This document shows, in pieces, positions 1 through 64,000 of a stretch of 64,000 nt of DNA. Every line of letters begins with the position of its first letter. The first letter of the stretch is position 1. A program made the translations under genes and the position numbers. The notes under the pieces were generated by a model that had not been told where the DNA came from, ran no database searches, and saw only the letters and a list, made by a program, of their open reading frames with translations. Origin of the DNA: Betaproteobacteria bacterium. Its GTDB lineage: Bacteria; Pseudomonadota; Gammaproteobacteria; Burkholderiales; Rhodocyclaceae. The stretch is from NCBI GenBank assembly GCA_016208415.1, contig JACQYB010000024.1, positions 1 through 64,000 on the forward strand, in the 5' to 3' direction.

Positions 1-124
1 GAGAGCGAGGACAGTTTTTACCGATTCTGAGGCGCATAGTGGGGGCTATGCAACGAAGAATCGGGGAAAGATGGACCGCTCTCCCACCGGCGCAGTAGAT
101 CAGTCTCAAGTCCGACAGGCTGCT
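1..124. repeat. MITE-like element, copy 1 (left part cut by window edge)
   Basis: This stretch matches 19163-19285 almost base for base, with a few substitutions and one or two single-base indels. It has the same inner palindrome (arms near 15-30 and 56-75) and the same right terminal inverted repeat, ending at 124. The left terminal repeat lies outside the window. The right end overlaps the cheA stop codon, which is the complement of 123-125. No ORF is carried, so any mobility would need a transposase supplied in trans. Confidence 0.8.
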
Positions 125-2423
125 AGGCCGCCACCGCGACGGCGCCCCTGGCCATGGCCACCAGGGCGGAGGCATCGAGGATGAGCGCCACCCGTCCGTC
201 GCCCATGATGGTGGCGCCCGCGATGCCGGCCACCTTGCGGTAGTTGGCTTCGAGGTTCTTGATCACCACCTGGTGCTGGCCCACGAGGCTGTCGACGAAC
301 AGCGCCGCCTTGTGACCGTCGGCCTCCAGCACGACCATGATGCCGCGCTCGAAATCCCCGGCGTGGCCGCGGATGTTGAAGAGCTGGTGCAGGGCCACCA
401 CCGGCAGGTATTCGCCGCGCACCTGGATGAGCCGCTGCACGCCGTTGATGGACTTCATCATGTCGCGCCCGGGCTTGAGCGACTCCACCACGTAATTGAG
501 CGGAATGATGTAGTGCTCGGCGGCCACGGCCACGGACATGCCGTCCAGGATGGCCAGCGTCAGCGGCAGGCGCACGGTCATGCGCGTGCCCACGCCCTGC
601 ATCGACTCGATGTCGATGCGACCGCCCATGGCGCCGATGTTGCGCTTGACCACGTCCATGCCCACGCCGCGGCCGGACACTTCCGTGACTTGGTCGGCGG
701 TGGAAAAGCCGGCCTCGAAGATGAGCTGCCAGACGTCCTGGTCGCTCATGGCGTCGGACACGGCCAGCCCCCGCTCCCGCGCCTTGGCGAGGATGCGGGC
801 GCGGTTGAGCCCGGCGCCGTCGTCGCCCACTTCGATGACGATGTTGCCGCTCTGGTGCGAGGCCTTGAGGGTAATGGTGCCCACCGCGGGCTTGCCTGCG
901 GCGGCGCGGGCCTCCGGCGTCTCGATGCCGTGGTCCAGGGAGTTGCGCACCAGATGGGTGAGGGGATCGGTGATGCGCTCGATGAGCCCCTTGTCCAGTT
1001 CGGTGCTTTCGCCGGAGAGCTTCAGTTCCACCTGCTTGCCCAGTTTCTGGGAGATGTCGCGCACCACCCGCGGAAAGCGGCTGAACACCACCGACATGGG
1101 CAGCATGCGGATGGACATGACCGATTCCTGGAGATCGCGGGTGTTGCGCTCCAACTGGGAGAGACCGTTCATCAGGCGCTCGTAGATGGCCGGGTCCACG
1201 GTCGAAGCGGTCTGGGCGAGCATGGCCTGGGTGATCACCAGCTCCCCCACCAGGTTGATCATCTGGTCCACCTTTTCGACGCTGACGCGGATGGAACCGG
1301 TATCGGCGGCGGCCTTGGCGGTGCGGTTCTCCCGCGGCGGGGACTTCTGGGCCACGGCCTGAAGGGGCGGCTCCGAAGGCTTTGCCGCGGGCTCGGCGCC
1401 TGCGCTCTTCTGCCCTTCGGCCGGGCCGCACGCCGGAGCGCTCGCCGGCTCCGTGAAGAAGCCATATCCCGGATCGGACGGCGTTTCAGCCGCGGGCCTG
1501 GTGGCCGCCGGGGGGTCGGAAAAGAAGCCATAGCCGGGGTCGGCCACCTGGACGGCCGGCGCGGCGGCATCCTGCGGCAGGGGTTCGAAGAAACCGTAGC
1601 CGTCCCCGTCCGCAGCCTCTGCCAACTGCGCCAGATCCAGTGGCTCGAAGAAGCCGTACGCCTCCTCGGTGGGCGGCGACGCGTCGTCGGCCACGCCACC
1701 GAAGGTGATCTCGATGCTGCCCGGCAGGGCGACGAATTCGAGGGTCGAGTCCACCACCGCCGGGTCCGCTCCCGTCAGGGTCAGGCGCCAAGGGGCGGAG
1801 AGGTCCCCGGCGGGAGGACGCAGCACGTCGACGGCTCGGCACTGGCGCACCAGTTCATCCACCAGCCGTCCCATGATGGGATCGGATGCTGCGGCCCGCG
1901 GTTCGGGAACGAAGCGCACCACCAGGGTACGAAGCAGGTCCTCGTCCGGCTGCCCGGGGGCGGCGTCCGCGGCCTTTGGGGCGGGAGGCGATGCCGCGTC
2001 CACCCGTGCTGCCGGTGGCGCGGGCTGCGGCTGGTCGGACGACGAGAGCGCGCGCAGCCGCCGGCAGATGTCCTCCTTCGCCCCGGGTTCCGCGTCGCCC
2101 TCGCCGCGATGCGCGCCCAGCAGGCCCTTGAGCACGTCGCCGGCGACGAGGAAGGCGTCCACCATCGGCTCGGTCAGCGCCATCTCGCCCTTGCGAATGC
2201 GGTCCAGCAGGGTTTCCAGCACATGGGTCACCTCCGCCAGGTCCTGGAATCCGAAGGTGCCGCTGGAACCCTTGATGGAGTGGGCAGCGCGGAAGATCGC
2301 GTTGAGATCTTCAGAATCGGGCTGCTGCTGGTCGATATCCAGCAGCAGCGATTCCATGGTCGCGAGATGCTCCGCCGCTTCCTCGAAGAACACCTGATAG
2401 AACTGGCTCATGTCAAAAGCCAT
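123..2423 (-). CDS. cheA: Chemotaxis histidine kinase CheA
   Basis: CheA is the cytoplasmic kinase that links chemoreceptor arrays to the flagellar motor by phosphorylating CheY. An N-terminal HPt domain carries the phospho-accepting His48 in AAHSIKGSSGTFGF. A long Ala/Pro-rich linker follows, with four copies of a YGFF motif at about residues 255-325. Then come the dimerisation domain, an HATPase domain with VRNSLDHGIE, GDDGAGL and GRGVGMDVV, and a C-terminal CheW-like domain. The start at 2423 has a good GAGGAG ribosome binding site. The stop codon lies at the end of a MITE-like repeat, so the last residues may have been reset by insertion. It follows cheY in a leftward motility operon. Confidence 0.97.
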   Translation of the reverse strand: MAFDMSQFYQVFFEEAAEHLATMESLLLDIDQQQPDSEDLNAIFRAAHSIKGSSGTFGFQDLAEVTHVLETLLDRIRKGEMALTEPMVDAFLVAGDVLKGLLGAHRGEGDAEPGAKEDICRRLRALSSSDQPQPAPPAARVDAASPPAPKAADAAPGQPDEDLLRTLVVRFVPEPRAAASDPIMGRLVDELVRQCRAVDVLRPPAGDLSAPWRLTLTGADPAVVDSTLEFVALPGSIEITFGGVADDASPPTEEAYGFFEPLDLAQLAEAADGDGYGFFEPLPQDAAAPAVQVADPGYGFFSDPPAATRPAAETPSDPGYGFFTEPASAPACGPAEGQKSAGAEPAAKPSEPPLQAVAQKSPPRENRTAKAAADTGSIRVSVEKVDQMINLVGELVITQAMLAQTASTVDPAIYERLMNGLSQLERNTRDLQESVMSIRMLPMSVVFSRFPRVVRDISQKLGKQVELKLSGESTELDKGLIERITDPLTHLVRNSLDHGIETPEARAAAGKPAVGTITLKASHQSGNIVIEVGDDGAGLNRARILAKARERGLAVSDAMSDQDVWQLIFEAGFSTADQVTEVSGRGVGMDVVKRNIGAMGGRIDIESMQGVGTRMTVRLPLTLAILDGMSVAVAAEHYIIPLNYVVESLKPGRDMMKSINGVQRLIQVRGEYLPVVALHQLFNIRGHAGDFERGIMVVLEADGHKAALFVDSLVGQHQVVIKNLEANYRKVAGIAGATIMGDGRVALILDASALVAMARGAVAVAA

Positions 2424-2462
2424 TGCCGTCTCTCCTCGCAGGTATTGCGCGTGCCGGCATGG

Positions 2463-2828
2463 CTAGCCGATGACTTTCCTGACCACTTCAACCAGCTTCT
2501 GGGGCTCGAAGGGCTTGACGAGCCAACCGGTGGCGCCGGCCGCGCGACCCTGGGACTTCATGCCGTCGGAAGATTCCGTGGTGAGCATGAGGATCGGCGT
2601 GGCGCGGTACTGCGGCAGCGCACGCAGCGACTTGATGAGCGTGAGGCCATCCATGCGGGGCATGTTCTGGTCCGTCAACACGAGGTTCACGGATCGCGAC
2701 TTGGCCTTGTCCAGCCCGTCCATGCCGTCGACCGCCTCGATGACTTCGTAGCCGGAGCTCTTGAGCGTGAAGCTCACCATCTGGCGGATGGAAGGCGAAT
2801 CGTCGATCGCCAGAACTGTCTTTGCCAT
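2463..2828 (-). CDS. cheY: Chemotaxis response regulator CheY
   Basis: This is a 121-residue single receiver domain. It has the acidic pair D9-D10, the phospho-acceptor D53 in LVLTDQNMP, and the conserved Lys in VKPF. There is no output domain, as expected of CheY, which would bind the flagellar switch when phosphorylated by CheA. The start at 2828 was chosen over an upstream ATG because it has a strong AGGAGGGG ribosome binding site. It lies between the chemoreceptor gene (32-nt gap) and cheA (39-nt gap), and the order suggests one transcript. Confidence 0.93.
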   Translation of the reverse strand: MAKTVLAIDDSPSIRQMVSFTLKSSGYEVIEAVDGMDGLDKAKSRSVNLVLTDQNMPRMDGLTLIKSLRALPQYRATPILMLTTESSDGMKSQGRAAGATGWLVKPFEPQKLVEVVRKVIG

Positions 2829-2860
2829 ATTGCTTCCCCTCCTGGTACCTGCCGGAAAGA

Positions 2861-4087
2861 TCAAAACAATTCAATGTCGCCGTGCGCAAAGGCTTGCTGG
2901 CGAACCGGGTTGTGAGCAGTACGCTGCTCGAGTTCTTCGACGCTGCGACGCACCTCCGCGAGGGGCTGGCGCAACATCTCGTCCAGTTCCGGGCCGCCCG
3001 CCGCACTGGCGGTCTCGGCCAGGGCGTGAAGACGCAGGGAGACATCATCGAGGGCCTCCACCCGGCGGCCGATGTGGGCCATGAGCTGGGAGACCATGTC
3101 CTGGAACTGGAGCGACATGACCGCGTGGCCGACCTGCTCATCGACGTGGCGCGCCGCCTCGCTCATCTTCTGCACCGCCGCGGCGCGCTCGCGGGAAATG
3201 ACATCGACGCTGCGAAGAACCGTCTCCACCCGGGTCTTGGACTCGAGGGCGAAGTTCATGTCCTGGGCGGCCATCTTCTGGATGGCCGACTCGGTAGCCT
3301 CCACGGAGGTGGCCATCGACTCCATGAGCGCATTGATCTGCTGGCTGAACTGGGCGGTGCGCCCGGAGAGGTCGCGCACCTCGTCGGCCACCACCGCAAA
3401 GCCGCGGCCGCTTTCACCGGCCCGGGCAGCCTCGATGGCGGCATTGAGCGCCAGCAGGTTGGTCTGCTTGGAGATGGCACCGATTTCCGTGAGGATGCCC
3501 TGCACCGCCCGGCTGCGCCGCGCGATGCCGTCGGTGAGCTCCACCAGTTCCATGCCCAGCTTGCTGTTGGAGACGACGCTGTCGACCACCTTCTGCATCA
3601 CGTCCGAGGTATTGGCGACGAAATCGTCGAGATGTGCATACTCTCCCCGCGACGCCTCGTCCCCGGTTCCGTTGATGGCCATGGCGAGCCGTTGCTGCTC
3701 CTGGATGGTGCCGCTCATGCCGTGAAAACTCTCGCCGAGCTGGCTGATGGCATCGGCCAGGAGCCCCTGCACGCGCTCCACCTCGGCGCGCATGCCCTCG
3801 AATTGCCTGCGGAAGGCTTCCATGCACTGGCCGAGCAGTTGTTCGATGCTGAGCACGGCCGCCTGCCCAGCCGCCTGTCCCGGGGGAGGATCCTGATGCT
3901 GCCGGATGGCCGCAACGCGTGACAGATGCCAGCTCACCATGAACGCCCAACCCAGGCCCACCAGCGCGCTTGCCAGGGCCACACCCGTTCCGGAGGCCAT
4001 CGCAGGCGCGAGAGTCCCCCCGGCCACGGCCACGCCCGCCGACCACAGGATTCCGGCCCAGAGGACGCCCTTGTTGGTTTCATTCAT
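2861..4087 (-). CDS. Methyl-accepting chemotaxis protein
   Basis: This chemoreceptor of about 408 residues has two closely spaced hydrophobic segments near the N-terminus ([18 protein letters not shown] and [15 protein letters not shown]). There is almost no periplasmic loop between them, so it probably senses internal or membrane signals rather than a periplasmic ligand. The signalling tip is clear ([17 protein letters not shown], then [13 protein letters not shown]). The start at 4087 ([12 protein letters not shown]) is preferred over an upstream extension that adds only low-complexity residues. It sits between motB and cheY, so it probably feeds the local CheA-CheY pathway. Confidence 0.9.
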
Positions 4088-4166
4088 CGATTCGATTCCT
4101 CGTCCGCCCTGATGCGTCCGGTACGGCGCGCTCTGCACGCACAAGTCCTGCTCTTCCCTAATGTCG

Positions 4167-5159
4167 TCACCGACCTGCCCTTTCTTTAGGCAGGGGGGCC
4201 GGCGCGGCGGGGTTCGTCTCACCCGCCTTGGCCGAGGGTGCCCCGGCAAGCGTCTCCGCATCGAGCTGTGCAGCGTTCTCCACCTCGGTCGCCTTGCCGT
4301 CCTGGAGGATGGCGTCCTCCGTCTTCTTGTTCATGACCACGATGCTGATGCGCCGGTTGATGGGATTGAAGGGCTCCTGCTTGTCGAACAGCACCGTCGA
4401 GGCGAGCCCCACGATGCGCATCAGCTTGCGCTCGTCCATGCCTCCGGCCACCAGTTCGCGCCGCGACGCATTGGCGCGGTTGGCGGACAGCTCCCAGTTG
4501 CTGAACGAGCGCTCGCCGCTGGCGTAGGGCTTGGCGTCGGTGTGGCCGGTGAGGCTGACGCGGTTGGGCACGGAATTGAGCACGCGCCCGATTTCGCGCA
4601 GGATGTCGCGGGTGTAGGGTTTGAGATCGGCGCTGGACTGGTCGAACATGGGCCGGTTCTTTTCATCCACCACCTGGATGCGCAGTCCTTCGGTGGTGAT
4701 GTCCAGCAGCAGTTGATCCTTGAAGGGACGCAGATTCGGGCTGGCCTCTATGGCACGTTCCATGTCCTGCTTGAGGTCGGCCAGGCGCTGTTTTTCCTGG
4801 CGCTCCAGTTCCGCCTTGGCCGCCTGGAGGTTGATGATCTTCTTCTCCGCCGGTGTCTCGCCGTTCTTGACCTGGCCCGTGGTGCGGGTCAGGTCCTTGC
4901 CGCCGCCCTTGAGGATGCTGGAACTGTCGCCGCTGCCCTCTCCGCCGGCCAGCGCCACCTTCAGCGGCGTCTGGAAGTACTCCGCGATGCCGGCCAGGTC
5001 GCCCTTGGCGGTGGAACCGAGCAGCCACATCAGCAGGAAGAAGGCCATCATCGCCGTCACGAAGTCCGCGTAGGCGATCTTCCACGCCCCGCCGTGGTGG
5101 CCGCCACCGCCCTTCTTGATGCGCTTGACGATGATCGGCTGCTGCGCTGTGTCCTTCAT
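4167..5159 (-). CDS. motB: Flagellar motor stator protein MotB
   Basis: MotB anchors the MotAB proton channel to peptidoglycan. A single N-terminal membrane helix (about residues 28-50) carries the proton-binding Asp32 in [14 protein letters not shown], and a C-terminal OmpA-like domain (about 190-290) includes [10 protein letters not shown] and NWELSANRA. The length of 330 residues is normal. It is 25 nt downstream of motA, the usual pairing. Two upstream Gly/His/Lys stretches match the basic cytoplasmic tail seen in the family. Confidence 0.97.
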
Positions 5160-5184
5160 GGCCCCGTGCCCCCGTGGCGCCCGC

Positions 5185-6045
5185 TCAGGCGGACTTGCGG
5201 TTCTTGACCTCTTCTTCCAGTTCCTGGAAGGTCGGCCGTTCCGTCGAGTACAGCACCTTGCGGCCGAACTCCACCGCCACCTGCGGCGCGTAGCCGTTCA
5301 TGCTCGCCAGCAGCGTCACCTGCATGCACCGGAACATCTTGGTGGACTCGTGGACCTTGTGCTCCAACACGGTGGACAGCGGGCCGACGAAGCCATACGA
5401 AAGAAGAATGCCGAGGAAGGTGCCCACCAGCGCCGCGGCGATCAGCTTGCCCAGCTCGGACGGCGGAATGCCCACCGATTCCATGGTATGGACCACCCCC
5501 ATCACCGCCGCCACGATACCGAAGGCCGGCAGGCCATCGGCCAGCTTGGCCACGGCATGCACGGGGATCTCGCCCTCGTGATGATGGGTTTCGATCTCGT
5601 TGTCCATGAGGTTTTCGATTTCGAAGGCGTTGAGGTTGCCGCCGACCATGAGCCGCAGGTAATCGGTCAGGAACTCCACCGCATGGTGGTCGCCGGCGAT
5701 GGCGGGATACTTGTTGAAGATCGGGCTGGCCTCGGGATTCTCCACATCCGACTCGATGGACATGAGCCCCTCCTTGCGCACCTTGGCAAGGATGTCGTAG
5801 AGCAGCGAAAGCAGTTCCAGATAGAGCGCCTTGGTGAATCTGGAACCCTTGAGCACGGTGGGCAGCGCCTTGAACGTGGCCTTGACGACCTTGGCGTTGT
5901 TGGCCACGAAGAAGGCCCCCAGGGTTGCCCCGCCGATCATGATGAGTTCCGTCGGCTGTATCAGCGAGGCAACGTGGCCGCCGGCAAGCATGAAGCCGCC
6001 GATCACCGATGCCAGGATTACGACGTAACCAACGATGACGAACAT
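5185..6045 (-). CDS. motA: Flagellar motor stator protein MotA
   Basis: This 286-residue protein has four hydrophobic segments and begins MFVIVGYVVILASVIGGF. It has the conserved GIVAAVMGVVHTM and LVGTFLGILLSYGFVGPL segments of the MotA/TolQ/ExbB channel family. With MotB it forms the proton-driven stator. The start at 6045 is chosen because the longer reading adds a Pro/Arg-rich leader with no membrane character and the resulting length is exactly typical. The flhDC transcript is separated from motA by a terminator, so motAB probably has its own FlhDC-dependent promoter. Confidence 0.97.
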   Translation of the reverse strand: MFVIVGYVVILASVIGGFMLAGGHVASLIQPTELIMIGGATLGAFFVANNAKVVKATFKALPTVLKGSRFTKALYLELLSLLYDILAKVRKEGLMSIESDVENPEASPIFNKYPAIAGDHHAVEFLTDYLRLMVGGNLNAFEIENLMDNEIETHHHEGEIPVHAVAKLADGLPAFGIVAAVMGVVHTMESVGIPPSELGKLIAAALVGTFLGILLSYGFVGPLSTVLEHKVHESTKMFRCMQVTLLASMNGYAPQVAVEFGRKVLYSTERPTFQELEEEVKNRKSA

Positions 6046-6199
6046 GGAGCACCCCCTTGCCGGACCTGCAGTTTCTACGTGATGGCCGCGCGCCGCCGGC
6101 GGTGCAGCCATGTGGTTTATCGGCCGCACGGCCACGAACCTGAAGGGGGGAGGGAGGGGCGGGCCGGCCGGTGAGCGGCCTGGCCCGCGGCACATGCGC

Positions 6200-6232
6200 A
6201 AAAAAAAACCGCGGAAGTTGCCTTCCGCGGCG
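6200..6232 (-). terminator. Intrinsic terminator after flhC
   Basis: Read leftward, a perfect GC-rich stem (CCGCGGAAGG and its complement, loop CAA) is followed by eight T residues. It lies about 40 nt beyond the flhC stop and separates flhDC from the motAB-mcp-cheYA genes. Confidence 0.9.
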
Positions 6233-6270
6233 TCACAATCCTTGCATTGCGCAAGGAGGAGGTCAGACGG

Positions 6271-6831
6271 TCAATTCACGCTCAATCCGACTGCCCGGGC
6301 TTCGGCCTCGCGGGCGGCCTTCTTGGTCTTGCCTGCACGGGCGGGCATGTGACAAAGTCCGCAAACATATTCGTCCGTCAGGTCGTAGGCATGGGCCACG
6401 AACTCGCCGCCGCATGCCTTGCATGTCGCCAGCTTCAGTATTCCGGCATCGAAGAACCGCAGCAGCGTCCAGGCGCGCGTGAGGCTCAGGACACACTCCA
6501 TCCCGTGCATCTCGACGTGTTCGAGATAGAGACGATACGCTTTGATGATAGCATCCACTCCCTGGCAGCGCGTGTGCGCCTTGATGAACTTGTGTAAAGA
6601 CATGAACAAGGACGCATGGGTATTCGGTTGCCACGTCAGGAACCAGTCCGCCGAAAAGGGCAGCATTCCCTTGGGCGGCGACATACCCTTCACCTCCTTG
6701 TAGAGGCGCAGCAGGCGCTCGCGGCTGAGGCGCGTTTCGGCCTCCAGCATCTGCAGGCGCGCGCCCAGGCGGATGAGGTCCGTCGCCATCCGGATGTCTT
6801 CGCCCTCGGCTACGATGCTCTTTGCGGCCAT
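6271..6831 (-). CDS. flhC: Flagellar master regulator subunit FlhC
   Basis: FlhC is the zinc-containing DNA-binding half of the FlhD4C2 activator that starts the flagellar cascade. The protein has 186 residues. Near its C-terminus two Cys pairs (CKACGG and CGLC) form the structural zinc site, and the core RLGARLQMLEAETRLSRERLLRLY is typical. It lies 12 nt downstream of flhD, and a strong terminator follows. Confidence 0.95.
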   Translation of the reverse strand: MAAKSIVAEGEDIRMATDLIRLGARLQMLEAETRLSRERLLRLYKEVKGMSPPKGMLPFSADWFLTWQPNTHASLFMSLHKFIKAHTRCQGVDAIIKAYRLYLEHVEMHGMECVLSLTRAWTLLRFFDAGILKLATCKACGGEFVAHAYDLTDEYVCGLCHMPARAGKTKKAAREAEARAVGLSVN

Positions 6832-6843
6832 GACGGCAACCTT

Positions 6844-7161
6844 TCAGGAGACGTGCTCGACGGGGCGTGCGGCGGCCAGGATCGTGGCGTGGATGTGGGT
6901 GGTGCCGGCATCGCGCTGGTGATTGGACAGCAGCCCCACCATCAGGCCGTCGTCAAAGCGGAAGCGGCACAGCAGCATGCTGGTGCTTGCCATGCGCAGT
7001 ACCTGTGCCGGCGTCAGGCTCGCGAGGACGCTTGCCACGTCATCGCCGAGGCCGAGCCGAAACATGGCGGTATCCCGGTCATCGTGCAGTAGTTGCTGCG
7101 CGAGCATCAGGTAGGAGAGATTGAGTTCCTTGATGTTGTTCTGCAGTTCCATCGTTCTCAT
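6844..7161 (-). CDS. flhD: Flagellar master regulator subunit FlhD
   Basis: This 105-residue partner of FlhC has the family's SYLMLAQQLLHDDRDTAMFRLG core. The start at 7161 is supported by an AGGAG ribosome binding site six bases upstream; the longer reading frame adds 35 unsupported residues. The 220 nt upstream must hold the flhDC promoter, but no clear sigma-70 pair was recognised there. Confidence 0.93.
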   Translation of the reverse strand: MRTMELQNNIKELNLSYLMLAQQLLHDDRDTAMFRLGLGDDVASVLASLTPAQVLRMASTSMLLCRFRFDDGLMVGLLSNHQRDAGTTHIHATILAAARPVEHVS

Positions 7162-7384
7162 GTTGGGCTCCTGGAGTCTCGGTTGCCGTGGCGTACAGTC
7201 GATGGACGCATTGTGCCCGCAGCCGCAGGATCCCCATATCGGGCAATGTCGGAATCTGGGATACAAATGGCGATGATGCTGCTGTAGGATTTTTCTTACA
7301 GCCTGCCTGCCACTGCCCAGTGGAAGAAGGGATTAACCCCTTCGATGGCGCAGCAAAGCCGGTTGTCACACCGGGACAATGATT

Positions 7385-9235
7385 TCAGGAGGCAAGGCGC
7401 ACTTGTTCGAGTATTTTCTCGGATGCAACCGGGCGGCTGAAGAGGAAGCCCTGGAAGTGGTCGCATTGCTGGTCCTGGAGGAACTCCACCTGGCGTCGGG
7501 TTTCAACACCTTCGGCCACCGTGGTGAGCCGCAGGCTCTTGGCCACGGCCATGATCGCCTGCACGATGGCGGCGTCGTCATCGGAGGGCAGTTCGCGCAC
7601 GAAGGACTTGTCGATCTTGATGACGTCGATGGGAAAACGCTTGAGGTATGACAGCGACGAATAGCCGGTGCCGAAATCGTCCACGGCAATGCGCACGCCC
7701 AGTCCCTTCAGGGCACGCAGCATGCTGATGGTGGTTTCGGCGTCGCGCATCAACACGGATTCCGTGATTTCCAGTTGCAGGCACCGCGCCGGAAACCCGA
7801 TGTCGTCGAGGACGGCACGCACCGCCTCCAGCAGGCGCGGCTGGCCGAACTGGACGGCGGACACATTCACCGACACCATCAGTTCCCGGTAGCCGTGGTC
7901 GTGCCACAGCCGGCACTGCTCGCAGGCGCGCCGCAACACCCATTCGCCGATGACGACGATCAACCCGGTTTCGTCGGCGATGGGGATGAAGCGATCGGGC
8001 GCGATCAGACCATGCTGCGGATGGTTCCAGCGCAGCAGCGCCTCCGCGCCCACCATGCGGCCGCTGGCGGCGGAAAGCAGGGGCTGGAACTCGAGGTACA
8101 GCTCGCCGCGTTCCACGGCGTGGCGCAACTCGGCCTCCATCGCCACCCGCTCCGCCGAGAAGGCGCTCATCTCCCGCACGTAGCGGCGCATGCCGTTGCC
8201 CCCGGCGCGCTTGGCGACCTCCATGGCGGTCTCGGCGTTGAGCAGCAGTTCGTAGGCGTCGCTGCCATCGGCCGGCAACAGGGCCACGCCGATGCTGGGC
8301 GTCAGGTACAGCTCCAGCCGATCGCCGGCGAACGGACCGCCGAAGGCGCCCAGCAGATGAGTGCCGTACTCGAATGCCGCCTGCGCATCGCATACGCCCC
8401 GGGCGAACACGCCGAAGGTGTCGCCGCCGATGCGCGCCACCAGGTCGCCCGGCGGTATGCTGGCGGCAATCCGGCTGCCGATCTGGCGCAGGATGCCGTT
8501 GCCGGCCTCGTAGCCGAAGGAGCTGTTGATGCGCATGAAACGATCCACATCCAGGTAGAACACGGCCCCTGCCGCCGCCTCCCCTGCCGCCGCCTCCCCT
8601 GCCGCCGCCTCCCCCGCCGCCGTCTCCCCCGCCGCCGTCTCCCCTGCCGCCGTCTCCCCTGCCGCCGTCTCCCCTGCCGCCGTCTCCCCTGCCGCCGTCT
8701 CCCCTGCCGCCTGACCCAGGCTCCGATCCACTTCGCTGCAGAACAGGTTCTGGTTCGGCAGCCCGGTGAGGATGTCGTGAAAGGCCAGCTTCCAGATGCG
8801 GGCGTCGGCCTGGCGCGCGGCGCGGCGCGCCGCAGCACCGCGCAGTTCGCGCTCGATCACCGGCATGAGTTTCTCGTAGTCGCCCTTGGCGATGAAGTCG
8901 CTCACGCCCACCTGCATGGCGCTCACGGCCTGACCGGCCGAGATCTTGCCGGAGTAGATGACGAAGGGGATGTCCTTGCCGCTGCGCTTGACGATATCGA
9001 GCGCATCGAGGGAATCGAAGCCGGGCATCTGGTGATCGCACAGGATGATGTCCCATTCTTCGGCATCGATCGCCCGCGCCAGATCCCGCGGCGTGTCGAC
9101 GCGGCTGTGCCCCAGGCGAGCGCCGCGCGCGGCAAGCTCGGAGAACAGCAAGACGGTGTCATCTTCGGAGTCGTCCACGACTAGGACGCGCACGCAACGA
9201 TCCATTTCGGGCATGGCCAATAGAGCGTGATTCAT
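7385..9235 (-). CDS. REC-GGDEF-EAL cyclic-di-GMP signalling protein
   Basis: This 616-residue response regulator has a receiver at about residues 16-130 (VDDSEDD, ILCDHQMPG), a GGDEF domain at about 150-345 and an EAL domain at about 360-610. The GGDEF signature is degenerate (RIGGDTFGVF) and no RxxD inhibitory site precedes it, so cyclase activity is doubtful. The EAL domain keeps EALLRW, DDFGTGYSS and KIDKSFV, so phosphodiesterase activity is likely. A run of nine AAGE[T/A] pentapeptides, encoded by a 15-bp tandem repeat, is inserted early in the GGDEF domain. It lies upstream of flhDC and may tune motility. Start codon choice among three nearby Met codons is uncertain. Confidence 0.9.
   Translation of the reverse strand: MNHALLAMPEMDRCVRVLVVDDSEDDTVLLFSELAARGARLGHSRVDTPRDLARAIDAEEWDIILCDHQMPGFDSLDALDIVKRSGKDIPFVIYSGKISAGQAVSAMQVGVSDFIAKGDYEKLMPVIERELRGAAARRAARQADARIWKLAFHDILTGLPNQNLFCSEVDRSLGQAAGETAAGETAAGETAAGETAAGETAAGETAAGEAAAGEAAAGEAAAGAVFYLDVDRFMRINSSFGYEAGNGILRQIGSRIAASIPPGDLVARIGGDTFGVFARGVCDAQAAFEYGTHLLGAFGGPFAGDRLELYLTPSIGVALLPADGSDAYELLLNAETAMEVAKRAGGNGMRRYVREMSAFSAERVAMEAELRHAVERGELYLEFQPLLSAASGRMVGAEALLRWNHPQHGLIAPDRFIPIADETGLIVVIGEWVLRRACEQCRLWHDHGYRELMVSVNVSAVQFGQPRLLEAVRAVLDDIGFPARCLQLEITESVLMRDAETTISMLRALKGLGVRIAVDDFGTGYSSLSYLKRFPIDVIKIDKSFVRELPSDDDAAIVQAIMAVAKSLRLTTVAEGVETRRQVEFLQDQQCDHFQGFLFSRPVASEKILEQVRLAS
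8567..8710. repeat. In-frame 15-bp tandem repeat (about 9.5 units)
   Basis: Units of the form CCCCTGCCGCCGTCT follow one another with only C/T changes at two positions. Read leftward they encode AAGET (six times) then AAGEA (three times). Because the unit is five codons, gain or loss of units never shifts the frame. Near-identity of the units suggests recent slippage expansion. Confidence 0.95.
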
Positions 9236-9332
9236 CGAGCCAGGGGGACGGCGACGCGACCCTCAATCCAAACCGGTATGGGTCATAACACGCCCTCACC
9301 ACCTTGAAGGCTATGTTACCCTTTTTCACATT

Positions 9333-11261
9333 CTACCGTGTTGGCTGGACCGATGCCACGCAATTGCGACCCTTTTCCTTGGCCACGTAGAGGCCCTGGT
9401 CGGCGGTCTTGATGAGGTTGTGCACGTCGGGCATGCCGGGCAGGCGCTGGGCCACGCCGACACTGACGCTGCTCTTGAGCGCCAGCATGCCCGCCTTCAC
9501 CAGCAATTCGGCCACTGCGGCGCGAACCCGCTCGGCGACGCTGAGCGCCTGGTCGAGGGTGGTGTCGGGGCAGATGACGAGGAACTCGTCACCGCCGGTA
9601 CGGGCGATGACGTCCTGGGCCCGCAGGCCGCGCTTCAGTGCCAGGGCCGTCTGGCGCAGGAAGACGTCGCCCACGTCATGGCCGTACTGGTCGTTGATGC
9701 GCTTGAAGTCGTCCAGGTCGATCACCATGCACGACATGGGCCGACGCGAACGCAGCACCGCCGCCCATTCCTGCTGTATCCGCTCCATGGCGTAGCGGCG
9801 GTTCGGGAAACCGGTCAGCGAGTCGGTGAGCGCCACCTCCTGCAGTCTGCGGTTGGTGATGGCCAGCTCGGTGGCGAAATGGCGGATATCCTCGCGGTCG
9901 TGCTCGATCTCCTGGTGCAGGCTGATGATGCGTAGCCCCGCGGTGAGCCGCGCTGCCAGCACCCGCGGCTTGAGCGGCTTGCTGACGAAGTCGTCCACGC
10001 CGCTCTCGAAGGCCTCGATCAGCCGTTCGTCGTCTTCCAGGCTGGTCAGGATGAGGATGTAGATACCGCGGCCGGCGCGGGTCTTGCGCAGCGCGCGCGT
10101 CAGCGTGATGCCGTCCATTTCCGGCATCATCCAGTCCACGACCATCAGGTGCGGCTGCTTGTCCAGGGCCACCTCCAGGCCCTGCTGGCCGTTCTTGGCC
10201 TCCAGCACCTCGTAGCCGTGGCCCTCGAGCACGGCGCGCAGCATGGCGCGCATGGTCGCGTCATCGTCCACCACCAGCACCCGCAGATGGGGCTTGCCTG
10301 GCGGGTGCCCGCCGCCCGGCACGCCGAGCATCCGGGGCGGCTGCGCCGGGGTCTTGGACATCTCCTCGAACGACGGCAGCGGTTCGGCCTTGAGGTTGAG
10401 CAGCTTGCTCCACTCCAGCCAGTCAGCCACGACCTTGTCGCAGATCTCCGTGATGGCATCGGCGGACAGGGACAGCCGCGAGCCCAGCAGGAACAGCCGC
10501 GCCATCATGGCGCTGCGCTCAGCCTCCCGAGCCGTACAGATCGATCCAATGTGACGCGCCAGGCTGATGGTGTGGGTCACCAGCAGCGGACGCGAGCCCT
10601 CGGGAAAGCCGGAGCGATCCGGATCCTCGTGGTGGAGCACGGCGTCCACGAAGATCCTGGGCAGTCCCCAGTCGCCGAGCATCGCCGCCGCCAGATCAGC
10701 GTGGTTCAGGGAGAACGCCTCCTGCTCCAGCTCGGTGAGCACGCGGTCGCGATCTGCCGCATGCCCTGTAAGGACCTGCGCGTATTCCCCGGGGAACAGG
10801 GTGGCCAGGGCCAGGTCGCCGACGCGAGACAGCAGCCCGGCGCAGAACGCTTCTTCGGGCATGGCGGCGCGGGTACGGCTGGTGATGACCTGGGTGGCGA
10901 TACCGCACGCCAGCGAAGTCGACCAGAAGCCGGAGTAATCGAAGTTCGGGCACGAGCCGTGGTCATAGGCCGACAGCAGCGAAAACCCCAGAGCCAGGTT
11001 GCGCACGGCCGGCAGTCCGAGCACCAGCAGCGCGTCCTGCACGGACGCCACCGGGCGCCGCCCGACGGCGTTGACGCCGTTGGAGGCCTTGAACAGACGG
11101 CCGACGAAGGCGGGGTCGGCCTTGATGACCCGCGCCATCTCGGCGAACGAAACGTTGTCCTGCTGGGTCAGGCGGATGATGTGCAGTGCCACCCCACGCG
11201 GGGAAGGCAGGTCACCAGTCGCCTTCAGTTGTTCGAACTTCGACAGGTCAATCGGACTCAT
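9333..11261 (-). CDS. HDOD-REC-GGDEF signalling protein
   Basis: Domains in order are an HDOD domain (about residues 10-280, with DLPSPRGVALHIIRL and LSRVGDLALATLFP), a receiver domain (about 325-440, VDDDATMRAML, DWMMPEMDG, SKPLKP) and a C-terminal GGDEF domain (about 470-640). The GGDEF signature is intact (RTGGDEFLVICP) and is preceded by RAQD, matching the RxxD inhibitory site, so this looks like a feedback-controlled diguanylate cyclase. The ATG at 11261 is preferred over three GTG codons just upstream. Its intact GGDEF contrasts with the degenerate one in the neighbouring REC-GGDEF-EAL gene; the two may act as a make/break pair (inference). Confidence 0.9.
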   Translation of the reverse strand: MSPIDLSKFEQLKATGDLPSPRGVALHIIRLTQQDNVSFAEMARVIKADPAFVGRLFKASNGVNAVGRRPVASVQDALLVLGLPAVRNLALGFSLLSAYDHGSCPNFDYSGFWSTSLACGIATQVITSRTRAAMPEEAFCAGLLSRVGDLALATLFPGEYAQVLTGHAADRDRVLTELEQEAFSLNHADLAAAMLGDWGLPRIFVDAVLHHEDPDRSGFPEGSRPLLVTHTISLARHIGSICTAREAERSAMMARLFLLGSRLSLSADAITEICDKVVADWLEWSKLLNLKAEPLPSFEEMSKTPAQPPRMLGVPGGGHPPGKPHLRVLVVDDDATMRAMLRAVLEGHGYEVLEAKNGQQGLEVALDKQPHLMVVDWMMPEMDGITLTRALRKTRAGRGIYILILTSLEDDERLIEAFESGVDDFVSKPLKPRVLAARLTAGLRIISLHQEIEHDREDIRHFATELAITNRRLQEVALTDSLTGFPNRRYAMERIQQEWAAVLRSRRPMSCMVIDLDDFKRINDQYGHDVGDVFLRQTALALKRGLRAQDVIARTGGDEFLVICPDTTLDQALSVAERVRAAVAELLVKAGMLALKSSVSVGVAQRLPGMPDVHNLIKTADQGLYVAKEKGRNCVASVQPTR

Positions 11262-11427
11262 CACCACCACTCTTGCACGGCAAGGCCCCAGCGGGAACTA
11301 GGAAGCATGGGCCTTTTACGGCGCGACCCGGATCTGGCTTGAGCACGGGGCGGGATGCGGCACAGTGCCGGGTGCGCCGGGTGAATGCTTGATAGAATTC
11401 CGCCGACCCCCGGCTTTCCATGACGCC

Positions 11428-11964
11428 ATGAAATTCTGCAGCCACTGCGGTGCGCCGGTCGCCGTGCGCGTTCCGCCCGGCGACACCCTGCCCCGCCATA
11501 TCTGTGACGAGTGCGGTGTCATCCACTACCACAACCCCAAGATGGTCGTGGGCGCCATCGCGGAATGGGAAGACCGCATCCTGCTGTGCCGGCGCGCCAT
11601 CGAGCCGCGCCACGGCTTCTGGACCCTGCCGGCGGGCTTCATGGAAAACGACGAGACCACCGCCCAGGCTGCGGCCCGGGAGACCCTGGAGGAGGCCTGT
11701 GCCCGCATCGAGGTGGGAGAGCTGTTTACCCTGATCAATGTGCCCCACATCAACCAGGTGCATCTGGTCTATCGGGCGCGACTGCTGGACGCGGATTTCG
11801 GCGCGGGCGTGGAAACCCTCGAATCGCGGCTGTTCGACGAGTGCTCCATCCCGTGGCCGGACATCGCCTTTCGCTCCATCGCCATGTCCCTGCGGCTCTA
11901 TTACGAGGACCGCCGCGGCGGCGCCTTTCGCTTCCACGCCGGCGACATCCTGCTGGCACGCTGA
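11428..11964 (+). CDS. NUDIX hydrolase with N-terminal zinc ribbon
   Basis: This 178-residue protein starts MKFCSHCGAPV. A four-Cys zinc ribbon (CSHC and CDEC) is followed by a Nudix domain whose box reads GFMENDETTAQAAARETLEEA, close to G-x5-E-x7-RE-x2-EE. The layout resembles NudC-like or ADP-ribose-type Nudix hydrolases of proteobacteria; the substrate cannot be read from sequence. The start was placed at the ATG directly before the zinc ribbon. It stands alone between two leftward signalling genes. Confidence 0.88.
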   Translation: MKFCSHCGAPVAVRVPPGDTLPRHICDECGVIHYHNPKMVVGAIAEWEDRILLCRRAIEPRHGFWTLPAGFMENDETTAQAAARETLEEACARIEVGELFTLINVPHINQVHLVYRARLLDADFGAGVETLESRLFDECSIPWPDIAFRSIAMSLRLYYEDRRGGAFRFHAGDILLAR

Positions 11965-12017
11965 CGGCGCCCCGCCCGCTCGCGGGCGCCCGCCGCCTCT
12001 TGCGCCGCCCTCGTTCC

Positions 12018-14540
12018 CTACGCCAGCGTGAAGTAGACCGTGGTGCCCTGTCCCACGGCGGATTGCGCCCAGATGCGCCCGCCGTGGCGATGCACGATGC
12101 GCTGCGCGATGGCCAGCCCGATGCCGCTGCCCTCGAACTCGCTGGGCCCGTGCAGGCGCTGGAAGGGTGCGAACAACTGCTGCGCGTAGGCCATGTCGAA
12201 ACCGGCGCCGTTGTCACGCACGAAAAAGACGCGCCGCCCGTCCTGAAGTTCTTCCCCGACCTCGATGCGCGCGGGCTCGCACCCTGCGGAGAACTTCCAG
12301 GCATTGTCCAGCAACTGTTCCAGAAGCTGGCGGCACATGCCGGGGTCGGCCTGGATCGGCCCCTCCAGCGCCACATCCACGGCCACGGTGCGCTGTGGAT
12401 CGCGCTCCTGCAAGGCCCGCAACGCATCCAAGGCGAGGGCGCCCAGATCCACCGGACGCGGGTGAAACTCGGCCTGTCCGATGCGCGACAGGCGCAGCAG
12501 ACCGTCGATGAGCCCGTCGATGCGCCGACAGGCGTAGCGGATGCGTGTCACGTACTGCCGGCCGGTGTCGTCCAGCCTGCCACCGTACTCCTCCTCCAGC
12601 AGGCGGCTGAAGCCGTCCAGGGCGCGCAGCGGTGCGCGCAGGTCGTGGGACACGGAATAGCTGAAGGCCTCCAGTTCGCGGTTGGAGGCCGCCAGGGCTG
12701 CGGAGCGCGCCAGCACGCGCGCTTCGAGCTGGCCCCGCAGCACCGTCAGCTCTTCGAGCTGCCTGTGCTGCTGCACCTCCGCCTGCTTGATGCGGGTGAT
12801 CTCGCGGGCGCGCAAGACCACGCCGAAATAGGCGCCGCTGTCATCCGTGGCCGGGGCCTTGATGATGTCGAAAACCCGTTGCGCACCGTCCCGATCCACC
12901 AGCCGCTCTTCCATGCGCAGCGCCACGTGCCGGGACAGCACCTCGTCGTCGCCGGCGCCCCAGCGCAGCAGGTCCTGGCGCCGTTGCGGCAGGCGGGCGA
13001 TCATCTCGCGGTCGGTGAGCCCGACGTAATCCACCAGTTCCGCCCCGAACAGATGGAGCATCGCCCGGTTCGCCACCTGCCAGCAGCCCTGCGGATCCTT
13101 CATCACGATGGGGTCGCCGCTGGCCTCGATCAGGCGCTGCAGGCGACGCACCGACTCCAGCACCGCCTGCTGCGCCGCCACCAGCCCCGTCACTTCGCGG
13201 GCGACGCCGCGATAGCCGCGGAATCGCCCCTGGGCGGAAAACACCGGCATGCCGCTGATGCTGATGTAATGGAGGCGATGATCGGCCCCGATGCGCCGCA
13301 GCACCAGATCCTGGAACGGCCGGCGCGATTCCACCCGGGTGCGCAGTGCCAGCCAGCGTTCGGCGGCGACGTCGAAGATCGGCTGCTGCCAGCCGGTACG
13401 TCCCAGCAGGTCCGCCGGGCGCATGCCTGAACGGCCCAGCCCCTCGCCCGTGACACGGGTGAAAAGCAGATCCGCGTCCTGCTCCCAGTACCAGTCCGAG
13501 AACAGGTCCAGCAGGCTCGCAAGCTGCGCCTCCCGCGCCTCGAGCTCGGCCTGGGCGATCTGGCGTTCGGCAAAGGCGGCCGAGAGCACCAGCGCTGTCA
13601 CCGCGGTCACGGCGATGAAGCCGTGGACGGTCGTCAGCCGCGCGGCATCGGCCACGGCGCCGATGCCGCCTGCGCCCAGCGTGCCCTCGTAGGCCACGGC
13701 GCCCAGGCCCAGCAGCAGCGTGGTCACCACGTGGATGGGAAAGCGCAGCACCAGCCACACCAGCAGCGGAACCTGCAAGTACAGCAACAGGTGGGGATCG
13801 GGCAGGCCCAGGCTGACACGGTGGAACACCGCGTAGGCGATGCCCACCATGAGCAGGGTGATCAACAGCAGTTCTCCACCCACGCCCGCCGGAGCGGTGC
13901 GCGATCCCCGGCCCATCTGTGCCCACGACAGCAGGGCCGGCGCCACCAGCAACATGCCCAGGGCGTCACCCAGGCACCACTGCAGCCAGGCCAGCCGACC
14001 CTGGATGGCGCCCTGGCCGGGATCGGCGGCCAGTGCCAGCATGCCGGCGGTCGCGGACAATACGGCGGCAGCATAGACACCGACGGCAAACGCCAGCGCT
14101 GCGCGCGCCGTCGCGAACACCCGGTAGGGCCCGACGCTCACCCTCAGCGCGTAGGCCACCGCCAGCAGCGCGGCCATGCTTCCCAGCGACGCCGCCAGGC
14201 CCGCCAGCACCCCCACCCCGGAAAGGTAGAACCCCGCAAGCGCCCCCAACACCAGGCCGGGGAACAACCAGGCGCCGAACAGCAGCAGCACCGCCATGGC
14301 CATGCCGGTGTGCAGTTGCAGCGGCGCCACGGGCTCCGCGGCACCCGCCAGCAGGGCACCGAGGAAGGCGAAGGAAAGGTGGGCGATGGCCGCCAGGGCG
14401 TTGGCGCCGAACCAGCCCAGGGTCGTCGCGACGGTTCGCAGCGGCCCGCCGGCGGGTATGTTGGAACGCCCGCCAGCGGGCGGGGCGAAGCGTCCCCGCG
14501 CAGCGTCGATGATTCTGGCCAGCACCGTGGCGCCCCTCAC
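12018..14540 (-). CDS. MASE1-PAS sensor histidine kinase (second of a tandem pair)
   Basis: The N-terminal third (about residues 35-330) has around eight hydrophobic segments and resembles a MASE1 membrane sensor domain. Two PAS regions follow (about 335-585), then HisKA with the phospho-accepting His in SYSVSHDLRAPLRALDGFS, and an HATPase domain with RQLLEQLLDNAWKFS and GSGIGLAIAQRIV. The start is probably GTG at 14540, six nucleotides after the upstream kinase stops. No cognate response regulator is adjacent. Overall design and many stretches match the neighbouring kinase, so they are tandem paralogues. Confidence 0.85.
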   Translation of the reverse strand: MRGATVLARIIDAARGRFAPPAGGRSNIPAGGPLRTVATTLGWFGANALAAIAHLSFAFLGALLAGAAEPVAPLQLHTGMAMAVLLLFGAWLFPGLVLGALAGFYLSGVGVLAGLAASLGSMAALLAVAYALRVSVGPYRVFATARAALAFAVGVYAAAVLSATAGMLALAADPGQGAIQGRLAWLQWCLGDALGMLLVAPALLSWAQMGRGSRTAPAGVGGELLLITLLMVGIAYAVFHRVSLGLPDPHLLLYLQVPLLVWLVLRFPIHVVTTLLLGLGAVAYEGTLGAGGIGAVADAARLTTVHGFIAVTAVTALVLSAAFAERQIAQAELEAREAQLASLLDLFSDWYWEQDADLLFTRVTGEGLGRSGMRPADLLGRTGWQQPIFDVAAERWLALRTRVESRRPFQDLVLRRIGADHRLHYISISGMPVFSAQGRFRGYRGVAREVTGLVAAQQAVLESVRRLQRLIEASGDPIVMKDPQGCWQVANRAMLHLFGAELVDYVGLTDREMIARLPQRRQDLLRWGAGDDEVLSRHVALRMEERLVDRDGAQRVFDIIKAPATDDSGAYFGVVLRAREITRIKQAEVQQHRQLEELTVLRGQLEARVLARSAALAASNRELEAFSYSVSHDLRAPLRALDGFSRLLEEEYGGRLDDTGRQYVTRIRYACRRIDGLIDGLLRLSRIGQAEFHPRPVDLGALALDALRALQERDPQRTVAVDVALEGPIQADPGMCRQLLEQLLDNAWKFSAGCEPARIEVGEELQDGRRVFFVRDNGAGFDMAYAQQLFAPFQRLHGPSEFEGSGIGLAIAQRIVHRHGGRIWAQSAVGQGTTVYFTLA

Positions 14541-14546
14541 CGGCTC

Positions 14547-17051
14547 TCAGCCCAGCTCGAAGTAGAACGTGGCGCCGGCACCGACGGCGCTTTGCGCCGC
14601 CACCTGCCCGCCGTGCAACCGCACCACGCGCTGCACGATCGCCAGACCGATGCCGGTGCCCTCGAACTCCGCCTCCGTATGCAGCCTCTGGAAGGGCGCG
14701 AAGAGGCGCTCGGCGCGCGTGGCGTCGAAGCCGACGCCGTTGTCGCGCACGAAGAACATGCGCCGGCCGTCCCGTCCTTCCACACCCACCTCGATGCGCG
14801 CCGGTGCGGCGCCGCGGGAGAACTTCCAGGCATTGCGCAGCAGGTTCTCCAGCAGCACCCGCACCAGCCCCGGATCCGCCTCCACATGCAGGTCGGGCGC
14901 GATCTCGACGGTGACCTGCCGCGCCGGATCCATTTCCTGCAACTCCCGCAGGATGCCGGCGGCGAGCGCGCCCAGGTCCACGTCCTCGCGGCGCACCTCC
15001 GACTGGGAGATGCGCGAGAGCTTGAGCAGCTCGTCGATGAGCACGCCCATGCGGCGGCTGGCACGGCGGATGCGGGCGATGTAGTCCAGCCCGCGTTCGT
15101 CGAGCCGCTCGGCGCAGTCCTCCTCCAGCATGCTGCTGAACCCGTCCAGCGCCCGCAGGGGCGCCCGCAGGTCGTGGGACACGGAGTAGCTGAACCCGGC
15201 AAGTTCGCGATTGGCCGCCTCCAGTGCGGCGGTACGCACCTGCACCCGGGTTTCCAGGTCGGTGTTCAGCCGCTGGATCTCCGCCAGTTGATGGAGCTGG
15301 ACCTCTTCCGATTTCTTCAGCCGCGAGATGTCCTGCGCCACGTGCAGCACCGCGGAGACCCGGCCCTCGGGACCGAAGATGGGGGTGGCCACCACGTCGT
15401 AGGCTCGGGCCGCGTGCTCGGCATGGGGCATCAGCTCTTCGCGGCTTCGCGCCTTGCCGGTGGCCACCACGCGGCGCGTGGCATCGGCGGCGCGCGCCAG
15501 CATTCCGGCGGCGAAGGGCACCAGCCGGGCGATCTCGCCGTCGGTGCGCCCGGTCCATGCCGCACCCTCCAGCCGCCACAGGTCCAGCAGGGCCTGGTTG
15601 GCCATCTGCCAGCGTCCCTCGGCATCCTTGAGCACGATCATGTCCGGCGAGCCGTCGATCAGCCGGCGCAGCATGGCCTCGCGCACACGCACGTTCTCCT
15701 GCGCGCGCAGTTCCTCGCTCACGTGCTTGGCCACCCCCCGGTAGCCGGTGAACTGGCCGCGCGCATCGCTCAGCGGTTCGCCGCTGAAACGCACGTAGTG
15801 CCAGCCGCCGCGGCCATCGGGATAGCGCATGAGGAAATCGCGGAACGGCCGGCGGGCCTCCAGCCCGATGCGCAGTTGCCGCGGGTCGGGCGACACCGCC
15901 TCCAGCGGCGACAGGTCCCAGGGCACGCGCCCCACCGCCGCCTGCAGCAGCCGATTGGGCCGCGCCTCGGCGCCATAGGCCGTCATGCGCGTGTAGCGCA
16001 GATCCGCGTCCAGTTCCCAGTACCAGTCGGAAGAAACGCGGGTGAGGCTGTGCAGCCGGCTCTCGTCCTCGCGCAGCACCTCCAGCACCCCGCGGCGCCG
16101 GCTGGCCGCCGAGCCGAGCATGAGCACCGTGGCCGTCACCACCAGCACGTAGCCGTGAAGCACCTCCAGGCTCACCCTGGCGCCGAATGCCGCCATGGGC
16201 CCCAGGCCCGCCGCCACCCCGGCGGCGGCGACCACGGAAATCAGGGCATTGACGGTGGAGACCTCGAGCAGGGAAAAGCGCAGCGCCATGCCCAGCAGCA
16301 GCGGCACGACGAGGAAGGCTTCCAGATGGGCGCTGCCCAGCCCGAACGAACGGCCGCCATAGACCGTCGCCTGGATGCCGAGGATCAGCACCACGAAAAC
16401 GGCGAGTTCCAGCGCCTGACCCACCCGATAGCGCCGGCGCGCAAGCACATGCCAGGCGATCAGCACCGGCGCCACCAGGGCGGCGCCCAGCGCGTGGCCG
16501 AGCACGTCCCACAGCCAGTGGCCGAACCATGCGCCGCGGCCGAGGCTGCCGGACACGAGCAGGCCCACCGAACCGAGACTGCCCCCGAGCATCGCCGGCA
16601 CACACGCGCCCAGGCCAAGCAGCGCAAGCACGCCACGGGGGCTTTCCAGCAACTGGCGCGGCGCGCTCACCCAGCGGCGCAGCAGCAGTCGGGCCAGCAC
16701 GGGGCCGGCCACCTCGCCGGCGATGCGCAGCGCGGCCAGTGCGGGGTTCGACGTCGCACCCAGCCACAGCGCCGCGCTCCCCAGCGCCACGCCGGGCAAC
16801 ACGCGATAACCACGAACCAGCACCATGGCCAGCGCGATGCCCGCGGGAGCCCAGACCAGGGAGACATCATCCAGGCCACGCAGCCGCTGCGACAGCCATC
16901 CGGCCACGCCGATCGCCACGGCGAGAACCGCGTTCTCGGCCAGCACGCGCAGCGCCGCCTCGCGCCCACGACGATCGCCGGCCACGGGCGACGCCCCGGC
17001 CCGCCCAGGCCCCATCTCCCCATCCTCGGACGGTGGTGCGGAACGCGTCAT
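14547..17051 (-). CDS. MASE1-PAS sensor histidine kinase (first of a tandem pair)
   Basis: This 834-residue protein has the same architecture as its downstream neighbour: an N-terminal MASE1-like membrane region (LSQRLRGLDDVSLVWAPAG, then several hydrophobic helices), two PAS domains, HisKA (FSYSVSHDLRAPLRALDGFS) and HATPase (LLENLLRNAWKFS, GTGIGLAIVQRVV). It would autophosphorylate in response to a membrane or cytosolic signal; ligand and partner are unknown. The start codon directly abuts an array of 25-bp repeats at 17054-17152. Confidence 0.85.
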   Translation of the reverse strand: MTRSAPPSEDGEMGPGRAGASPVAGDRRGREAALRVLAENAVLAVAIGVAGWLSQRLRGLDDVSLVWAPAGIALAMVLVRGYRVLPGVALGSAALWLGATSNPALAALRIAGEVAGPVLARLLLRRWVSAPRQLLESPRGVLALLGLGACVPAMLGGSLGSVGLLVSGSLGRGAWFGHWLWDVLGHALGAALVAPVLIAWHVLARRRYRVGQALELAVFVVLILGIQATVYGGRSFGLGSAHLEAFLVVPLLLGMALRFSLLEVSTVNALISVVAAAGVAAGLGPMAAFGARVSLEVLHGYVLVVTATVLMLGSAASRRRGVLEVLREDESRLHSLTRVSSDWYWELDADLRYTRMTAYGAEARPNRLLQAAVGRVPWDLSPLEAVSPDPRQLRIGLEARRPFRDFLMRYPDGRGGWHYVRFSGEPLSDARGQFTGYRGVAKHVSEELRAQENVRVREAMLRRLIDGSPDMIVLKDAEGRWQMANQALLDLWRLEGAAWTGRTDGEIARLVPFAAGMLARAADATRRVVATGKARSREELMPHAEHAARAYDVVATPIFGPEGRVSAVLHVAQDISRLKKSEEVQLHQLAEIQRLNTDLETRVQVRTAALEAANRELAGFSYSVSHDLRAPLRALDGFSSMLEEDCAERLDERGLDYIARIRRASRRMGVLIDELLKLSRISQSEVRREDVDLGALAAGILRELQEMDPARQVTVEIAPDLHVEADPGLVRVLLENLLRNAWKFSRGAAPARIEVGVEGRDGRRMFFVRDNGVGFDATRAERLFAPFQRLHTEAEFEGTGIGLAIVQRVVRLHGGQVAAQSAVGAGATFYFELG

Positions 17052-17053
17052 GT

Positions 17054-17152
17054 CAGTGGAAACGCCATCTGCGCGGCCCAGTCGAAACGCCGATGCCGCG
17101 GCCCGGTCAAAGCCCCGGCTCCGCGGCGCGGCCGAAGCGCCGGGACAGGGCG
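17054..17152 (-). repeat. 25-bp tandem repeat array A (about 4 units)
   Basis: Four diverged units of 25 bp, each containing a GAAACGCC-like core on the plus strand, run up to the start codon of the first MASE1 kinase. Read leftward, at least two units show the GCCG-N6-CGGC mini-hairpin typical of this family. Unlike the other arrays this one is not attached to a stop codon. Confidence 0.7.
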
Positions 17153-17440
17153 CACTGAACGGCAGGCAAACGACGCATCGGATTCAGGTTCGTGGAAGCC
17201 ATCACAGAAGGAGGTCACCGAGCAGGCTGCCAGCCCCCATCCCCGCCGCACCGCGATGCACTGGAGGGTTGGGCACCATCCCCCGCCCGGCGCGCGGCGG
17301 TTAGGGTCCGGTGCCCCTCGATTGAATGTCATGGGTGCCTTCGGACCTGCGTATCCCCGGGCAACATTATATTGGCCTGCGCGTGCCGCGGCGATGTGCC
17401 CGTATCGCGCCGATCACCCGCGACACCCCCGCCGCAGCGG
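17153..17440. other. Intergenic region with a candidate leftward promoter
   Basis: No convincing gene was found here. A consensus -10 hexamer TATAAT reads leftward at 17371-17366 in a locally AT-richer patch, but no clear -35 was seen 17 nt upstream. A 94-codon leftward frame covering 17048-17332 has no recognisable features and runs into the kinase start, so it is not called. Confidence 0.4.
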
Positions 17441-18274
17441 TCACTGCAAGCGAAGGTCGAACCGCACCTCCACCTCGGTGGCGAATTCGCGCCCCGCCAC
17501 ACCCGGCGGCAGGGTGACGATCGTCAAGGCCTGAAGCACCATTTCCCGCGCCTGGCGATCGGGGATTTCATGGCTGCTGGACCGGGCCACCGAGACCGCC
17601 GGCGCACGCCCGTCGCCAAAGAAAGCGATGCGGACATCCACGGACCCACTCCAGCCGCGCTCCTGGGCCACCATGGGATAGCGCTTGAACTTCTGCGCTG
17701 CCCCCGCCAAGGCAAAGCGCAGTTGCCTGAGCCCGTCCTCATCGACGGCATGCGCCGCCCCGGTATCCGGCGCGGCGGCGCCCGCGGGGAAACGCTCGGC
17801 GGTGGCAGCCGCAGACGCCGGGCGCCGCGGCTCGTCGCGGGCCGCCGGTGCGGGCACCTCGGGCTGCGTCGGCCGGGGGGATGGGGCAAGGAGTTGGGGA
17901 GAGCGTTGCGCCATCTTCTCCGCCCGGCGCGGTGATGGCTCGGGTACCGGCCCGGGTTCGGCCGCTGGGGCGCGCCGGGGCTGGGGCCCTGGCGCCGGCA
18001 GCGTCACCCGCCTCGCTTGCGCCGGCCTGTGCAGCGTGGCCTCCAGCGCGGGCGCCCTCGCGGCGCGTGGTGGGATCCTGCCGTCGAGCCCCAGCACGAC
18101 GGCGTGCAGCGCCACGGACGCCACCACCGCACCGAGCAGGCGCCTCTTGGTTGCGGCCGCTGCGCTCAACGCCGATAAAGCCGGCGTTGGCCTCCACTGA
18201 AACTTCGTTTTCGCCGGATCGGTGGAGACGGCGGGCACGACCTGTTGTCCAAGGCTTGTGCTTTGAGAATTCAC
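17441..18274 (-). CDS. TonB-family energy transducer
   Basis: This 277-residue protein has one membrane helix (about residues 46-62, RRLLGAVVASVALHAVVLGL). A long Pro/Ala/Arg-rich periplasmic linker (about 65-170) leads to a C-terminal domain (about 185-277) with RYPMVAQERGWSGSVDVRIAF, the hallmark of TonB C-terminal domains. It would couple the ExbBD proton motive force to an outer-membrane receptor. No exbBD or receptor gene is adjacent. The only plausible start is GTG at 18274 with a weak ribosome binding site, so the N-terminus is uncertain. Confidence 0.8.
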   Translation of the reverse strand: MNSQSTSLGQQVVPAVSTDPAKTKFQWRPTPALSALSAAAATKRRLLGAVVASVALHAVVLGLDGRIPPRAARAPALEATLHRPAQARRVTLPAPGPQPRRAPAAEPGPVPEPSPRRAEKMAQRSPQLLAPSPRPTQPEVPAPAARDEPRRPASAAATAERFPAGAAAPDTGAAHAVDEDGLRQLRFALAGAAQKFKRYPMVAQERGWSGSVDVRIAFFGDGRAPAVSVARSSSHEIPDRQAREMVLQALTIVTLPPGVAGREFATEVEVRFDLRLQ

Positions 18275-18312
18275 GCCCGTCTGCTACGCTTGTGCAAGTT
18301 TTTGATTCTAAA

Positions 18313-18948
18313 ATGAAGATGGATACGGTTCTGGCGCTGCACAGCGGTGAAGGGCGGATCCCCGCGCACGGGGGGCCGCACCATCCGCTCATCCTCACGC
18401 TGGACATGCACGGCGTGCCCAACCGTTGGGTGAGTTGGCAGCATGCCTGCTTCTACTACGCCAAGGATCTCGTGGCGTGGGTGGCGGGTGAGCATCACTT
18501 CACCTTCCTTGGTGGAGTCAATCGCGCAACGGGGCAGCGTTCTTCCATCACCGCCCACAGCATCATCGCCATCCGCGGCAAGGCCCTGGCGCAGCACCAC
18601 TTCCATGCGGTGCCGCCGCTCAACAACCGCGAGATATTCCATCGCGACCGTCACATGTGCGCCTATTGCGGGGGGACGTTTTCGGGCTTCCGCCTCACGC
18701 GGGACCACATCAGGCCGGTCTCCCAGGGCGGCCTGGACACCTGGATGAACGTGGTGACCGCCTGCCGCGCCTGCAACCAGCGCAAGAGCGGGCGCACGCC
18801 GGAGCAGGCGAGCATGGAACTGCTTTATGCACCGTACGTGCCGAACAAGGCGGAGTATCTCATCCTCTGCAATCGCCAGATACAGGCGGACCAGATGGAT
18901 TTCCTCTCGCGCCACGTCGCTTCCCAGAGCCGCTGGCGTCCGGGCTGA
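18313..18948 (+). CDS. HNH endonuclease family protein
   Basis: This 211-residue protein has an HNH domain at about residues 110-170. CAYCGG and CRACNQRKSG supply the zinc-binding Cys pairs, and RLTRDHIRPVSQGG plus NVVTACRACN form the beta-beta-alpha metal motif. The N-terminal part (LILTLDMHGVPNRWVSWQHACFYYAKDLVAW) resembles that of chromosomally conserved HNH proteins of betaproteobacteria. There is no restriction, phage or intron context, so a housekeeping rather than homing role is likely. The start is the first ATG of MKMDTVLALH. Confidence 0.85.
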   Translation: MKMDTVLALHSGEGRIPAHGGPHHPLILTLDMHGVPNRWVSWQHACFYYAKDLVAWVAGEHHFTFLGGVNRATGQRSSITAHSIIAIRGKALAQHHFHAVPPLNNREIFHRDRHMCAYCGGTFSGFRLTRDHIRPVSQGGLDTWMNVVTACRACNQRKSGRTPEQASMELLYAPYVPNKAEYLILCNRQIQADQMDFLSRHVASQSRWRPG

Positions 18949-19121
18949 TCGCCCGCGTCGGCAACGATTCGGCCCGGAACGGCGTCTCGCGGTACGGGGT
19001 CGAAGAATGCAAACTTGCGTGTTGAATGCGGCATGGCGCGCGGCGCAGGGACGCACCGCGACTATGATCACGCACAACGCGCGCGGCCCGGGAGGTGGCG
19101 CTCCCGCCGGCCGAACCATCA

Positions 19122-19285
19122 AGCAGCCTGTCGGACTTAAGCGATCGTAGCGAGCCGAGTGGGAGAGCGAGGACAGTTTTCCCCGATTCTGAGGCGCATA
19201 GTGGGGCTACGCAACGAAGAATCGGGGAAAAATGGACCGCTCTCCCACCGGCGCAGTAGATCAGTCTTAAGTCCGACAGGCTGCT
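19122..19285. mobile_element. MITE-like element, complete copy (164 bp, 20-bp perfect terminal inverted repeats)
   Basis: Perfect 20-bp inverted repeats at 19122-19141 and 19266-19285 (AGCAGCCTGTCGG at the outer end) bracket a second, nested palindrome (arms near 19161-19189 and 19218-19244). There is no ORF. A truncated copy in the same orientation starts the window. The form suits a non-autonomous element moved by a transposase in trans. No clear target-site duplication was seen. Confidence 0.8.
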
Positions 19286-19467
19286 AGCACAAGGCACGAA
19301 CCACGCCCTCGCAGGCGTCGCCTGACCAATAACCGAAAAGCCGGCACGACCCGTCAAGCGGGCGAAAGGACGCGAAGTCGTCCGCCCCGCGACAGTCGAA
19401 ATGTCGGCTCGAAGGCAGCAAGCATGGGAAACACGATGAAGGGAACTGCGGAAAGACGCGGTGCGGA

Positions 19468-19561
19468 TGGCGGAGAGGGTGGGATTCGAACCCACGTGCC
19501 GGGGATTACCCGACCATCTGATTTCGAGTCAGCGCCGTTATGACCGCTTCGGTACCTCTCC
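19468..19561 (-). tRNA. tRNA-Ser (CGA anticodon)
   Basis: Read leftward, the acceptor arms GGAGAGG and CCTCTCC pair. The anticodon stem-loop CTGACTCGAAATCAG gives anticodon CGA (codon UCG), there is a long variable arm typical of class II tRNAs, and the T arm reads GTGGGTTCGAATCCCAC. CCA is encoded at 19470-19468. The 5' end overlaps the only ATG that could open mltF on the other strand. Confidence 0.96.
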
Positions 19562-21174
19562 GCGAGAGCGGATTCTATCACCAACGCCCAGCGCAGGCGC
19601 AGTCGCGCGGGCGGCGCACGACACAGGCGCGCGCCGCCCGGCACCGCCCCGGTCGGAACCGCCGCATCATCGCCCTGTGCCTGACCGCCACCACGTTGTG
19701 GCTGGGCGGTTGCGAGCGCGCCCCGCGAGGCCTTGCGCCCTTCTACCATCTGGGCGAGCTGGTGGTGGTCACGCGCGATACCCCGCTGGCACGCCAGGAC
19801 GAACCCGGCTCCGACGGCGGTGCGGCGCGCGGCTTCGAACACGACCTGGTCCAGCAGCTTGGCGAGCAACTGGGCGTGACGGTGCGCTTCATCGTCGCCT
19901 CAAGCCCCGCCGAGGTGTTCGCCCGGCTGAATGCCGGCGAGGCCCACATGGCCGCGGCCATGCTGGTGCGTCGCGACGATGCCCCGGCGGTGTTCTCCGA
20001 ACCCATCCAGGATCTGCGCCTGGTGGCGGTGCAGCACGGCGACCGCCCCGCCATCGACACCCTGGACAAGCTCGACGGCTGCAGCGTCGAAGCCCTGGCC
20101 GGATCACCCGCCGTCCTCGCGCTGCGAGCCCTGCGTCCGCAACGCCCGCGCCTGCAATTCGCCGAACTGGCGGATAGCGACGAACTGCGGTTGCTGGAGC
20201 GGGTCAGCCAGCGCCGCTCCGATGTGGCGGTGGTGGATTCCGCCCACTTTGCGCTCGCCAGCCGCTTCTTCCCCGACCTGCAGCAGGCCCTGGTGCTGCC
20301 GGGCGGAGCGCCGCAGGCCTGGGCGTTCGCGCCCGACGCCGACCCGCTGCTGGTGGAATACGCCAACGCCTTCATCGCCCAGGCCCGCGCCGACGGCACC
20401 GTGGCGAGGCTGGCCGACCGCTACCTGGCCTCGGCGGCACACCGGTTGTCCAATATCGAGATCAACGCCTTCCTGGAACGAACCCAGACGACGCTGCCGC
20501 GGTTTCGCCGCCAGTTCCAGCGCGCCCAGGAAGTCACCGGCATGGACTGGCGCCTGCTGGCGGCGCTGGCCTACCAGGAGTCCCAGTGGAACCCGCTGGC
20601 CACCTCCCCCACCGGCGTGCGCGGGTTCATGATGCTCACCGAGGAAACCGCCGATCGCATGAAAGTCAGCGACCGGCTCGACGTGCAGCAAAGCATCCGC
20701 GCCGGTTCCGCCTACCTGGCGGAGTTGCGCGACCAGCTCCCGCGCGAGATCCGCGAGCCGGACCGCACCTGGATCGCCCTGGCCGCCTACAACCTGGGGC
20801 CGGGCCACCTCAACGGCGCCCTGGAAATCGCCCGCGGCATGGGCCGCGACCGCCGATCATGGTATGAACTGCGGCAGGTGCTGCCGCTCATGTCCCGCCC
20901 GGAGGTGGCGCGCCGCCTCAAGAGTGGCCCGGCGCGAGGCGGCGAAGCCGTGGCGCTGGTCGAAAACATCCGCACCTTCGTCGACATCCTCGGCCGCTTC
21001 GAAGCGGCGCATCCCCAGGTCAAGGTGGCCACCAGGCATCCGCCCACCCGCGTCGCCCATGCAGCGCAAGACGGGCGCAGGGCGAGCGAGCCGCAGCGTG
21101 CCACCCAGGGCCTCGATCCGGAACGTGCCGTCACCGGCCTGCAGGCCAGGCGGCCCTCGGCTCCGGACGGCTGA
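19540..21174 (+). CDS. mltF: Membrane-bound lytic transglycosylase MltF-like
   Basis: This is a lipoprotein-like protein with a hydrophobic signal ending in a lipobox (LTATTLWLGGC). A periplasmic solute-binding type 3 domain covers about residues 70-305, and an SLT lytic transglycosylase domain about 335-480 has the catalytic Glu in LAYQESQWNPLA and LAAYNLGPGHLNGALE. It would cleave peptidoglycan at the outer membrane. The only ATG in frame lies at 19540 inside the antisense of tRNA-Ser and gives an unusually long 37-residue leader; no ATG, GTG or TTG occurs in frame between it and the signal, so the true start is unresolved. Confidence 0.88.
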   Translation: MTASVPLRESGFYHQRPAQAQSRGRRTTQARAARHRPGRNRRIIALCLTATTLWLGGCERAPRGLAPFYHLGELVVVTRDTPLARQDEPGSDGGAARGFEHDLVQQLGEQLGVTVRFIVASSPAEVFARLNAGEAHMAAAMLVRRDDAPAVFSEPIQDLRLVAVQHGDRPAIDTLDKLDGCSVEALAGSPAVLALRALRPQRPRLQFAELADSDELRLLERVSQRRSDVAVVDSAHFALASRFFPDLQQALVLPGGAPQAWAFAPDADPLLVEYANAFIAQARADGTVARLADRYLASAAHRLSNIEINAFLERTQTTLPRFRRQFQRAQEVTGMDWRLLAALAYQESQWNPLATSPTGVRGFMMLTEETADRMKVSDRLDVQQSIRAGSAYLAELRDQLPREIREPDRTWIALAAYNLGPGHLNGALEIARGMGRDRRSWYELRQVLPLMSRPEVARRLKSGPARGGEAVALVENIRTFVDILGRFEAAHPQVKVATRHPPTRVAHAAQDGRRASEPQRATQGLDPERAVTGLQARRPSAPDG

Positions 21175-21200
21175 AATCAATCGCCACCGCGGAGACGGTA

Positions 21201-22520
<1,320 letters not shown>

Positions 22521-22613
22521 TCAGGGTTCGGGCGATGGATCGGCGCAAGGCCGGATTGTATCGGGTTGCCCGGTCGCGACGCACCCTCCGGGACGTTCGG
22601 CAGGAACCGCTAA

Positions 22614-23978
22614 TCAGCCCCCCCGGGCCTTGCGGTCGAGGCTCCGCAGGTGCTCCAGCTTCTCGGCAATGCGCGCTTCCAGGCCGCGGTCGGTGGGGCG
22701 GTACCAGCTCACCGCGGGCATGTCGTCGGGGAAGTAGCGCTCGCCGGCGGCGTAGCCCTCGGGCTCGTCCTGGGCGTAGCGGTAGTCGCGCCCGTAGCCC
22801 AGGTCTTTCATCAGCCGCGTGGGGGCGTTGCGCAGATGCAGCGGCACCGGGCTCGAGCCGTCCTCGGCCACGAAGCGGCGCGCCTCCTGCCAGGCCACAT
22901 ACACGGCGTTGGACTTGGCGGCGCAAGCCATGTAGATCACCGCCTGCGCCAGCGCCAGTTCGCCCTCCGGCGAGCCCAGGCGCTCGTAGGCCTGCACCGC
23001 CTCCAGAGCCAGCGTCAGGGCACGGGGGTCGGCCAGGCCCACGTCCTCGGTGGCCATGCGGATGAGCCGCCGGCCGACGTAGAGGGGATCGGCGCCGCCG
23101 TCAAGCATGCGCACGAACCAGTACAGCGCCGCGTCGGGGCTGGAGCCGCGCACCGCCTTGTGCAGCGCCGAGATCTGGTCGTAGAACGCCTCTCCGCCCT
23201 TGTCGAAGCGGCGCAGCTTGCGCGACAGGGCCTGGTCGAGGAACTCGGCGCTGACCGCGGTCACGCCGGCGACGTCGGCGGCGGTGTGGATCTGTTCCAG
23301 CAGGTTGAGCAGGCGCCGGGCGTCGCCGTCGGCGAAGCCGATCAGCCGCGCCCTGGCGTCGTCGTCGAAGTTGGCATCGGCAAAGACCTGGCTCCGGGCG
23401 CGCTCGAACACCACCGCCAGATCGTCCTCGGACAACGGTGTCAGCACGTAGACCGTGGCCCGCGACAGCAGCGCGCTGTTGACCTCGAAGGAAGGATTCT
23501 CGGTGGTGGCGCCGATGAAGGTCAGCAGCCCCTGCTCGACGAAGGGCAGGAAGGCGTCCTGCTGGGCCTTGTTGAAGCGATGCACCTCGTCGACGAACAG
23601 GATGGTGCGCCGCCCGCTGGCCGCCAGGATCTCGCGCGCCCGGCCCACCGCCTCGCGGATGTCCTTGACGCCGGAAAACACCGCCGACAGGGCAATGAAC
23701 TCGGCGTCGAAGGCGCGGGCGAGCAGGCGCGCGATGGTGGTCTTGCCCACCCCCGGCGGCCCCCACAGGATCATGGAATGTGGCGTGCCCGACTCCACCG
23801 CCAGGCGCAGCGGCCGCCCATCCCCCAGCAGGTGGCGCTGCCCCACCACCTCGTCCAGGCTGGCCGGGCGCATGAGTTCAGCCAGCGGGGCGTGCGCCCT
23901 CTCGGCGGCCCGCGTGGCCTCGGCCGTCGCAGCGGCCGGCGGAGGCGTCCCGGGCTGGTCGAAGAGATCGCCGCTCAT
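22614..23978 (-). CDS. rarA: Replication-associated recombination protein A (RarA/MgsA)
   Basis: This AAA+ ATPase of the clamp-loader clade acts at stalled replication forks. It has Walker A GPPGVGKTTIARL at about residue 73, Walker B LFVDEVHRFNKAQQDAFLP, sensor 1 ATTENPS, and the C-terminal MgsA tetramer region (RLIRMATEDVGLADPRAL). It lies directly behind lolA (18-nt gap), forming ftsK-lolA-rarA, a standard proteobacterial order. Confidence 0.96.
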   Translation of the reverse strand: MSGDLFDQPGTPPPAAATAEATRAAERAHAPLAELMRPASLDEVVGQRHLLGDGRPLRLAVESGTPHSMILWGPPGVGKTTIARLLARAFDAEFIALSAVFSGVKDIREAVGRAREILAASGRRTILFVDEVHRFNKAQQDAFLPFVEQGLLTFIGATTENPSFEVNSALLSRATVYVLTPLSEDDLAVVFERARSQVFADANFDDDARARLIGFADGDARRLLNLLEQIHTAADVAGVTAVSAEFLDQALSRKLRRFDKGGEAFYDQISALHKAVRGSSPDAALYWFVRMLDGGADPLYVGRRLIRMATEDVGLADPRALTLALEAVQAYERLGSPEGELALAQAVIYMACAAKSNAVYVAWQEARRFVAEDGSSPVPLHLRNAPTRLMKDLGYGRDYRYAQDEPEGYAAGERYFPDDMPAVSWYRPTDRGLEARIAEKLEHLRSLDRKARGG

Positions 23979-23996
23979 GGCGCCCCCGCGCCGCCG

Positions 23997-24641
23997 TCAC
24001 TCGCCGCCGACGACGTCGGCGCCCGCCGGCGGCACGAAGCGGAACTGCGCGGCATCCAGCCGCGGGTTGCGCTCGAAGGCGGAAAACACCAGCACCGTGG
24101 TCTGGCCAAAGGCGTCGCGCAATTCCATGCGTTGGGGCACGTCGCCGCTGAAGCCGATGCTGACCTGCTCGAAGCTGGATTCGGCGTTCTTCGGCTGCGC
24201 CTCCACCCATTCCAGGCCGTCGCGGCTGCCGCCGTCGCGCAGATCGAAATTGCGTTCCAGGGTGTTGTCGCCAGCGAGCAACGCCGCCGGGCTGGAGCCC
24301 AGGGCACCGCCCAGCTTGCGCACGCTCACCTGGTTGAGGTCCTTGTCATAGATCCAGAGTCTCTCGCCGTCGCCCACCAGCAACTGGTGGTAGGGCTTGT
24401 CGTAGGTCCAGCGGAAGCGTCCGGGGCGGGAAAACACCATGTCTCCTGAAGCCGTCTGCGGCTTGCGGCCGGACTTGGCCGTCACCGTCTGGGAGAACGC
24501 CGCCCGTGCCGTGCGCGTCTGGTCGAGGAAGCTGCGCAGGCGCTCCACGCCGCCGGCCCACGCCGTGGCGGAGTCCGCCAGCAGCAGGGTGCCGGCCAGC
24601 GCCAGCGTCGCCCCCAGGCGAGCGCCGATCACGCCCATCAT
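23997..24641 (-). CDS. lolA: Outer-membrane lipoprotein carrier protein LolA
   Basis: This periplasmic chaperone of 214 residues has a signal peptide (cleavage probably after DSATAWA). The LolA fold is recognisable in [34 protein letters not shown] and [17 protein letters not shown]. It ferries lipoproteins from LolCDE to LolB. Its start overlaps the ftsK stop by four bases, indicating translational coupling. Confidence 0.95.
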
Positions 24642-26944
24642 TCGCCCTCCCGCGCCGGCACCAGTACCTCGCGGTTGCCGTTGGCGCTCATGGGTGACAC
24701 CAGGCCGGCCCGCTCCATGGCCTCGATGAGCCGCGCCGCGCGGTTGTAGCCGATGCGCAGGTTGCGCTGCACCAACGAGATGGACGGCCGCCGGGTGCGC
24801 AGCACCACCTCCACGGCCTGGTCGTAGAGCGCGTCATCCTCGTCGCCCTCGCCGCCCTGCGCTCCCGCGTCGCCCCCCTCGCCGTCGGCCTCGCCCCCCT
24901 GGGCGTCCAGCAGGCCGTCCACGTAGTCCGGCAGGCCGGTGCTCTTGAGGTGGTCCACCACGCGATGTACTTCCGCGTCCGACACGAAGGCCCCATGCAC
25001 CCGCACCGGCTGGCCAGTGCCGGGCGCCAGGTAGAGCATGTCGCCCTGTCCCAGCAGCGCCTCGGCGCCCATCTGGTCGAGGATGGTGCGCGAATCCACC
25101 TTGCTGGACACCTGGAAGGCGATGCGCGTGGGAATGTTGGCCTTGATGAGGCCGGTGATCACATCCACCGACGGGCGCTGGGTGGCAATAATGAGGTGGA
25201 TGCCGGAGGCGCGGGCCTTCTGGGCCAGGCGGGCGATGAGTTCCTCCACCTTCTTGCCCACCACCATCATGAGGTCGGCCAGCTCGTCCACCACCACCAC
25301 GATGAACGGCAGGTTCTCCAATGGCTCCGGCGACTCCGGGGTGATGGAGAAGGGGTTGGCGATGGGCGCGCCGGCCTTGCGCGCCTCGTCCAGCTTGTGG
25401 TTGTAGCCCGCCAGGTTGCGCACGCCCAGCGCCGACATCAGCCGGTAGCGCCGGTCCATCTCCCCCACGCACCAGTTTAGCGCGTGGGCGGCGTGCTTCA
25501 TGTCGGTGACCACCGGCGCCAGCAGGTGCGGAATGCCCTGGTAGACCGACAGCTCCAGCATCTTGGGATCGATGAGGATGAGCCGCACCTGGCGCGCCTC
25601 GGCCTTGTAGAGCAGGGACAGGATCATGGCGTTGAGCGCCACCGACTTGCCCGAGCCGGTGGTGCCGGCCACCAGCAGGTGGGGCATCTTCGCCAGATCC
25701 GCCACCATCGGCTGGCCGCCGATGTCCTTGCCCAGGGCCAGTGCCAGCGGGCTGGCCATGTCGTGGGCCGCCATGGAACCGACGATCTCGGACAGGCGCA
25801 CCACCTGGCGCCGTGCGTTGGGAATCTCCAGCCCCATGCACGACTTGCCGGGAATCGTCTCCACCACGCGGATGCTCACCACCGACAGCGCCCGCGCCAG
25901 GTCCTTCACCAGATTGACCACCTGGCTGCCCTTCACGCCCACCGCCGGCTCCACTTCGTAGCGGGTGATCACCGGGCCGGGGTAAGCGGCCAGGACGCGC
26001 ACTTCGACGCCGAAGTCGGCCAGCTTGCGCTCGATGAGCCGGGAGGTGAATTCCAGGGTGTCCGCAGAGGGCGGGTCGGATTCGTGCTGCACCTCGTCCA
26101 GCAGCGCCAGCGGCGGCAGCGGCGGCAGGCTGGGGATGGGCAGGTCCTTGAACAGCGAACGCTGGCGTTCCCGCTGGCTGGACGATGCCGAGGCGCCCGC
26201 CTCCGGCGCGGGCTCGATGCGCAGCGACGGCTCATGATGGAAGCGCCTTCGCTCCTTCTCCACCACCGCCTCGCGCTGCACTGCCGCCACCTTGCCGGCA
26301 CGCCGGTCCCGCCAGCGATACCATGCATTCCCGGCGCCCACCCACAGGCCTTCCAGCAAGCCGCCGACGGACTCCGCCAGCCGCAGCCAGGAAAGTCCCG
26401 AAAGCAGGCTCAAACCGGCGGCGAAGGCGCCGATCAGCAGCAGCGTCCCGCCGGTAAACCCGAAGTAGCGCGCCACCGCGCCCCCCACCTCCACCCCCGC
26501 CATGCCACCCGGCCCGAGGGGAAGGTGGTTGCGCAGGCCGTGGAAGCGCAGCGCTTCCAGCCCGCTGCTGGCCACGAGCAGCATCAGGAATCCCGTCAGA
26601 GCGATGAGCAGCGGCCGGCGATCCAGGCGCATGACCCCGCCCATCAGACCGTCGATCCGGCGATACCCCCAGACGATGAGAAACAGGGCCAGCACCACCC
26701 ACCACCAGGCGGAGAGACCGAAAAGGTAAAGCAGCAGATCCGCCAGCCAGGCGCCAAAGCGCCCGCCGGGGTTGGCGACATGGCCCCCGGGCGCGGCGTG
26801 GGACCATCCGGGATCGCCCCGGTCATAGCCGATGAGGACGAGGGCGAGATAGAGCGCGGCAGCGCCGAGAATCAGCCAGCGGACTTCCTGCAGCAGCGCC
26901 ACAAGGCGCTCTGGCAGCGGCGGGCTCTTGTTTGCTTGAGGCAC
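24638..26944 (-). CDS. ftsK: DNA translocase FtsK
   Basis: This 768-residue divisome protein clears DNA from the septum. Four to five N-terminal membrane helices (about residues 20-195) and a short charged linker lead to the motor. The motor shows Walker A ([16 protein letters not shown]), Walker B ([15 protein letters not shown]) and [26 protein letters not shown] winged-helix gamma domain at the C-terminus ([24 protein letters not shown]) would read KOPS. The start is a GTG at 26944 with little ribosome binding site support. Confidence 0.96.
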
Positions 26945-27111
26945 CTGTCGTGACGGCGGAATACCGAACAGCCGCTTGCGCGGCGGGCGGGGCCATTATA
27001 AACGATGGCCAACGGCATGCCGTGCGGCAACCGGGCGCACCGGCGACAGGGCGCTGGGGATGGAAAGGGAAGCGCCGGGGCTCCGATCGCGGAGCCGCCC
27101 GGCGGACGATA

Positions 27112-27786
27112 TCAGGACACCGAGCCGATGCGATCGCGCAGCAGGATCTTGCCGCCGGTTTCGTGGATCAGGCCCTGCGTGTGCAGGTCCTTCATCACCC
27201 GGCTGACCATTTCCCGCGAGGCGCCGATCATCTTGGCGATGTCCTGCTTGGAGATCTTGCGATTCACCACGAGCTGGCCGTTGATGGTTTCCGCCATTTC
27301 CAGCAGCAGGCGGGCGACCCGCCCGTAGACGTCCATCAGCGCCAGGCTCTCGATCTTGCGGTCGGCGTTGCGCAGGCGCTGCACCAGGTTGCGCATGATG
27401 TACAGGGCGACGTCGAAGTTCTCCTGCATCACGCGCTTGAAATCGCTCTTGGCGATGAGGATGAGATCGCTGGGCGCCGCCGCCACCACGCTCGCCGAGC
27501 GCGGATTCTCGTCCAGCACCCCCATCTCGCCGAACAACTCTCCGGGGCCGAGGATGGACAGGATGACCTCGCGCCCTTCCTCATCGCTCACCAGCACCTT
27601 CAGGCTGCCGGACAGCACCATGTAGACGAAGTCGGTGCGGTCGCCGGCCATAACGACGGTGGAGTTGCGCGGCGCCTTGCGCAGCATCGCCAGGCGCGCG
27701 ATGGCGTCCAGATTCTGCTCCGGCAGCCCCGAGAACATCGGCAGGCAACGCAGCGCGGTTACCGAAACGGCATGTTGAGAGGACAT
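27112..27786 (-). CDS. Crp/Fnr-family transcription regulator
   Basis: This 224-residue protein has a cyclic-nucleotide-binding fold (about residues 15-135, VVMAGDRTDFVYMVLSGSLKVLV, LGPGELFGEMGVLDENPRSASVVA) and a winged helix-turn-helix at the C-terminus (ISKQDIAKMIGASREMVSRVMKDL). The RSASVVA segment in the phosphate-binding cassette resembles true cAMP- or c-di-GMP-binding members, and there is no FNR-type Cys cluster. The start at 27786 has GGAGGAAAG; the 51-residue upstream extension is rejected. It is divergent from trxB, and a leftward TATAAT lies at 27882-27877. Confidence 0.9.
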   Translation of the reverse strand: MSSQHAVSVTALRCLPMFSGLPEQNLDAIARLAMLRKAPRNSTVVMAGDRTDFVYMVLSGSLKVLVSDEEGREVILSILGPGELFGEMGVLDENPRSASVVAAAPSDLILIAKSDFKRVMQENFDVALYIMRNLVQRLRNADRKIESLALMDVYGRVARLLLEMAETINGQLVVNRKISKQDIAKMIGASREMVSRVMKDLHTQGLIHETGGKILLRDRIGSVS

Positions 27787-27991
27787 CAGCCCTTTCCTCC
27801 AGCACGCCCCCGTCTGGGGCGAAGGCACCGCAGGACGCGACACCTGATCTATGTTCTTTTCGGCAATTACTGAATCATTATAAGACATCTTCGCAACCCC
27901 TAGTCTCTGATGGCTCCGATAGCACATCGCTTTCCCCAATTACGGCAGGGCGGCGGCGGGCTTGAGCGATCCCGTGGCGGCCCCGATATAA

Positions 27992-28839
<848 letters not shown>

Positions 28840-28851
28840 GAGATGCGCGGT

Positions 28852-28913
28852 GGGGAGCGGGCTTGCACGCGAAAGCGGCCGCTGCAATCGCGGCCCGGGC
28901 CGCTCCCGCAAGA
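28852..28913. repeat. REP-like palindrome
   Basis: GGGAGCGG and CCGCTCCC arms enclose an inner palindrome (AGCGGCCGCT). The head GGGAGCGGGCTTGC is very like the REP sequences of pseudomonads. It lies between the broken trxB and smr. Confidence 0.6.
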
Positions 28914-28946
28914 GCAAGTGTGTTTGCAGGCCGGGAATCAAGGATC

Positions 28947-29492
28947 ATGAGGGGACGTGTGGACGACGACGACCGCGCGCTGTTCCGCGCCGCAGTGGCG
29001 GATGCCCGGCCGCTGGAGCACGACCGGGTGCATCTCGAAGCGCCCCGGCCGCGCCCCGTGCCGGTCCAGCATCGGCGCGACGAAGCCCAGGCGCTGCACG
29101 AATCGCTGCACGCGCCCCCCACGCTGGATCTGCGCCTGGAAGGCGGCGACGAACTGCGCTTCGCGCGCCCCGGAATCTCCCGTCTGGTGTTGCGCGACCT
29201 GCGCCGCGGCCGCTGGGTGCTGCAGGATCAACTCGACCTGCACGGCGCCACCCGCGAGGAGGCGCGCCATCTGCTGGGCGGATTCCTGGCCGCCTGCCTG
29301 CGCCGGCACCTGCGCTGCGTGCGCGTCATCCACGGCAAGGGACACGGCTCGCCGGGACGCGAACCGGTGTTGAAGACGTACGTCGCGGGCTGGCTGGCCC
29401 ACCGCGCCGAGGTGCTGGCCTTCTGCCAGGCCCGCCCCCAGGACGGGGGCGCCGGCGCAGTGGTGGTCCTGCTGAAGGCGGCGCAGACCTGA
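28947..29492 (+). CDS. Smr-domain endonuclease-like protein
   Basis: This 181-residue protein has a C-terminal Smr domain (about residues 95-180) with DLHGATREEARHLL, VRVIHGKGHGS and GAGAVVVLLK. The N-terminal half is charged and matches stand-alone Smr proteins (E. coli SmrA/SmrB type), which act as nickases or on mRNA at collided ribosomes; which role applies here is not decidable. The start at 28947 follows a weak AAGGA. It is the normal downstream neighbour of trxB in betaproteobacteria. Confidence 0.88.
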   Translation: MRGRVDDDDRALFRAAVADARPLEHDRVHLEAPRPRPVPVQHRRDEAQALHESLHAPPTLDLRLEGGDELRFARPGISRLVLRDLRRGRWVLQDQLDLHGATREEARHLLGGFLAACLRRHLRCVRVIHGKGHGSPGREPVLKTYVAGWLAHRAEVLAFCQARPQDGGAGAVVVLLKAAQT

Positions 29493-29516
29493 ACGGGGCG
29501 ATCCGCGCCGGAACGC

Positions 29517-29589
29517 CGTCGAAGCGCGGACTGCGCCGCCCGTCGAAGCGCCGACTGCGCGCTACCGTCGAAACGCGGACTTGCGCCGC
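29517..29589 (-). repeat. 25-bp tandem repeat array B (3 units) directly after the glnB stop
   Basis: Read leftward, the array begins with the base after the glnB TGA. Units of 24-26 bp share GCGG-N6/7-CCGC-GTTTCGAC or close variants. It fills the convergent gap between smr and glnB. Confidence 0.8.
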
Positions 29590-29946
<357 letters not shown>

Positions 29947-31560
29947 TCAGAATTCGTCCTGGTAGCGGGACGTGATGGGATAACGCCAATCCTTGCCGAA
30001 CCCGCGCCGCGTCACGCGGATGCCCAGCGGTGCCTGGCGCCGCTTGTATTCGCTGCGCTTGAGCATGCCCACCACCCGGCGCACCTCCGTGGCGTCAAAA
30101 CCCCGCGCGATGATCTCGCGAGCGGTCAGGTCGTCCTCCATGTAGGCCTCGATGATGGCATCCAGCACCTCGTAGGGCGGCAGCGTGTCCTGGTCCTTCT
30201 GGTCGGGCTTGAGTTCCGCCGAGGGCGCCCGGGTGATGATGCGCTCCGGAATCACCTCGCCGGCGCGGTTGCGATACCGGGAAAGCCGGTAAACCAGGGT
30301 CTTGGCGATGTCCTTGATGACCGCGAAGCCCCCCGCCATGTCGCCGTAGAGCGTAGCATAGCCCACGGCCATCTCCGACTTGTTGCCCGTGGTCAGCACG
30401 ATGGAGCCGTGCTTGTTGGACAGTGCCATGAGGATCATGCCGCGGATGCGCGCCTGCAGGTTCTCCTCGGTGGTGTCCGCCGGCAGGCCGCGGAACTCCT
30501 GCTCCAGCATGGCACCGAAGGCCTCCATGGCCGGCGCGATGGGGATGGTGTCGTAGCGCACGCCGAGGTTGGCGGCCAGGGCGGCGGCATCATCCAGGCT
30601 CATCTGCGACGTGTAGGGCGAGGGCATCATCACCGTGCGCACCTTGTCCGCCCCCAGGGCATCCACCGCCACGCACAGGGTCAGCGCCGAATCGATGCCC
30701 CCCGACAGGCCGATGATGGCGCCTGGAAAGCCGTTCTTGCCCAGGTAATCGCGCACCCCCAGCACCAGGGCGTCGTAGACCTCCGCCTCCAGCGGCCGCG
30801 GCGCCTCGATGCGCGCCGGGCGCAGGTCGCCGTCGCGAAACTCCACCAGCTCCAGCGCCTCGACGAAGGAGGGCAGTTGCAGCACCGCCTCCCCGGCGCC
30901 GTTCAGGGCAAAGGATGCGCCGTCGAACACCAGTTCGTCCTGCCCGCCCACCAGGTTGGCGTACACCACGGGCATGCGGGTGGCCTCGATGCGGTCGCGC
31001 AGCACCTCGTAGCGCGTGGCCTGCTTGTTGATGTGGTAGGGCGAGGCATTGAGCACCAGCAATAGTCCGGCGCCGGCGCGCTCCGCCGCGTCCGCCGCGC
31101 CCTGCTCCCACACGTCGGCGCAGATGTTGATGCCGAGCCGCACCCCCGCCACCTCCACCACGCAGGGTGCGGTGCCGGATTCGAAGTAGCGCTCCTCGTC
31201 GAACACCTCGTAGTTGGGCAGGCGATGCTTGCGATACACGGCGAACACCTGGCCATCGCCCACCAGGGAGGCGGCGTTGAAGCACTGGTCGCCTTCGCGC
31301 AGCGGGTGGCCGAGCAGCACGCGGATGCCCTCGACTTGGCCCGCCACGCGCGCCAGTTCGCGGGCGTTGGCGCGATAGAAGTCTTCCCGCAGCAGCAGGT
31401 CTTCCGGCGGATACCCGCACAGGGCGAGTTCGGGGGTCACCACCAGGTCGGCTCCGGCGGCGCGGGCGCGGTCGGCCGCGGCAATGATGCGCTGCGCGTT
31501 GCCGGCCATGTCGCCGACGACGCAATTGATCTGGGCAAGGGCGATGCGGAGGGTGTTCAT
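29947..31560 (-). CDS. nadE: Glutamine-dependent NAD+ synthetase
   Basis: This 537-residue two-domain enzyme has an N-terminal nitrilase-like glutaminase (about residues 1-250, with the nucleophile Cys in GINICADVWE and the catalytic region YRKHRLPNYEVFDE). The C-terminal NAD synthetase domain has the PP-loop GLSGGIDSALTL and TTGNKSEMAVGYATLYGDMAGG. It amidates deamido-NAD in the last step of NAD biosynthesis. It is followed closely by glnB. Confidence 0.97.
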   Translation of the reverse strand: MNTLRIALAQINCVVGDMAGNAQRIIAAADRARAAGADLVVTPELALCGYPPEDLLLREDFYRANARELARVAGQVEGIRVLLGHPLREGDQCFNAASLVGDGQVFAVYRKHRLPNYEVFDEERYFESGTAPCVVEVAGVRLGINICADVWEQGAADAAERAGAGLLLVLNASPYHINKQATRYEVLRDRIEATRMPVVYANLVGGQDELVFDGASFALNGAGEAVLQLPSFVEALELVEFRDGDLRPARIEAPRPLEAEVYDALVLGVRDYLGKNGFPGAIIGLSGGIDSALTLCVAVDALGADKVRTVMMPSPYTSQMSLDDAAALAANLGVRYDTIPIAPAMEAFGAMLEQEFRGLPADTTEENLQARIRGMILMALSNKHGSIVLTTGNKSEMAVGYATLYGDMAGGFAVIKDIAKTLVYRLSRYRNRAGEVIPERIITRAPSAELKPDQKDQDTLPPYEVLDAIIEAYMEDDLTAREIIARGFDATEVRRVVGMLKRSEYKRRQAPLGIRVTRRGFGKDWRYPITSRYQDEF

Positions 31561-31663
31561 GCCGTTTCAGTGAGTCCGACACGCATCTGCGGTCATTGCC
31601 GGGAGGGCGCCTAATATACACCGCGCCCGCCCGCCGTTGGCTTGCCACCGGCGGCGCGCACGA

Positions 31664-31777
31664 GCCCATCTGATCGGCCACGACGGGAGCGCCATCCACC
31701 GCGTCGATCTTGCCTTTCTCGACGACGACGATGGACAGTCGCTCCTTGACGGGAATGGGGCTGCGAGGCGGCAGTAG
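31664..31777 (-). pseudogene. cas1: Remnant of the N-terminus of type I-E Cas1
   Basis: Thirty-eight leftward codons read as the start of Cas1e: LLPPRSPIPVKERLSIV, then EKGKID, VDGA and a VVAD segment. These match the PIPVKERLS...GQIDVxDGAFV opening of type I-E Cas1 from memory of the family. An upstream in-frame TGA, the absence of a start codon and loss of all similarity after the fragment show it is a relic. It sits directly downstream of the PIN-domain toxin gene. No other cas gene or CRISPR array is present. Confidence 0.75.
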
Positions 31778-31791
31778 GCAGCGTACGCCTG

Positions 31792-32286
31792 CTACTCACC
31801 AAGTCTGGCCAACACGCCCTCCACCAACTCGGTGGAGAAGTAATAACCCGACGCCTGCAAGACTTCGATACGGTCTCGCAACGAGGGGAGGACCCCGCCC
31901 TCGCGTGCGCGCAGCAACAATCCGAGCGTGCCGACGATGGGCAGCCCAAGTGCGCGTGCCACGCGGCGACCGCGCTTCTCGTCCATCAGGAGGGTAGCCG
32001 AGCGCTGCAACCCCAGGACGACGGAGTTGCGTTCGCCAACGTCCAGTCCCGCCTGGAGCACCGCCTCGGGAATGGCGACCGGATCGCCGACCAGCTTCAG
32101 ATGACCCGCATCGAGGCCAGCCTGCAGGCGTCGGGCTTCTTCCGCCCGGGGGCTGCGAGTGATCTCCCGCCATACGGAAGTCGCCACCAGCATCTCGGCG
32201 AAGTAGCGGGTTGGCAGGCCCAGGAGATCCAGCCGCGCGAGGGCGATGAGCGGGCCGCTATCCGCGATCAGCAAGGGTGCGGACAT
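31792..32286 (-). CDS. PIN-like toxin (DUF3368 family)
   Basis: This 164-residue protein has acidic residues in PIN order: the N-terminal LLIADSGPLIALARLDLL, the central DVGERNSVVLGL and LLMDEKRGRRVARALG. These place it with DUF3368 PIN-like nucleases, usually toxins paired with UPF0175 antitoxins. It overlaps the antitoxin gene by 29 bp and is translated after it. Its target RNA is unknown. Confidence 0.85.
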   Translation of the reverse strand: MSAPLLIADSGPLIALARLDLLGLPTRYFAEMLVATSVWREITRSPRAEEARRLQAGLDAGHLKLVGDPVAIPEAVLQAGLDVGERNSVVLGLQRSATLLMDEKRGRRVARALGLPIVGTLGLLLRAREGGVLPSLRDRIEVLQASGYYFSTELVEGVLARLGE

Positions 32287-32599
32287 ACTTCATTTCTTCT
32301 TCGAATTCTTCCGCGCGGTAGCGAACGACCGGAATGAGGCGCCTGCCCAATTCGTCGATCATCTCCTCGATGCTCAGTCCGGCGATGCGCGCCGCGATCC
32401 CCAGACTGACCTGTTCCCGGTCGAACAGCCCGACCGCCAACTCAAGCCGCACCTCCCGGGCTTCAAGACCTTGCCCCATCGGGATAGTCATGAGGACGGG
32501 CTCGCCATTCTCGACGATCAGCGCCGGTTCGCCGCGCCTGGCGTCGGCCAGCACGTTCTGCGGCTCGTTGCGCATTTCATCAGTGGTCAAGGTATGCAT
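32258..32599 (-). CDS. Antitoxin: Phd/YefM-like N-terminus with UPF0175 C-terminus
   Basis: This protein is 113 residues from the ATG at 32599, which has a GAGAGGG site. Residues about 1-45 (DARRGEPALIVENGEPVLMTIP) resemble the DNA-binding fold of Phd/YefM antitoxins. Residues about 50-105 (EVRLELAVGLFDREQVSLG, AARIAGLSIEEMIDELGRR) are UPF0175. It lies upstream of and overlaps the DUF3368 toxin, the standard antitoxin-first order. It should neutralise the PIN protein and repress the pair's own promoter (inference from family behaviour). Confidence 0.82.
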   Translation of the reverse strand: MHTLTTDEMRNEPQNVLADARRGEPALIVENGEPVLMTIPMGQGLEAREVRLELAVGLFDREQVSLGIAARIAGLSIEEMIDELGRRLIPVVRYRAEEFEEEMKYVRTLADRG

Positions 32600-32763
32600 G
32601 GTGCGAACCCTCTCTTTGCGCGTCATTCGGGTTGAAGCTTAACGCAGGCGCCGCGGGTGGGGAAAGCCGGGCAACAGCAGGCACGAGCCGCCCCCACGTG
32701 CGCGCGGGCTCAACGCCTTTCGGGATCAAAGATCGGGACACCCGCGCATGGGGCGGCGCCCGC

Positions 32764-33705
32764 TCAGCCCGACAATCGTTCGCGGAAATACCCGATGGTC
32801 TCGCGCAGCCCGTCTTCCAGGCATACGGTGGGCTGCCAGCCGAGTTGGCGGCGCGCCAGGGAGATGTCGGGCTGGCGCCGGCAGGGGTCGTCCTGGGGCA
32901 GGGGGAGGAAGACCAGTGGCGACCGGGAGCCGGTGAGGCGCAGGACCATCTCCGCCAGTTCACGTACCGCAAATTCGCCCGGGTTGCCCAGGTTCACCGG
33001 GCCGGCGAAGCCGTCCCCGCAGCCCATCATGCGCACCAGGCCGTCGATCAGGTCCGAGACGAAACAGAAGGATCGCGTCTGGGCGCCGTCGCCGTAGAGG
33101 GTGATGGGCTCGCCGCGCAGCGCCTGGACGATGAAGTTGGACACCACGCGCCCGTCGGCGAGCGCCATGCGCGGGCCGTAGGTATTGAAGATGCGCACCA
33201 CCTTGATGTCGAGCGCGTGCTGGCGGCGGTAGTCGAAGAACAGGGTCTCGGCGCAGCGCTTGCCCTCGTCGTAGCAGGCGCGCGGCCCGAGGGGATTGAC
33301 GCGCCCGACGTAGCTTTCCGGCTGCGGATGGACATCCGGATCGCCATAGACCTCGCTGGTGGAGGCCTGGAGGATGCGCGCCCTGGTGCGCCGCGCCAGC
33401 CCGAGCATGTTGATGGCCCCATGCACCGTGGTCTTGACGGTCTGCACCGGATCGGACTGGTAGTGGATGGGGCTGGCGGGGCAGGCCAGGTTGTAGATCT
33501 GATCCACCTCCACGTACAGCGGGAAAGTGACGTCGTGTCGCAGCAGCTCGAAGTTCGGCCGACCGAGCAGGTGGGCCACGTTGTCCTTGGCTCCGGTGAA
33601 GAAGTTGTCCACGCACAGCACGTCGCAGCCGTCGGCGAGCAGGCGCTCGCACAGGAACGATCCGATGAACCCGGCGCCCCCCGTCACCAGCACACGATTA
33701 CGCAT
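32764..33705 (-). CDS. NAD-dependent epimerase/dehydratase, UDP-glucuronate decarboxylase-like
   Basis: This 313-residue extended SDR protein has the NAD-binding [15 protein letters not shown], the catalytic Ser/Thr region [18 protein letters not shown], and YDEGKR as the YxxxK motif. Closest in feel to UDP-xylose synthase ([27 protein letters not shown]), it would supply a UDP-pentose for envelope polysaccharide. The start is ATG 33705 with GGGGGG upstream. After its stop comes a degenerate copy of the 25-bp repeat motif (32715-32763). Confidence 0.9.
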
Positions 33706-33753
33706 GGACCCCCCGATCACCGCGGCGCTGCCCCCGGGCGGAGCCAGCCCGCC

Positions 33754-33829
33754 TCAGCGAAAACGCGGACCTCGCCGCTCGCCGAAATCCCCGACGCGTG
33801 CCGCTCCATCAAGACGCGGACAAGCCCGC
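33754..33829 (-). repeat. 25-bp tandem repeat array C (3 units) directly after the ppa stop
   Basis: Read leftward from the ppa TGA, three units of 25-26 bp follow. Units 1 and 3 have GCGG-N6-CCGC stems followed by GTCTTGA or GTTTTCG; unit 2 is decayed. The last codons of ppa (GACAAGCCGGCGTTT) themselves resemble the 3' half of a unit, so the repeat may have reached into the gene. Confidence 0.78.
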
Positions 33830-34378
33830 TCAAAACGCCGGCTTGTCCTTGGCATCGTTGAAGCGGCGCACCCCTTCCATGACCTCGCCCTTGGCTTCCT
33901 CCGCCCCCACCCAGCCGACCACCTTCACGAATTTCCCGGGCTCCAGGTCCTTGTAATGCTCGAAGAAGTGGGAGATCTGGTGCAGGGTGATGTGCGGCAG
34001 GTCCCGCGGCGACTCCACGCTGCGGTACACGGGCGTGAGCTTGTCCACCGGCACCGCCAGCAGCTTGGCATCATCGCCGGCCTCGTCGGACATCCTGAGC
34101 ATGCCGATGGGGCGGCAACGCACCACCACCCCCGGCGGCAGCGCGAACTGGCACATCACCAGCACGTCCACCGGATCGCCGTCACCGGCGATGGTGTGGG
34201 GGATGTAGCCGTAGTTGCAGGGGTAGTGCATGGCGGTGGACATGAAGCGATCGACGAAGATGGCGCCCGAGTCCTTGTCCACCTCGTACTTGATCGGCTC
34301 GGCGTGCATCGGGATTTCGATGACGACGTTGAAATCGCTGGGCAAATCCTTGCCGGATGGCACGCTCGAGAGCCCCAT
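33830..34378 (-). CDS. ppa: Inorganic pyrophosphatase (family I)
   Basis: This 182-residue hexameric-type enzyme has the metal-binding signature DGDPVDVLV and NYGYIPHTIAGDG. It hydrolyses pyrophosphate to drive biosynthesis. Its final residues DKPAF are encoded by sequence resembling the repeat array that follows, so the C-terminus may have been remodelled. It stands alone between the epimerase gene and copper genes. Confidence 0.96.
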   Translation of the reverse strand: MGLSSVPSGKDLPSDFNVVIEIPMHAEPIKYEVDKDSGAIFVDRFMSTAMHYPCNYGYIPHTIAGDGDPVDVLVMCQFALPPGVVVRCRPIGMLRMSDEAGDDAKLLAVPVDKLTPVYRSVESPRDLPHITLHQISHFFEHYKDLEPGKFVKVVGWVGAEEAKGEVMEGVRRFNDAKDKPAF

Positions 34379-34481
34379 GCTCTTTTCCCTCGAAATGAAG
34401 TCCGCGCATTATAGCGGCTGCCCCCCGCCCTCCCGGGTGGGGGCGGTGGACGGGCGCCCGGGCTGAACGCGACCCGTGCCG

Positions 34482-34688
34482 CTAGCCCGCCTCGAAGCCG
34501 GCGTCGGTGATGGCACCGCGCAGGGCCTCAAGCCCTACCTGCGCCGGATCAAATTCCACCCGCGCCTCGCCCCTTTCCAGCGAGACTTCGGCCTTCGCCA
34601 CGCCGGGCAGCCCCTGCAGCACGCCGGTGACGCTCTTCACGCAACCCCCGCAACTCATGCCGCCGACCTTGATGGTGGTGTTTTCCAT
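34482..34688 (-). CDS. copZ: Heavy-metal-associated domain copper chaperone
   Basis: This 68-residue single HMA domain has the metal-binding MSCGGCVKSV, and is probably a CopZ-like copper shuttle. It lies 37 nt behind the copper ATPase and is presumably co-transcribed with it. Symbol assigned by context. Confidence 0.88.
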   Translation of the reverse strand: MENTTIKVGGMSCGGCVKSVTGVLQGLPGVAKAEVSLERGEARVEFDPAQVGLEALRGAITDAGFEAG

Positions 34689-34725
34689 GTTGCTCCTCTC
34701 CGGATGAAACGGGCGCTCACACCCG

Positions 34726-37125
34726 TCAGGACTGGGGCTGCAGCGGCTTCCAGCGCCGCAGCAACAGCGAATTGCTCACCACGGACACCGAACTCATGGC
34801 CATGGCCGCACCGGCGATGACCGGATTGAGGAAGCCCAGCGCCGCCAGCGGAATGCCCAGCACGTTGTAGATGAAGGCAAAGAACAGGTTCTGGCGGATC
34901 TTGCGCAGCGTGGCGCGCGACAGGTCGATGGAGTCCACCACGCTGGTGAGGTCGTTGCGCATGAGCGTCACGTCCGCCGCCTCGACCGCCACGTCGGCGC
35001 CCGAACCCACGGCAAAGCTCACGTCCGCCGCCGCCAGGGCCGGGGCGTCGTTGATGCCGTCGCCGGCCATGCCCACGCGCCGCCCGCCGTTGCGCAGCGC
35101 CGCCACGGCCCGGGCCTTGTCCTGGGGCAGGACCTCTGCACGCACGTCGGCGATGCCCGCCTCGCGGGCGATGGCGGCGGCGGTGGCGGCGTTGTCGCCG
35201 GTGAGCATCACCACCTCCACGCCGCGGCTGCGCAGGCGCGCCACGGCCCGGCGCGACGTGTCCCGCAGCCGGTCGGCGATAGCGAACACGCCCAGCGGCG
35301 CCCCGTTGCGCCCCACGCACACCAGGCTCTTGCCGGCCGACTGCAGGGGTTCCAGCAGCGCGGCGGGGAGGGGCATGCCCGCGTCCGCCAGCAGCGCCGG
35401 GGAGCCCATCAGGACCGCCTCGCCGTCCACCGTGCCGGAAAGGCCCCGGCCGGACTCGGTGTGGATTTGCGTGGCGGGCGTCGGGGCAATGCCTTGGCTG
35501 CGCGCGTGGGCCACCACCGCCTCGGCCAGGGGGTGGTCGGAGCCCTGCCCCAGCGCCGCGGCGGCCGCCAGCAGGGCCGCGACAGGGACGCCGTCCAGGG
35601 GCTGCACGTCGGTAACCACCGGGCGGCCCTCGGTAAGCGTGCCGGTCTTGTCCACCGCCAGCACCTGCACCCGCTCCGCCAGTTCCAGCGCCTCGGCGTT
35701 CTTCACCAGGATGCCCGCCGCGGCGCCCCGCCCCGTGCCCACCATGATGGCCGTGGGCGTGGCCAGGCCCAGGGCGCAGGGGCAGGCGATCACCAGCACC
35801 GCCACGGCATTGACCAGCGCGGTGGTGAAATCCCCGCCGGCGAACCACCAGCCGCCGAAGGTCACCAGCGCCACGGCGCACACCGCCGGCACGAAGATCG
35901 CGGACACCCGGTCCGCCAGCCGCTGCACCGGCGCCTTGGAGCCCTGGGCCTGCTCCACCATGCGGATGATGGCCGCCAGCACCGTGGCCCCGCCCACGCC
36001 GGTGGCGCGGGCCCGCAACAGTCCGCTGCCGTTGACGGTGGCGGCGAAGACCTTGTCGCCGGCGTGCTTGCTGCGCGGCATGCTCTCGCCGGTGAGCATG
36101 GACTCATTGACGCCGGAACTGCCCTCCAGCACGACGCCGTCCACCGGCACGGCGGCGCCGGCGCGCACAACGAAGACGTCGCCGGGATGGAGGCCGTCCA
36201 CCGGCACCTCCACCACCGCGCCGTTGCGTTCCACCAGGGCGGTGGAAGGACGCAACGACATGAGCGCCTCGATGGCCGCCGAGGTGCGCGCCTTGGCGCG
36301 GGCCTCCAACAGCTTGCCCATGAGGATGAGGGTGATGATGGTGGCCGAGGCCTCGTAATAAACATGCTGGTGATGCAGCCCCAGCAGGGTCACCAGCAGG
36401 CTGTAGAAATAGGCCATGCTGGTGCCCAGGGCCACCAGCACGTCCATGTTGCCAGCCCCGCCGCGCAGGGCGTTCCAGGCGCTGACGTAGAAGAGCCGCC
36501 CGATCCAGAACTGCACCGGCGTGGCCAGGGCCAGTTGCAGCCCGCGCGGCAGAATGTCGCCGTGGGCGCCGGCGCCAAACATCCACAGCATCTGCGCCAC
36601 CAGCGGCGCCGTCAGGGCCAGGGAAATCCAGAAGCGGCGCAGCTCCGCCCGGTAGGCGTCGGCCTTGCGCGCCTTCTCCGCGGCGTGGCCGCCCGCTTCG
36701 AGCAGACGCGCCTCGTAGCCGGCGCGACGCACCGTGGCGATCATCGCGGCGGGGTCCGTGAACCCGGGCACATGGCGGATGAGCGCCCGCTCGCTGGCCA
36801 GATTGACGCTCGCCTCCACGCCGGGGAGGGCGTTGAGCACCTTCTCGATGCGCGTGGCGCAGGCGGCGCACGTCATGCCTTCCAGGCCCAGTTCCACCGT
36901 CCGGGGCGGCACGGCGAAGCCGGTCTTGCGGATGGTCTCCACCAGTTGGGGCGGCGCCACGGCTCCGGCGTCGAACTCGATGTGGGCGCGCTCGGCGGCG
37001 AAATTCACCGCCGCCGCCACGCCCGGCAGACGATTGAGCGTGCGTTCGATGCGCGCCGCGCAAGCGGCACAGGTCATGCCCTCGATGGGCAGGTCCAGGG
37101 TGTCGCGGATGCCGGCCTCGGCCAT
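34726..37125 (-). CDS. copA: Copper-exporting P1B-type ATPase
   Basis: This 799-residue protein has two N-terminal HMA domains (MTCAACAARI and MTCAACATRI) and eight membrane helices. The transmembrane site is CPC (ACPCALGLATP), the phosphorylation motif DKTGTLTEG, the P1B marker SDHPLAEAV, and the hinge GDGINDAPALA. It exports Cu(I) from the cytoplasm. The copper chaperone gene follows. A MerR-type dyad lies upstream at 37214-37236. It is distinct from the partial CcoI-type ATPase at the right edge. Confidence 0.95.
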   Translation of the reverse strand: MAEAGIRDTLDLPIEGMTCAACAARIERTLNRLPGVAAAVNFAAERAHIEFDAGAVAPPQLVETIRKTGFAVPPRTVELGLEGMTCAACATRIEKVLNALPGVEASVNLASERALIRHVPGFTDPAAMIATVRRAGYEARLLEAGGHAAEKARKADAYRAELRRFWISLALTAPLVAQMLWMFGAGAHGDILPRGLQLALATPVQFWIGRLFYVSAWNALRGGAGNMDVLVALGTSMAYFYSLLVTLLGLHHQHVYYEASATIITLILMGKLLEARAKARTSAAIEALMSLRPSTALVERNGAVVEVPVDGLHPGDVFVVRAGAAVPVDGVVLEGSSGVNESMLTGESMPRSKHAGDKVFAATVNGSGLLRARATGVGGATVLAAIIRMVEQAQGSKAPVQRLADRVSAIFVPAVCAVALVTFGGWWFAGGDFTTALVNAVAVLVIACPCALGLATPTAIMVGTGRGAAAGILVKNAEALELAERVQVLAVDKTGTLTEGRPVVTDVQPLDGVPVAALLAAAAALGQGSDHPLAEAVVAHARSQGIAPTPATQIHTESGRGLSGTVDGEAVLMGSPALLADAGMPLPAALLEPLQSAGKSLVCVGRNGAPLGVFAIADRLRDTSRRAVARLRSRGVEVVMLTGDNAATAAAIAREAGIADVRAEVLPQDKARAVAALRNGGRRVGMAGDGINDAPALAAADVSFAVGSGADVAVEAADVTLMRNDLTSVVDSIDLSRATLRKIRQNLFFAFIYNVLGIPLAALGFLNPVIAGAAMAMSSVSVVSNSLLLRRWKPLQPQS

Positions 37126-37213
37126 GGCTTAATCGCAGAAAACGGGCTGGAGTTGGTCGGTGGGCGGAGTCGGTGCCGGGGCGTTCCAGGGCATGGGTCA
37201 GGTTCGGAAATGA

Positions 37214-37236
37214 GAAGGCTTGTAGTATAAGCCTTC
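37214..37236. promoter_or_regulatory. Perfect 8-7-8 inverted repeat upstream of copA
   Basis: GAAGGCTT and AAGCCTTC are separated by seven bases, the arm and spacer geometry of CueR/MerR operators. It lies about 90 nt upstream of copA and about 30 nt beyond the usp stop. It may be a copper-responsive operator; without a T run it is a poor terminator. No cueR gene is in the window. Confidence 0.45.
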
Positions 37237-37265
37237 CCTGATATGCTGCCGAACGCCCTTGCGCC

Positions 37266-37691
37266 CTACTTCACCAGCAGCACCGGCACCGTTGCCAGGT
37301 GCAGCACCTTCTGGGCGACGGAGCCCATCAGCGCACTCGGCACCGCGCCACGCCCGTGGGTTCCCATGGCGATCAGGTCGGCACCAAAGCGCCCGGCCAG
37401 CTTGGCGATGATCTCCGCCGGCGCACCGACATGCACATGGCGGACATGGGCCAGACCCGCGGCGGACAGTACGTCGCAGGCGCCGGCCAGAGCCTGCTCC
37501 CCTTCTTCACGATAGTAGGCATCCACCACGTCCGGCGCGACATGGGCGGTGGCAAAGGCCACGGGAATCGGCGGATGGACGAACAGCACGTCAATGCCGG
37601 GCACCTCCCGCAGCGCCCCCGCCAGGCGCGCCACCTCCTGCGCGGCACGCAGCGCGTGGTCCGATCCATCCACCGCCAACAGGATTTTCAC
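37266..37691 (-). CDS. Universal stress protein, UspA family
   Basis: This 141-residue single Usp domain has the N-terminal MKILLAVDGSDHAL and the ATP-binding GTHGRGAVPSALMGSVAQKVLHLATVPVLLV (G-2x-G-9x-G-S/T). It probably binds ATP and helps stress survival. It is separate from the FNR-driven usp at 48 kb and has no FNR box of its own. Confidence 0.93.
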   Translation of the reverse strand: MKILLAVDGSDHALRAAQEVARLAGALREVPGIDVLFVHPPIPVAFATAHVAPDVVDAYYREEGEQALAGACDVLSAAGLAHVRHVHVGAPAEIIAKLAGRFGADLIAMGTHGRGAVPSALMGSVAQKVLHLATVPVLLVK

Positions 37692-37727
37692 GTTCCGGAT
37701 CCTCGAATGAACCTTGAAACCACAGTT

Positions 37728-37871
37728 GAACCTCTTTCAACGCAGAGATCGCAGAGACGCCGAGGCCGCAGAGCAAGAACGGACATCCACCCGTGGGGTG
37801 AATGGGGCTTGCCTCGTAACGCTCTGTGTTCTCATGGTTCCCCTCCGCGTTCTCTGCGTCAAATGAGGTTC
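37728..37871. repeat. GCAGAG-type intergenic inverted repeat
   Basis: The left arm (37728-37775, with repeated GCAGAG) and right arm (37821-37871, with CTCTGCG and GAGGTTC) are imperfect complements, each starting or ending with GAACCTC-like sequence. Similar palindromes rich in GCAGAG/CTCTGCG are scattered between genes in many unrelated bacteria. No coding capacity. Confidence 0.65.
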
Positions 37872-37891
37872 TTGGGATGAATCGCATCTGC

Positions 37892-37946
37892 GGCCAGTCA
37901 AAACGCCGACCGCGCGACTCGGTGAAAACACCGCCTTGTCGACCGC
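37892..37946 (-). repeat. 25-bp tandem repeat array D (2 units) directly after the TauE/SafE stop
   Basis: Read leftward from the TGA at 37949-37947, two units (28 and 25 bp) end in GTTTTCACC and GTTTTGACTGG. The first has its own hairpin (CGGTG-TTTT-CACCG). Confidence 0.7.
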
Positions 37947-38657
37947 TCAGGTGTGGCAAACCACGCCAGCCCACAGGCGCCCGCCCAGGGTTGCCGCGTT
38001 CGCCAGGCCGAACAGGCCGAATCCCAGCACGATCAGCCCGGAGGCGACCCGCACCGCACGCTGCCGGGTGACATCGCGCAGCCGCTTGAGCAGCATGCCC
38101 GCCAGCAACAGGTTGGGCAAGGTGCCCAGCCCGAACGCCAGCATCAGCCCCGCCCCGCGCCCGGCACTGCCCGCCACCAGCGCCGTGGTCAGCACGCTAT
38201 AGACCATGCCGCACGGCAGCATACCCCACAGCGCACCCAGGGGCAGCGCCTGCCTCACCGACCGTACGGGCAGGAAGCGCGCGGTGAAGGGACGCACGTG
38301 CGCCCACAGCTTCTGTCCCAGCCGCTCCGTGAACGCCAGCGCCCCCGGCAGCCCGGTGAGATAGAGTCCCAGCCCGATGAGCATCAGGTTGGCGAGGATG
38401 TAGAGGGCCATCTGCACCGGCAGGGCGTCGTTGAGGAGCAGGCCGACGCTGCCGAGGGCGCCCATCAGTGCGCCCGTCGCCGTATAGGTGGCGATGCGCC
38501 CGAAGTTGTACGCCAGGTGCAGAGGCCACCGGGCGCGCGCCCCGTCCGTGTGCATCTGTACGGTGAGCGCGCTGACGATGCCGCCGCACATGCCGGCGCA
38601 GTGGGTTCCCCCCAGCAAACCGATGAGAAAGACGGCGATGTATCCGGTTTCAGGCAT
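37947..38657 (-). CDS. Sulfite exporter TauE/SafE family membrane protein
   Basis: This 236-residue protein has about six hydrophobic helices and the conserved GTHCAGMCGGIVSAL near the N-terminus and LWGMLPCGMVYSVL in the second half, giving Cys residues in both repeats. This DsbD-like subgroup is often found beside cbb3 oxidase or hemN genes and is suspected of copper or redox handling in oxidase assembly; the neighbourhood here agrees. Precise substrate unknown. Confidence 0.85.
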   Translation of the reverse strand: MPETGYIAVFLIGLLGGTHCAGMCGGIVSALTVQMHTDGARARWPLHLAYNFGRIATYTATGALMGALGSVGLLLNDALPVQMALYILANLMLIGLGLYLTGLPGALAFTERLGQKLWAHVRPFTARFLPVRSVRQALPLGALWGMLPCGMVYSVLTTALVAGSAGRGAGLMLAFGLGTLPNLLLAGMLLKRLRDVTRQRAVRVASGLIVLGFGLFGLANAATLGGRLWAGVVCHT

Positions 38658-38709
38658 GGGCGAATCTTTTCACAGGTGGCACGCGGAAGCGAGGTCGTCC
38701 CGGCGCCGG

Positions 38710-38744
38710 AAAAAAAATGCCGACCCCCGCAGAGGCCGGCGCAT
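38710..38744 (-). terminator. Intrinsic terminator after hemN
   Basis: Read leftward, a GC-rich stem (GCCGGCC with GGGTCGGC) is followed by ATTTTTTTT. It lies 43 nt beyond the hemN stop. Confidence 0.8.
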
Positions 38745-38786
38745 TCCCCAAGACAATTCCTCGAACCTGCGCACCCTCATGGGCGC

Positions 38787-40181
38787 TCAGATCACCTTTG
38801 AATACCGTGTCTGCACCTGCCGGGTGCGCAGGTAACGGTCGAACACCATGGCCACCGCCCGTACCAGCATGCGCCCGCGCGGCAGCACGCTGATCCACTG
38901 GTCGGACAGCTCCACCAGCCCGGCCCGCTCCATGTCCCGCAGGTCTTCGAGTTCGGCGGCGAAGTAGCTGCGGAAATCCACCAGGTGCGCGATCTCGATG
39001 GCCTCGATGGACAGTTCGAAATGGCACATCAGCGCCTGGATGATGGAGCGACGCAGGAGGTCGTCACTGGTCAGCTCAAGGCCGCGCATGACCGGAAGGC
39101 GGCCGCCATCCAGCGCGCCGTAGTATTCGTCCAGGGTGCGGTAGTTCTGGCTGTAGGTCGGGCCCATCTTGCCGATGGCCGACACGCCGAAGGCCAGCAG
39201 GTCGCACTCGGCGTAGGTGGAATAGCCCTGGAAATTGCGGTGCAGCCGCCCCTGGCGCTGGGCCACGGTAAGCTCGTCGTCCGGCTTGGCGAAGTGGTCC
39301 ATGCCGATGAACACATACCCCGCGTCGGTGAGCCGGCGGATGGCCAGTTGCAGGATCTGCAGCTTGGCGTCGGCCGATGGCAGTTCCGCCTCGACGATGC
39401 GCCGCTGAGGCTTGAACAGCGTCGGCAGGTGGGCGTAGTTGTACACCGAGATGCGATCCGGCGACAGGCGGATGACTTCTTCCAGCGTGCGGTTGAAGCT
39501 GATGACATTCTGCTTGGGCAGGCCGTAGATCAGGTCCACGCTCACCGACTTGAAGCCGCTGTCGCGCGCCGCCTCGATGACCGCGGCGGTCTCCTCCAGG
39601 GTCTGGATGCGGTTGACCGCCTTCTGCACCGTTGGGTCCACGTCCTGCACCCCGACGCTCATGCGGTTGAAGCCGAGTTCCGCCAGCAGTGCCACGGTGG
39701 CGTGGTCCACCTTGCGGGGGTCCACCTCGATCGAATACTCGCCCGCCGGCAGCAGGTTGAAATGGCTGCGGATGGTGGCCATGAGCTGGCGCAGTTCCGC
39801 GTGGCTGAGGAAGGTGGGCGTGCCACCGCCGTAGTGCAACTGCACCACGTCGCGCGAGCCTTCGAGCGCGCCGGCCTGGATCTCCATCTCTTTCGCCAGG
39901 TATTTCAGATACTTGGCGGAGCGCCCATGGTCCTTCGTAATGATCTTGTTGCAGGCGCAGTAATAGCAGATCGTGTTGCAGAAAGGGATGTGGACGTATA
40001 ATGAAAGCGGCCTGCTGATGCCCCCGACAGTGCGTTTCCCCAGCCATTGCCTGCAGGCCTCGGCATCGAACTCGGTTGTGAAACGGTCCGCCGTCGGATA
40101 AGACGTATAGCGAGGACCATTGACGTCGTAGCGTCGGATCAGTTGCGGGTCGAAGACCAGTTCGGATTGTTGCTTGATCAT
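38787..40181 (-). CDS. hemN: Oxygen-independent coproporphyrinogen III oxidase
   Basis: This radical SAM enzyme of 464 residues has the 4Fe-4S motif C-x3-C-x2-C in HIPFCNTICYYCACNK, preceded by the N-terminal LIRRYDVNGPRYTSYPTADRF typical of true HemN. It makes protoporphyrinogen for haem under anoxia. An FNR box at 40234-40247 sits 41-42 nt before the inferred start site of this gene, so anaerobic activation is expected. It is divergent from fnr. Confidence 0.97.
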   Translation of the reverse strand: MIKQQSELVFDPQLIRRYDVNGPRYTSYPTADRFTTEFDAEACRQWLGKRTVGGISRPLSLYVHIPFCNTICYYCACNKIITKDHGRSAKYLKYLAKEMEIQAGALEGSRDVVQLHYGGGTPTFLSHAELRQLMATIRSHFNLLPAGEYSIEVDPRKVDHATVALLAELGFNRMSVGVQDVDPTVQKAVNRIQTLEETAAVIEAARDSGFKSVSVDLIYGLPKQNVISFNRTLEEVIRLSPDRISVYNYAHLPTLFKPQRRIVEAELPSADAKLQILQLAIRRLTDAGYVFIGMDHFAKPDDELTVAQRQGRLHRNFQGYSTYAECDLLAFGVSAIGKMGPTYSQNYRTLDEYYGALDGGRLPVMRGLELTSDDLLRRSIIQALMCHFELSIEAIEIAHLVDFRSYFAAELEDLRDMERAGLVELSDQWISVLPRGRMLVRAVAMVFDRYLRTRQVQTRYSKVI

Positions 40182-40233
40182 TTGGGCGCCAGCCTAGGTT
40201 GCTCAACAATCACACAGACCCCCTGACCCGACG

Positions 40234-40247
40234 TTGACTTGGATCAA
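40234..40247. promoter_or_regulatory. FNR box between hemN and fnr
   Basis: TTGAC-TTGG-ATCAA is one base from the FNR consensus. For hemN its centre predicts a start near 40199, with GATTGT as a weak -10. It lies too close to the fnr start codon for class II activation of fnr and may repress it. Confidence 0.85.
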
Positions 40248-40282
40248 ACGGCTCGGGACTTGCCCGACAGGAGGCTTTCGAC

Positions 40283-41017
40283 GTGCATTCTCCTGCCATC
40301 AGGATCTCCTCACAAAGCCTGCAGGTGGCCTGTTCGCAGTGCAATTTGCGTGAGCTTTGCCTGCCCTACGGGCTCCATTCCGACGAGGTGGAGAAGCTGG
40401 ACGAAATGGTCGGCATGCGCCGCCGCGTCAAGCGTGGACAGCACCTGTACCGGGCGGGCGAACCCTTCGAATCCATATTCGCGGTGCGCATGGGTTTCTT
40501 CAAGACCGGCGTCATCCTGGAAGACGGCCGCGAGCAGGTCACGGGCTTCCAGATGTCCGGCGAACTGCTTGGCCTGGACGGCATCAGCAGCGAATCCCAC
40601 ACCTGCAACGCGGTGGCGCTGGAGGACAGCGACGTGTGCGTCATCCCGTTCTCGCGCCTGGAGCACCTGTCGCGGGAAATCGAATCGCTGCAGCACAACT
40701 TCCACAAGGTGATGAGCCGCGAGATCGTGCGCGACCAAGGGATCATGATGCTGCTCGGCTCGATGCACGCCGAGGAGCGTCTGGCCGCCTTCCTGCTCAA
40801 CCTCTCCCAGCGCTTCACCACGCGCGGATTCTCGCCGTCCGAATTCCACCTGCGCATGACGCGCCAGGAAATCGGCTCCTACCTCGGGCTCAAGCTCGAA
40901 ACGGTCAGTCGCGCCTTCTCCAAGTTCCAGGAAGGAAACCTGATCAGCGTCCAGCAAAAGCACATCCACATCCTGGACATCCCCGGACTTCGCCGCATCC
41001 TGCGCAAGCAGGACTGA
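40283..41017 (+). CDS. fnr: Oxygen-sensing regulator FNR
   Basis: This 244-residue Crp-fold regulator has Cys17, Cys20, Cys26 (CSQCNLRELC) and Cys108 (SHTCNAV) positioned to hold the oxygen-labile 4Fe-4S cluster. Its helix-turn-helix MTRQEIGSYLGLKLETVSRAFSKF carries the E-SR recognition residues for TTGAT half-sites. It probably controls the FNR boxes found across this window. Translation starts at a GTG (40283) with an AGGAGG site. The stop codon is followed by one 25-bp repeat unit. Confidence 0.96.
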   Translation: MHSPAIRISSQSLQVACSQCNLRELCLPYGLHSDEVEKLDEMVGMRRRVKRGQHLYRAGEPFESIFAVRMGFFKTGVILEDGREQVTGFQMSGELLGLDGISSESHTCNAVALEDSDVCVIPFSRLEHLSREIESLQHNFHKVMSREIVRDQGIMMLLGSMHAEERLAAFLLNLSQRFTTRGFSPSEFHLRMTRQEIGSYLGLKLETVSRAFSKFQEGNLISVQQKHIHILDIPGLRRILRKQD

Positions 41018-41043
41018 GCGGCTTGTCCGCGGTTGGACCGGGC
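41018..41043 (+). repeat. Single 25-bp repeat unit (locus G) directly after the fnr stop
   Basis: GCGG-CTTGT-CCGC followed by GGTTGGACCGGG begins with the base after the fnr TGA. Same stem type as arrays B and C, in a single copy. Confidence 0.6.
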
Positions 41044-41064
41044 AAACCGGGGAGGCGGCTGCGA

Positions 41065-41469
41065 TCAGGTTCCTCCTGCCCCCAGCACGACGTTGAACAA
41101 GCCCGCCGGCGCACGTACCAGGGCCACGGACACGATGTAGCCGAAGATCGCCATTGCGGCCAGCCAGGCCGCGACGCGCACCCGCCGGCTGCGCCCGCGC
41201 CGCAAGGCCACCGTTCCCAGCCCGATATAGGCCAGCAGGCCCAGGATCTTGGCGGTGAGCCAGCCATCCACGAAAGGGTATTGGCCAAGCAGGACGATCA
41301 GCGTCAGCGCGCTGCCCAGAAGAACGGTATCCACGACGTGGGGCACGATGCGCACCCAGCGCCGATTCAACATGGGCGAGCCGAGCGCCATCCAGATCCC
41401 ACGCAGCGCGAACCCCAGGCCGCTGAGCACCACGCAACCCACGTGCAAGTGCTTGACGAAGAGATACAT
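41065..41469 (-). CDS. SirB2-family membrane protein
   Basis: This 134-residue protein has four hydrophobic helices and the family pattern KHLHVGCVVLSGLGFALRG, HVVDTVLLGSAL and WLTAKILGLLAYIGLG. Function of the family is unresolved; it is common near respiratory genes in proteobacteria. It lies between fnr and dnr but on the opposite strand. Confidence 0.85.
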   Translation of the reverse strand: MYLFVKHLHVGCVVLSGLGFALRGIWMALGSPMLNRRWVRIVPHVVDTVLLGSALTLIVLLGQYPFVDGWLTAKILGLLAYIGLGTVALRRGRSRRVRVAAWLAAMAIFGYIVSVALVRAPAGLFNVVLGAGGT

Positions 41470-41615
41470 GGCTACCCTGGCTGGCCGTCGCCGCGCGCCT
41501 GCCTCACGCGCCGCCCCGGCAACCTGGTATCGCCCCGACAGGTCCGGCCCACGGCCGGCGACGGCATGATCGTGCTATCGTTAGCGCCGAACAAAGGGGG
41601 AGGAGAAAGCCCGCC

Positions 41616-42314
41616 GTGCACCCAGACAAGGACAAGATCGACATCCCGGCCATACTCACCCGGCTTCCGCTGTTCTCCCAGCTCACACCCGAACAGATCG
41701 CGCAGGTCGGTGCCGGCACCCGCGAGCGCCGCCTTGCCAAGGGCGAGGTGCTGTTCCACAAGGGCGACGCGGCGCGGGGCTTCCATGTGGTGGTGTTCGG
41801 CCAGATCAAGTTGGCGTTCTCCTCGTCCCAGGGCCAGGAAAAGGTCATCGACATCATAGGTCCGCATCAGAGCTTCGGCGAGGCGGTGATGTTCATGGAC
41901 CGTCCCTACCCGGTCTTTGCCGAAGCGCTCACCGATGCGCTGCTGCTGCACATCAACCGCACCACCGTCTTCGAGTTGCTGGAGCGCGACAGCTCCTTTG
42001 CCCGGCGCATGCTTGCCGGCCTGAGCCAGCGGCTGCACATGCTGGTGCAGGACGTGGAATCCTATTCGCTGCGCTCCAGCACCCAGCGCGTCATCGGCTT
42101 CCTGCTGCAGTGCGCCCATGGCGGTGAGGGCGAATGCGGACCCCTGGAAGTCGATCTGCCCACCAGCAAGCAGGTCATTGCCTCGCGCCTCAACCTCACC
42201 CCGGAAACACTGTCGCGCATCTTCCATGACCTGACCGCCGCGGGGCTGATCAGCGTGCATGGCCGCTCCATCAAGGTCCTCGACCCGGCGGGGCTGAGCA
42301 CCTTCGGCCCCTGA
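41616..42314 (+). CDS. dnr: Dnr-type Crp/Fnr regulator (probable nitric oxide sensor)
   Basis: This 232-residue protein lacks the FNR Cys cluster. Its layout and stretches such as GQEKVIDIIGPHQSFGEAVMFMD, the central dimer helix and the winged helix LPTSKQVIASRLNLTPETLSRIFHDLTAAGLISVHGRSIKVLD resemble Pseudomonas Dnr. Dnr proteins bind NO through haem and use FNR-like sites. It starts at GTG 41616 with GGAGGAG. The neighbouring NnrS-like, DUF2249 and hemerythrin genes support an NO role. Confidence 0.8.
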   Translation: MHPDKDKIDIPAILTRLPLFSQLTPEQIAQVGAGTRERRLAKGEVLFHKGDAARGFHVVVFGQIKLAFSSSQGQEKVIDIIGPHQSFGEAVMFMDRPYPVFAEALTDALLLHINRTTVFELLERDSSFARRMLAGLSQRLHMLVQDVESYSLRSSTQRVIGFLLQCAHGGEGECGPLEVDLPTSKQVIASRLNLTPETLSRIFHDLTAAGLISVHGRSIKVLDPAGLSTFGP

Positions 42315-42337
42315 AGCCGGCGGCGCGAGGTCCGTTT

Positions 42338-43657
42338 TCAACCGCCTCCGGCGTCGCCACACGGCGGGACGGCGCCCGCGGGCGCCGATCCGCCGCTGGC
42401 ACGCACCCGGCGATAGGCCCGGGCGATGCGGACCACGTTGGCCTCGAGCCACAGCGACGTCACCACCAGTGCCAGGCCTGCCACCGGCATGAGCACCGGC
42501 ACCGCAACGGCCGCCAGGAGCAGCACCACCGACGCCATGTGCGTCCATGCATGGCGCATCATCGCCTGATCGGAGAGCATCTTCCGCATGCTGGGCACCT
42601 GGCGCACCACCTGCTGCAGGTGCAGCCAGTTGAGAAAGGGCATGATCTTGTAGAGCATGCCCACGATCACCGAGCCGAATACGCCGTGCAACATCAGGAT
42701 CGCCACCGCCACTTCCAGGCGATTGCGCAGCTCCCCCTCGGCGCTGTCCAAAGCCGCAGCCAGCAGCACCGCCAGCAGCATGCACACCATGCCCGCCTGC
42801 CACAGCCGCAGGGTGGCATCCACCACCTTGCGGCGCCGACGGCGTTGCAGCCCCAGCGTGGCGAGGACAAACCAGACCACCAGGCCGGTCCCCGCCAGGA
42901 AAGCCAGGGTGCGCCAGTGCCGCGCCTCCTGCCCCGCCAGCCACAGAGCCGACCACGCCGCCAGCGCCACGGCCAGGGCCGTCGGCAGCCAGCGTGACAG
43001 CTTCTCGCGGTAGGGCGGGGTGAGCTGGAACATGGGGACGACCAGGTAGGCCACCCCCACCAGCAACACCAGTCCCCAGCCCGTCAGCCCCCAGGCGGCA
43101 TGCAGGTGTGTCAGTTCGATGATGGGCAGTTGCGAGGGCTGCACGAAGGACCAGCCGAGGGTCGCCCCCAGGGCGACCGTGATCGCCAGCCCCAGCATCG
43201 CCGTGCGCATGGCCCGCACCGTATCGTTGCCCACCGGTGCGCGCAGCAACGCCGCCACCACCACCGCGACGAACACCGCCACGACCCCCGCCAGCAACGG
43301 CACCGCCACGGCGAACAGGGCGGGTTTCTCAAGCAGGAATGCCGCAGCCAGCAGCATCGCCCCAAGACTCATGCCGAGGTGGGTTGCCAGGGCCACCGCC
43401 CGGGCGCGCCAGAGATGGGTGCCCACCGCCACCGGCAGGATCTGCATCAGCGCCCCGCACATCACCTGCAGCAGGAAACCGATGGTCATCAGGTGGGTGA
43501 CGGCCAGGGCGGGCATGCTCCATCGCGTGGCGAGCACCTCGTCGCCGCGCCAGGCGAGCAACAGCCCCGCGGCGGCGGCGAACAGCGGAGCGCTGAGGAA
43601 GAAGCGATACGGCACCGACAGGGGCGGTGCCTGCTCGTAGGACAACAGCGCGGCCAT
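42338..43657 (-). CDS. Multi-pass membrane protein, NnrS-like
   Basis: This 439-residue protein has about twelve hydrophobic helices and several conserved His in membrane context (VTHLMTIGFLLQVMCGALMQILPV, IELTHLHAAWGLTGWG, MLHGVFGSVIVGMLYKIMPF). This recalls NnrS and haem-copper oxidase subunit I-like proteins of denitrifiers. It is the last gene of a hemerythrin-DUF2249-membrane protein operon with overlapping stop/start codons. A role in NO tolerance or haem/metal handling is inferred only from context. Confidence 0.7.
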   Translation of the reverse strand: MAALLSYEQAPPLSVPYRFFLSAPLFAAAAGLLLAWRGDEVLATRWSMPALAVTHLMTIGFLLQVMCGALMQILPVAVGTHLWRARAVALATHLGMSLGAMLLAAAFLLEKPALFAVAVPLLAGVVAVFVAVVVAALLRAPVGNDTVRAMRTAMLGLAITVALGATLGWSFVQPSQLPIIELTHLHAAWGLTGWGLVLLVGVAYLVVPMFQLTPPYREKLSRWLPTALAVALAAWSALWLAGQEARHWRTLAFLAGTGLVVWFVLATLGLQRRRRRKVVDATLRLWQAGMVCMLLAVLLAAALDSAEGELRNRLEVAVAILMLHGVFGSVIVGMLYKIMPFLNWLHLQQVVRQVPSMRKMLSDQAMMRHAWTHMASVVLLLAAVAVPVLMPVAGLALVVTSLWLEANVVRIARAYRRVRASGGSAPAGAVPPCGDAGGG

Positions 43658-43881
43658 CAGGCCACCCGTCGAATACGGATCTCGAAGGTCCCGTCGTCCC
43701 GGCTGGTGGTACGGTGACCGTATCCGTTGCGTTCGAGGATCTTGAAGAGCGGAAACGGCTCGCGGTAGAGCAGCAGCAGCACCTCTCCGTCGTCACCCAC
43801 CTCGTCCAGCGCCTCCAGGGTACGCTCCATGGGTTCGGGGGGGAGCATATCCCGGCCGTCCACCACGAGCGTGCCCGCCAT
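43657..43881 (-). CDS. DUF2249 domain protein
   Basis: This 74-residue protein begins MAGTLVVDGRDMLPPEPMERTLEALD and continues VLLLLYREPFPLFKILERNGY, the DUF2249 pattern with a TusA-like fold. It shares one-base stop/start overlaps (TGATG) with both neighbours, so the three genes are tightly coupled. DUF2249 is frequently found with hemerythrins in NO-responsive loci. Confidence 0.88.
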   Translation of the reverse strand: MAGTLVVDGRDMLPPEPMERTLEALDEVGDDGEVLLLLYREPFPLFKILERNGYGHRTTSRDDGTFEIRIRRVA

Positions 43882-44330
43882 CACGTCGTCTCCGTGGCCA
43901 GTGCGGCGCCGATACGCTCGCGCAGGTCCCTGGCGCCGTGCAGATGCTGGTCGCACATCGGATAGAGGATGTTCTGTTCCTTGAGGTTGTGCTGCTGCAT
44001 CAGCACCAGCAGCGTCTCCGCTGCACCGGCCAGGCCGTCGGCGTCGCGCGCGCGCAGGCATTCCTCCATTTCCTCCACCAGGGCGCGCATCTGCACATGC
44101 TCCATGCGCATCATGCGGGTGGGGCCGGCAGTCATGCCCGTCGCCTGTTCGAAGGCGGGGAAAAGGAGGCTCTCCTCCACCCCGAAGTGCTGTTCAAGAT
44201 CATGGTGGAAGGATTTCAGTGCCTGCGTGCAGGCCGGCCAGTCACCCTGCCGTGCCGCTTCCTCGGCCGCGGCGAAGGTGTCGTCGCAGTACTTGTGGTG
44301 CTGCTCCAGTGCTTCGGTAACGCGCATCAT
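43881..44330 (-). CDS. Hemerythrin-domain protein
   Basis: This protein of about 149 residues is a four-helix bundle with iron-ligand His and Glu in LEQHHKYCDD, FHHDLEQHFGVEESLLFP, MEHVQMRALV and QQHNLKEQNILYPMCDQH. It probably binds O2 or NO, or repairs Fe-S damage like YtfE. The start at 44330 has GGAGAG seven bases upstream; a Met five codons earlier is possible. It is first gene of the operon, with an FNR/DNR box at 44405-44418 placed for class II activation. Confidence 0.88.
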   Translation of the reverse strand: MMRVTEALEQHHKYCDDTFAAAEEAARQGDWPACTQALKSFHHDLEQHFGVEESLLFPAFEQATGMTAGPTRMMRMEHVQMRALVEEMEECLRARDADGLAGAAETLLVLMQQHNLKEQNILYPMCDQHLHGARDLRERIGAALATETT

Positions 44331-44404
44331 GTCCAGTCTCTCCATCGGTCGGTGCTTGGCCGTCGTGGTCTTGCTGCATTGTGTCACGCACCACGCCGTC
44401 AGCC

Positions 44405-44418
44405 TTGACGCGAATCAA
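44405..44418. promoter_or_regulatory. FNR/DNR box upstream of the hemerythrin operon
   Basis: TTGAC-GCGA-ATCAA is centred about 41.5 nt before an inferred start near 44370. A CACAAT -10 candidate lies at 44383-44378. Confidence 0.8.
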
Positions 44419-44551
44419 CCACCTGGAAACCCACATGGCGCGGACATGTTCATGCCGGGGCGGCGACTTCCCCCGGCAGACACAGGGCACACGGGCAGAG
44501 AGGAAACCGCCGCGAAGCTGGATCGCGCGCCCGGCGCCGGGGCGCGCGGAT

Positions 44552-45703
44552 TCAACCGGCGGGAGACGAAGCAGGCTCGGGGAGGTCCGGCTTCTCGCCG
44601 GTAAGCATGTAGCGGATCAGGTCGCGCACGGGACGGATGGCGCTGCCGAAGGGCAGGGTGGAAGCGCCGCGGAAGAACAGCCCCTTGTCGAGATCGCCTC
44701 GCAGCGCGGAGGCAAGCTGGCTGTCGATGCAGAACTGGCCGAACTTGGCCAGGCCGTCGCGCAGCCCGCACTGCAGCAGGCAGTCCCAGGACAGGGTGCA
44801 GCGGCGCGGCTTGTCCGTGGCTTCCGACAGCCACTCGACCCGCCGCATGTAGTTCGACAGCCACGGCGTGCGCACCGCCCGTGCCGGAAGGCCGGCCACG
44901 CTCATGAAGGTGACGATGTCCTCGGGCCGGGCCTCGGCCAGCACCTTCTTGAAGGCCGGATCGGCGTCGCCCTCTTCGGTCACCGCAAAGGCCGTGCCCA
45001 GTTGCACCCCGGAGGCGCCCAGATCGAAAAGCTCGCGCACCCGTTCATGGCTGTTGATGCCTCCGGCGGGAATGAGGGGCACCTGCCCGTCCTCCAGCCC
45101 CAACTGGTGGCAGACTTCCTTCACCCCCGGCAGCACCACCTCGAAATCGAAGCGCGAGTCCTCCAGATCCTCCGGACGCGCGGCGCCCAGATGCCCGCCG
45201 GCCAGCCGCGGATGCTCGATCACCACCGCGTCGGGCACGCGACCCTTGCGCAGCCATTTCTTCATCAGCAGCGAGACCCCGCGCACGTCCGAGAGGATCG
45301 GAATCAGTGCCACCCTGGGATGGTCGGCGGCGAGATCCGGCAGATCCAGCGGCAGACCGGCACCCATCACGATGGCGTCGGCACCGCTACGGCAGGCCTG
45401 GCGCGCGCATGCGGCGTACTCCGTGACGGCGCGCATGACATTGACCGCCACCATGCCCACGCCGCCCGACAGGTCCCGGGCGCCGCGCACTTCGCGGTCA
45501 ATGGCCACGAGGTTGGCGTCGTTGATGGCGTTCTTGTCGCGCGAGCGCCCGGTACGCTCCATCAGGTCCGGGTGCAGGCGCCGCAGATCAACGCTGGCGA
45601 TGGTGCCCATGCCACCGGCCGCCGCCACGGCCCCCGCGAGCCTGTGGGCGGACACGCCAACCCCCATGCCCCCCTGAACGATGGGCAGGAGCTTGCGGTC
45701 CAT
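44552..45703 (-). CDS. Nitronate monooxygenase-like flavoprotein
   Basis: This 383-residue TIM-barrel protein starts MDRKLLPIVQGGMGVGVSAHRLAG, has SGADAIVMGAGLP and the FMN phosphate-binding LIPAGGINS, then GASGVQLGTAFAVTEE. The family includes nitronate monooxygenases and enoyl-ACP reductase-like enzymes, so the substrate is open. The start at 45703 was chosen because the FNR box and TATTCT -10 place the transcript start near 45756, inside the longer reading frame. Cys residues in the C-terminal part (LSWDCLLQCGLRDG, KFGQFCIDSQL) are a feature of its subgroup. Confidence 0.85.
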   Translation of the reverse strand: MDRKLLPIVQGGMGVGVSAHRLAGAVAAAGGMGTIASVDLRRLHPDLMERTGRSRDKNAINDANLVAIDREVRGARDLSGGVGMVAVNVMRAVTEYAACARQACRSGADAIVMGAGLPLDLPDLAADHPRVALIPILSDVRGVSLLMKKWLRKGRVPDAVVIEHPRLAGGHLGAARPEDLEDSRFDFEVVLPGVKEVCHQLGLEDGQVPLIPAGGINSHERVRELFDLGASGVQLGTAFAVTEEGDADPAFKKVLAEARPEDIVTFMSVAGLPARAVRTPWLSNYMRRVEWLSEATDKPRRCTLSWDCLLQCGLRDGLAKFGQFCIDSQLASALRGDLDKGLFFRGASTLPFGSAIRPVRDLIRYMLTGEKPDLPEPASSPAG

Positions 45704-45790
45704 GATCCGCAACAGGGGAAACACCGATTCGATCACGGCGAATGGAGCGGGGACGGAGTCCAAAGAATAGGCGCCCATGGGCAAAAGGCA

Positions 45791-45804
45791 TTGATCCAGG
45801 TTAA
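45791..45804. promoter_or_regulatory. FNR/DNR box upstream of the nitronate monooxygenase-like gene
   Basis: TTGAT-CCAG-GTTAA has its centre about 41 nt before an inferred leftward start near 45756. TATTCT at 45769-45764 serves as -10. Confidence 0.75.
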
Positions 45805-45916
45805 AGGCGTACCCCGCAGCTTGCGCGGGATTGCGGCCGCGGTGAAGAATGCCTCTGCTTCTATCACAAAGGCAGCATTTTCTCAAACCGCTATCCGACT
45901 GAAGGAGGAGCGAATC

Positions 45917-46417
45917 ATGAGCACCATCCGCGCCATTGTCATCGCCGCAGGTATCGGAGCCGTGGCCACCCCCGTAGCAGGGGCCGAAAACCCGGCGTTG
46001 TGGAAGCATCACGTCAGCGGGAATTATGACCAGGTGTTGGCTGCCGTGAAGGCCGGACTGGAGGCCCGGCAATTCCAGATCCTCAGCGAAGAAAACCTCG
46101 CCCGCGGACTGGAAAACAACCGCCAGGTGTTCGGCGAGGACAAATGGAACACCATCGGATTCGGCAATGTCACCGCGGTGCAGTTCTGTTCCCTGGCGTT
46201 CAACCATCAGGTGTTCAACATCAAGATGGACTGGTCGGTGCTGTGCCCGTTCAAGGTGGTGGTCTACAACCTCCAGGCGGCACCGGGGCAGGTGCAGATC
46301 GTGCTCACCCGCCCGAGCTGGATCCTGGCACGGGATCCGCATCCCAAGGCACGACAGGTGGGCAAGGAGATCGAGTCCCGCATCACCGCGGCCATCCGCG
46401 AAGGGACGGCGCCGTGA
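45917..46417 (+). CDS. DUF302 domain periplasmic protein
   Basis: This 166-residue protein has a short signal peptide (IVIAAGIGAVATPVAGA) followed by a DUF302-like region: HHVSGNYDQVLAAVKAGLEARQFQI, then AVQFCSLAFNHQVFNIKMDWSVLCPFKVVVYN. AAGGAGGAG precedes the start. It is divergent from the nitronate monooxygenase-like gene across a region holding an FNR box, which does not lie at an activating distance for this gene. Biochemical role unknown. Confidence 0.82.
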   Translation: MSTIRAIVIAAGIGAVATPVAGAENPALWKHHVSGNYDQVLAAVKAGLEARQFQILSEENLARGLENNRQVFGEDKWNTIGFGNVTAVQFCSLAFNHQVFNIKMDWSVLCPFKVVVYNLQAAPGQVQIVLTRPSWILARDPHPKARQVGKEIESRITAAIREGTAP

Positions 46418-46486
46418 GCCCTCTGGCGCCCTTCGCGGGCGCCCGGCGGCGCGCGCCCGAGCCTCGCGCCGCCATCGCATCGTTCG

Positions 46487-47890
46487 CTACGCAATGAGCT
46501 GACGTTCCCCCGGCCGCGGCAGGCACACCCCCTGCCACCGCAGCCGGGCCGCGATCGTCTCGGCGAAGGCTTGCGCCGTAGCCGCCTCGCCGTGGACGAC
46601 AAAGGTGCGCCCCGGCGGGCGGCGAAAGTGCCCCAACCAGTCCAGCAGCCCCTGCCGGTCGGCATGGGCGGACAGTCCGCCCACCGTGAGGATGCGCGCG
46701 CGCACCGCCACCGTCTCGCCGAAGAGGGTGACCTTGCGTGCGCCGTCCACCAGTCGCCGGCCCAGCGAGCCCTGGGCCTGGAAGCCGGCAATGACCACCG
46801 CGCATTCCTTGCGCGGCAGGTTGTGCAGCAGGTGGTACTTGATTCGTCCGGCATCGCACATGCCGCTGGCGGAAATGATCACCGCGCCGCTGACGGTGCG
46901 GTTGAGGGCCTTGGATTCTTCCACGTCCTGCACGAAGCGCACCTGCGGCGCCAGCTTCGAATGCGCCTGCCAGGCGATGAGATCGCGCGTCTCCTGGTCG
47001 AGCAGCGGCTGGTGGCGCAGGGTGATCTGCGTGGCCGCCAGCGCCATGGGCGAGTCCACATAGACGTCGATGCGCCCGAGGCGGCCGCGTCGCGCCAGGT
47101 CGGCCAGCACGAACAGGATTTCCTGGGTGCGCCCGACGGAGAACGCCGGAATGATGACGTTGCCGTGGCGCAGGGTGGAGCCGAGGGCCTCCACCAGTTC
47201 TTCCTCGGTCTGGGCCAGCGGCTTGTGCAGGCGGTTGCCGTAGGTGGATTCCACCACCAGCACATCGGCCTCCTCCACCGGGAAGGGGTCCCGCACCACC
47301 GGCCGGGCCGGCTGGCCGAGATCGCCGGAGAACACCAGCTTGCGCTCGCCGCCTTCGCCCCCGACCCAGAGTTCGACGATGGACGATCCGAGGATGTGCC
47401 CGGCATCGCGCAGGCGTACCCGCACCCGGGGGTGGGGGCGGAACTCGGCGTCGTAGTCGACGCCGCGCACTTGAGCCAGGCAGCCCTGGGCCTGGGCGAC
47501 GGTGTAGAGCGGCGCCGGCTGCATCATGCGTCGGTCGCCGCGGGCGCGGCGTCGGCGCAGGTCCCATTCCAGTTCCTTCTCCTGGATGTGCGCCGAATCC
47601 AGCAGCATCACCCCGAGCAGATCCACCGTGGCGCGGGTGGCGTAGATCGGGCCGCGATACCCCAGCGCGGTCAGGCGCGGCAGCAGGCCGGAATGATCGA
47701 GATGGGCGTGGGAGAGCACCACGAAGTCGAGGCTGCGCAGATCGAAGTCCAGCGCCGCCAGGTTCTTGCGCCAGGCATCGCGCCCGCCCTGGAAAAGACC
47801 GCAATCCACCAGGAAGCGCGCCCCGGACGCCTCCACCATCATGCATGAGCCGGTCACCTCGCCGGCCGCGCCGTGAAAAGTCAGTTGCAT
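46487..47890 (-). CDS. Metallo-beta-lactamase/beta-CASP RNA nuclease
   Basis: This 467-residue CPSF73-like protein has zinc motifs HAHLDHSG, the aspartate of SGDLGQP and the late SAHADRQGLLDWL, a beta-CASP domain with STYGNRLH and PAFSVGRTQEIL, and the C-terminal RMMBL segment. Bacterial members are predicted RNA exo/endonucleases. The start at 47890 has a perfect GGAGGAA site. It is divergent from the FNR-driven usp and shares the intergenic FNR box, a common pairing in anaerobic respirers (from memory). Confidence 0.92.
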   Translation of the reverse strand: MQLTFHGAAGEVTGSCMMVEASGARFLVDCGLFQGGRDAWRKNLAALDFDLRSLDFVVLSHAHLDHSGLLPRLTALGYRGPIYATRATVDLLGVMLLDSAHIQEKELEWDLRRRRARGDRRMMQPAPLYTVAQAQGCLAQVRGVDYDAEFRPHPRVRVRLRDAGHILGSSIVELWVGGEGGERKLVFSGDLGQPARPVVRDPFPVEEADVLVVESTYGNRLHKPLAQTEEELVEALGSTLRHGNVIIPAFSVGRTQEILFVLADLARRGRLGRIDVYVDSPMALAATQITLRHQPLLDQETRDLIAWQAHSKLAPQVRFVQDVEESKALNRTVSGAVIISASGMCDAGRIKYHLLHNLPRKECAVVIAGFQAQGSLGRRLVDGARKVTLFGETVAVRARILTVGGLSAHADRQGLLDWLGHFRRPPGRTFVVHGEAATAQAFAETIAARLRWQGVCLPRPGERQLIA

Positions 47891-47924
47891 GAATTCCTCC
47901 CCGCCGACCCCGTGGCCACGCCCA

Positions 47925-47968
47925 TTGACACAGGTCAAGCGGCGCCACCACACTGGCTTCCTATAATG
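47925..47968 (+). promoter_or_regulatory. FNR-dependent promoter of usp
   Basis: A perfectly symmetrical FNR box TTGAC-ACAG-GTCAA (47925-47938) is followed by a consensus TATAAT at 47963-47968. The inferred start near 47973-47975 gives class II spacing and a 5' leader of about 25 nt. Confidence 0.88.
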
Positions 47969-47998
47969 ATTTACGTTGCACTCACCGAGGATGCGCCC

Positions 47999-48442
47999 AT
48001 GTTCAAACACCTCCTCGTGCCGACCGACGGCACCGAGCTTTCCGACAAGGCACTGGACAAGGCGGTGGAGTTCGCCCGGGAGTGCGGCGCCCGGATCACC
48101 TTCTTCTACGCCCGACCGGATTATCCCGTGTCATTCTACGGCGAGGGCGCCCTGATCGATCCGCTCACCCCCGAGCGCTTCAGCGAAATGACCGCCGAAC
48201 AGGCCCAGACCATCCTCGCCAGGGCCAGCGAGCGTGCCAGCGCCGCCCAGGTACCCTGGGACCGCGACACCGCCGTCAGCGACGTACCGTTCCAGGCCAT
48301 CATCGACGCCGCCACCACTCATGGCTGCGACCTGATCTTCATGGCCTCCCACGGCCGGCGCGGCCTCAGCGGCCTGTTGCTGGGCAGCGAGACGAACAAG
48401 GTGCTCACCCACTCGACCATTCCGGTACTGGTGTTTCGCTGA
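47999..48442 (+). CDS. Universal stress protein, FNR-controlled
   Basis: This 147-residue Usp domain has MFKHLLVPTDGTELSDKAL at the N-terminus and the ATP-binding ASHGRRGLSGLLLGSETNKVLTHSTIPVLVF near the C-terminus. The promoter is the best FNR-type promoter in the window, so production should rise without oxygen. The start at 47999 has a GAGG site; an in-frame upstream ATG also exists. The TGA stop opens repeat array E. Confidence 0.93.
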   Translation: MFKHLLVPTDGTELSDKALDKAVEFARECGARITFFYARPDYPVSFYGEGALIDPLTPERFSEMTAEQAQTILARASERASAAQVPWDRDTAVSDVPFQAIIDAATTHGCDLIFMASHGRRGLSGLLLGSETNKVLTHSTIPVLVFR

Positions 48443-48541
48443 GCCGCGGAGTCGGCGTTTCAACCGCGCCGCGGAGTCGGCGTTTCAACCGCGCCGCGGA
48501 GTCGGCGTTTCAACCGGGCGGCGGAGTCGGCACACTGACCT
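48443..48541 (+). repeat. 25-bp tandem repeat array E (4 units) directly after the usp stop
   Basis: Three essentially identical 25-bp units (GCCG-CGGAGT-CGGC-GTTTCAACCG) and a fourth diverged one begin with the base after the usp TGA. Near-identity of the units points to recent amplification. This is the cleanest array of the family. Confidence 0.92.
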
Positions 48542-48604
48542 GGCACTCGCCCAAGGCACATCAGGTCCGGACACACTGCATCAGGCCCACGAGGAGAATG
48601 AGCG

Positions 48605-48871
48605 ATGAACGAAGAGAAGTCGCAGATCGACAAGCTGTTCGACGACTTGCGCCAACAACGTGACGAACTCAAGCTGAAGATCCATCTCGCCCAGGCAGAC
48701 GCACGGGACGAATGGGAAGCCCTCGAAACCAAGTGGGAACAGATGAAACCCCGCATCGAGGCCGCAGGCGAAGAGGCTGCAAAGGCTTCCCGCAACGTGC
48801 TGAGCGGGCTGGAGATCATCGGCGAGGAAATCCGCGCCGGCTATCACCGCATCCGCGAGCGGCTGCGCTGA
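48605..48871 (+). CDS. Small charged coiled-coil protein
   Basis: This 88-residue, highly charged protein is predicted helical throughout (QIDKLFDDLRQQRDELKLKIHLAQADARDEWEALETKWEQ), with heptad-like leucines and no membrane segment. A GAGGAG site precedes the start. I do not recognise the family by name. Position just after an FNR-driven usp suggests co-expression in stress or anoxia. Its stop also opens a 25-bp repeat array. Confidence 0.8.
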   Translation: MNEEKSQIDKLFDDLRQQRDELKLKIHLAQADARDEWEALETKWEQMKPRIEAAGEEAAKASRNVLSGLEIIGEEIRAGYHRIRERLR

Positions 48872-48997
48872 GCCGCGGCGTCGGCGTTTCAGGCTGGCCG
48901 CGGAACCGGCGTTTCAGGCTGGCCTCGAAGCGAGGGATTCGACTGAGCCACTGCGTCGGCAATCCAGGGTGGCCGTGGAATCGTCGATTCCGGGGCA
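48872..48997 (+). repeat. 25-bp tandem repeat array F (about 5 units) directly after a stop codon
   Basis: Units of 25, 25, 25, 25 and 26 bp begin with the base after the TGA at 48869-48871. The first two share GCCG-N6-CGGC-GTTTCAGGCTG; the third keeps a different stem (CCTC-GAAGC-GAGG); the last two are decayed. Confidence 0.88.
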
Positions 48998-49294
48998 CGG
49001 CGCGATCGTCGCCTTGCCGGTCGCATTGCCGGCGCGTCCTGCGCCCGTTGCGCTTCCAGCCTGGCGGCGCGCACCCGGCCCGTCCTCCATCCCGGCGGGG
49101 GTGAGGGCTGACCGCGCTCCATCGACTCCTCTCACCCACAGGGAGACGTGCGACAATCCCCCCGTTCAGGGCCGCGCCCGCGCCGGCGTCTTCCATCCGG
49201 GATAAGGCGCAGGCGGTGGCTTCCAGCCCCGATCGAGTGCTAACCCGGGCAACCTTCCCTTCGCAGAAGAAGGAGCCCCTGACCGAGAGACATC
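48998..49294. other. Intergenic region before the menaquinone cluster
   Basis: No gene or clear promoter was recognised. An 18-codon leftward frame ([15 protein letters not shown]) behind GAGGAA near 49240-49296 is too short to call. The stretch ends in a 20-bp sequence that is repeated before menF. Confidence 0.4.
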
Positions 49295-49314
49295 ATCCTT
49301 GATTCCTCAGTTGA
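49295..49314 (+). repeat. 20-bp direct repeat, copy 1
   Basis: ATCCTTGATTCCTCAGTTGA is identical to 52511-52530. It is less GC-rich than its surroundings and precedes the 91-bp inverted repeat at both sites. Confidence 0.85.
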
Positions 49315-49324
49315 ACGCGCCCGA

Positions 49325-50188
49325 GTGTGGGCCTGCCGGGTCGGCTGGCAAGGCGCGACGAGGCCGCGGGGCCGCCCCCCGCAACGAGGAGCAACGCCGC
49401 CAGACGGCCCGGCAGGCGCGCAATCGGGCGCCCGCATCGCCATCAACCGGCCGCAGCGACGCAATGCCTTCCGGCCGGAAACCATCATGGAACTGCAGGA
49501 AGCCTTCGCCCGCGCCCACCGCGACCCCCAGGTGGGCGTCATCATCTTCACCGGCGCAGGCGAGGAGGCTTTCTGCGCCGGCGGCGACCAGAAGGTGCGC
49601 GGCGACGACGGCGGCTACCACGACGCCGCCACCGGCACGCCGCACCTCAACGTGCTCGACCTGCAGATGCAGATCCGCCGCCTGCCCAAGCCGGTGGTGG
49701 CGATGGTGGCCGGCTACGCCATCGGCGGCGGACACGTACTGCACCTGGTGTGCGACCTGACCATCGCCGCCGACAACGCCCGCTTCGGCCAAACCGGTCC
49801 GCGCGTGGGCAGCTTCGACGCCGGCCTGGGAGCCGGGCTCATGGCGCGCACCATCGGCCTGAAGCGCGCCAAGGAGATCTGGCTGCTGTGCCGCCAGTAC
49901 GACGCCCAGACCGCGCTGGCCTGGGGCCTGGTGAACGCGGTGGTCCCCGTGGCGCGGCTGGAGGAGGAAACCGTCGCCTGGTGCCGCGAGATGCTGCGCC
50001 TGTCGCCCACGGCGCTGCGCATGATCAAGGCCGGCTTCAACGCCGATACCGACGGCCTGGCCGGCATCCAGGAACTGGCGGGACAGGCCACCGGCCTGTT
50101 CTACATGACCCCCGAGGGCCAGGAGGGGCGCAACGCCTGGCTGGAGAAACGGGCGCCGGATTTCAGCCGCTACCGCAGGCGGCCGTGA
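49325..50188 (+). CDS. menB: 1,4-dihydroxy-2-naphthoyl-CoA synthase with a replaced N-terminus
   Basis: From residue 37 ([16 protein letters not shown]) onward the protein is standard MenB, with [45 protein letters not shown] and the C-terminal GREMLRLSP-like helix and FSRY. The normal N-terminal strand that precedes GIAKITINRP in homologues is absent; the frame instead runs through the 91-bp inverted repeat at 49341-49431. The only start in frame is a GTG at 49325 without a good ribosome binding site. Activity and even translation initiation are uncertain. It overlaps menC by one base. Confidence 0.85.
49341..49431. repeat. 91-bp inverted repeat, left copy
   Basis: This is identical over 91 bases to the reverse complement of 52613-52703. 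It encodes the aberrant N-terminus of MenB on this side. Its ends carry weaker internal inverted repeats (CTGGCAAGGCG near the left, CGCCGCCAG toward the right), so it may itself be a small dispersed element. Confidence 0.95.
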
Positions 50189-51219
50189 TGCGCGTCGCCG
50201 CCGTGCGCCTGCGCCCCTTTCGCCTGCCGCTGGTGCGGCCGTGGCATAGCGCCGCGGGTACGCTGACCGAACGCCAGGGCTGGATCATGCGGCTCTACAC
50301 CGACGACGGCCGCAGTGGCTGGGGCGAATGCGCGCCCCTGCCCGAGGCCGGCACCGAAAGCGCCGAACAGGCGCAGAACCGCCTCGAACCGTGGATAGGG
50401 TCCCTCAAGTGGCGGGACGTAGGCGAGACCCTCGACTTCATCGCCGGACGGGGCTTCGACTGCCCCGCTGCCCGCTGCGCCCTGGAGACCGCCCTGTGCG
50501 ACCTGGCCTCCCAGCAGGCGGAACTGCCCCTGGCCCGCTGGTTGGACCCCGCCGCGACCCGGTCCGTGGCCGTCGCCGCGCCACCGGGGGCCGAAGAAGC
50601 TGCGCCTGCAGGATTCACCGTCCTCAAGCTGAAGGTGGGGCTGCGCTCGCCCGGTGAGGAAGCGCGTCGGGTGGCCGACCTGGCGGCCCGGCTTGCCGCC
50701 GGCGTGCGCCTGCGCCTGGATGCCAACGGCGCCTGGAATGAGCAGCAGGCCGCGGAGTTCATCGCCGCGGTGGCGGATCTGCCGGTCGAATGCCTGGAAG
50801 AACCGCTGGCCGGGGCCGAGCCTGCCGCCCTGGCGCGGCTCCAGGCCGCGGCGCCCTTCCCGCTGGCGGTGGACGAATCCCTCGTGCGCATCGGCGTCGA
50901 ACGCCTGCTGGCGGCCCCGCCGGTGCGCCGGCTGGTGCTCAAGCTTGCGGCCGTGGGGGGGCCCCTGGCGGGCTACCGCCTCGCCTGTCGTGCGCGCGAC
51001 GCCGGCCTGCAATGCGTCGTGACCACCGCCCTGGACAGCGCCTGCGGACGCCTGGCCGCACTGCATCTGGCCTGCGCCGTGGCGGCGCCGGGGGACGCCC
51101 TGGCCCACGGCCTGGCCACCGGCGCCTGGATGGCGGCGGACACAGGCGAAGCACCGCAGGCGCAGGCCGGCCGCATGGATCGGGGCGACGCCCCGGGACT
51201 GGGCTTCCGGGAATCTTGA
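50188..51219 (+). CDS. menC: o-Succinylbenzoate synthase
   Basis: This 343-residue enolase-superfamily enzyme has the Lys pair of LKLKVGL, metal ligands in LRLDANGAW, LEEPLAG and LAVDESLVR, and the second catalytic Lys in LVLKLAAVGG. It dehydrates SHCHC to o-succinylbenzoate in menaquinone synthesis. ATG overlaps the menB stop (TGATG), indicating coupled translation. Confidence 0.93.
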   Translation: MRVAAVRLRPFRLPLVRPWHSAAGTLTERQGWIMRLYTDDGRSGWGECAPLPEAGTESAEQAQNRLEPWIGSLKWRDVGETLDFIAGRGFDCPAARCALETALCDLASQQAELPLARWLDPAATRSVAVAAPPGAEEAAPAGFTVLKLKVGLRSPGEEARRVADLAARLAAGVRLRLDANGAWNEQQAAEFIAAVADLPVECLEEPLAGAEPAALARLQAAAPFPLAVDESLVRIGVERLLAAPPVRRLVLKLAAVGGPLAGYRLACRARDAGLQCVVTTALDSACGRLAALHLACAVAAPGDALAHGLATGAWMAADTGEAPQAQAGRMDRGDAPGLGFRES

Positions 51220-51263
51220 CCCAACTCATGAACGGCTCATGGGCGCGCCCCTAGAATCCGGCC

Positions 51264-52511
51264 ATGCGCCTGCTCCCCTTCTGGCTCCATCGCGCCGATT
51301 GCCGTGCCCCCGCCCTGCTGCTTGCGGGGCGGGCGCTGGAGTATGGGGATCTGCTCGCCCTGCCCGGACGCGGGGGGCTGTCGCTGCTGCGGGGCGATGC
51401 ATCCGAAGTGGCGCTGGGGCTCGCCGCGGCGGGACTGGGCGGCGGTACCGCCTTTCCCCTTTCGCCGGCGCTGGAGCCCCGTCATCGCGACCGGCTCGTC
51501 GCCCTGGCGGAGATTGAATCCGCGGCGCCGGCCGCGCCGGCGCTCATCATTGCCACCAGTGGTTCCGAGGGCGCCCCCAAGGGGGTGAAGCTGCCGTGGC
51601 GTGCCATCGCCGCGGCCGCGCGCATGTCGGCGGCAGCGATGCGGCTCGCCGCGGGCGACGTCTGGCTGGCGGTGCTGCCCCTGCATCACGTCGGCGGCGC
51701 CATGATCCTCTACCGCTGCTGGCGTTCCGGGGCCGCCGCCCTCCTCCACGAGGGTTTCGATGCGGCGGCGGTGCTGCGCGACTTGCATGACCGTGGCGTG
51801 ACCCACCTCTCCCTCGTCCCGCCGATGCTGGCCGCGCTGCTGGAGGTGGACGAGCCGCCGCCCGCCCGTCTGAAGTGCGTGCTGGTGGGCGGCGCCGCCC
51901 TTTCCGCCGGGCTGTTCGAGCGCGCGCTGCGGCGGCGCTGGCCGCTGTGTCCCACCTACGGCATGACCGAGACCTGTGCCCAGGCCACGCTCTGGATTCG
52001 CCCCGCGCTCCATGAATGGCGCGAGGGCGCTGTGGGTGCGCCCCTGCCCGGGGTGGAGGTCGGGGTGAGCGCGCAGGGCACGCTGCGGCTCCTGACGCCC
52101 GCCCGCATGTCCGGCTACCTCGGACAGCCCCGCGCCGGGCGGTGGATCGACACCCGCGACCGCGCACGGGTGGACACGCTCGGCCGCGTGCATGTCGCCG
52201 GACGCGCGGATGAGGTGCTCGTCAGCGCCGGCGTGAATATCCACCCGGTGGAGGTGGAGCACCGGATGTCGGCCTGCCCCGGGGTGCGGCAGGCGGGGGT
52301 GGCGGGCCTTCCCGACCCGGTCTGGGGCGACATCCTCGCGATGGCCTACGAGGGTGAGGCCAGCGAGGACGCGGTAGCCACCTGGTGCCGGGCCAGCCTG
52401 CCGGCGTCGCGGCGCCCGCGCCGTTTCCTGCGGGTCGAACGCCTGCCCCTCACGGCCAGCGGCAAGCTCGACCGGCGCAGCCTTCCGGCGCTGTTCGGAG
52501 GCGTGCCATGA
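51264..52511 (+). CDS. menE: o-Succinylbenzoate-CoA ligase
   Basis: This 415-residue acyl-adenylate-forming enzyme is on the short side. It has the P-loop IIATSGSEGAPKGVKLP, HHVGGAMILYR, the adenine motif PTYGMTETCAQ and a C-terminal lid with RADEVLVSAGVNIHPVEVE and LPLTASGKLDRRSL. It activates o-succinylbenzoate for MenB. It lies 44 nt behind menC. Its stop codon overlaps the start of the second 20-bp direct repeat. Confidence 0.93.
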   Translation: MRLLPFWLHRADCRAPALLLAGRALEYGDLLALPGRGGLSLLRGDASEVALGLAAAGLGGGTAFPLSPALEPRHRDRLVALAEIESAAPAAPALIIATSGSEGAPKGVKLPWRAIAAAARMSAAAMRLAAGDVWLAVLPLHHVGGAMILYRCWRSGAAALLHEGFDAAAVLRDLHDRGVTHLSLVPPMLAALLEVDEPPPARLKCVLVGGAALSAGLFERALRRRWPLCPTYGMTETCAQATLWIRPALHEWREGAVGAPLPGVEVGVSAQGTLRLLTPARMSGYLGQPRAGRWIDTRDRARVDTLGRVHVAGRADEVLVSAGVNIHPVEVEHRMSACPGVRQAGVAGLPDPVWGDILAMAYEGEASEDAVATWCRASLPASRRPRRFLRVERLPLTASGKLDRRSLPALFGGVP

Positions 52512-52530
52512 TCCTTGATTCCTCAGTTGA
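52511..52530 (+). repeat. 20-bp direct repeat, copy 2
   Basis: Identical to 49295-49314 and in the same orientation. It begins at the last base of menE. Confidence 0.85.
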
Positions 52531-52563
52531 CCGCTCATTTTCCCTCGGAAGGCCGCATGGAAT

Positions 52564-54096
52564 TTGAGGTCCGTGCCTTCGCTCACGCTCACCGGATGGG
52601 TGAGTCCGCTACGCGCCCGATTGCGCGCCTGCCGGGCCGTCTGGCGGCGTTGCTCCTCGTTGCGGGGGGCGGCCCCGCGGCCTCGTCGCGCCTTGCCAGC
52701 CGACGACTGGGACGCCCTCGCAGGCCGCGTCGTGCGCCTCGACCGGCGCGCCCGCCCCGGCGCCGTGCTCAGCCTGGCGGTGCCCCTGCCCCTGCCGGCA
52801 CTGCCGCGGGGTCTGCCCGAGCAAGGCGACTGGTTCCACTGGCAACGGCCGGATGCCGGCCTGTGGCTGGCCGGAACCGGCGTGGCGCTGCGCGTGGAGA
52901 CGGCGGGGGCAGGCCGCTTCGCCGCGCTGGGTGCCGCGGCCCGGGGGCTGCGGGACAAGTGGCGCTGGCTGGACGAACAGGCCGGCGGGATGCCCCCGAC
53001 GGCACCCGTGGCCTTCGTGGGCTTTGCCTTCGCACCCGGCGGCGAGGGCCCGCTGCCCAACGCCTGCCTCACCGTGCCGGCTCTTCTGTTGCGGGCGGAA
53101 CAAGGCCGGGCCACGGCCACCTTTTCCTGCGTGGCGGGCGAAGCGATGGACGCCCTGGCGCGCTGGCGGAACCTGTGGGACGACTTCGCCGATTCGGCGC
53201 CTGTCCCTGCGGCCTGCGCCCCGGCCCGGGTGCCGCGTCTGGTGCGCCAGCCTTCATGCCTGGGCGACGCCGCCTTTCTTGCCCGCGGCACCGCCGCCCT
53301 GTCCGCCATCGGGGCCGGGACGCTCCAGAAGCTGGTGCTCACGCGCAGCATCCGGTTGCGCGCCGAACATCCGGTGGCGGCGCGACCGGTGCTGCAGGCG
53401 CTGGCGGGGCGCCATCCCGGCTGCGCCATCTGGGGGGTGGGCCGTGGCGGGAAGGTGTTCCTCGGCGCCTCGCCGGAGCGACTGCTGGCCATCCGCGGAG
53501 CACTCACGGAGACCGACGCCCTGGCCGGCACGGCGTGGATGGGCATCTCCGACGAGGCCCCGCCGTCGCTGTCCCTGGGCTGCGACAAGAACCGCCGCGA
53601 GCACGAACTGGTGGCCGATGCCATCGTCGCCGCCCTGGCCCCGCTGTGTTCGGAGCTGGCGATCCCCGCCAGCCCGGAGATCCTGCGCCTGCGCGACTTG
53701 CGGCACTGGCGGCGGCGCATCGTCGGCCGTCGCAAGGCCGGCATCGAAGCCTTCGACCTGCTCGCCCGGCTCCACCCCACACCGGCGGTGGGCGGAGCGC
53801 CGACGCCCGAGGCCCTGGCCTGGCTGGCGAGCCACGGCGAGCGACGCGAGGCCTGGTACACCGGCGGCGTCGGCTGGCTCGCCGCCACGGGCGACGCGGA
53901 TTTCGCCGTCGCCCTGCGCTGCGGCCTCATCGCCGGGCGGGACGTCAGCCTGTACGCCGGTGCGGGCTTCGTCGCCGGTTCAGACCCGCGCCAGGAACTC
54001 GCCGAGACCGAGGTCAAGCTCTCCCCCATGCTCGCCGCCCTTCACGCAAGCAGCGCCGCGGCATCGGCCCCGCAGACGAGAGCGGCATGTCGTTAG
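52564..54096 (+). CDS. menF: Isochorismate synthase with an altered N-terminus
   Basis: From about residue 48 (DWDALAGRVVRLDR) the protein matches MenF/EntC chorismate-utilising enzymes: KLVLTRSIRLR, FLGASPERLLAIRG, DALAGTAWMG, DKNRREHELVADAI, LHPTPAVGG and YAGAGFVAGSDPRQELAETEVKL. The first 45 or so codons run through the right copy of the 91-bp inverted repeat and look like random Arg-rich sequence. The only start in frame is a TTG at 52564, so the true N-terminus is unresolved. The active-site half is intact. It overlaps menD by ten bases. Confidence 0.87.
   Translation: MRSVPSLTLTGWVSPLRARLRACRAVWRRCSSLRGAAPRPRRALPADDWDALAGRVVRLDRRARPGAVLSLAVPLPLPALPRGLPEQGDWFHWQRPDAGLWLAGTGVALRVETAGAGRFAALGAAARGLRDKWRWLDEQAGGMPPTAPVAFVGFAFAPGGEGPLPNACLTVPALLLRAEQGRATATFSCVAGEAMDALARWRNLWDDFADSAPVPAACAPARVPRLVRQPSCLGDAAFLARGTAALSAIGAGTLQKLVLTRSIRLRAEHPVAARPVLQALAGRHPGCAIWGVGRGGKVFLGASPERLLAIRGALTETDALAGTAWMGISDEAPPSLSLGCDKNRREHELVADAIVAALAPLCSELAIPASPEILRLRDLRHWRRRIVGRRKAGIEAFDLLARLHPTPAVGGAPTPEALAWLASHGERREAWYTGGVGWLAATGDADFAVALRCGLIAGRDVSLYAGAGFVAGSDPRQELAETEVKLSPMLAALHASSAAASAPQTRAACR
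52613..52703. repeat. 91-bp inverted repeat, right copy
   Basis: Reverse complement of 49341-49431 without a mismatch. It lies within the 5' part of the menF frame. The pair encloses the rest of menB plus menC and menE (3.2 kb). Confidence 0.95.
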
Positions 54097-55898
54097 GTGC
54101 AGATGGCGACGGGAAAGGCGAGCGCCTGCCGCCTGACCGCGAGGGCGGCGAAGGAGGCAATGGCGCGGCGCCGGGTACCGCCGCGCTGAACCTGCGCTGG
54201 TGCGACACCCTGGTCGCCGGCCTGGCCGCCGCCGGGCTGCGCCGTGCCGTAATCGCGCCGGGTGCTCGCTCATCGGCCCTGGCACTGGCGTTCCTGCGCC
54301 GGCCGGAGATCATTTGCGAAGTCATCAGCGACGAACGGGTGGCGGGCTATTTCGCCCTGGGGCTTGCCAAGGTCGCGGGCGAGCCCGCGGCGCTGCTGTG
54401 CACCTCGGGCACTGCGGCGGCGAACCTGTTTCCGGCGGTCATGGAGGCGAGCCTGGCCGCCGTGCCCATGCTCGTGCTGACCGCCGATCGGCCGCCGGAG
54501 ATGCAGTCCTGGGGCGCCAACCAGACCACCGACCAGTTGCGGCTCTACGGCTCCCACGTGCGCGCCTTCCACGCCGTCCCGGTCCCCGATGGCGGCGTTG
54601 CGCCCGCGTACCTGCATGCACTGGCGGCCCGCCTGATGGAGCAGTGCCGCGCACCCCTGCCGGGACCGGTACACGCCAATCTGCCCTTCCGCGAACCGCT
54701 GGTGCCCACGGACACGATCCCCGGAGCGCCCGACCTGCCGCCGGCGATCGAACTCATCCATCCGCAGGCTGCCCCCACTGCGCAGCAGGCCGCTGAACTG
54801 GCCGGCGTCCTCTCCGGCGGGCGCGGCGTGATCCTGTGCGGCGAGGAACCCTATCCACCCGGTTTCGACGTGGCACTCGCGCAACTGGCGACGCGCCTGG
54901 GCGCTCCCGTCCTGGCGGAGCCGCTGTCCAATCTGCGTTTCAGTCCAGCCGGCGGCGCCGAGGTGTTTGCACGCCAGGCTGCGTTCCTGCACACGGCGGC
55001 GGGTTTCGATCCGGACTGGGTACTGCGGTTCGGTGGCTTTCCGGTTTCGCGCCGCCTGGAGCGCTGGCTGGCGGGACTGCGGGGCTCGCGCGTCGTCATG
55101 GTGGCTCCGTCCGGACGCTGGCCCGATCCGCTGTGGCAGGTGCACAGTGTGGTGCGCTGCGCACCCCTGGCGCTGCTGCAAGCCCTCGCCGCGCAACCCT
55201 TGTCGAGCGCCCCGGCGCACTGGCTTCGCTCATTCCGGGACGCCGAACGTCACATGGAAGACGCCGCCGAGGGTGTGTGCGCCGGCGAGGAACCGTTCGA
55301 GGGCGCGGTGGCGCGCACTCTGCTGCACCGCCTGCCCCCCGGCGCCCATTGTTTCGTCGGCAATTCGCTGGCCATCCGCGCCGTCGACATGTTCTCGGGC
55401 TGCGGCGCACACCGCCTCGTGCTGCATGGCAATCGCGGCGCCTCGGGGATCGACGGCAATCTCGCCACCACCGCGGGCATCGCCGCCGCCTGCGGGGCGC
55501 CGGTGGCCGCCCTGGTGGGAGACCAGGCCGCCCTCCACGACAGCGGGGGCCTGGCGGCGCTGCGCGGACGCAACGCACTGCTGGTGGTCATGGACAACGG
55601 CGGGGGCGGCATCTTCGACCACCTGCCGCTGGGGGCGCTGGGGGCGATGGCGGAAACGGTGGGAGAATTCTACGGACGGGCGTGGATCGCCAGTGCGCCA
55701 ACAGACTTTCGGGCGTTGGCCGCGGCCCATGGTCTGGTGTATCGCCGCGCCCTCACCATGGCGGATTTGGCGACGTCACTCAACGAAGCACTGGGCGCGG
55801 CGGGCGCCTGGCTGATCCATGTCCGCATCGACCGCGCCCGAAGCCTGGACCGCTTTCGCCGCCATGTCGCGGCTTGCGCATCGGCACGATCGACATGA
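54087..55898 (+). CDS. menD: SEPHCHC synthase (MenD)
   Basis: This 603-residue thiamine-diphosphate enzyme has the N-terminal substrate loop VIAPGARSSALALAFLRR, the central LTADRPPEMQSWGANQTTDQ, and the ThDP/metal region HGNRGASGIDGNLATTAGIA with DNGGGGIFDHLPLG. It condenses isochorismate with 2-oxoglutarate. A roughly 35-residue acidic, Gly-rich leader precedes the conserved start of the family. The ATG at 54087 lies inside the end of menF. Confidence 0.94.
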   Translation: MSLGADGDGKGERLPPDREGGEGGNGAAPGTAALNLRWCDTLVAGLAAAGLRRAVIAPGARSSALALAFLRRPEIICEVISDERVAGYFALGLAKVAGEPAALLCTSGTAAANLFPAVMEASLAAVPMLVLTADRPPEMQSWGANQTTDQLRLYGSHVRAFHAVPVPDGGVAPAYLHALAARLMEQCRAPLPGPVHANLPFREPLVPTDTIPGAPDLPPAIELIHPQAAPTAQQAAELAGVLSGGRGVILCGEEPYPPGFDVALAQLATRLGAPVLAEPLSNLRFSPAGGAEVFARQAAFLHTAAGFDPDWVLRFGGFPVSRRLERWLAGLRGSRVVMVAPSGRWPDPLWQVHSVVRCAPLALLQALAAQPLSSAPAHWLRSFRDAERHMEDAAEGVCAGEEPFEGAVARTLLHRLPPGAHCFVGNSLAIRAVDMFSGCGAHRLVLHGNRGASGIDGNLATTAGIAAACGAPVAALVGDQAALHDSGGLAALRGRNALLVVMDNGGGGIFDHLPLGALGAMAETVGEFYGRAWIASAPTDFRALAAAHGLVYRRALTMADLATSLNEALGAAGAWLIHVRIDRARSLDRFRRHVAACASARST

Positions 55899-55925
55899 GA
55901 TGCGCTCGTCAGGCCGCACGACTGC

Positions 55926-56204
55926 TCAGCCGCAGGTTCGACGGGAGGAGCCGCCTTGACCGCCGCGATCCTTGCGGCGATTGACTTCGTCGGCGCTGCG
56001 CATCATGAAGCAGGTCAGCAGATTCGATGCCGCGCACACCATCCAGAAGCCGAGAAAACCGATGGAGTACGTGGCCAAGGGCGAGAGCCGGACCGGTTCC
56101 CCGAAGAGGTACAGCTCCTTCGGGTCGATCATGGTGAAAAACAGAATTTCGGCGACTCCGGCCACCACGAAGGCAGGCCAGAAAATCCAGATCAACCTCT
56201 GCAT
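55926..56204 (-). CDS. Small two-helix membrane protein near cbb3 genes
   Basis: This 92-residue protein has two hydrophobic helices (WIFWPAFVVAGVAEILFFTMI and YSIGFLGFWMVCAASNLLTCFMM) joined by a short loop (DPKELYLFGEPVRLS), then a basic tail with RSADEVNRR. Similar uncharacterised proteins sit beside fixH and ccoG in other betaproteobacteria (from memory). Function unknown; assembly or stability of the oxidase is only a guess. Confidence 0.8.
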   Translation of the reverse strand: MQRLIWIFWPAFVVAGVAEILFFTMIDPKELYLFGEPVRLSPLATYSIGFLGFWMVCAASNLLTCFMMRSADEVNRRKDRGGQGGSSRRTCG

Positions 56205-56228
56205 GTCCTCTCCAATCGGGGTTGCGCG

Positions 56229-56253
56229 GCAGGCGAAAGGTTTCGCCTGCCGC
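56229..56253. repeat. Strong hairpin between two small membrane-protein genes
   Basis: CGGCAGGCGAAA and its complement pair almost perfectly with a two-base loop. No T run follows leftward, so it may slow RNA decay or attenuate rather than terminate. Confidence 0.5.
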
Positions 56254-56267
56254 TCATCCTGCTATTC

Positions 56268-56408
56268 TTATTTGGCGTGCTTTGCGTCTTCGTCAACCTT
56301 CTTGATAGCGTAGTGGATCAGATAGCCGGCCATCACGACGATGAAGCCAATTGTAAACAGGCTCAGCAGGCCAATGTCGGTACTGAACAGTTCCTTCCAT
56401 GCCACCAT
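56268..56408 (-). CDS. DUF3149 single-helix membrane protein
   Basis: This 46-residue protein starts MVAWKELFSTDIGLLSLFT, continues with one membrane helix (IGFIVVMAGYLI) and ends in a charged tail. This is the DUF3149 pattern, usually found within cbb3 oxidase gene neighbourhoods. AAGGGGG precedes the start. It lies between fixH and another small membrane protein gene. Confidence 0.85.
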   Translation of the reverse strand: MVAWKELFSTDIGLLSLFTIGFIVVMAGYLIHYAIKKVDEDAKHAK

Positions 56409-56423
56409 GATCGATCCCCCTTG

Positions 56424-56945
56424 TCACTGATTGCGGATGTCGGCGGGTGAATCCCCGCCAATCTCAATGGCACCTGCCGCGGGCAGCACCACATTCCCCA
56501 GCAGCCGCCAAGATTTCGCTTCATCTTCCAGCAGAACAAGCCAGTGCCCCGACGCGGGCAGCCTGAGCGCCCCAATGTAGCCGTCGCCCTCCCGAGTCAG
56601 CACCTCGGTCTGATCCAGCCCGGCGCGCGTGGGATGGGAGAGCGTCAGGCGCAGGACCGGCGGGGGGGCGAAATCGGGCGCCGTGGCGGACAGCTTCACC
56701 GCGACGCTCTCGCTGGTCAGCCGCAGCGCGGCCGTGAGACCCATCCGTCTGGCCGACTCGCTGCGGGCAATGGTCTGTTTGGCCGCCAGCCCCTGCTTGT
56801 AGTAATCCTCCGCCACGAGGCCGTCGCTGGTGGACACCGCGAGCCACGCCGTAACGACGCCGGCAACGATGACCAGCGCGGGTCCGGCCATGAGGATCCA
56901 GGGCCAGGGTTCGCGGTACCAGGGTTTCACTGCGGGTGCATTCAT
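56424..56945 (-). CDS. fixH: FixH/CcoH-family oxidase assembly protein
   Basis: This 173-residue protein has one membrane helix (about residues 15-38, PWPWILMAGPALVIVAGVVTAWLAV) followed by the family marker DGLVAEDYYKQGLAAKQTIAR and a beta-rich periplasmic domain (LRLTLSHPTRAGLDQT). It is needed for cbb3 oxidase maturation in rhizobia and related organisms. It follows ccoG by 21 nt. Confidence 0.92.
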   Translation of the reverse strand: MNAPAVKPWYREPWPWILMAGPALVIVAGVVTAWLAVSTSDGLVAEDYYKQGLAAKQTIARSESARRMGLTAALRLTSESVAVKLSATAPDFAPPPVLRLTLSHPTRAGLDQTEVLTREGDGYIGALRLPASGHWLVLLEDEAKSWRLLGNVVLPAAGAIEIGGDSPADIRNQ

Positions 56946-56966
56946 GTCACACAGAAACCCGGCCGC

Positions 56967-58388
56967 TCACGGCATGAGGAAGGTGGCCTTCTCATGCACC
57001 GCCACCTTTTCGTCGATCGTGGATTTCACGTCGAAGTAGATCGTGTGGGAACCCTTCTTGGCCGACTCCGGGGGCACGCGCACCTGCACGGTGAAACTCT
57101 TCGTCGTGGCCGCCGGCACGTCCATGATGGGTTCCGCCATTAACTGGATGCGGTCCAGGCCCATGGTGGACAAGACGTAGCGCTGGGGCGATTCGCTCAC
57201 GTTCATCACCTGCAGGCGGTACACGTTTTCGATCAGGCCGTCCTCCACCTCGCGGGCAAGCGTGGCGCGGTCGCGAATGACGTCGACGCGCAGCGTCGCT
57301 TTCGTGGCAAGACCCCACACGAAGGCGACGGTGATGACGGCGAGTATCGACGTATAGATGAGGATCCGCGGACGAACGATGTGGGCGAGGATGTCTTTCC
57401 ATCCCCAGTGTTGCTCCATCGCGTTCTCGGTGGTGTAGCGGATGAGGCCCCTCCGGTAACCGACCTTGTCCATGACCTGATCGCAGGCATCCACGCAAGC
57501 CGCGCAGCCGATGCACTCGTATTGGAGGCCGTTGCGGATGTCGATGCCCGTCGGGCACACCTGGACGCAGATGCCGCAATCCACACAGTCGCCAAGCCCC
57601 TTGGCACGGTAGTCGATCTTCCTGGAGCGCGCGCCCCGGGGCTCGCCGCGTTCCGGATCGTAGGTGATGACCAGCGTGTCCGGGTCGAACATCACGCCCT
57701 GAAAACGCGCGTAGGGGCACATGTACAGGCACACCTGCTCGCGCATGTGCCCGGCCATCAGGTACGTGAAGCCGCCGTAGAACAGGAACCAGAAAGTCTC
57801 CCAGGGGCCGAGGGAGAACTGCCACAACTCATTCCAGAGCGTCTGGATGGGCGTGAAGTAGCCCACGAAGGTAAAGCCGGTCCACAGCGCCACGGCCGCC
57901 CAGGCCGCATATTTCAGCCCGCGCAGCGACGCCTTGCGGGCATTCATGGATTGCCTGTCGAGCCGGATCCGGGCGTTATGGTTGCCCTCGATCTTCTGCT
58001 CGATCCACATGAAAATCTCGGTGTATACCGTCTGGGGACAGGCGTAACCGCACCACAATCGCCCTCCCACCGCGGTAAACAGGAACAGTGCGTACGCTGA
58101 GATGATCAGCAGTACGGCGAGGAAGAACACATCCTGCGGCCAGAACACCAGGCCGAAAATGTAGAACTTGCGCTCAACCAGGTCGAACAGCACGGCCTGC
58201 CGGCCGTTCCAGGGCAGCCAGCACAAGCCGTAGTACAGCGCCTGGGTAAACCACACCAAAATCCACCGCCAGGTGGAAAACCATCCGGTCACCGCCCGGG
58301 GGTGAATTCGCTTGTGGGCAGCGTAGAGACCGCTTTCTTCCGGGGTTTCCGGGACTGACCTGATGGATACTGGATTCGGGCTACTCAC
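56967..58388 (-). CDS. ccoG: Cytochrome c oxidase accessory protein CcoG
   Basis: This ferredoxin-like membrane protein of about 473 residues has five to six helices. Two 4Fe-4S motifs are present (CVDCGICVQVCPTGIDI and CIGCAACVDACDQVM), and WCGYACPQTVYTEIFMWIE and CLYMCPYARFQGVMFD carry further conserved Cys. It is a cupric reductase for cbb3 assembly. The GTG at 58388 (VSSPNPVSIRSV) is taken as start; the longer frame begins with TTG inside a terminator hairpin and is rejected. Start confidence is moderate. Confidence 0.93.
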   Translation of the reverse strand: MSSPNPVSIRSVPETPEESGLYAAHKRIHPRAVTGWFSTWRWILVWFTQALYYGLCWLPWNGRQAVLFDLVERKFYIFGLVFWPQDVFFLAVLLIISAYALFLFTAVGGRLWCGYACPQTVYTEIFMWIEQKIEGNHNARIRLDRQSMNARKASLRGLKYAAWAAVALWTGFTFVGYFTPIQTLWNELWQFSLGPWETFWFLFYGGFTYLMAGHMREQVCLYMCPYARFQGVMFDPDTLVITYDPERGEPRGARSRKIDYRAKGLGDCVDCGICVQVCPTGIDIRNGLQYECIGCAACVDACDQVMDKVGYRRGLIRYTTENAMEQHWGWKDILAHIVRPRILIYTSILAVITVAFVWGLATKATLRVDVIRDRATLAREVEDGLIENVYRLQVMNVSESPQRYVLSTMGLDRIQLMAEPIMDVPAATTKSFTVQVRVPPESAKKGSHTIYFDVKSTIDEKVAVHEKATFLMP

Positions 58389-58446
58389 TTCACACTCACA
58401 GTGCCATATCGATATAGCTTCCACTACTGATGCTGGGGCCTGAAAA

Positions 58447-58472
58447 GCTCCCCGACTCAACGTCGGGGAGCC
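58447..58472 (-). terminator. Terminator-like hairpin after ccoP
   Basis: Read leftward, CTCCCCGAC pairs with GTCGGGGAG across a five-base loop and is followed by a short CTTTTC tract. It lies about 80 nt beyond the ccoP stop and marks the end of ccoNOQP. Confidence 0.7.
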
Positions 58473-58549
58473 ATCAGGGAGAAACTTGCGCTACTTCTGC
58501 GCGGCCGGGACACCGCTTGCAGCGATGCCCCCGAACACCTGCCGCAGGT

Positions 58550-59821
58550 TCAGATGATGCTCGCTTCGACCCGACGGGCTTCCTTGTTGCCGCCCGTGCC
58601 GGTGGTCTCCGCAGGCTTGCGAAGCTCGATGCGATCCTCGGCAACGCCGGCAGCCTTGAGGGCGTCGCGAACCGCGACGGCGCGGTTCTTCGCCAGTTCC
58701 TCGTTGACCGCCCTGTCCCCGGTTGCATCATGGAAGCCGGAGACGGCAAACCTGGCATTGGGGTTTGCCTTGGCGAGGTCGAGGAGCCCCTGGATCACCG
58801 ATTGGGCTTCCGCGCCCATGTCGGCCTTGCCCGTCGCGAAGTAGACCTTGGCGGTATTGCCTTCGAGAACCGCCATGGGACCCGTGTCAGCCGCCGCCGC
58901 GCCCGCCTGTCCGCCACCGAGACCATACACGTAGGCGGTCAGCAGGTGAACCTTGGCCTCGCCAAGGAACTCACCGAACGCCGGCATGCGGTTGGTCAAC
59001 CCGGTCGTGACGTTATTGACCATCTCCGCCTCCTGGCTGGTGTACAGCCAGGTCTTGTCGGTCAGGTTCGGGAAGCCGGCTTCGGGGTTACCCTTGCCGT
59101 CCGGTCCATGGCACGCGACACAGGCCTGCGGGTAGAGCGCCTTGCCACGCTCGACGCGGGCAGCGTCCGCCGACAGACCGGACAGGGAACGCACGTAATG
59201 CACCACGTCCTTCACCTGCTCGCCATCCATGTCGGGCTTGGTGCCCTTGGGCGTCATGACCGCGTCGCGGCCCTTGGCGATGGTCTCCTTGATCTTCTCG
59301 GGCGACCCTCCCCACAGCCAGTCATGGTCCGCCAGGTTCGGGAAGCTCTTGGCCCCCTTGGCGTCGGAACCATGGCACTGGGCGCAGTAGGTCTGGAACA
59401 GGCGGCCCCCCATTTCCCTGGCTTCAGGATTCGCCGCCACCGCCGCGACATCCATCTTCAGGAACTGGTTGAACTTCGGCCCGTACTGCTCGTCGGCCTT
59501 CTTCATCTCCTGGTCGTACTGGCCACGCATGGTCCAGCCGAAGGAGCCGGCGAAATTGCCCATCCCGGGATACAGCGCCAGGTAGACCAGAGAGAACACC
59601 ACAGTGCCATAGAACAGCCAGCGCCACCAGTTGGGCAGCGGATTGCTGTACTCGGCCAGCGTTTCGTCCCAGACGTGCCCGGTGGTTTCCCCGGGCACAA
59701 ACTTCGCCTTGTCCTGCATCCACAGGAACACGCCGCAACCGATCACGCTCACAAGAACGAGAACGATCACGTACATGTTCCAGAACCCGCTGACGAAGTC
59801 GCTCGTGATATTGAAATTCAT
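58550..59821 (-). CDS. ccoP: cbb3 oxidase subunit III (CcoP) fused to an OmpA-like domain
   Basis: Residues 1-310 are normal CcoP: an N-terminal tandem of membrane helices (MYVIVLVLVSVIGCGVFLW, WLFYGTVVFSLVYLAL) and two c-haem sites (CAQCH and CVACH). Residues about 320-423 form an OmpA-like domain (VYFATGKADMG, FHDATGDRAVNEELAKNRAVAV) that keeps the Asp and Arg used to bind diaminopimelate in peptidoglycan. It would pass electrons from cytochromes c to CcoN while perhaps tethering the oxidase to the wall. The start at 59821 has an AAAGGA site. It follows ccoQ. Confidence 0.95.
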   Translation of the reverse strand: MNFNITSDFVSGFWNMYVIVLVLVSVIGCGVFLWMQDKAKFVPGETTGHVWDETLAEYSNPLPNWWRWLFYGTVVFSLVYLALYPGMGNFAGSFGWTMRGQYDQEMKKADEQYGPKFNQFLKMDVAAVAANPEAREMGGRLFQTYCAQCHGSDAKGAKSFPNLADHDWLWGGSPEKIKETIAKGRDAVMTPKGTKPDMDGEQVKDVVHYVRSLSGLSADAARVERGKALYPQACVACHGPDGKGNPEAGFPNLTDKTWLYTSQEAEMVNNVTTGLTNRMPAFGEFLGEAKVHLLTAYVYGLGGGQAGAAAADTGPMAVLEGNTAKVYFATGKADMGAEAQSVIQGLLDLAKANPNARFAVSGFHDATGDRAVNEELAKNRAVAVRDALKAAGVAEDRIELRKPAETTGTGGNKEARRVEASII

Positions 59822-59832
59822 GTCGAGTCCTT

Positions 59833-60018
59833 TCACTTGTCACCGTGACCCGCGCCGCGCCCCGCCGCCGGGGCGAGCGGGGCATCCTCATCCAGCGCCA
59901 GGCGCGCCGCCTCGTCAAAGCTCTGCTTGCGCTTGCCGGACCAGGCCCAGGCGACGATCCCGATGAACAGCAGGAACATCACCACGGTGAAGAAGGAACG
60001 CAGGTCGTTGATATCCAT
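59833..60018 (-). CDS. ccoQ: cbb3 oxidase subunit CcoQ
   Basis: This 61-residue protein has one membrane helix (FTVVMFLLFIGIVAWAW), then the family's SGKRKQSFDEAARLALDED. It stabilises the oxidase. It lies between ccoO and ccoP, with gaps of 3 and 11 nt. Confidence 0.93.
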   Translation of the reverse strand: MDINDLRSFFTVVMFLLFIGIVAWAWSGKRKQSFDEAARLALDEDAPLAPAAGRGAGHGDK

Positions 60019-60021
60019 GGC

Positions 60022-60633
60022 TTACCTCGTCTGCTTCAAGGCCGTACCCATGCCCTGCAGGTACGCCACCAGCGCGTCGAGCTCGGTCTTGCCCTCGATC
60101 GCCTTGGGCGCATCCGTAATCTCCTGATCGGAGTACGGCACGCCGACCATGCGCAACGCCGCCATCTTGGCTCCGATGGCGCCGTCCTTGAGGGGACGAT
60201 CCAGCCAGTAGTAGGCGGGCATGTTGGACTCGGGCACCACGTCGCGGGGATTCAGCAGGTGGATGCGGTGCCACTGGTCGGAATACCGGCCGCCCACACG
60301 CGCCAGATCGGGACCGGTGCGCTTGGAGCCCCACTGGAACGGGTGGTCATAGACGAACTCACCCGCCACGGAGTAGTGGCCATAGCGCTCGGTCTCGGCG
60401 CGGAAGGGACGAATCATCTGCGAGTGGCAGTTGTAGCAGCCTTCGCGGATGTAGATGTCCCGCCCCGCAAGACGAACTGCGTCATAGGGCTTGACCAGTT
60501 CATTGACCGGCTCGGTGGTGGATTTCTGGAAGAACAGCGGCACGATCTCCACCAGTCCCCCCACGCTCACGAGGATCGTGATGAGGAGGATCATCCAGAA
60601 GTTGCTTTTCTCGATTTGCTCATGCGTCAACAT
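60022..60633 (-). CDS. ccoO: cbb3 oxidase subunit II (CcoO)
   Basis: This 203-residue mono-haem cytochrome c has an N-terminal helix ([22 protein letters not shown]), a haem site CYNCH and the conserved [31 protein letters not shown], with a Met ligand in the NMPAYYWL region. It transfers electrons from CcoP to CcoN. It follows ccoN by 19 nt. Confidence 0.97.
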
Positions 60634-60652
60634 GATGTTCTCGCTCCCTCAA

Positions 60653-62074
60653 TCAGTGCGCGTGGGCAGGTGCAAGAACCGGCGCCTCGACGGCCTTGCC
60701 GCCAGCGATGGTCTTGAACATGTTGTAGGCCATCAGCACCATGCCGCCCAGGAACATCAGACCGCCAACCAGGCGGATGGTCCAGAACGGATAGGTGGCC
60801 TTCACGCTTTCCACGAAGCTGTAGGTCAGCGTGCCGTCCACGTTGGTGGCGCGCCACATCAGGCCCTGCATCACGCCGGAGATCCACATGGAGGCGATGT
60901 AGAGCACCACGCCCACGGTGGCGATCCAGAAGTGCCAGGTGATCAGCTTGGTGGAGTACATCTCGGCCTTGCCGAACAGGCGGGGCAGCAGATAGTAGAT
61001 GGCGCCGACGGAGATCATCGCCACCCATCCCAAGGCGCCGCTATGCACGTGGCCGACCGTCCAGTCGGTGTAGTGGGACAGGGCATTGACCGTCTTCACG
61101 GACATCATCGGACCTTCGAAGGTCGACATGCCATAGAAGGACAGCGATGTGATCATGAACTTCAGGATCGGATCGTCACGCAGTTTGTGCCAGGCACCCG
61201 ACAGCGTCATGATGCCGTTGATCATGCCACCCCAGGAGGGCGCCAGCAGGATCAGGGAGAACAGCATGCCGACCGATTGGGTCCAGTCGGGCAGCGCCGT
61301 GTAGTGCAGGTGGTGCGGACCGGCCCACATGTAGGTGAAGATCAGCGCCCAGAAGTGCACCACCGACAGCCGGTAGGAATACACCGGGCGCCCGGCCTGC
61401 TTCGGCACGAAGTAGTACATCATGCCGAGGAAGGCGGCGGTGAGGAAGAAGCCCACCGCGTTGTGACCGTACCACCACTGCACCATGGCGTCCTGCACGC
61501 CGGCGTAGGCGGAGTAGGACTTGGTCAGCGTGACCGGGATCTCGGCGCTATTGACGATGTGCAGCAGCGCCACTGCGATGATGAAGGCGCCGAAGAACCA
61601 GTTCGACACATAGATGTGCGGCGTCTTGCGGATGCCGATGGTGCCGAAGAACACGACGGCGTAGGCAACCCACACCACGGCGATGAGGATGTCGATCGGC
61701 CACTCCAGTTCGGCGTATTCCTTGCCGGAGGTAAGACCCAGAGGCAACGTGACGGCCGCCAGCACGATGATCAACTGCCACGCCCAGAACGTGAAGGCCG
61801 CCAGCCCGGGAGCAAAGAGCGGCGCATGACAGGTGCGCTGTACCGAGTAGTACGAGGTGGCGAAGAGTGCGCTGCCACCGAATGCGAAAATCACTGCGTT
61901 GGTGTGCAGTGGCCGCAACCTCCCATACGACAGCCACTCGACGACATTGAGCTGCGGCCAGACGAGCTGTGCCGCAATAATGACGCCAACCAGCATGCCG
62001 ACGATAGCCCAGATGACGGACATCACGGCAAACTGGCGCACGACTTTGTAGTTATAAGTCGCTTGCGTTTGCAT
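60653..62074 (-). CDS. ccoN: cbb3 oxidase catalytic subunit I (CcoN)
   Basis: This 473-residue protein with twelve helices carries the haem b and haem b3-CuB His ligands ([43 protein letters not shown]) and [14 protein letters not shown]. It reduces O2 at very low concentration. First gene of ccoNOQP. An FNR box at 62179-62192 and TATCCT -10 put its start near 62145, so it is expected to be induced when oxygen falls. Confidence 0.98.
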
Positions 62075-62151
62075 GTTGGATTACCTCACAGAAAGACATA
62101 TACCGTCCCAATCCCCTTTGAACTCGCACCTCGGGCGCGAGGTCGCCGCAC

Positions 62152-62192
62152 AGGATACGCGGGGATCGCCCGGCCTTGTTGACATAGATCAA
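62152..62192 (-). promoter_or_regulatory. FNR-dependent promoter of ccoNOQP
   Basis: FNR box TTGAC-ATAG-ATCAA (62179-62192) is centred 41 nt before an inferred start near 62145. TATCCT at 62157-62152 is the -10. The arrangement is a class II FNR promoter. Confidence 0.88.
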
Positions 62193-62246
62193 GCGCTGAA
62201 AATGGTAAGAGTGCCCTGTCATCCTTGTCCCGCGTCAAGCTTTGGC

Positions 62247-62455
62247 ACAAAAAAAAGGGTGCGCAACGCGCACCCCCAACCCCAACAGAGAGACAAACCC
62301 TTACGGTCGAAGTCCTTCGACGCCCCCCCGCCCGCGGCGGTCATTTCGGGGATCGAGGCCCTCGCGGCTGGCACTCGCGCCAGCCCCGCACATCCCTTTC
62401 GCTGGACCCCGCCTCCTCGACAAACCCCAAGCGACACGGCGTCCAAGAAAAACCC
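62247..62455 (-). ncRNA. Candidate FNR-activated small RNA between ccoS and ccoN
   Basis: A leftward transcript of about 205 nt is bounded by an FNR-type promoter (box 62490-62503, TACTAG -10 at 62466-62461) and an intrinsic terminator (62249-62275). Inside it are a 7-bp hairpin with 6-nt loop (62366-62385) and a 6-bp hairpin with 4-nt loop (62306-62321). A 30-codon frame (62301-62393) has no strong ribosome binding site and reads as Gly/Arg-rich noise. ccoN has its own promoter beyond the terminator, so this is not simply the ccoN leader. The role would be comparable to FnrS of enterobacteria, but no sequence similarity to FnrS is claimed. Confidence 0.65.
62249..62275 (-). terminator. Intrinsic terminator of the candidate sRNA
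   Basis: Read leftward, GGGTGCGC-GTT-GCGCACCC (perfect 8-bp stem) is followed by eight T residues. Confidence 0.93.
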
Positions 62456-62460
62456 TGCGA

Positions 62461-62503
62461 CTAGTATGGACTGCCCAAATTGGGCGGTATTGATATGGGT
62501 CAA
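62461..62503 (-). promoter_or_regulatory. FNR-dependent promoter of the candidate sRNA
   Basis: FNR box TTGAT-ATGG-GTCAA (plus strand, 62490-62503) is centred 41.5 nt before an inferred leftward start at 62455, with TACTAG as -10. No rightward gene follows that it could serve. Confidence 0.78.
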
Positions 62504-62681
62504 TCGATCACCGTCGGGCGTCATCGGAGCGCGCATTCCGTCACCACGATGGCGCCGGAACCGCACAGCGCACCTCCTGTGGCCACGTCGCCGGAGTTGA
62601 TCCACCGCAAGGCCCCACCCATCCGCCGGGCGGAAGGCGCACATCCGACCCTGCAGGCTGCCTTGCGCGGCCGCGATGCAT
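62504..62681. other. Intergenic region between ccoS and the sRNA promoter
   Basis: No gene or terminator recognised. Leftward frames through here (to 62521 and 62219) lack start signals or family resemblance. Confidence 0.4.
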
Positions 62682-62882
62682 TCAGCCGCATCCCTTGTCG
62701 TCGTCGGCCGGCGGCACGCCCGCCTCGTCCTTCATGGTCGGCCGATCGTCGTCCATGAGCACCCTGTAGCCGGGCCCCTCGAGGTCGTCGAACTGGCCGC
62801 TTTTCAGCGTCCACCAGAACACCGCGCCGATCACGAACACCAGGACGACCGACAGGGGAATCAACAGGTAGAGGATCTCCAT
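62682..62882 (-). CDS. ccoS: cbb3 oxidase maturation protein CcoS
   Basis: This 66-residue protein has one membrane helix (LYLLIPLSVVLVFVIGAVFWW) followed by the family marker LKSGQFDDLEGPGYRVLMDDD. It helps cofactor insertion into CcoN. Start and the ccoI stop overlap by one base. Confidence 0.95.
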   Translation of the reverse strand: MEILYLLIPLSVVLVFVIGAVFWWTLKSGQFDDLEGPGYRVLMDDDRPTMKDEAGVPPADDDKGCG

Positions 62883-64000
62883 CAGCGGGCCTCCCCCGCC
62901 GTCGCGGGACGGGACTTCGTTACACGCGGCTGCAGGCGCAGGGCGTTCAACACCACCAGCAGCGAACTGGCGGACATGCCGATGCCCGCCATCCAGGGCG
63001 TGACGTAACCCAGCATGGCCAGCGGCAGCGCCACCAGGTTGTAGCCGAACGCCCAGACGAGATTCTGCCGGATGACGCGCACCGTGCGGCGCGCAGTATC
63101 GACACCCTCGCCCAGATGCGCCAGGTTCTCCGACAGCAGCACCAGGTCGCCCTGAGTACGCGCCAGCTCCGTGCCACCGCCCATGGCCACCGACACCTGC
63201 GCCTGGGCGAGCACCGGCGCGTCATTCACGCCGTCACCCACCATGGCTACCACGGCGCCCTCACGCTGCAGGCGCGTGATGGCGTCGTGCTTGTCCTGGG
63301 GCGAAAGCCCACCCAGGGCCTGGACTATGCCCAGCCGATGCGCCACCGCCTGCACCGCGGCCGGCGTATCCCCGCTCAGCAGCCACACCTGCCTGCCCCG
63401 CGCCTGCAGGGCACGTATCACGCCCGCCGCCTCGGGGCGGACCTCGTCGCGCAGCTCGAACAGGGCGATCCACCCGCCGTCGTCGCCCAGCGCCACCCGA
63501 CTCACGTCCCCCTCCTCCACTAGTGCGGGCAGCGCCTTTCCATGCAGTTCCGACACGTAATCGGGCCGACCGATGCGCAGCCTCCGCCCCGCCACCGTCC
63601 CCTCCACGCCGCGTCCCGTCACCGCGGCCAGCCCGCTTGCCGCCGGCAGAACCGTTCCCGCCGGCAAGGCCTCCCTCAGCCCCGCCCCCACGGCGTGTTC
63701 CGACCCCTGCTCCAGCGCCACGGCCAGTGTCAGCGCCGCATCGGCGTCGTCGGTGCCCAGCGGCACGACCCGCTCCAGCCGCAGCCGGCCGCGGGTGAGG
63801 GTGCCCGTCTTGTCGAACACGAAATGGGTGGCCCGGGCCAGAACCTCAATGGCGTGGGCGCGCGTCACCAGCAGCCCGCCGCGCGCCAGCGCACCGGTGG
63901 CCACGGTGAGCGCCGCCGGCGTGGCCAGCGACAAAGCACAGGGACAGCTCACCACCAGCACCGACACGAACACCCACAGCGCCCGCGGCGGGTCCGTGGC
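62882..64000 (-). CDS. ccoI: CcoI-type copper P1B ATPase (N-terminal part outside window)
   Basis: The C-terminal part of a P-type ATPase is present: membrane CPC motif (SCPCALSLATPAAL), phosphorylation site DKTGTLTRG, GSEHAVGAGL in place of the usual SxHP marker region, GDTPAAVQAVAHRLGI, and hinge GDGVNDAPVLAQA, then the last two helices. With ccoS following directly it is CcoI (FixI), which delivers copper to the cbb3 oxidase, rather than a second CopA. The frame continues off the right edge. Confidence 0.93.
   Translation of the reverse strand, partial: ATDPPRALWVFVSVLVVSCPCALSLATPAALTVATGALARGGLLVTRAHAIEVLARATHFVFDKTGTLTRGRLRLERVVPLGTDDADAALTLAVALEQGSEHAVGAGLREALPAGTVLPAASGLAAVTGRGVEGTVAGRRLRIGRPDYVSELHGKALPALVEEGDVSRVALGDDGGWIALFELRDEVRPEAAGVIRALQARGRQVWLLSGDTPAAVQAVAHRLGIVQALGGLSPQDKHDAITRLQREGAVVAMVGDGVNDAPVLAQAQVSVAMGGGTELARTQGDLVLLSENLAHLGEGVDTARRTVRVIRQNLVWAFGYNLVALPLAMLGYVTPWMAGIGMSASSLLVVLNALRLQPRVTKSRPATAGEAR

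Follow-up and report, generated by a model that had tools for sequence, protein, structure and literature searches.

Tagged REP sequences and the arrays of the window

REP-type repeats are common and lie at gene ends. E. coli REPs located near stop codons reportedly have an effect on translation. The class nearest to the repeat described here is that of the GTAG- and CGTC-tagged REPs. These are short hairpins with an unpaired terminal tag, mostly located 3' of genes, and they include subfamilies with alternative complementary stem bases. A gene's TAG stop codon often comes from the GTAG tag, and the elements are normally paired in opposite orientations, head-tail dimers being rare or absent (Di Nocera et al. 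2013, PMC3733652). TnpAREP nucleases bind a single-stranded hairpin that bears a tag and cleave at C|T, and in both the TnpAREP and IS200/IS605 systems the hairpin lies beside a short tag (PMC8266576).

The present repeat resembles these elements in several respects. It is a palindromic repeat within the 20-40 nt range with many extragenic copies, it is preferentially located 3' of genes (64 of 110 intergenic arrays start between -1 and +5 nt relative to a stop codon), it shows alternative complementary bases in its stem and its hairpin neighbours a short tag. However, the family differs from tagged REPs in the tag (CYGR/CTGA rather than GTAG or CGTC), in the direct head-to-tail orientation of its arrays (57 neighbouring pairs of units in the same direction versus 1 in opposite directions) and in that about half of its arrays abut a TGA exactly. 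Nor was a cognate RAYT gene found with the repeat on its flanks, as GTAG families have. The GTAG-1 repeats of Thauera sp. MZ1T (PMC3733652), compared here by description rather than by sequence, also come from the Rhodocyclales, have short 5-bp stems, are clustered and were discovered by inspection of tandem repeats, but they carry a GTAG tag. No named stop-attached tandem repeat was found in the literature outside subscription journals. The initial annotation, which knew of no named family with such a rule, had overlooked that tagged REPs, a named class, come close (PMC3733652). Rfam gave no match above the gathering score for the six 25-nt-type array loci searched.

The window (the whole stretch of 64,000 nt analysed) contains six genes in which the first base after the TGA is also the first base of an array of between one and five units, each about 25 nt long and in the orientation of the gene. 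This was the central claim of the initial annotation and it is borne out by the sequence. The usp gene (universal stress protein, Pfam PF00582; 47999..48442, + strand) ends with CGC-TGA and is directly followed by four 25-nt hairpin units, of which the fourth is degenerate and the others are nearly identical (48443..48542, +). A neighbouring 88-aa gene without Pfam match (48605..48871, +) is directly followed by five 25-nt units, the last three degenerate (48872..48996, +). On the minus strand, three units lie directly 3' of the TGA of glnB (array 29515..29589; gene 29590-29928) and about three directly 3' of that of ppa (array 33754..33829; gene 33830-34378), where the last is the only strong one. 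Two further units, a 28-nt degenerate one and then one of 25 nt, directly follow the TGA of a gene at 37947-38657 (array 37894..37946, -). The fnr/crp-type regulator gene (40325-41017) has a single degenerate unit directly 3' of its TGA (41018..41042, +). Pfam agrees with the identities first given to usp, glnB (P-II), ppa (pyrophosphatase) and the Crp/Fnr gene, but the gene initially called TauE/SafE matches instead DsbD_2, the cytochrome c biogenesis transmembrane region. A seventh array, of four units (17053..17152, -), had been described as adjoining a start codon; it indeed ends just before the ATG of a histidine kinase gene (Pfam) and is not attached to a stop, the nearest same-strand stop lying 313 nt before it. 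A degenerate array reported after an "epimerase" gene was not located. Two other repetitions were also observed in the window: an 85-bp sequence present twice in the same orientation with 96% identity, about 19 kb apart (42-126 and 19203-19287), and a 15-bp tandem repeat (CCCCTGCCGCCGTCT) in about ten copies, apparently coding (8566-8711).

Structure of the unit

Each unit is composed of a hairpin and an 11-nt tail, GTTTCRACYGR. In the 25-nt subtype (R1) the hairpin has a 4-bp stem and a 6-nt loop, while the 28-nt subtype, discovered when the 3' flank of every called gene was inspected, has a 6-bp stem and a 5-nt loop followed by the same tail. Hairpins of the latter occur as GCACCC-GTGAA-GGGTGC, GCATCC-GTGAA-GGATGC and GCAGGC-GTGAA-GCCTGC. 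The R1 model was built from forty units and the R2 model from eight units of the 28-nt subtype picked after stops; neither includes the stop codon. Chance is excluded for R1 matches, with 13 at a score of at least 18 in 464 kb versus 0 in a shuffled copy.

The hairpin is supported by covariation. Among 78 distinct R1 units, pair 3-12 switches between C-G and G-C (41 versus 32, with 3 unpaired), giving 32 double changes, and 96.5% of cells are paired. In R2, double changes occur in 4 of 6 pairs and 96.9% are paired. Stem sites vary by 4%, the loop and tail by about 19-20%. Predicted folding energies are -5.9 kcal/mol for the 25-nt hairpin and -12.6 kcal/mol for the 28-nt subtype; the whole usp array, when folded, is not more stable than its shuffles. 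An alternative hairpin of the 25-nt unit (positions 9-12 with 19-22) was rejected for lack of covariation. Neither the covarying hairpin nor the second subtype with its 6-bp stem, nor the preference for CTGA over other stops, figured in the initial annotation.

The unpaired tag CYGR is found upstream of the hairpin in 60% of inner units and before 46% of those first units which do not directly follow a stop, for a background of 2.7%. The tag is therefore part of the element; at the end of a gene it takes the form CTGA, of which the TGA serves as that gene's stop codon. Most arrays consist of a single detected unit. The same gene end occurs twice about 1.1 kb apart (G000:C31:46004-46055 and 47090-47167) with arrays differing in unit number, possibly a record of array growth after duplication. 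In the tandem array following a gtcTGA stop at G000:C47:6406-6480, the hairpin is kept while the tail GCCGAGTCCGG replaces GTTTCGACYGR; this is perhaps a third subtype.

Placement relative to stop codons

Genome-wide, the R1 and R2 models together identify 175 units in 118 arrays, of which 110 are intergenic relative to genes called by a six-frame model blind to repeats. Exact abutment, with the array starting one base after the stop, is observed in 56 of these 110, whereas a random intergenic strand-position abuts a stop with a probability of 0.0031 (p about 1e-109). The profile search with distances to stops proposed in the initial annotation thus yields a clearly non-random placement (0.3% expected). 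Another 21 or so arrays begin 20-80 nt 3' of a stop on the same strand, in most cases with a worn unit in between. The "strict attachment" initially proposed is nevertheless too strong a term since about 15 intergenic arrays, including that at 17053-17152, have no nearby same-strand stop, although a few of them may follow uncalled genes. The stop rule is strong but not strict. It extends to R2, whose training units had been picked after stops: of its 55 arrays, 48 are outside the training set and 20 of these 48 lie right at a stop. In 400 kb outside the window, chosen regardless of the repeat, overall density is low and only one strong stop-attached R1 unit was found, which makes the window a region rich in the repeat. 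A sample of twenty genes with arrays is diverse, without a common function (it includes ffh, lptD, dapD, apaG, a sigma-70-type factor and a HIT gene), and many arrays are situated between genes of the same direction.

The ordinary REPs of the same genome (GTGGGAGCGGGC palindromes, BIMEs) are likewise intergenic hairpin repeats. In contrast to the present repeat they form inverted pairs, have a different sequence and are directly at a stop in only 1 of 83 intergenic copies. They constitute an internal control without the effect, for a repeat whose position is exact to the base and whose tag is the stop codon. Single hairpin units also occur inside or beside GTGGGAGCGGGC palindromes (L023 1505-1529 and G000:C86:11579-11687); the second of these loci holds the only oppositely oriented neighbouring pair of units.

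Not all stops are equally used. Among stops with free 3' sides, units are found at 52 of 268 CTGA stops but at 5 of 177 other TGA stops (Fisher p 6e-8), 2 of 117 TAG and 1 of 43 TAA, rates which are relative only because the denominators were drawn from repeat-enriched segments. Under the same restriction, CTGAs that are intergenic but not stops carry a unit in 4 of 614 cases (stop versus non-stop CTGA, Fisher p 3e-24); of eight raw matches, four were removed as inner array units or as following a short called gene. The real rule is therefore "a CTGA that is a stop": both the CTGA and the stop count. When only convergent genes are considered, 15 of 72 CTGA stops carry a unit versus 0 of 79 non-stop CTGAs (p 6e-6), so that neither a bare CTGA target nor avoidance of promoters explains the attachment.

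Probable spread and retention, and possible role

The repeat probably represents a dispersed REP-like family of CTGA-tagged, head-to-tail hairpins in which the 5' tag and the stop codon coincide; it would be copied, joined at C|TGA and kept mainly at gene ends. The family has a covarying hairpin, two stem subtypes with a common tail, and has spread to functionally unrelated genes. In this view an HUH/TnpAREP-like nuclease with cleavage at C|T would copy units in the form of single-stranded hairpins, and these would be joined at C|TGA. Cleavage of the TnpAREP type would hit C|TGA precisely at either side of the unit and could thus release and join it. Since joining at C|TGA restores the stop together with the next target, the reading frame would remain intact and arrays could grow head to tail. 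Units would then be retained mainly at gene ends. If the transcribed hairpin has any effect, it is probably on ribosome release or 3'-5' mRNA decay, in line with what REPs do; it may play a part in termination or in the 3' stability of the mRNA. The special insertion mechanism envisaged in the initial annotation would fit this CTGA (C|T) rule, but, in contrast to IS200/IS605 and TnpAREP systems, no cognate transposase was found.

A C|T target alone leaves the empty non-stop CTGAs unexplained, which points to either selection at gene ends or coupling to termination. Neutral insertion at any CTGA, with stops seeming preferred since insertions elsewhere are harmful, would account for the strong CTGA preference and for the loss of insertions within genes. 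Yet hardly any intergenic CTGA other than a stop carries a unit, and this holds even between convergent genes, a setting without promoters that an insertion could damage; this reading is quite improbable, and as the sole cause it is already contradicted. Selection could instead act on functional 3'-UTR elements, with little or no ongoing transposition, if a hairpin abutting UGA alters ribosome release, rescue or 3' mRNA decay. The enrichment of stops beyond that of CTGA even among convergent genes, the far better conservation of stems than of loop and tail, and the constant sense orientation of the units are consistent with this. On the other hand, a copying process is still required for near-identical units at unrelated loci, the bearing genes have no common function while most genes have no unit, it is not obvious why an mRNA function would need a C before the stop, and about 15 arrays lie away from stops. 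We regard such elements as a rather unlikely alternative. Somewhat more doubtful is a mechanistic coupling of termination and spread, in which a mobile hairpin with the stop codon as its tag would be inserted or retained only where the ribosome terminates at CUGA. As target choice (C|T) and retention at stops are separated in this system, both can be tested, as can any influence of a hairpin immediately 3' of UGA on termination or mRNA decay.

A GC-rich hairpin at gene ends, reaching -12.6 kcal/mol in the 28-nt subtype, could also suggest transcription terminators. However, the tail GUUUCGAC contains no U-tract, the 25-nt hairpin is weak, most arrays have one detected unit and many separate genes of the same direction. 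In E. coli, moreover, the efficiency of a terminator fell from about 90% to under 10% when it stood 5 bp behind a stop (PMC4824070). For want of a U-tract and of a stable 25-nt hairpin, and because such post-stop terminators fail, a terminator role is very unlikely. The element might also have brought its own TGA and truncated genes, by analogy with the GTAG-tagged REPs reported to provide TAG stops (PMC3733652). In the two genes tested the ends are conserved: usp orthologues of 80 Rhodocyclales have the same end codon in 77 of 80 and the array in none, so that the usp stop is ancestral, and the C-termini of dapD, which bears a unit here, match in relatives lacking the unit. Judged from these two genes, truncation is extremely improbable. 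A selenocysteine-type signal was set aside on general grounds, since the proteins end naturally at these stops and the unit lengths are not divisible by three.

The family of CTGA-tagged hairpins is apparently confined to the lineage of this genome, judging from its matches, which stay close to background in 40 relatives: these have 0-4 R1 matches each versus 81 here, and 0-1 R2 matches each versus 64 here. An exact 19-mer search across 84,980 species gave matches in this genome alone, in a set from which near records may be missing. Stop-adjacent hairpins at 80 Rhodocyclales loci numbered 15 for a mean of 12, no clear excess in this small sample and therefore no sign there of the same architecture with other sequences.

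No cognate enzyme was identified for the hairpin repeat, because the palindromes neighbouring the single Y1 (RAYT-type) transposase gene of the genome (G000:C35:52700-52939; L151 about 2400-3040 and 3920-3991) are of another type. This Y1 gene lies within one long open frame of 1257 codons, with GGGAGCGCGGGC palindromes on both sides and a further copy downstream, as if a REP-transposase cassette were sitting in frame within a larger gene.
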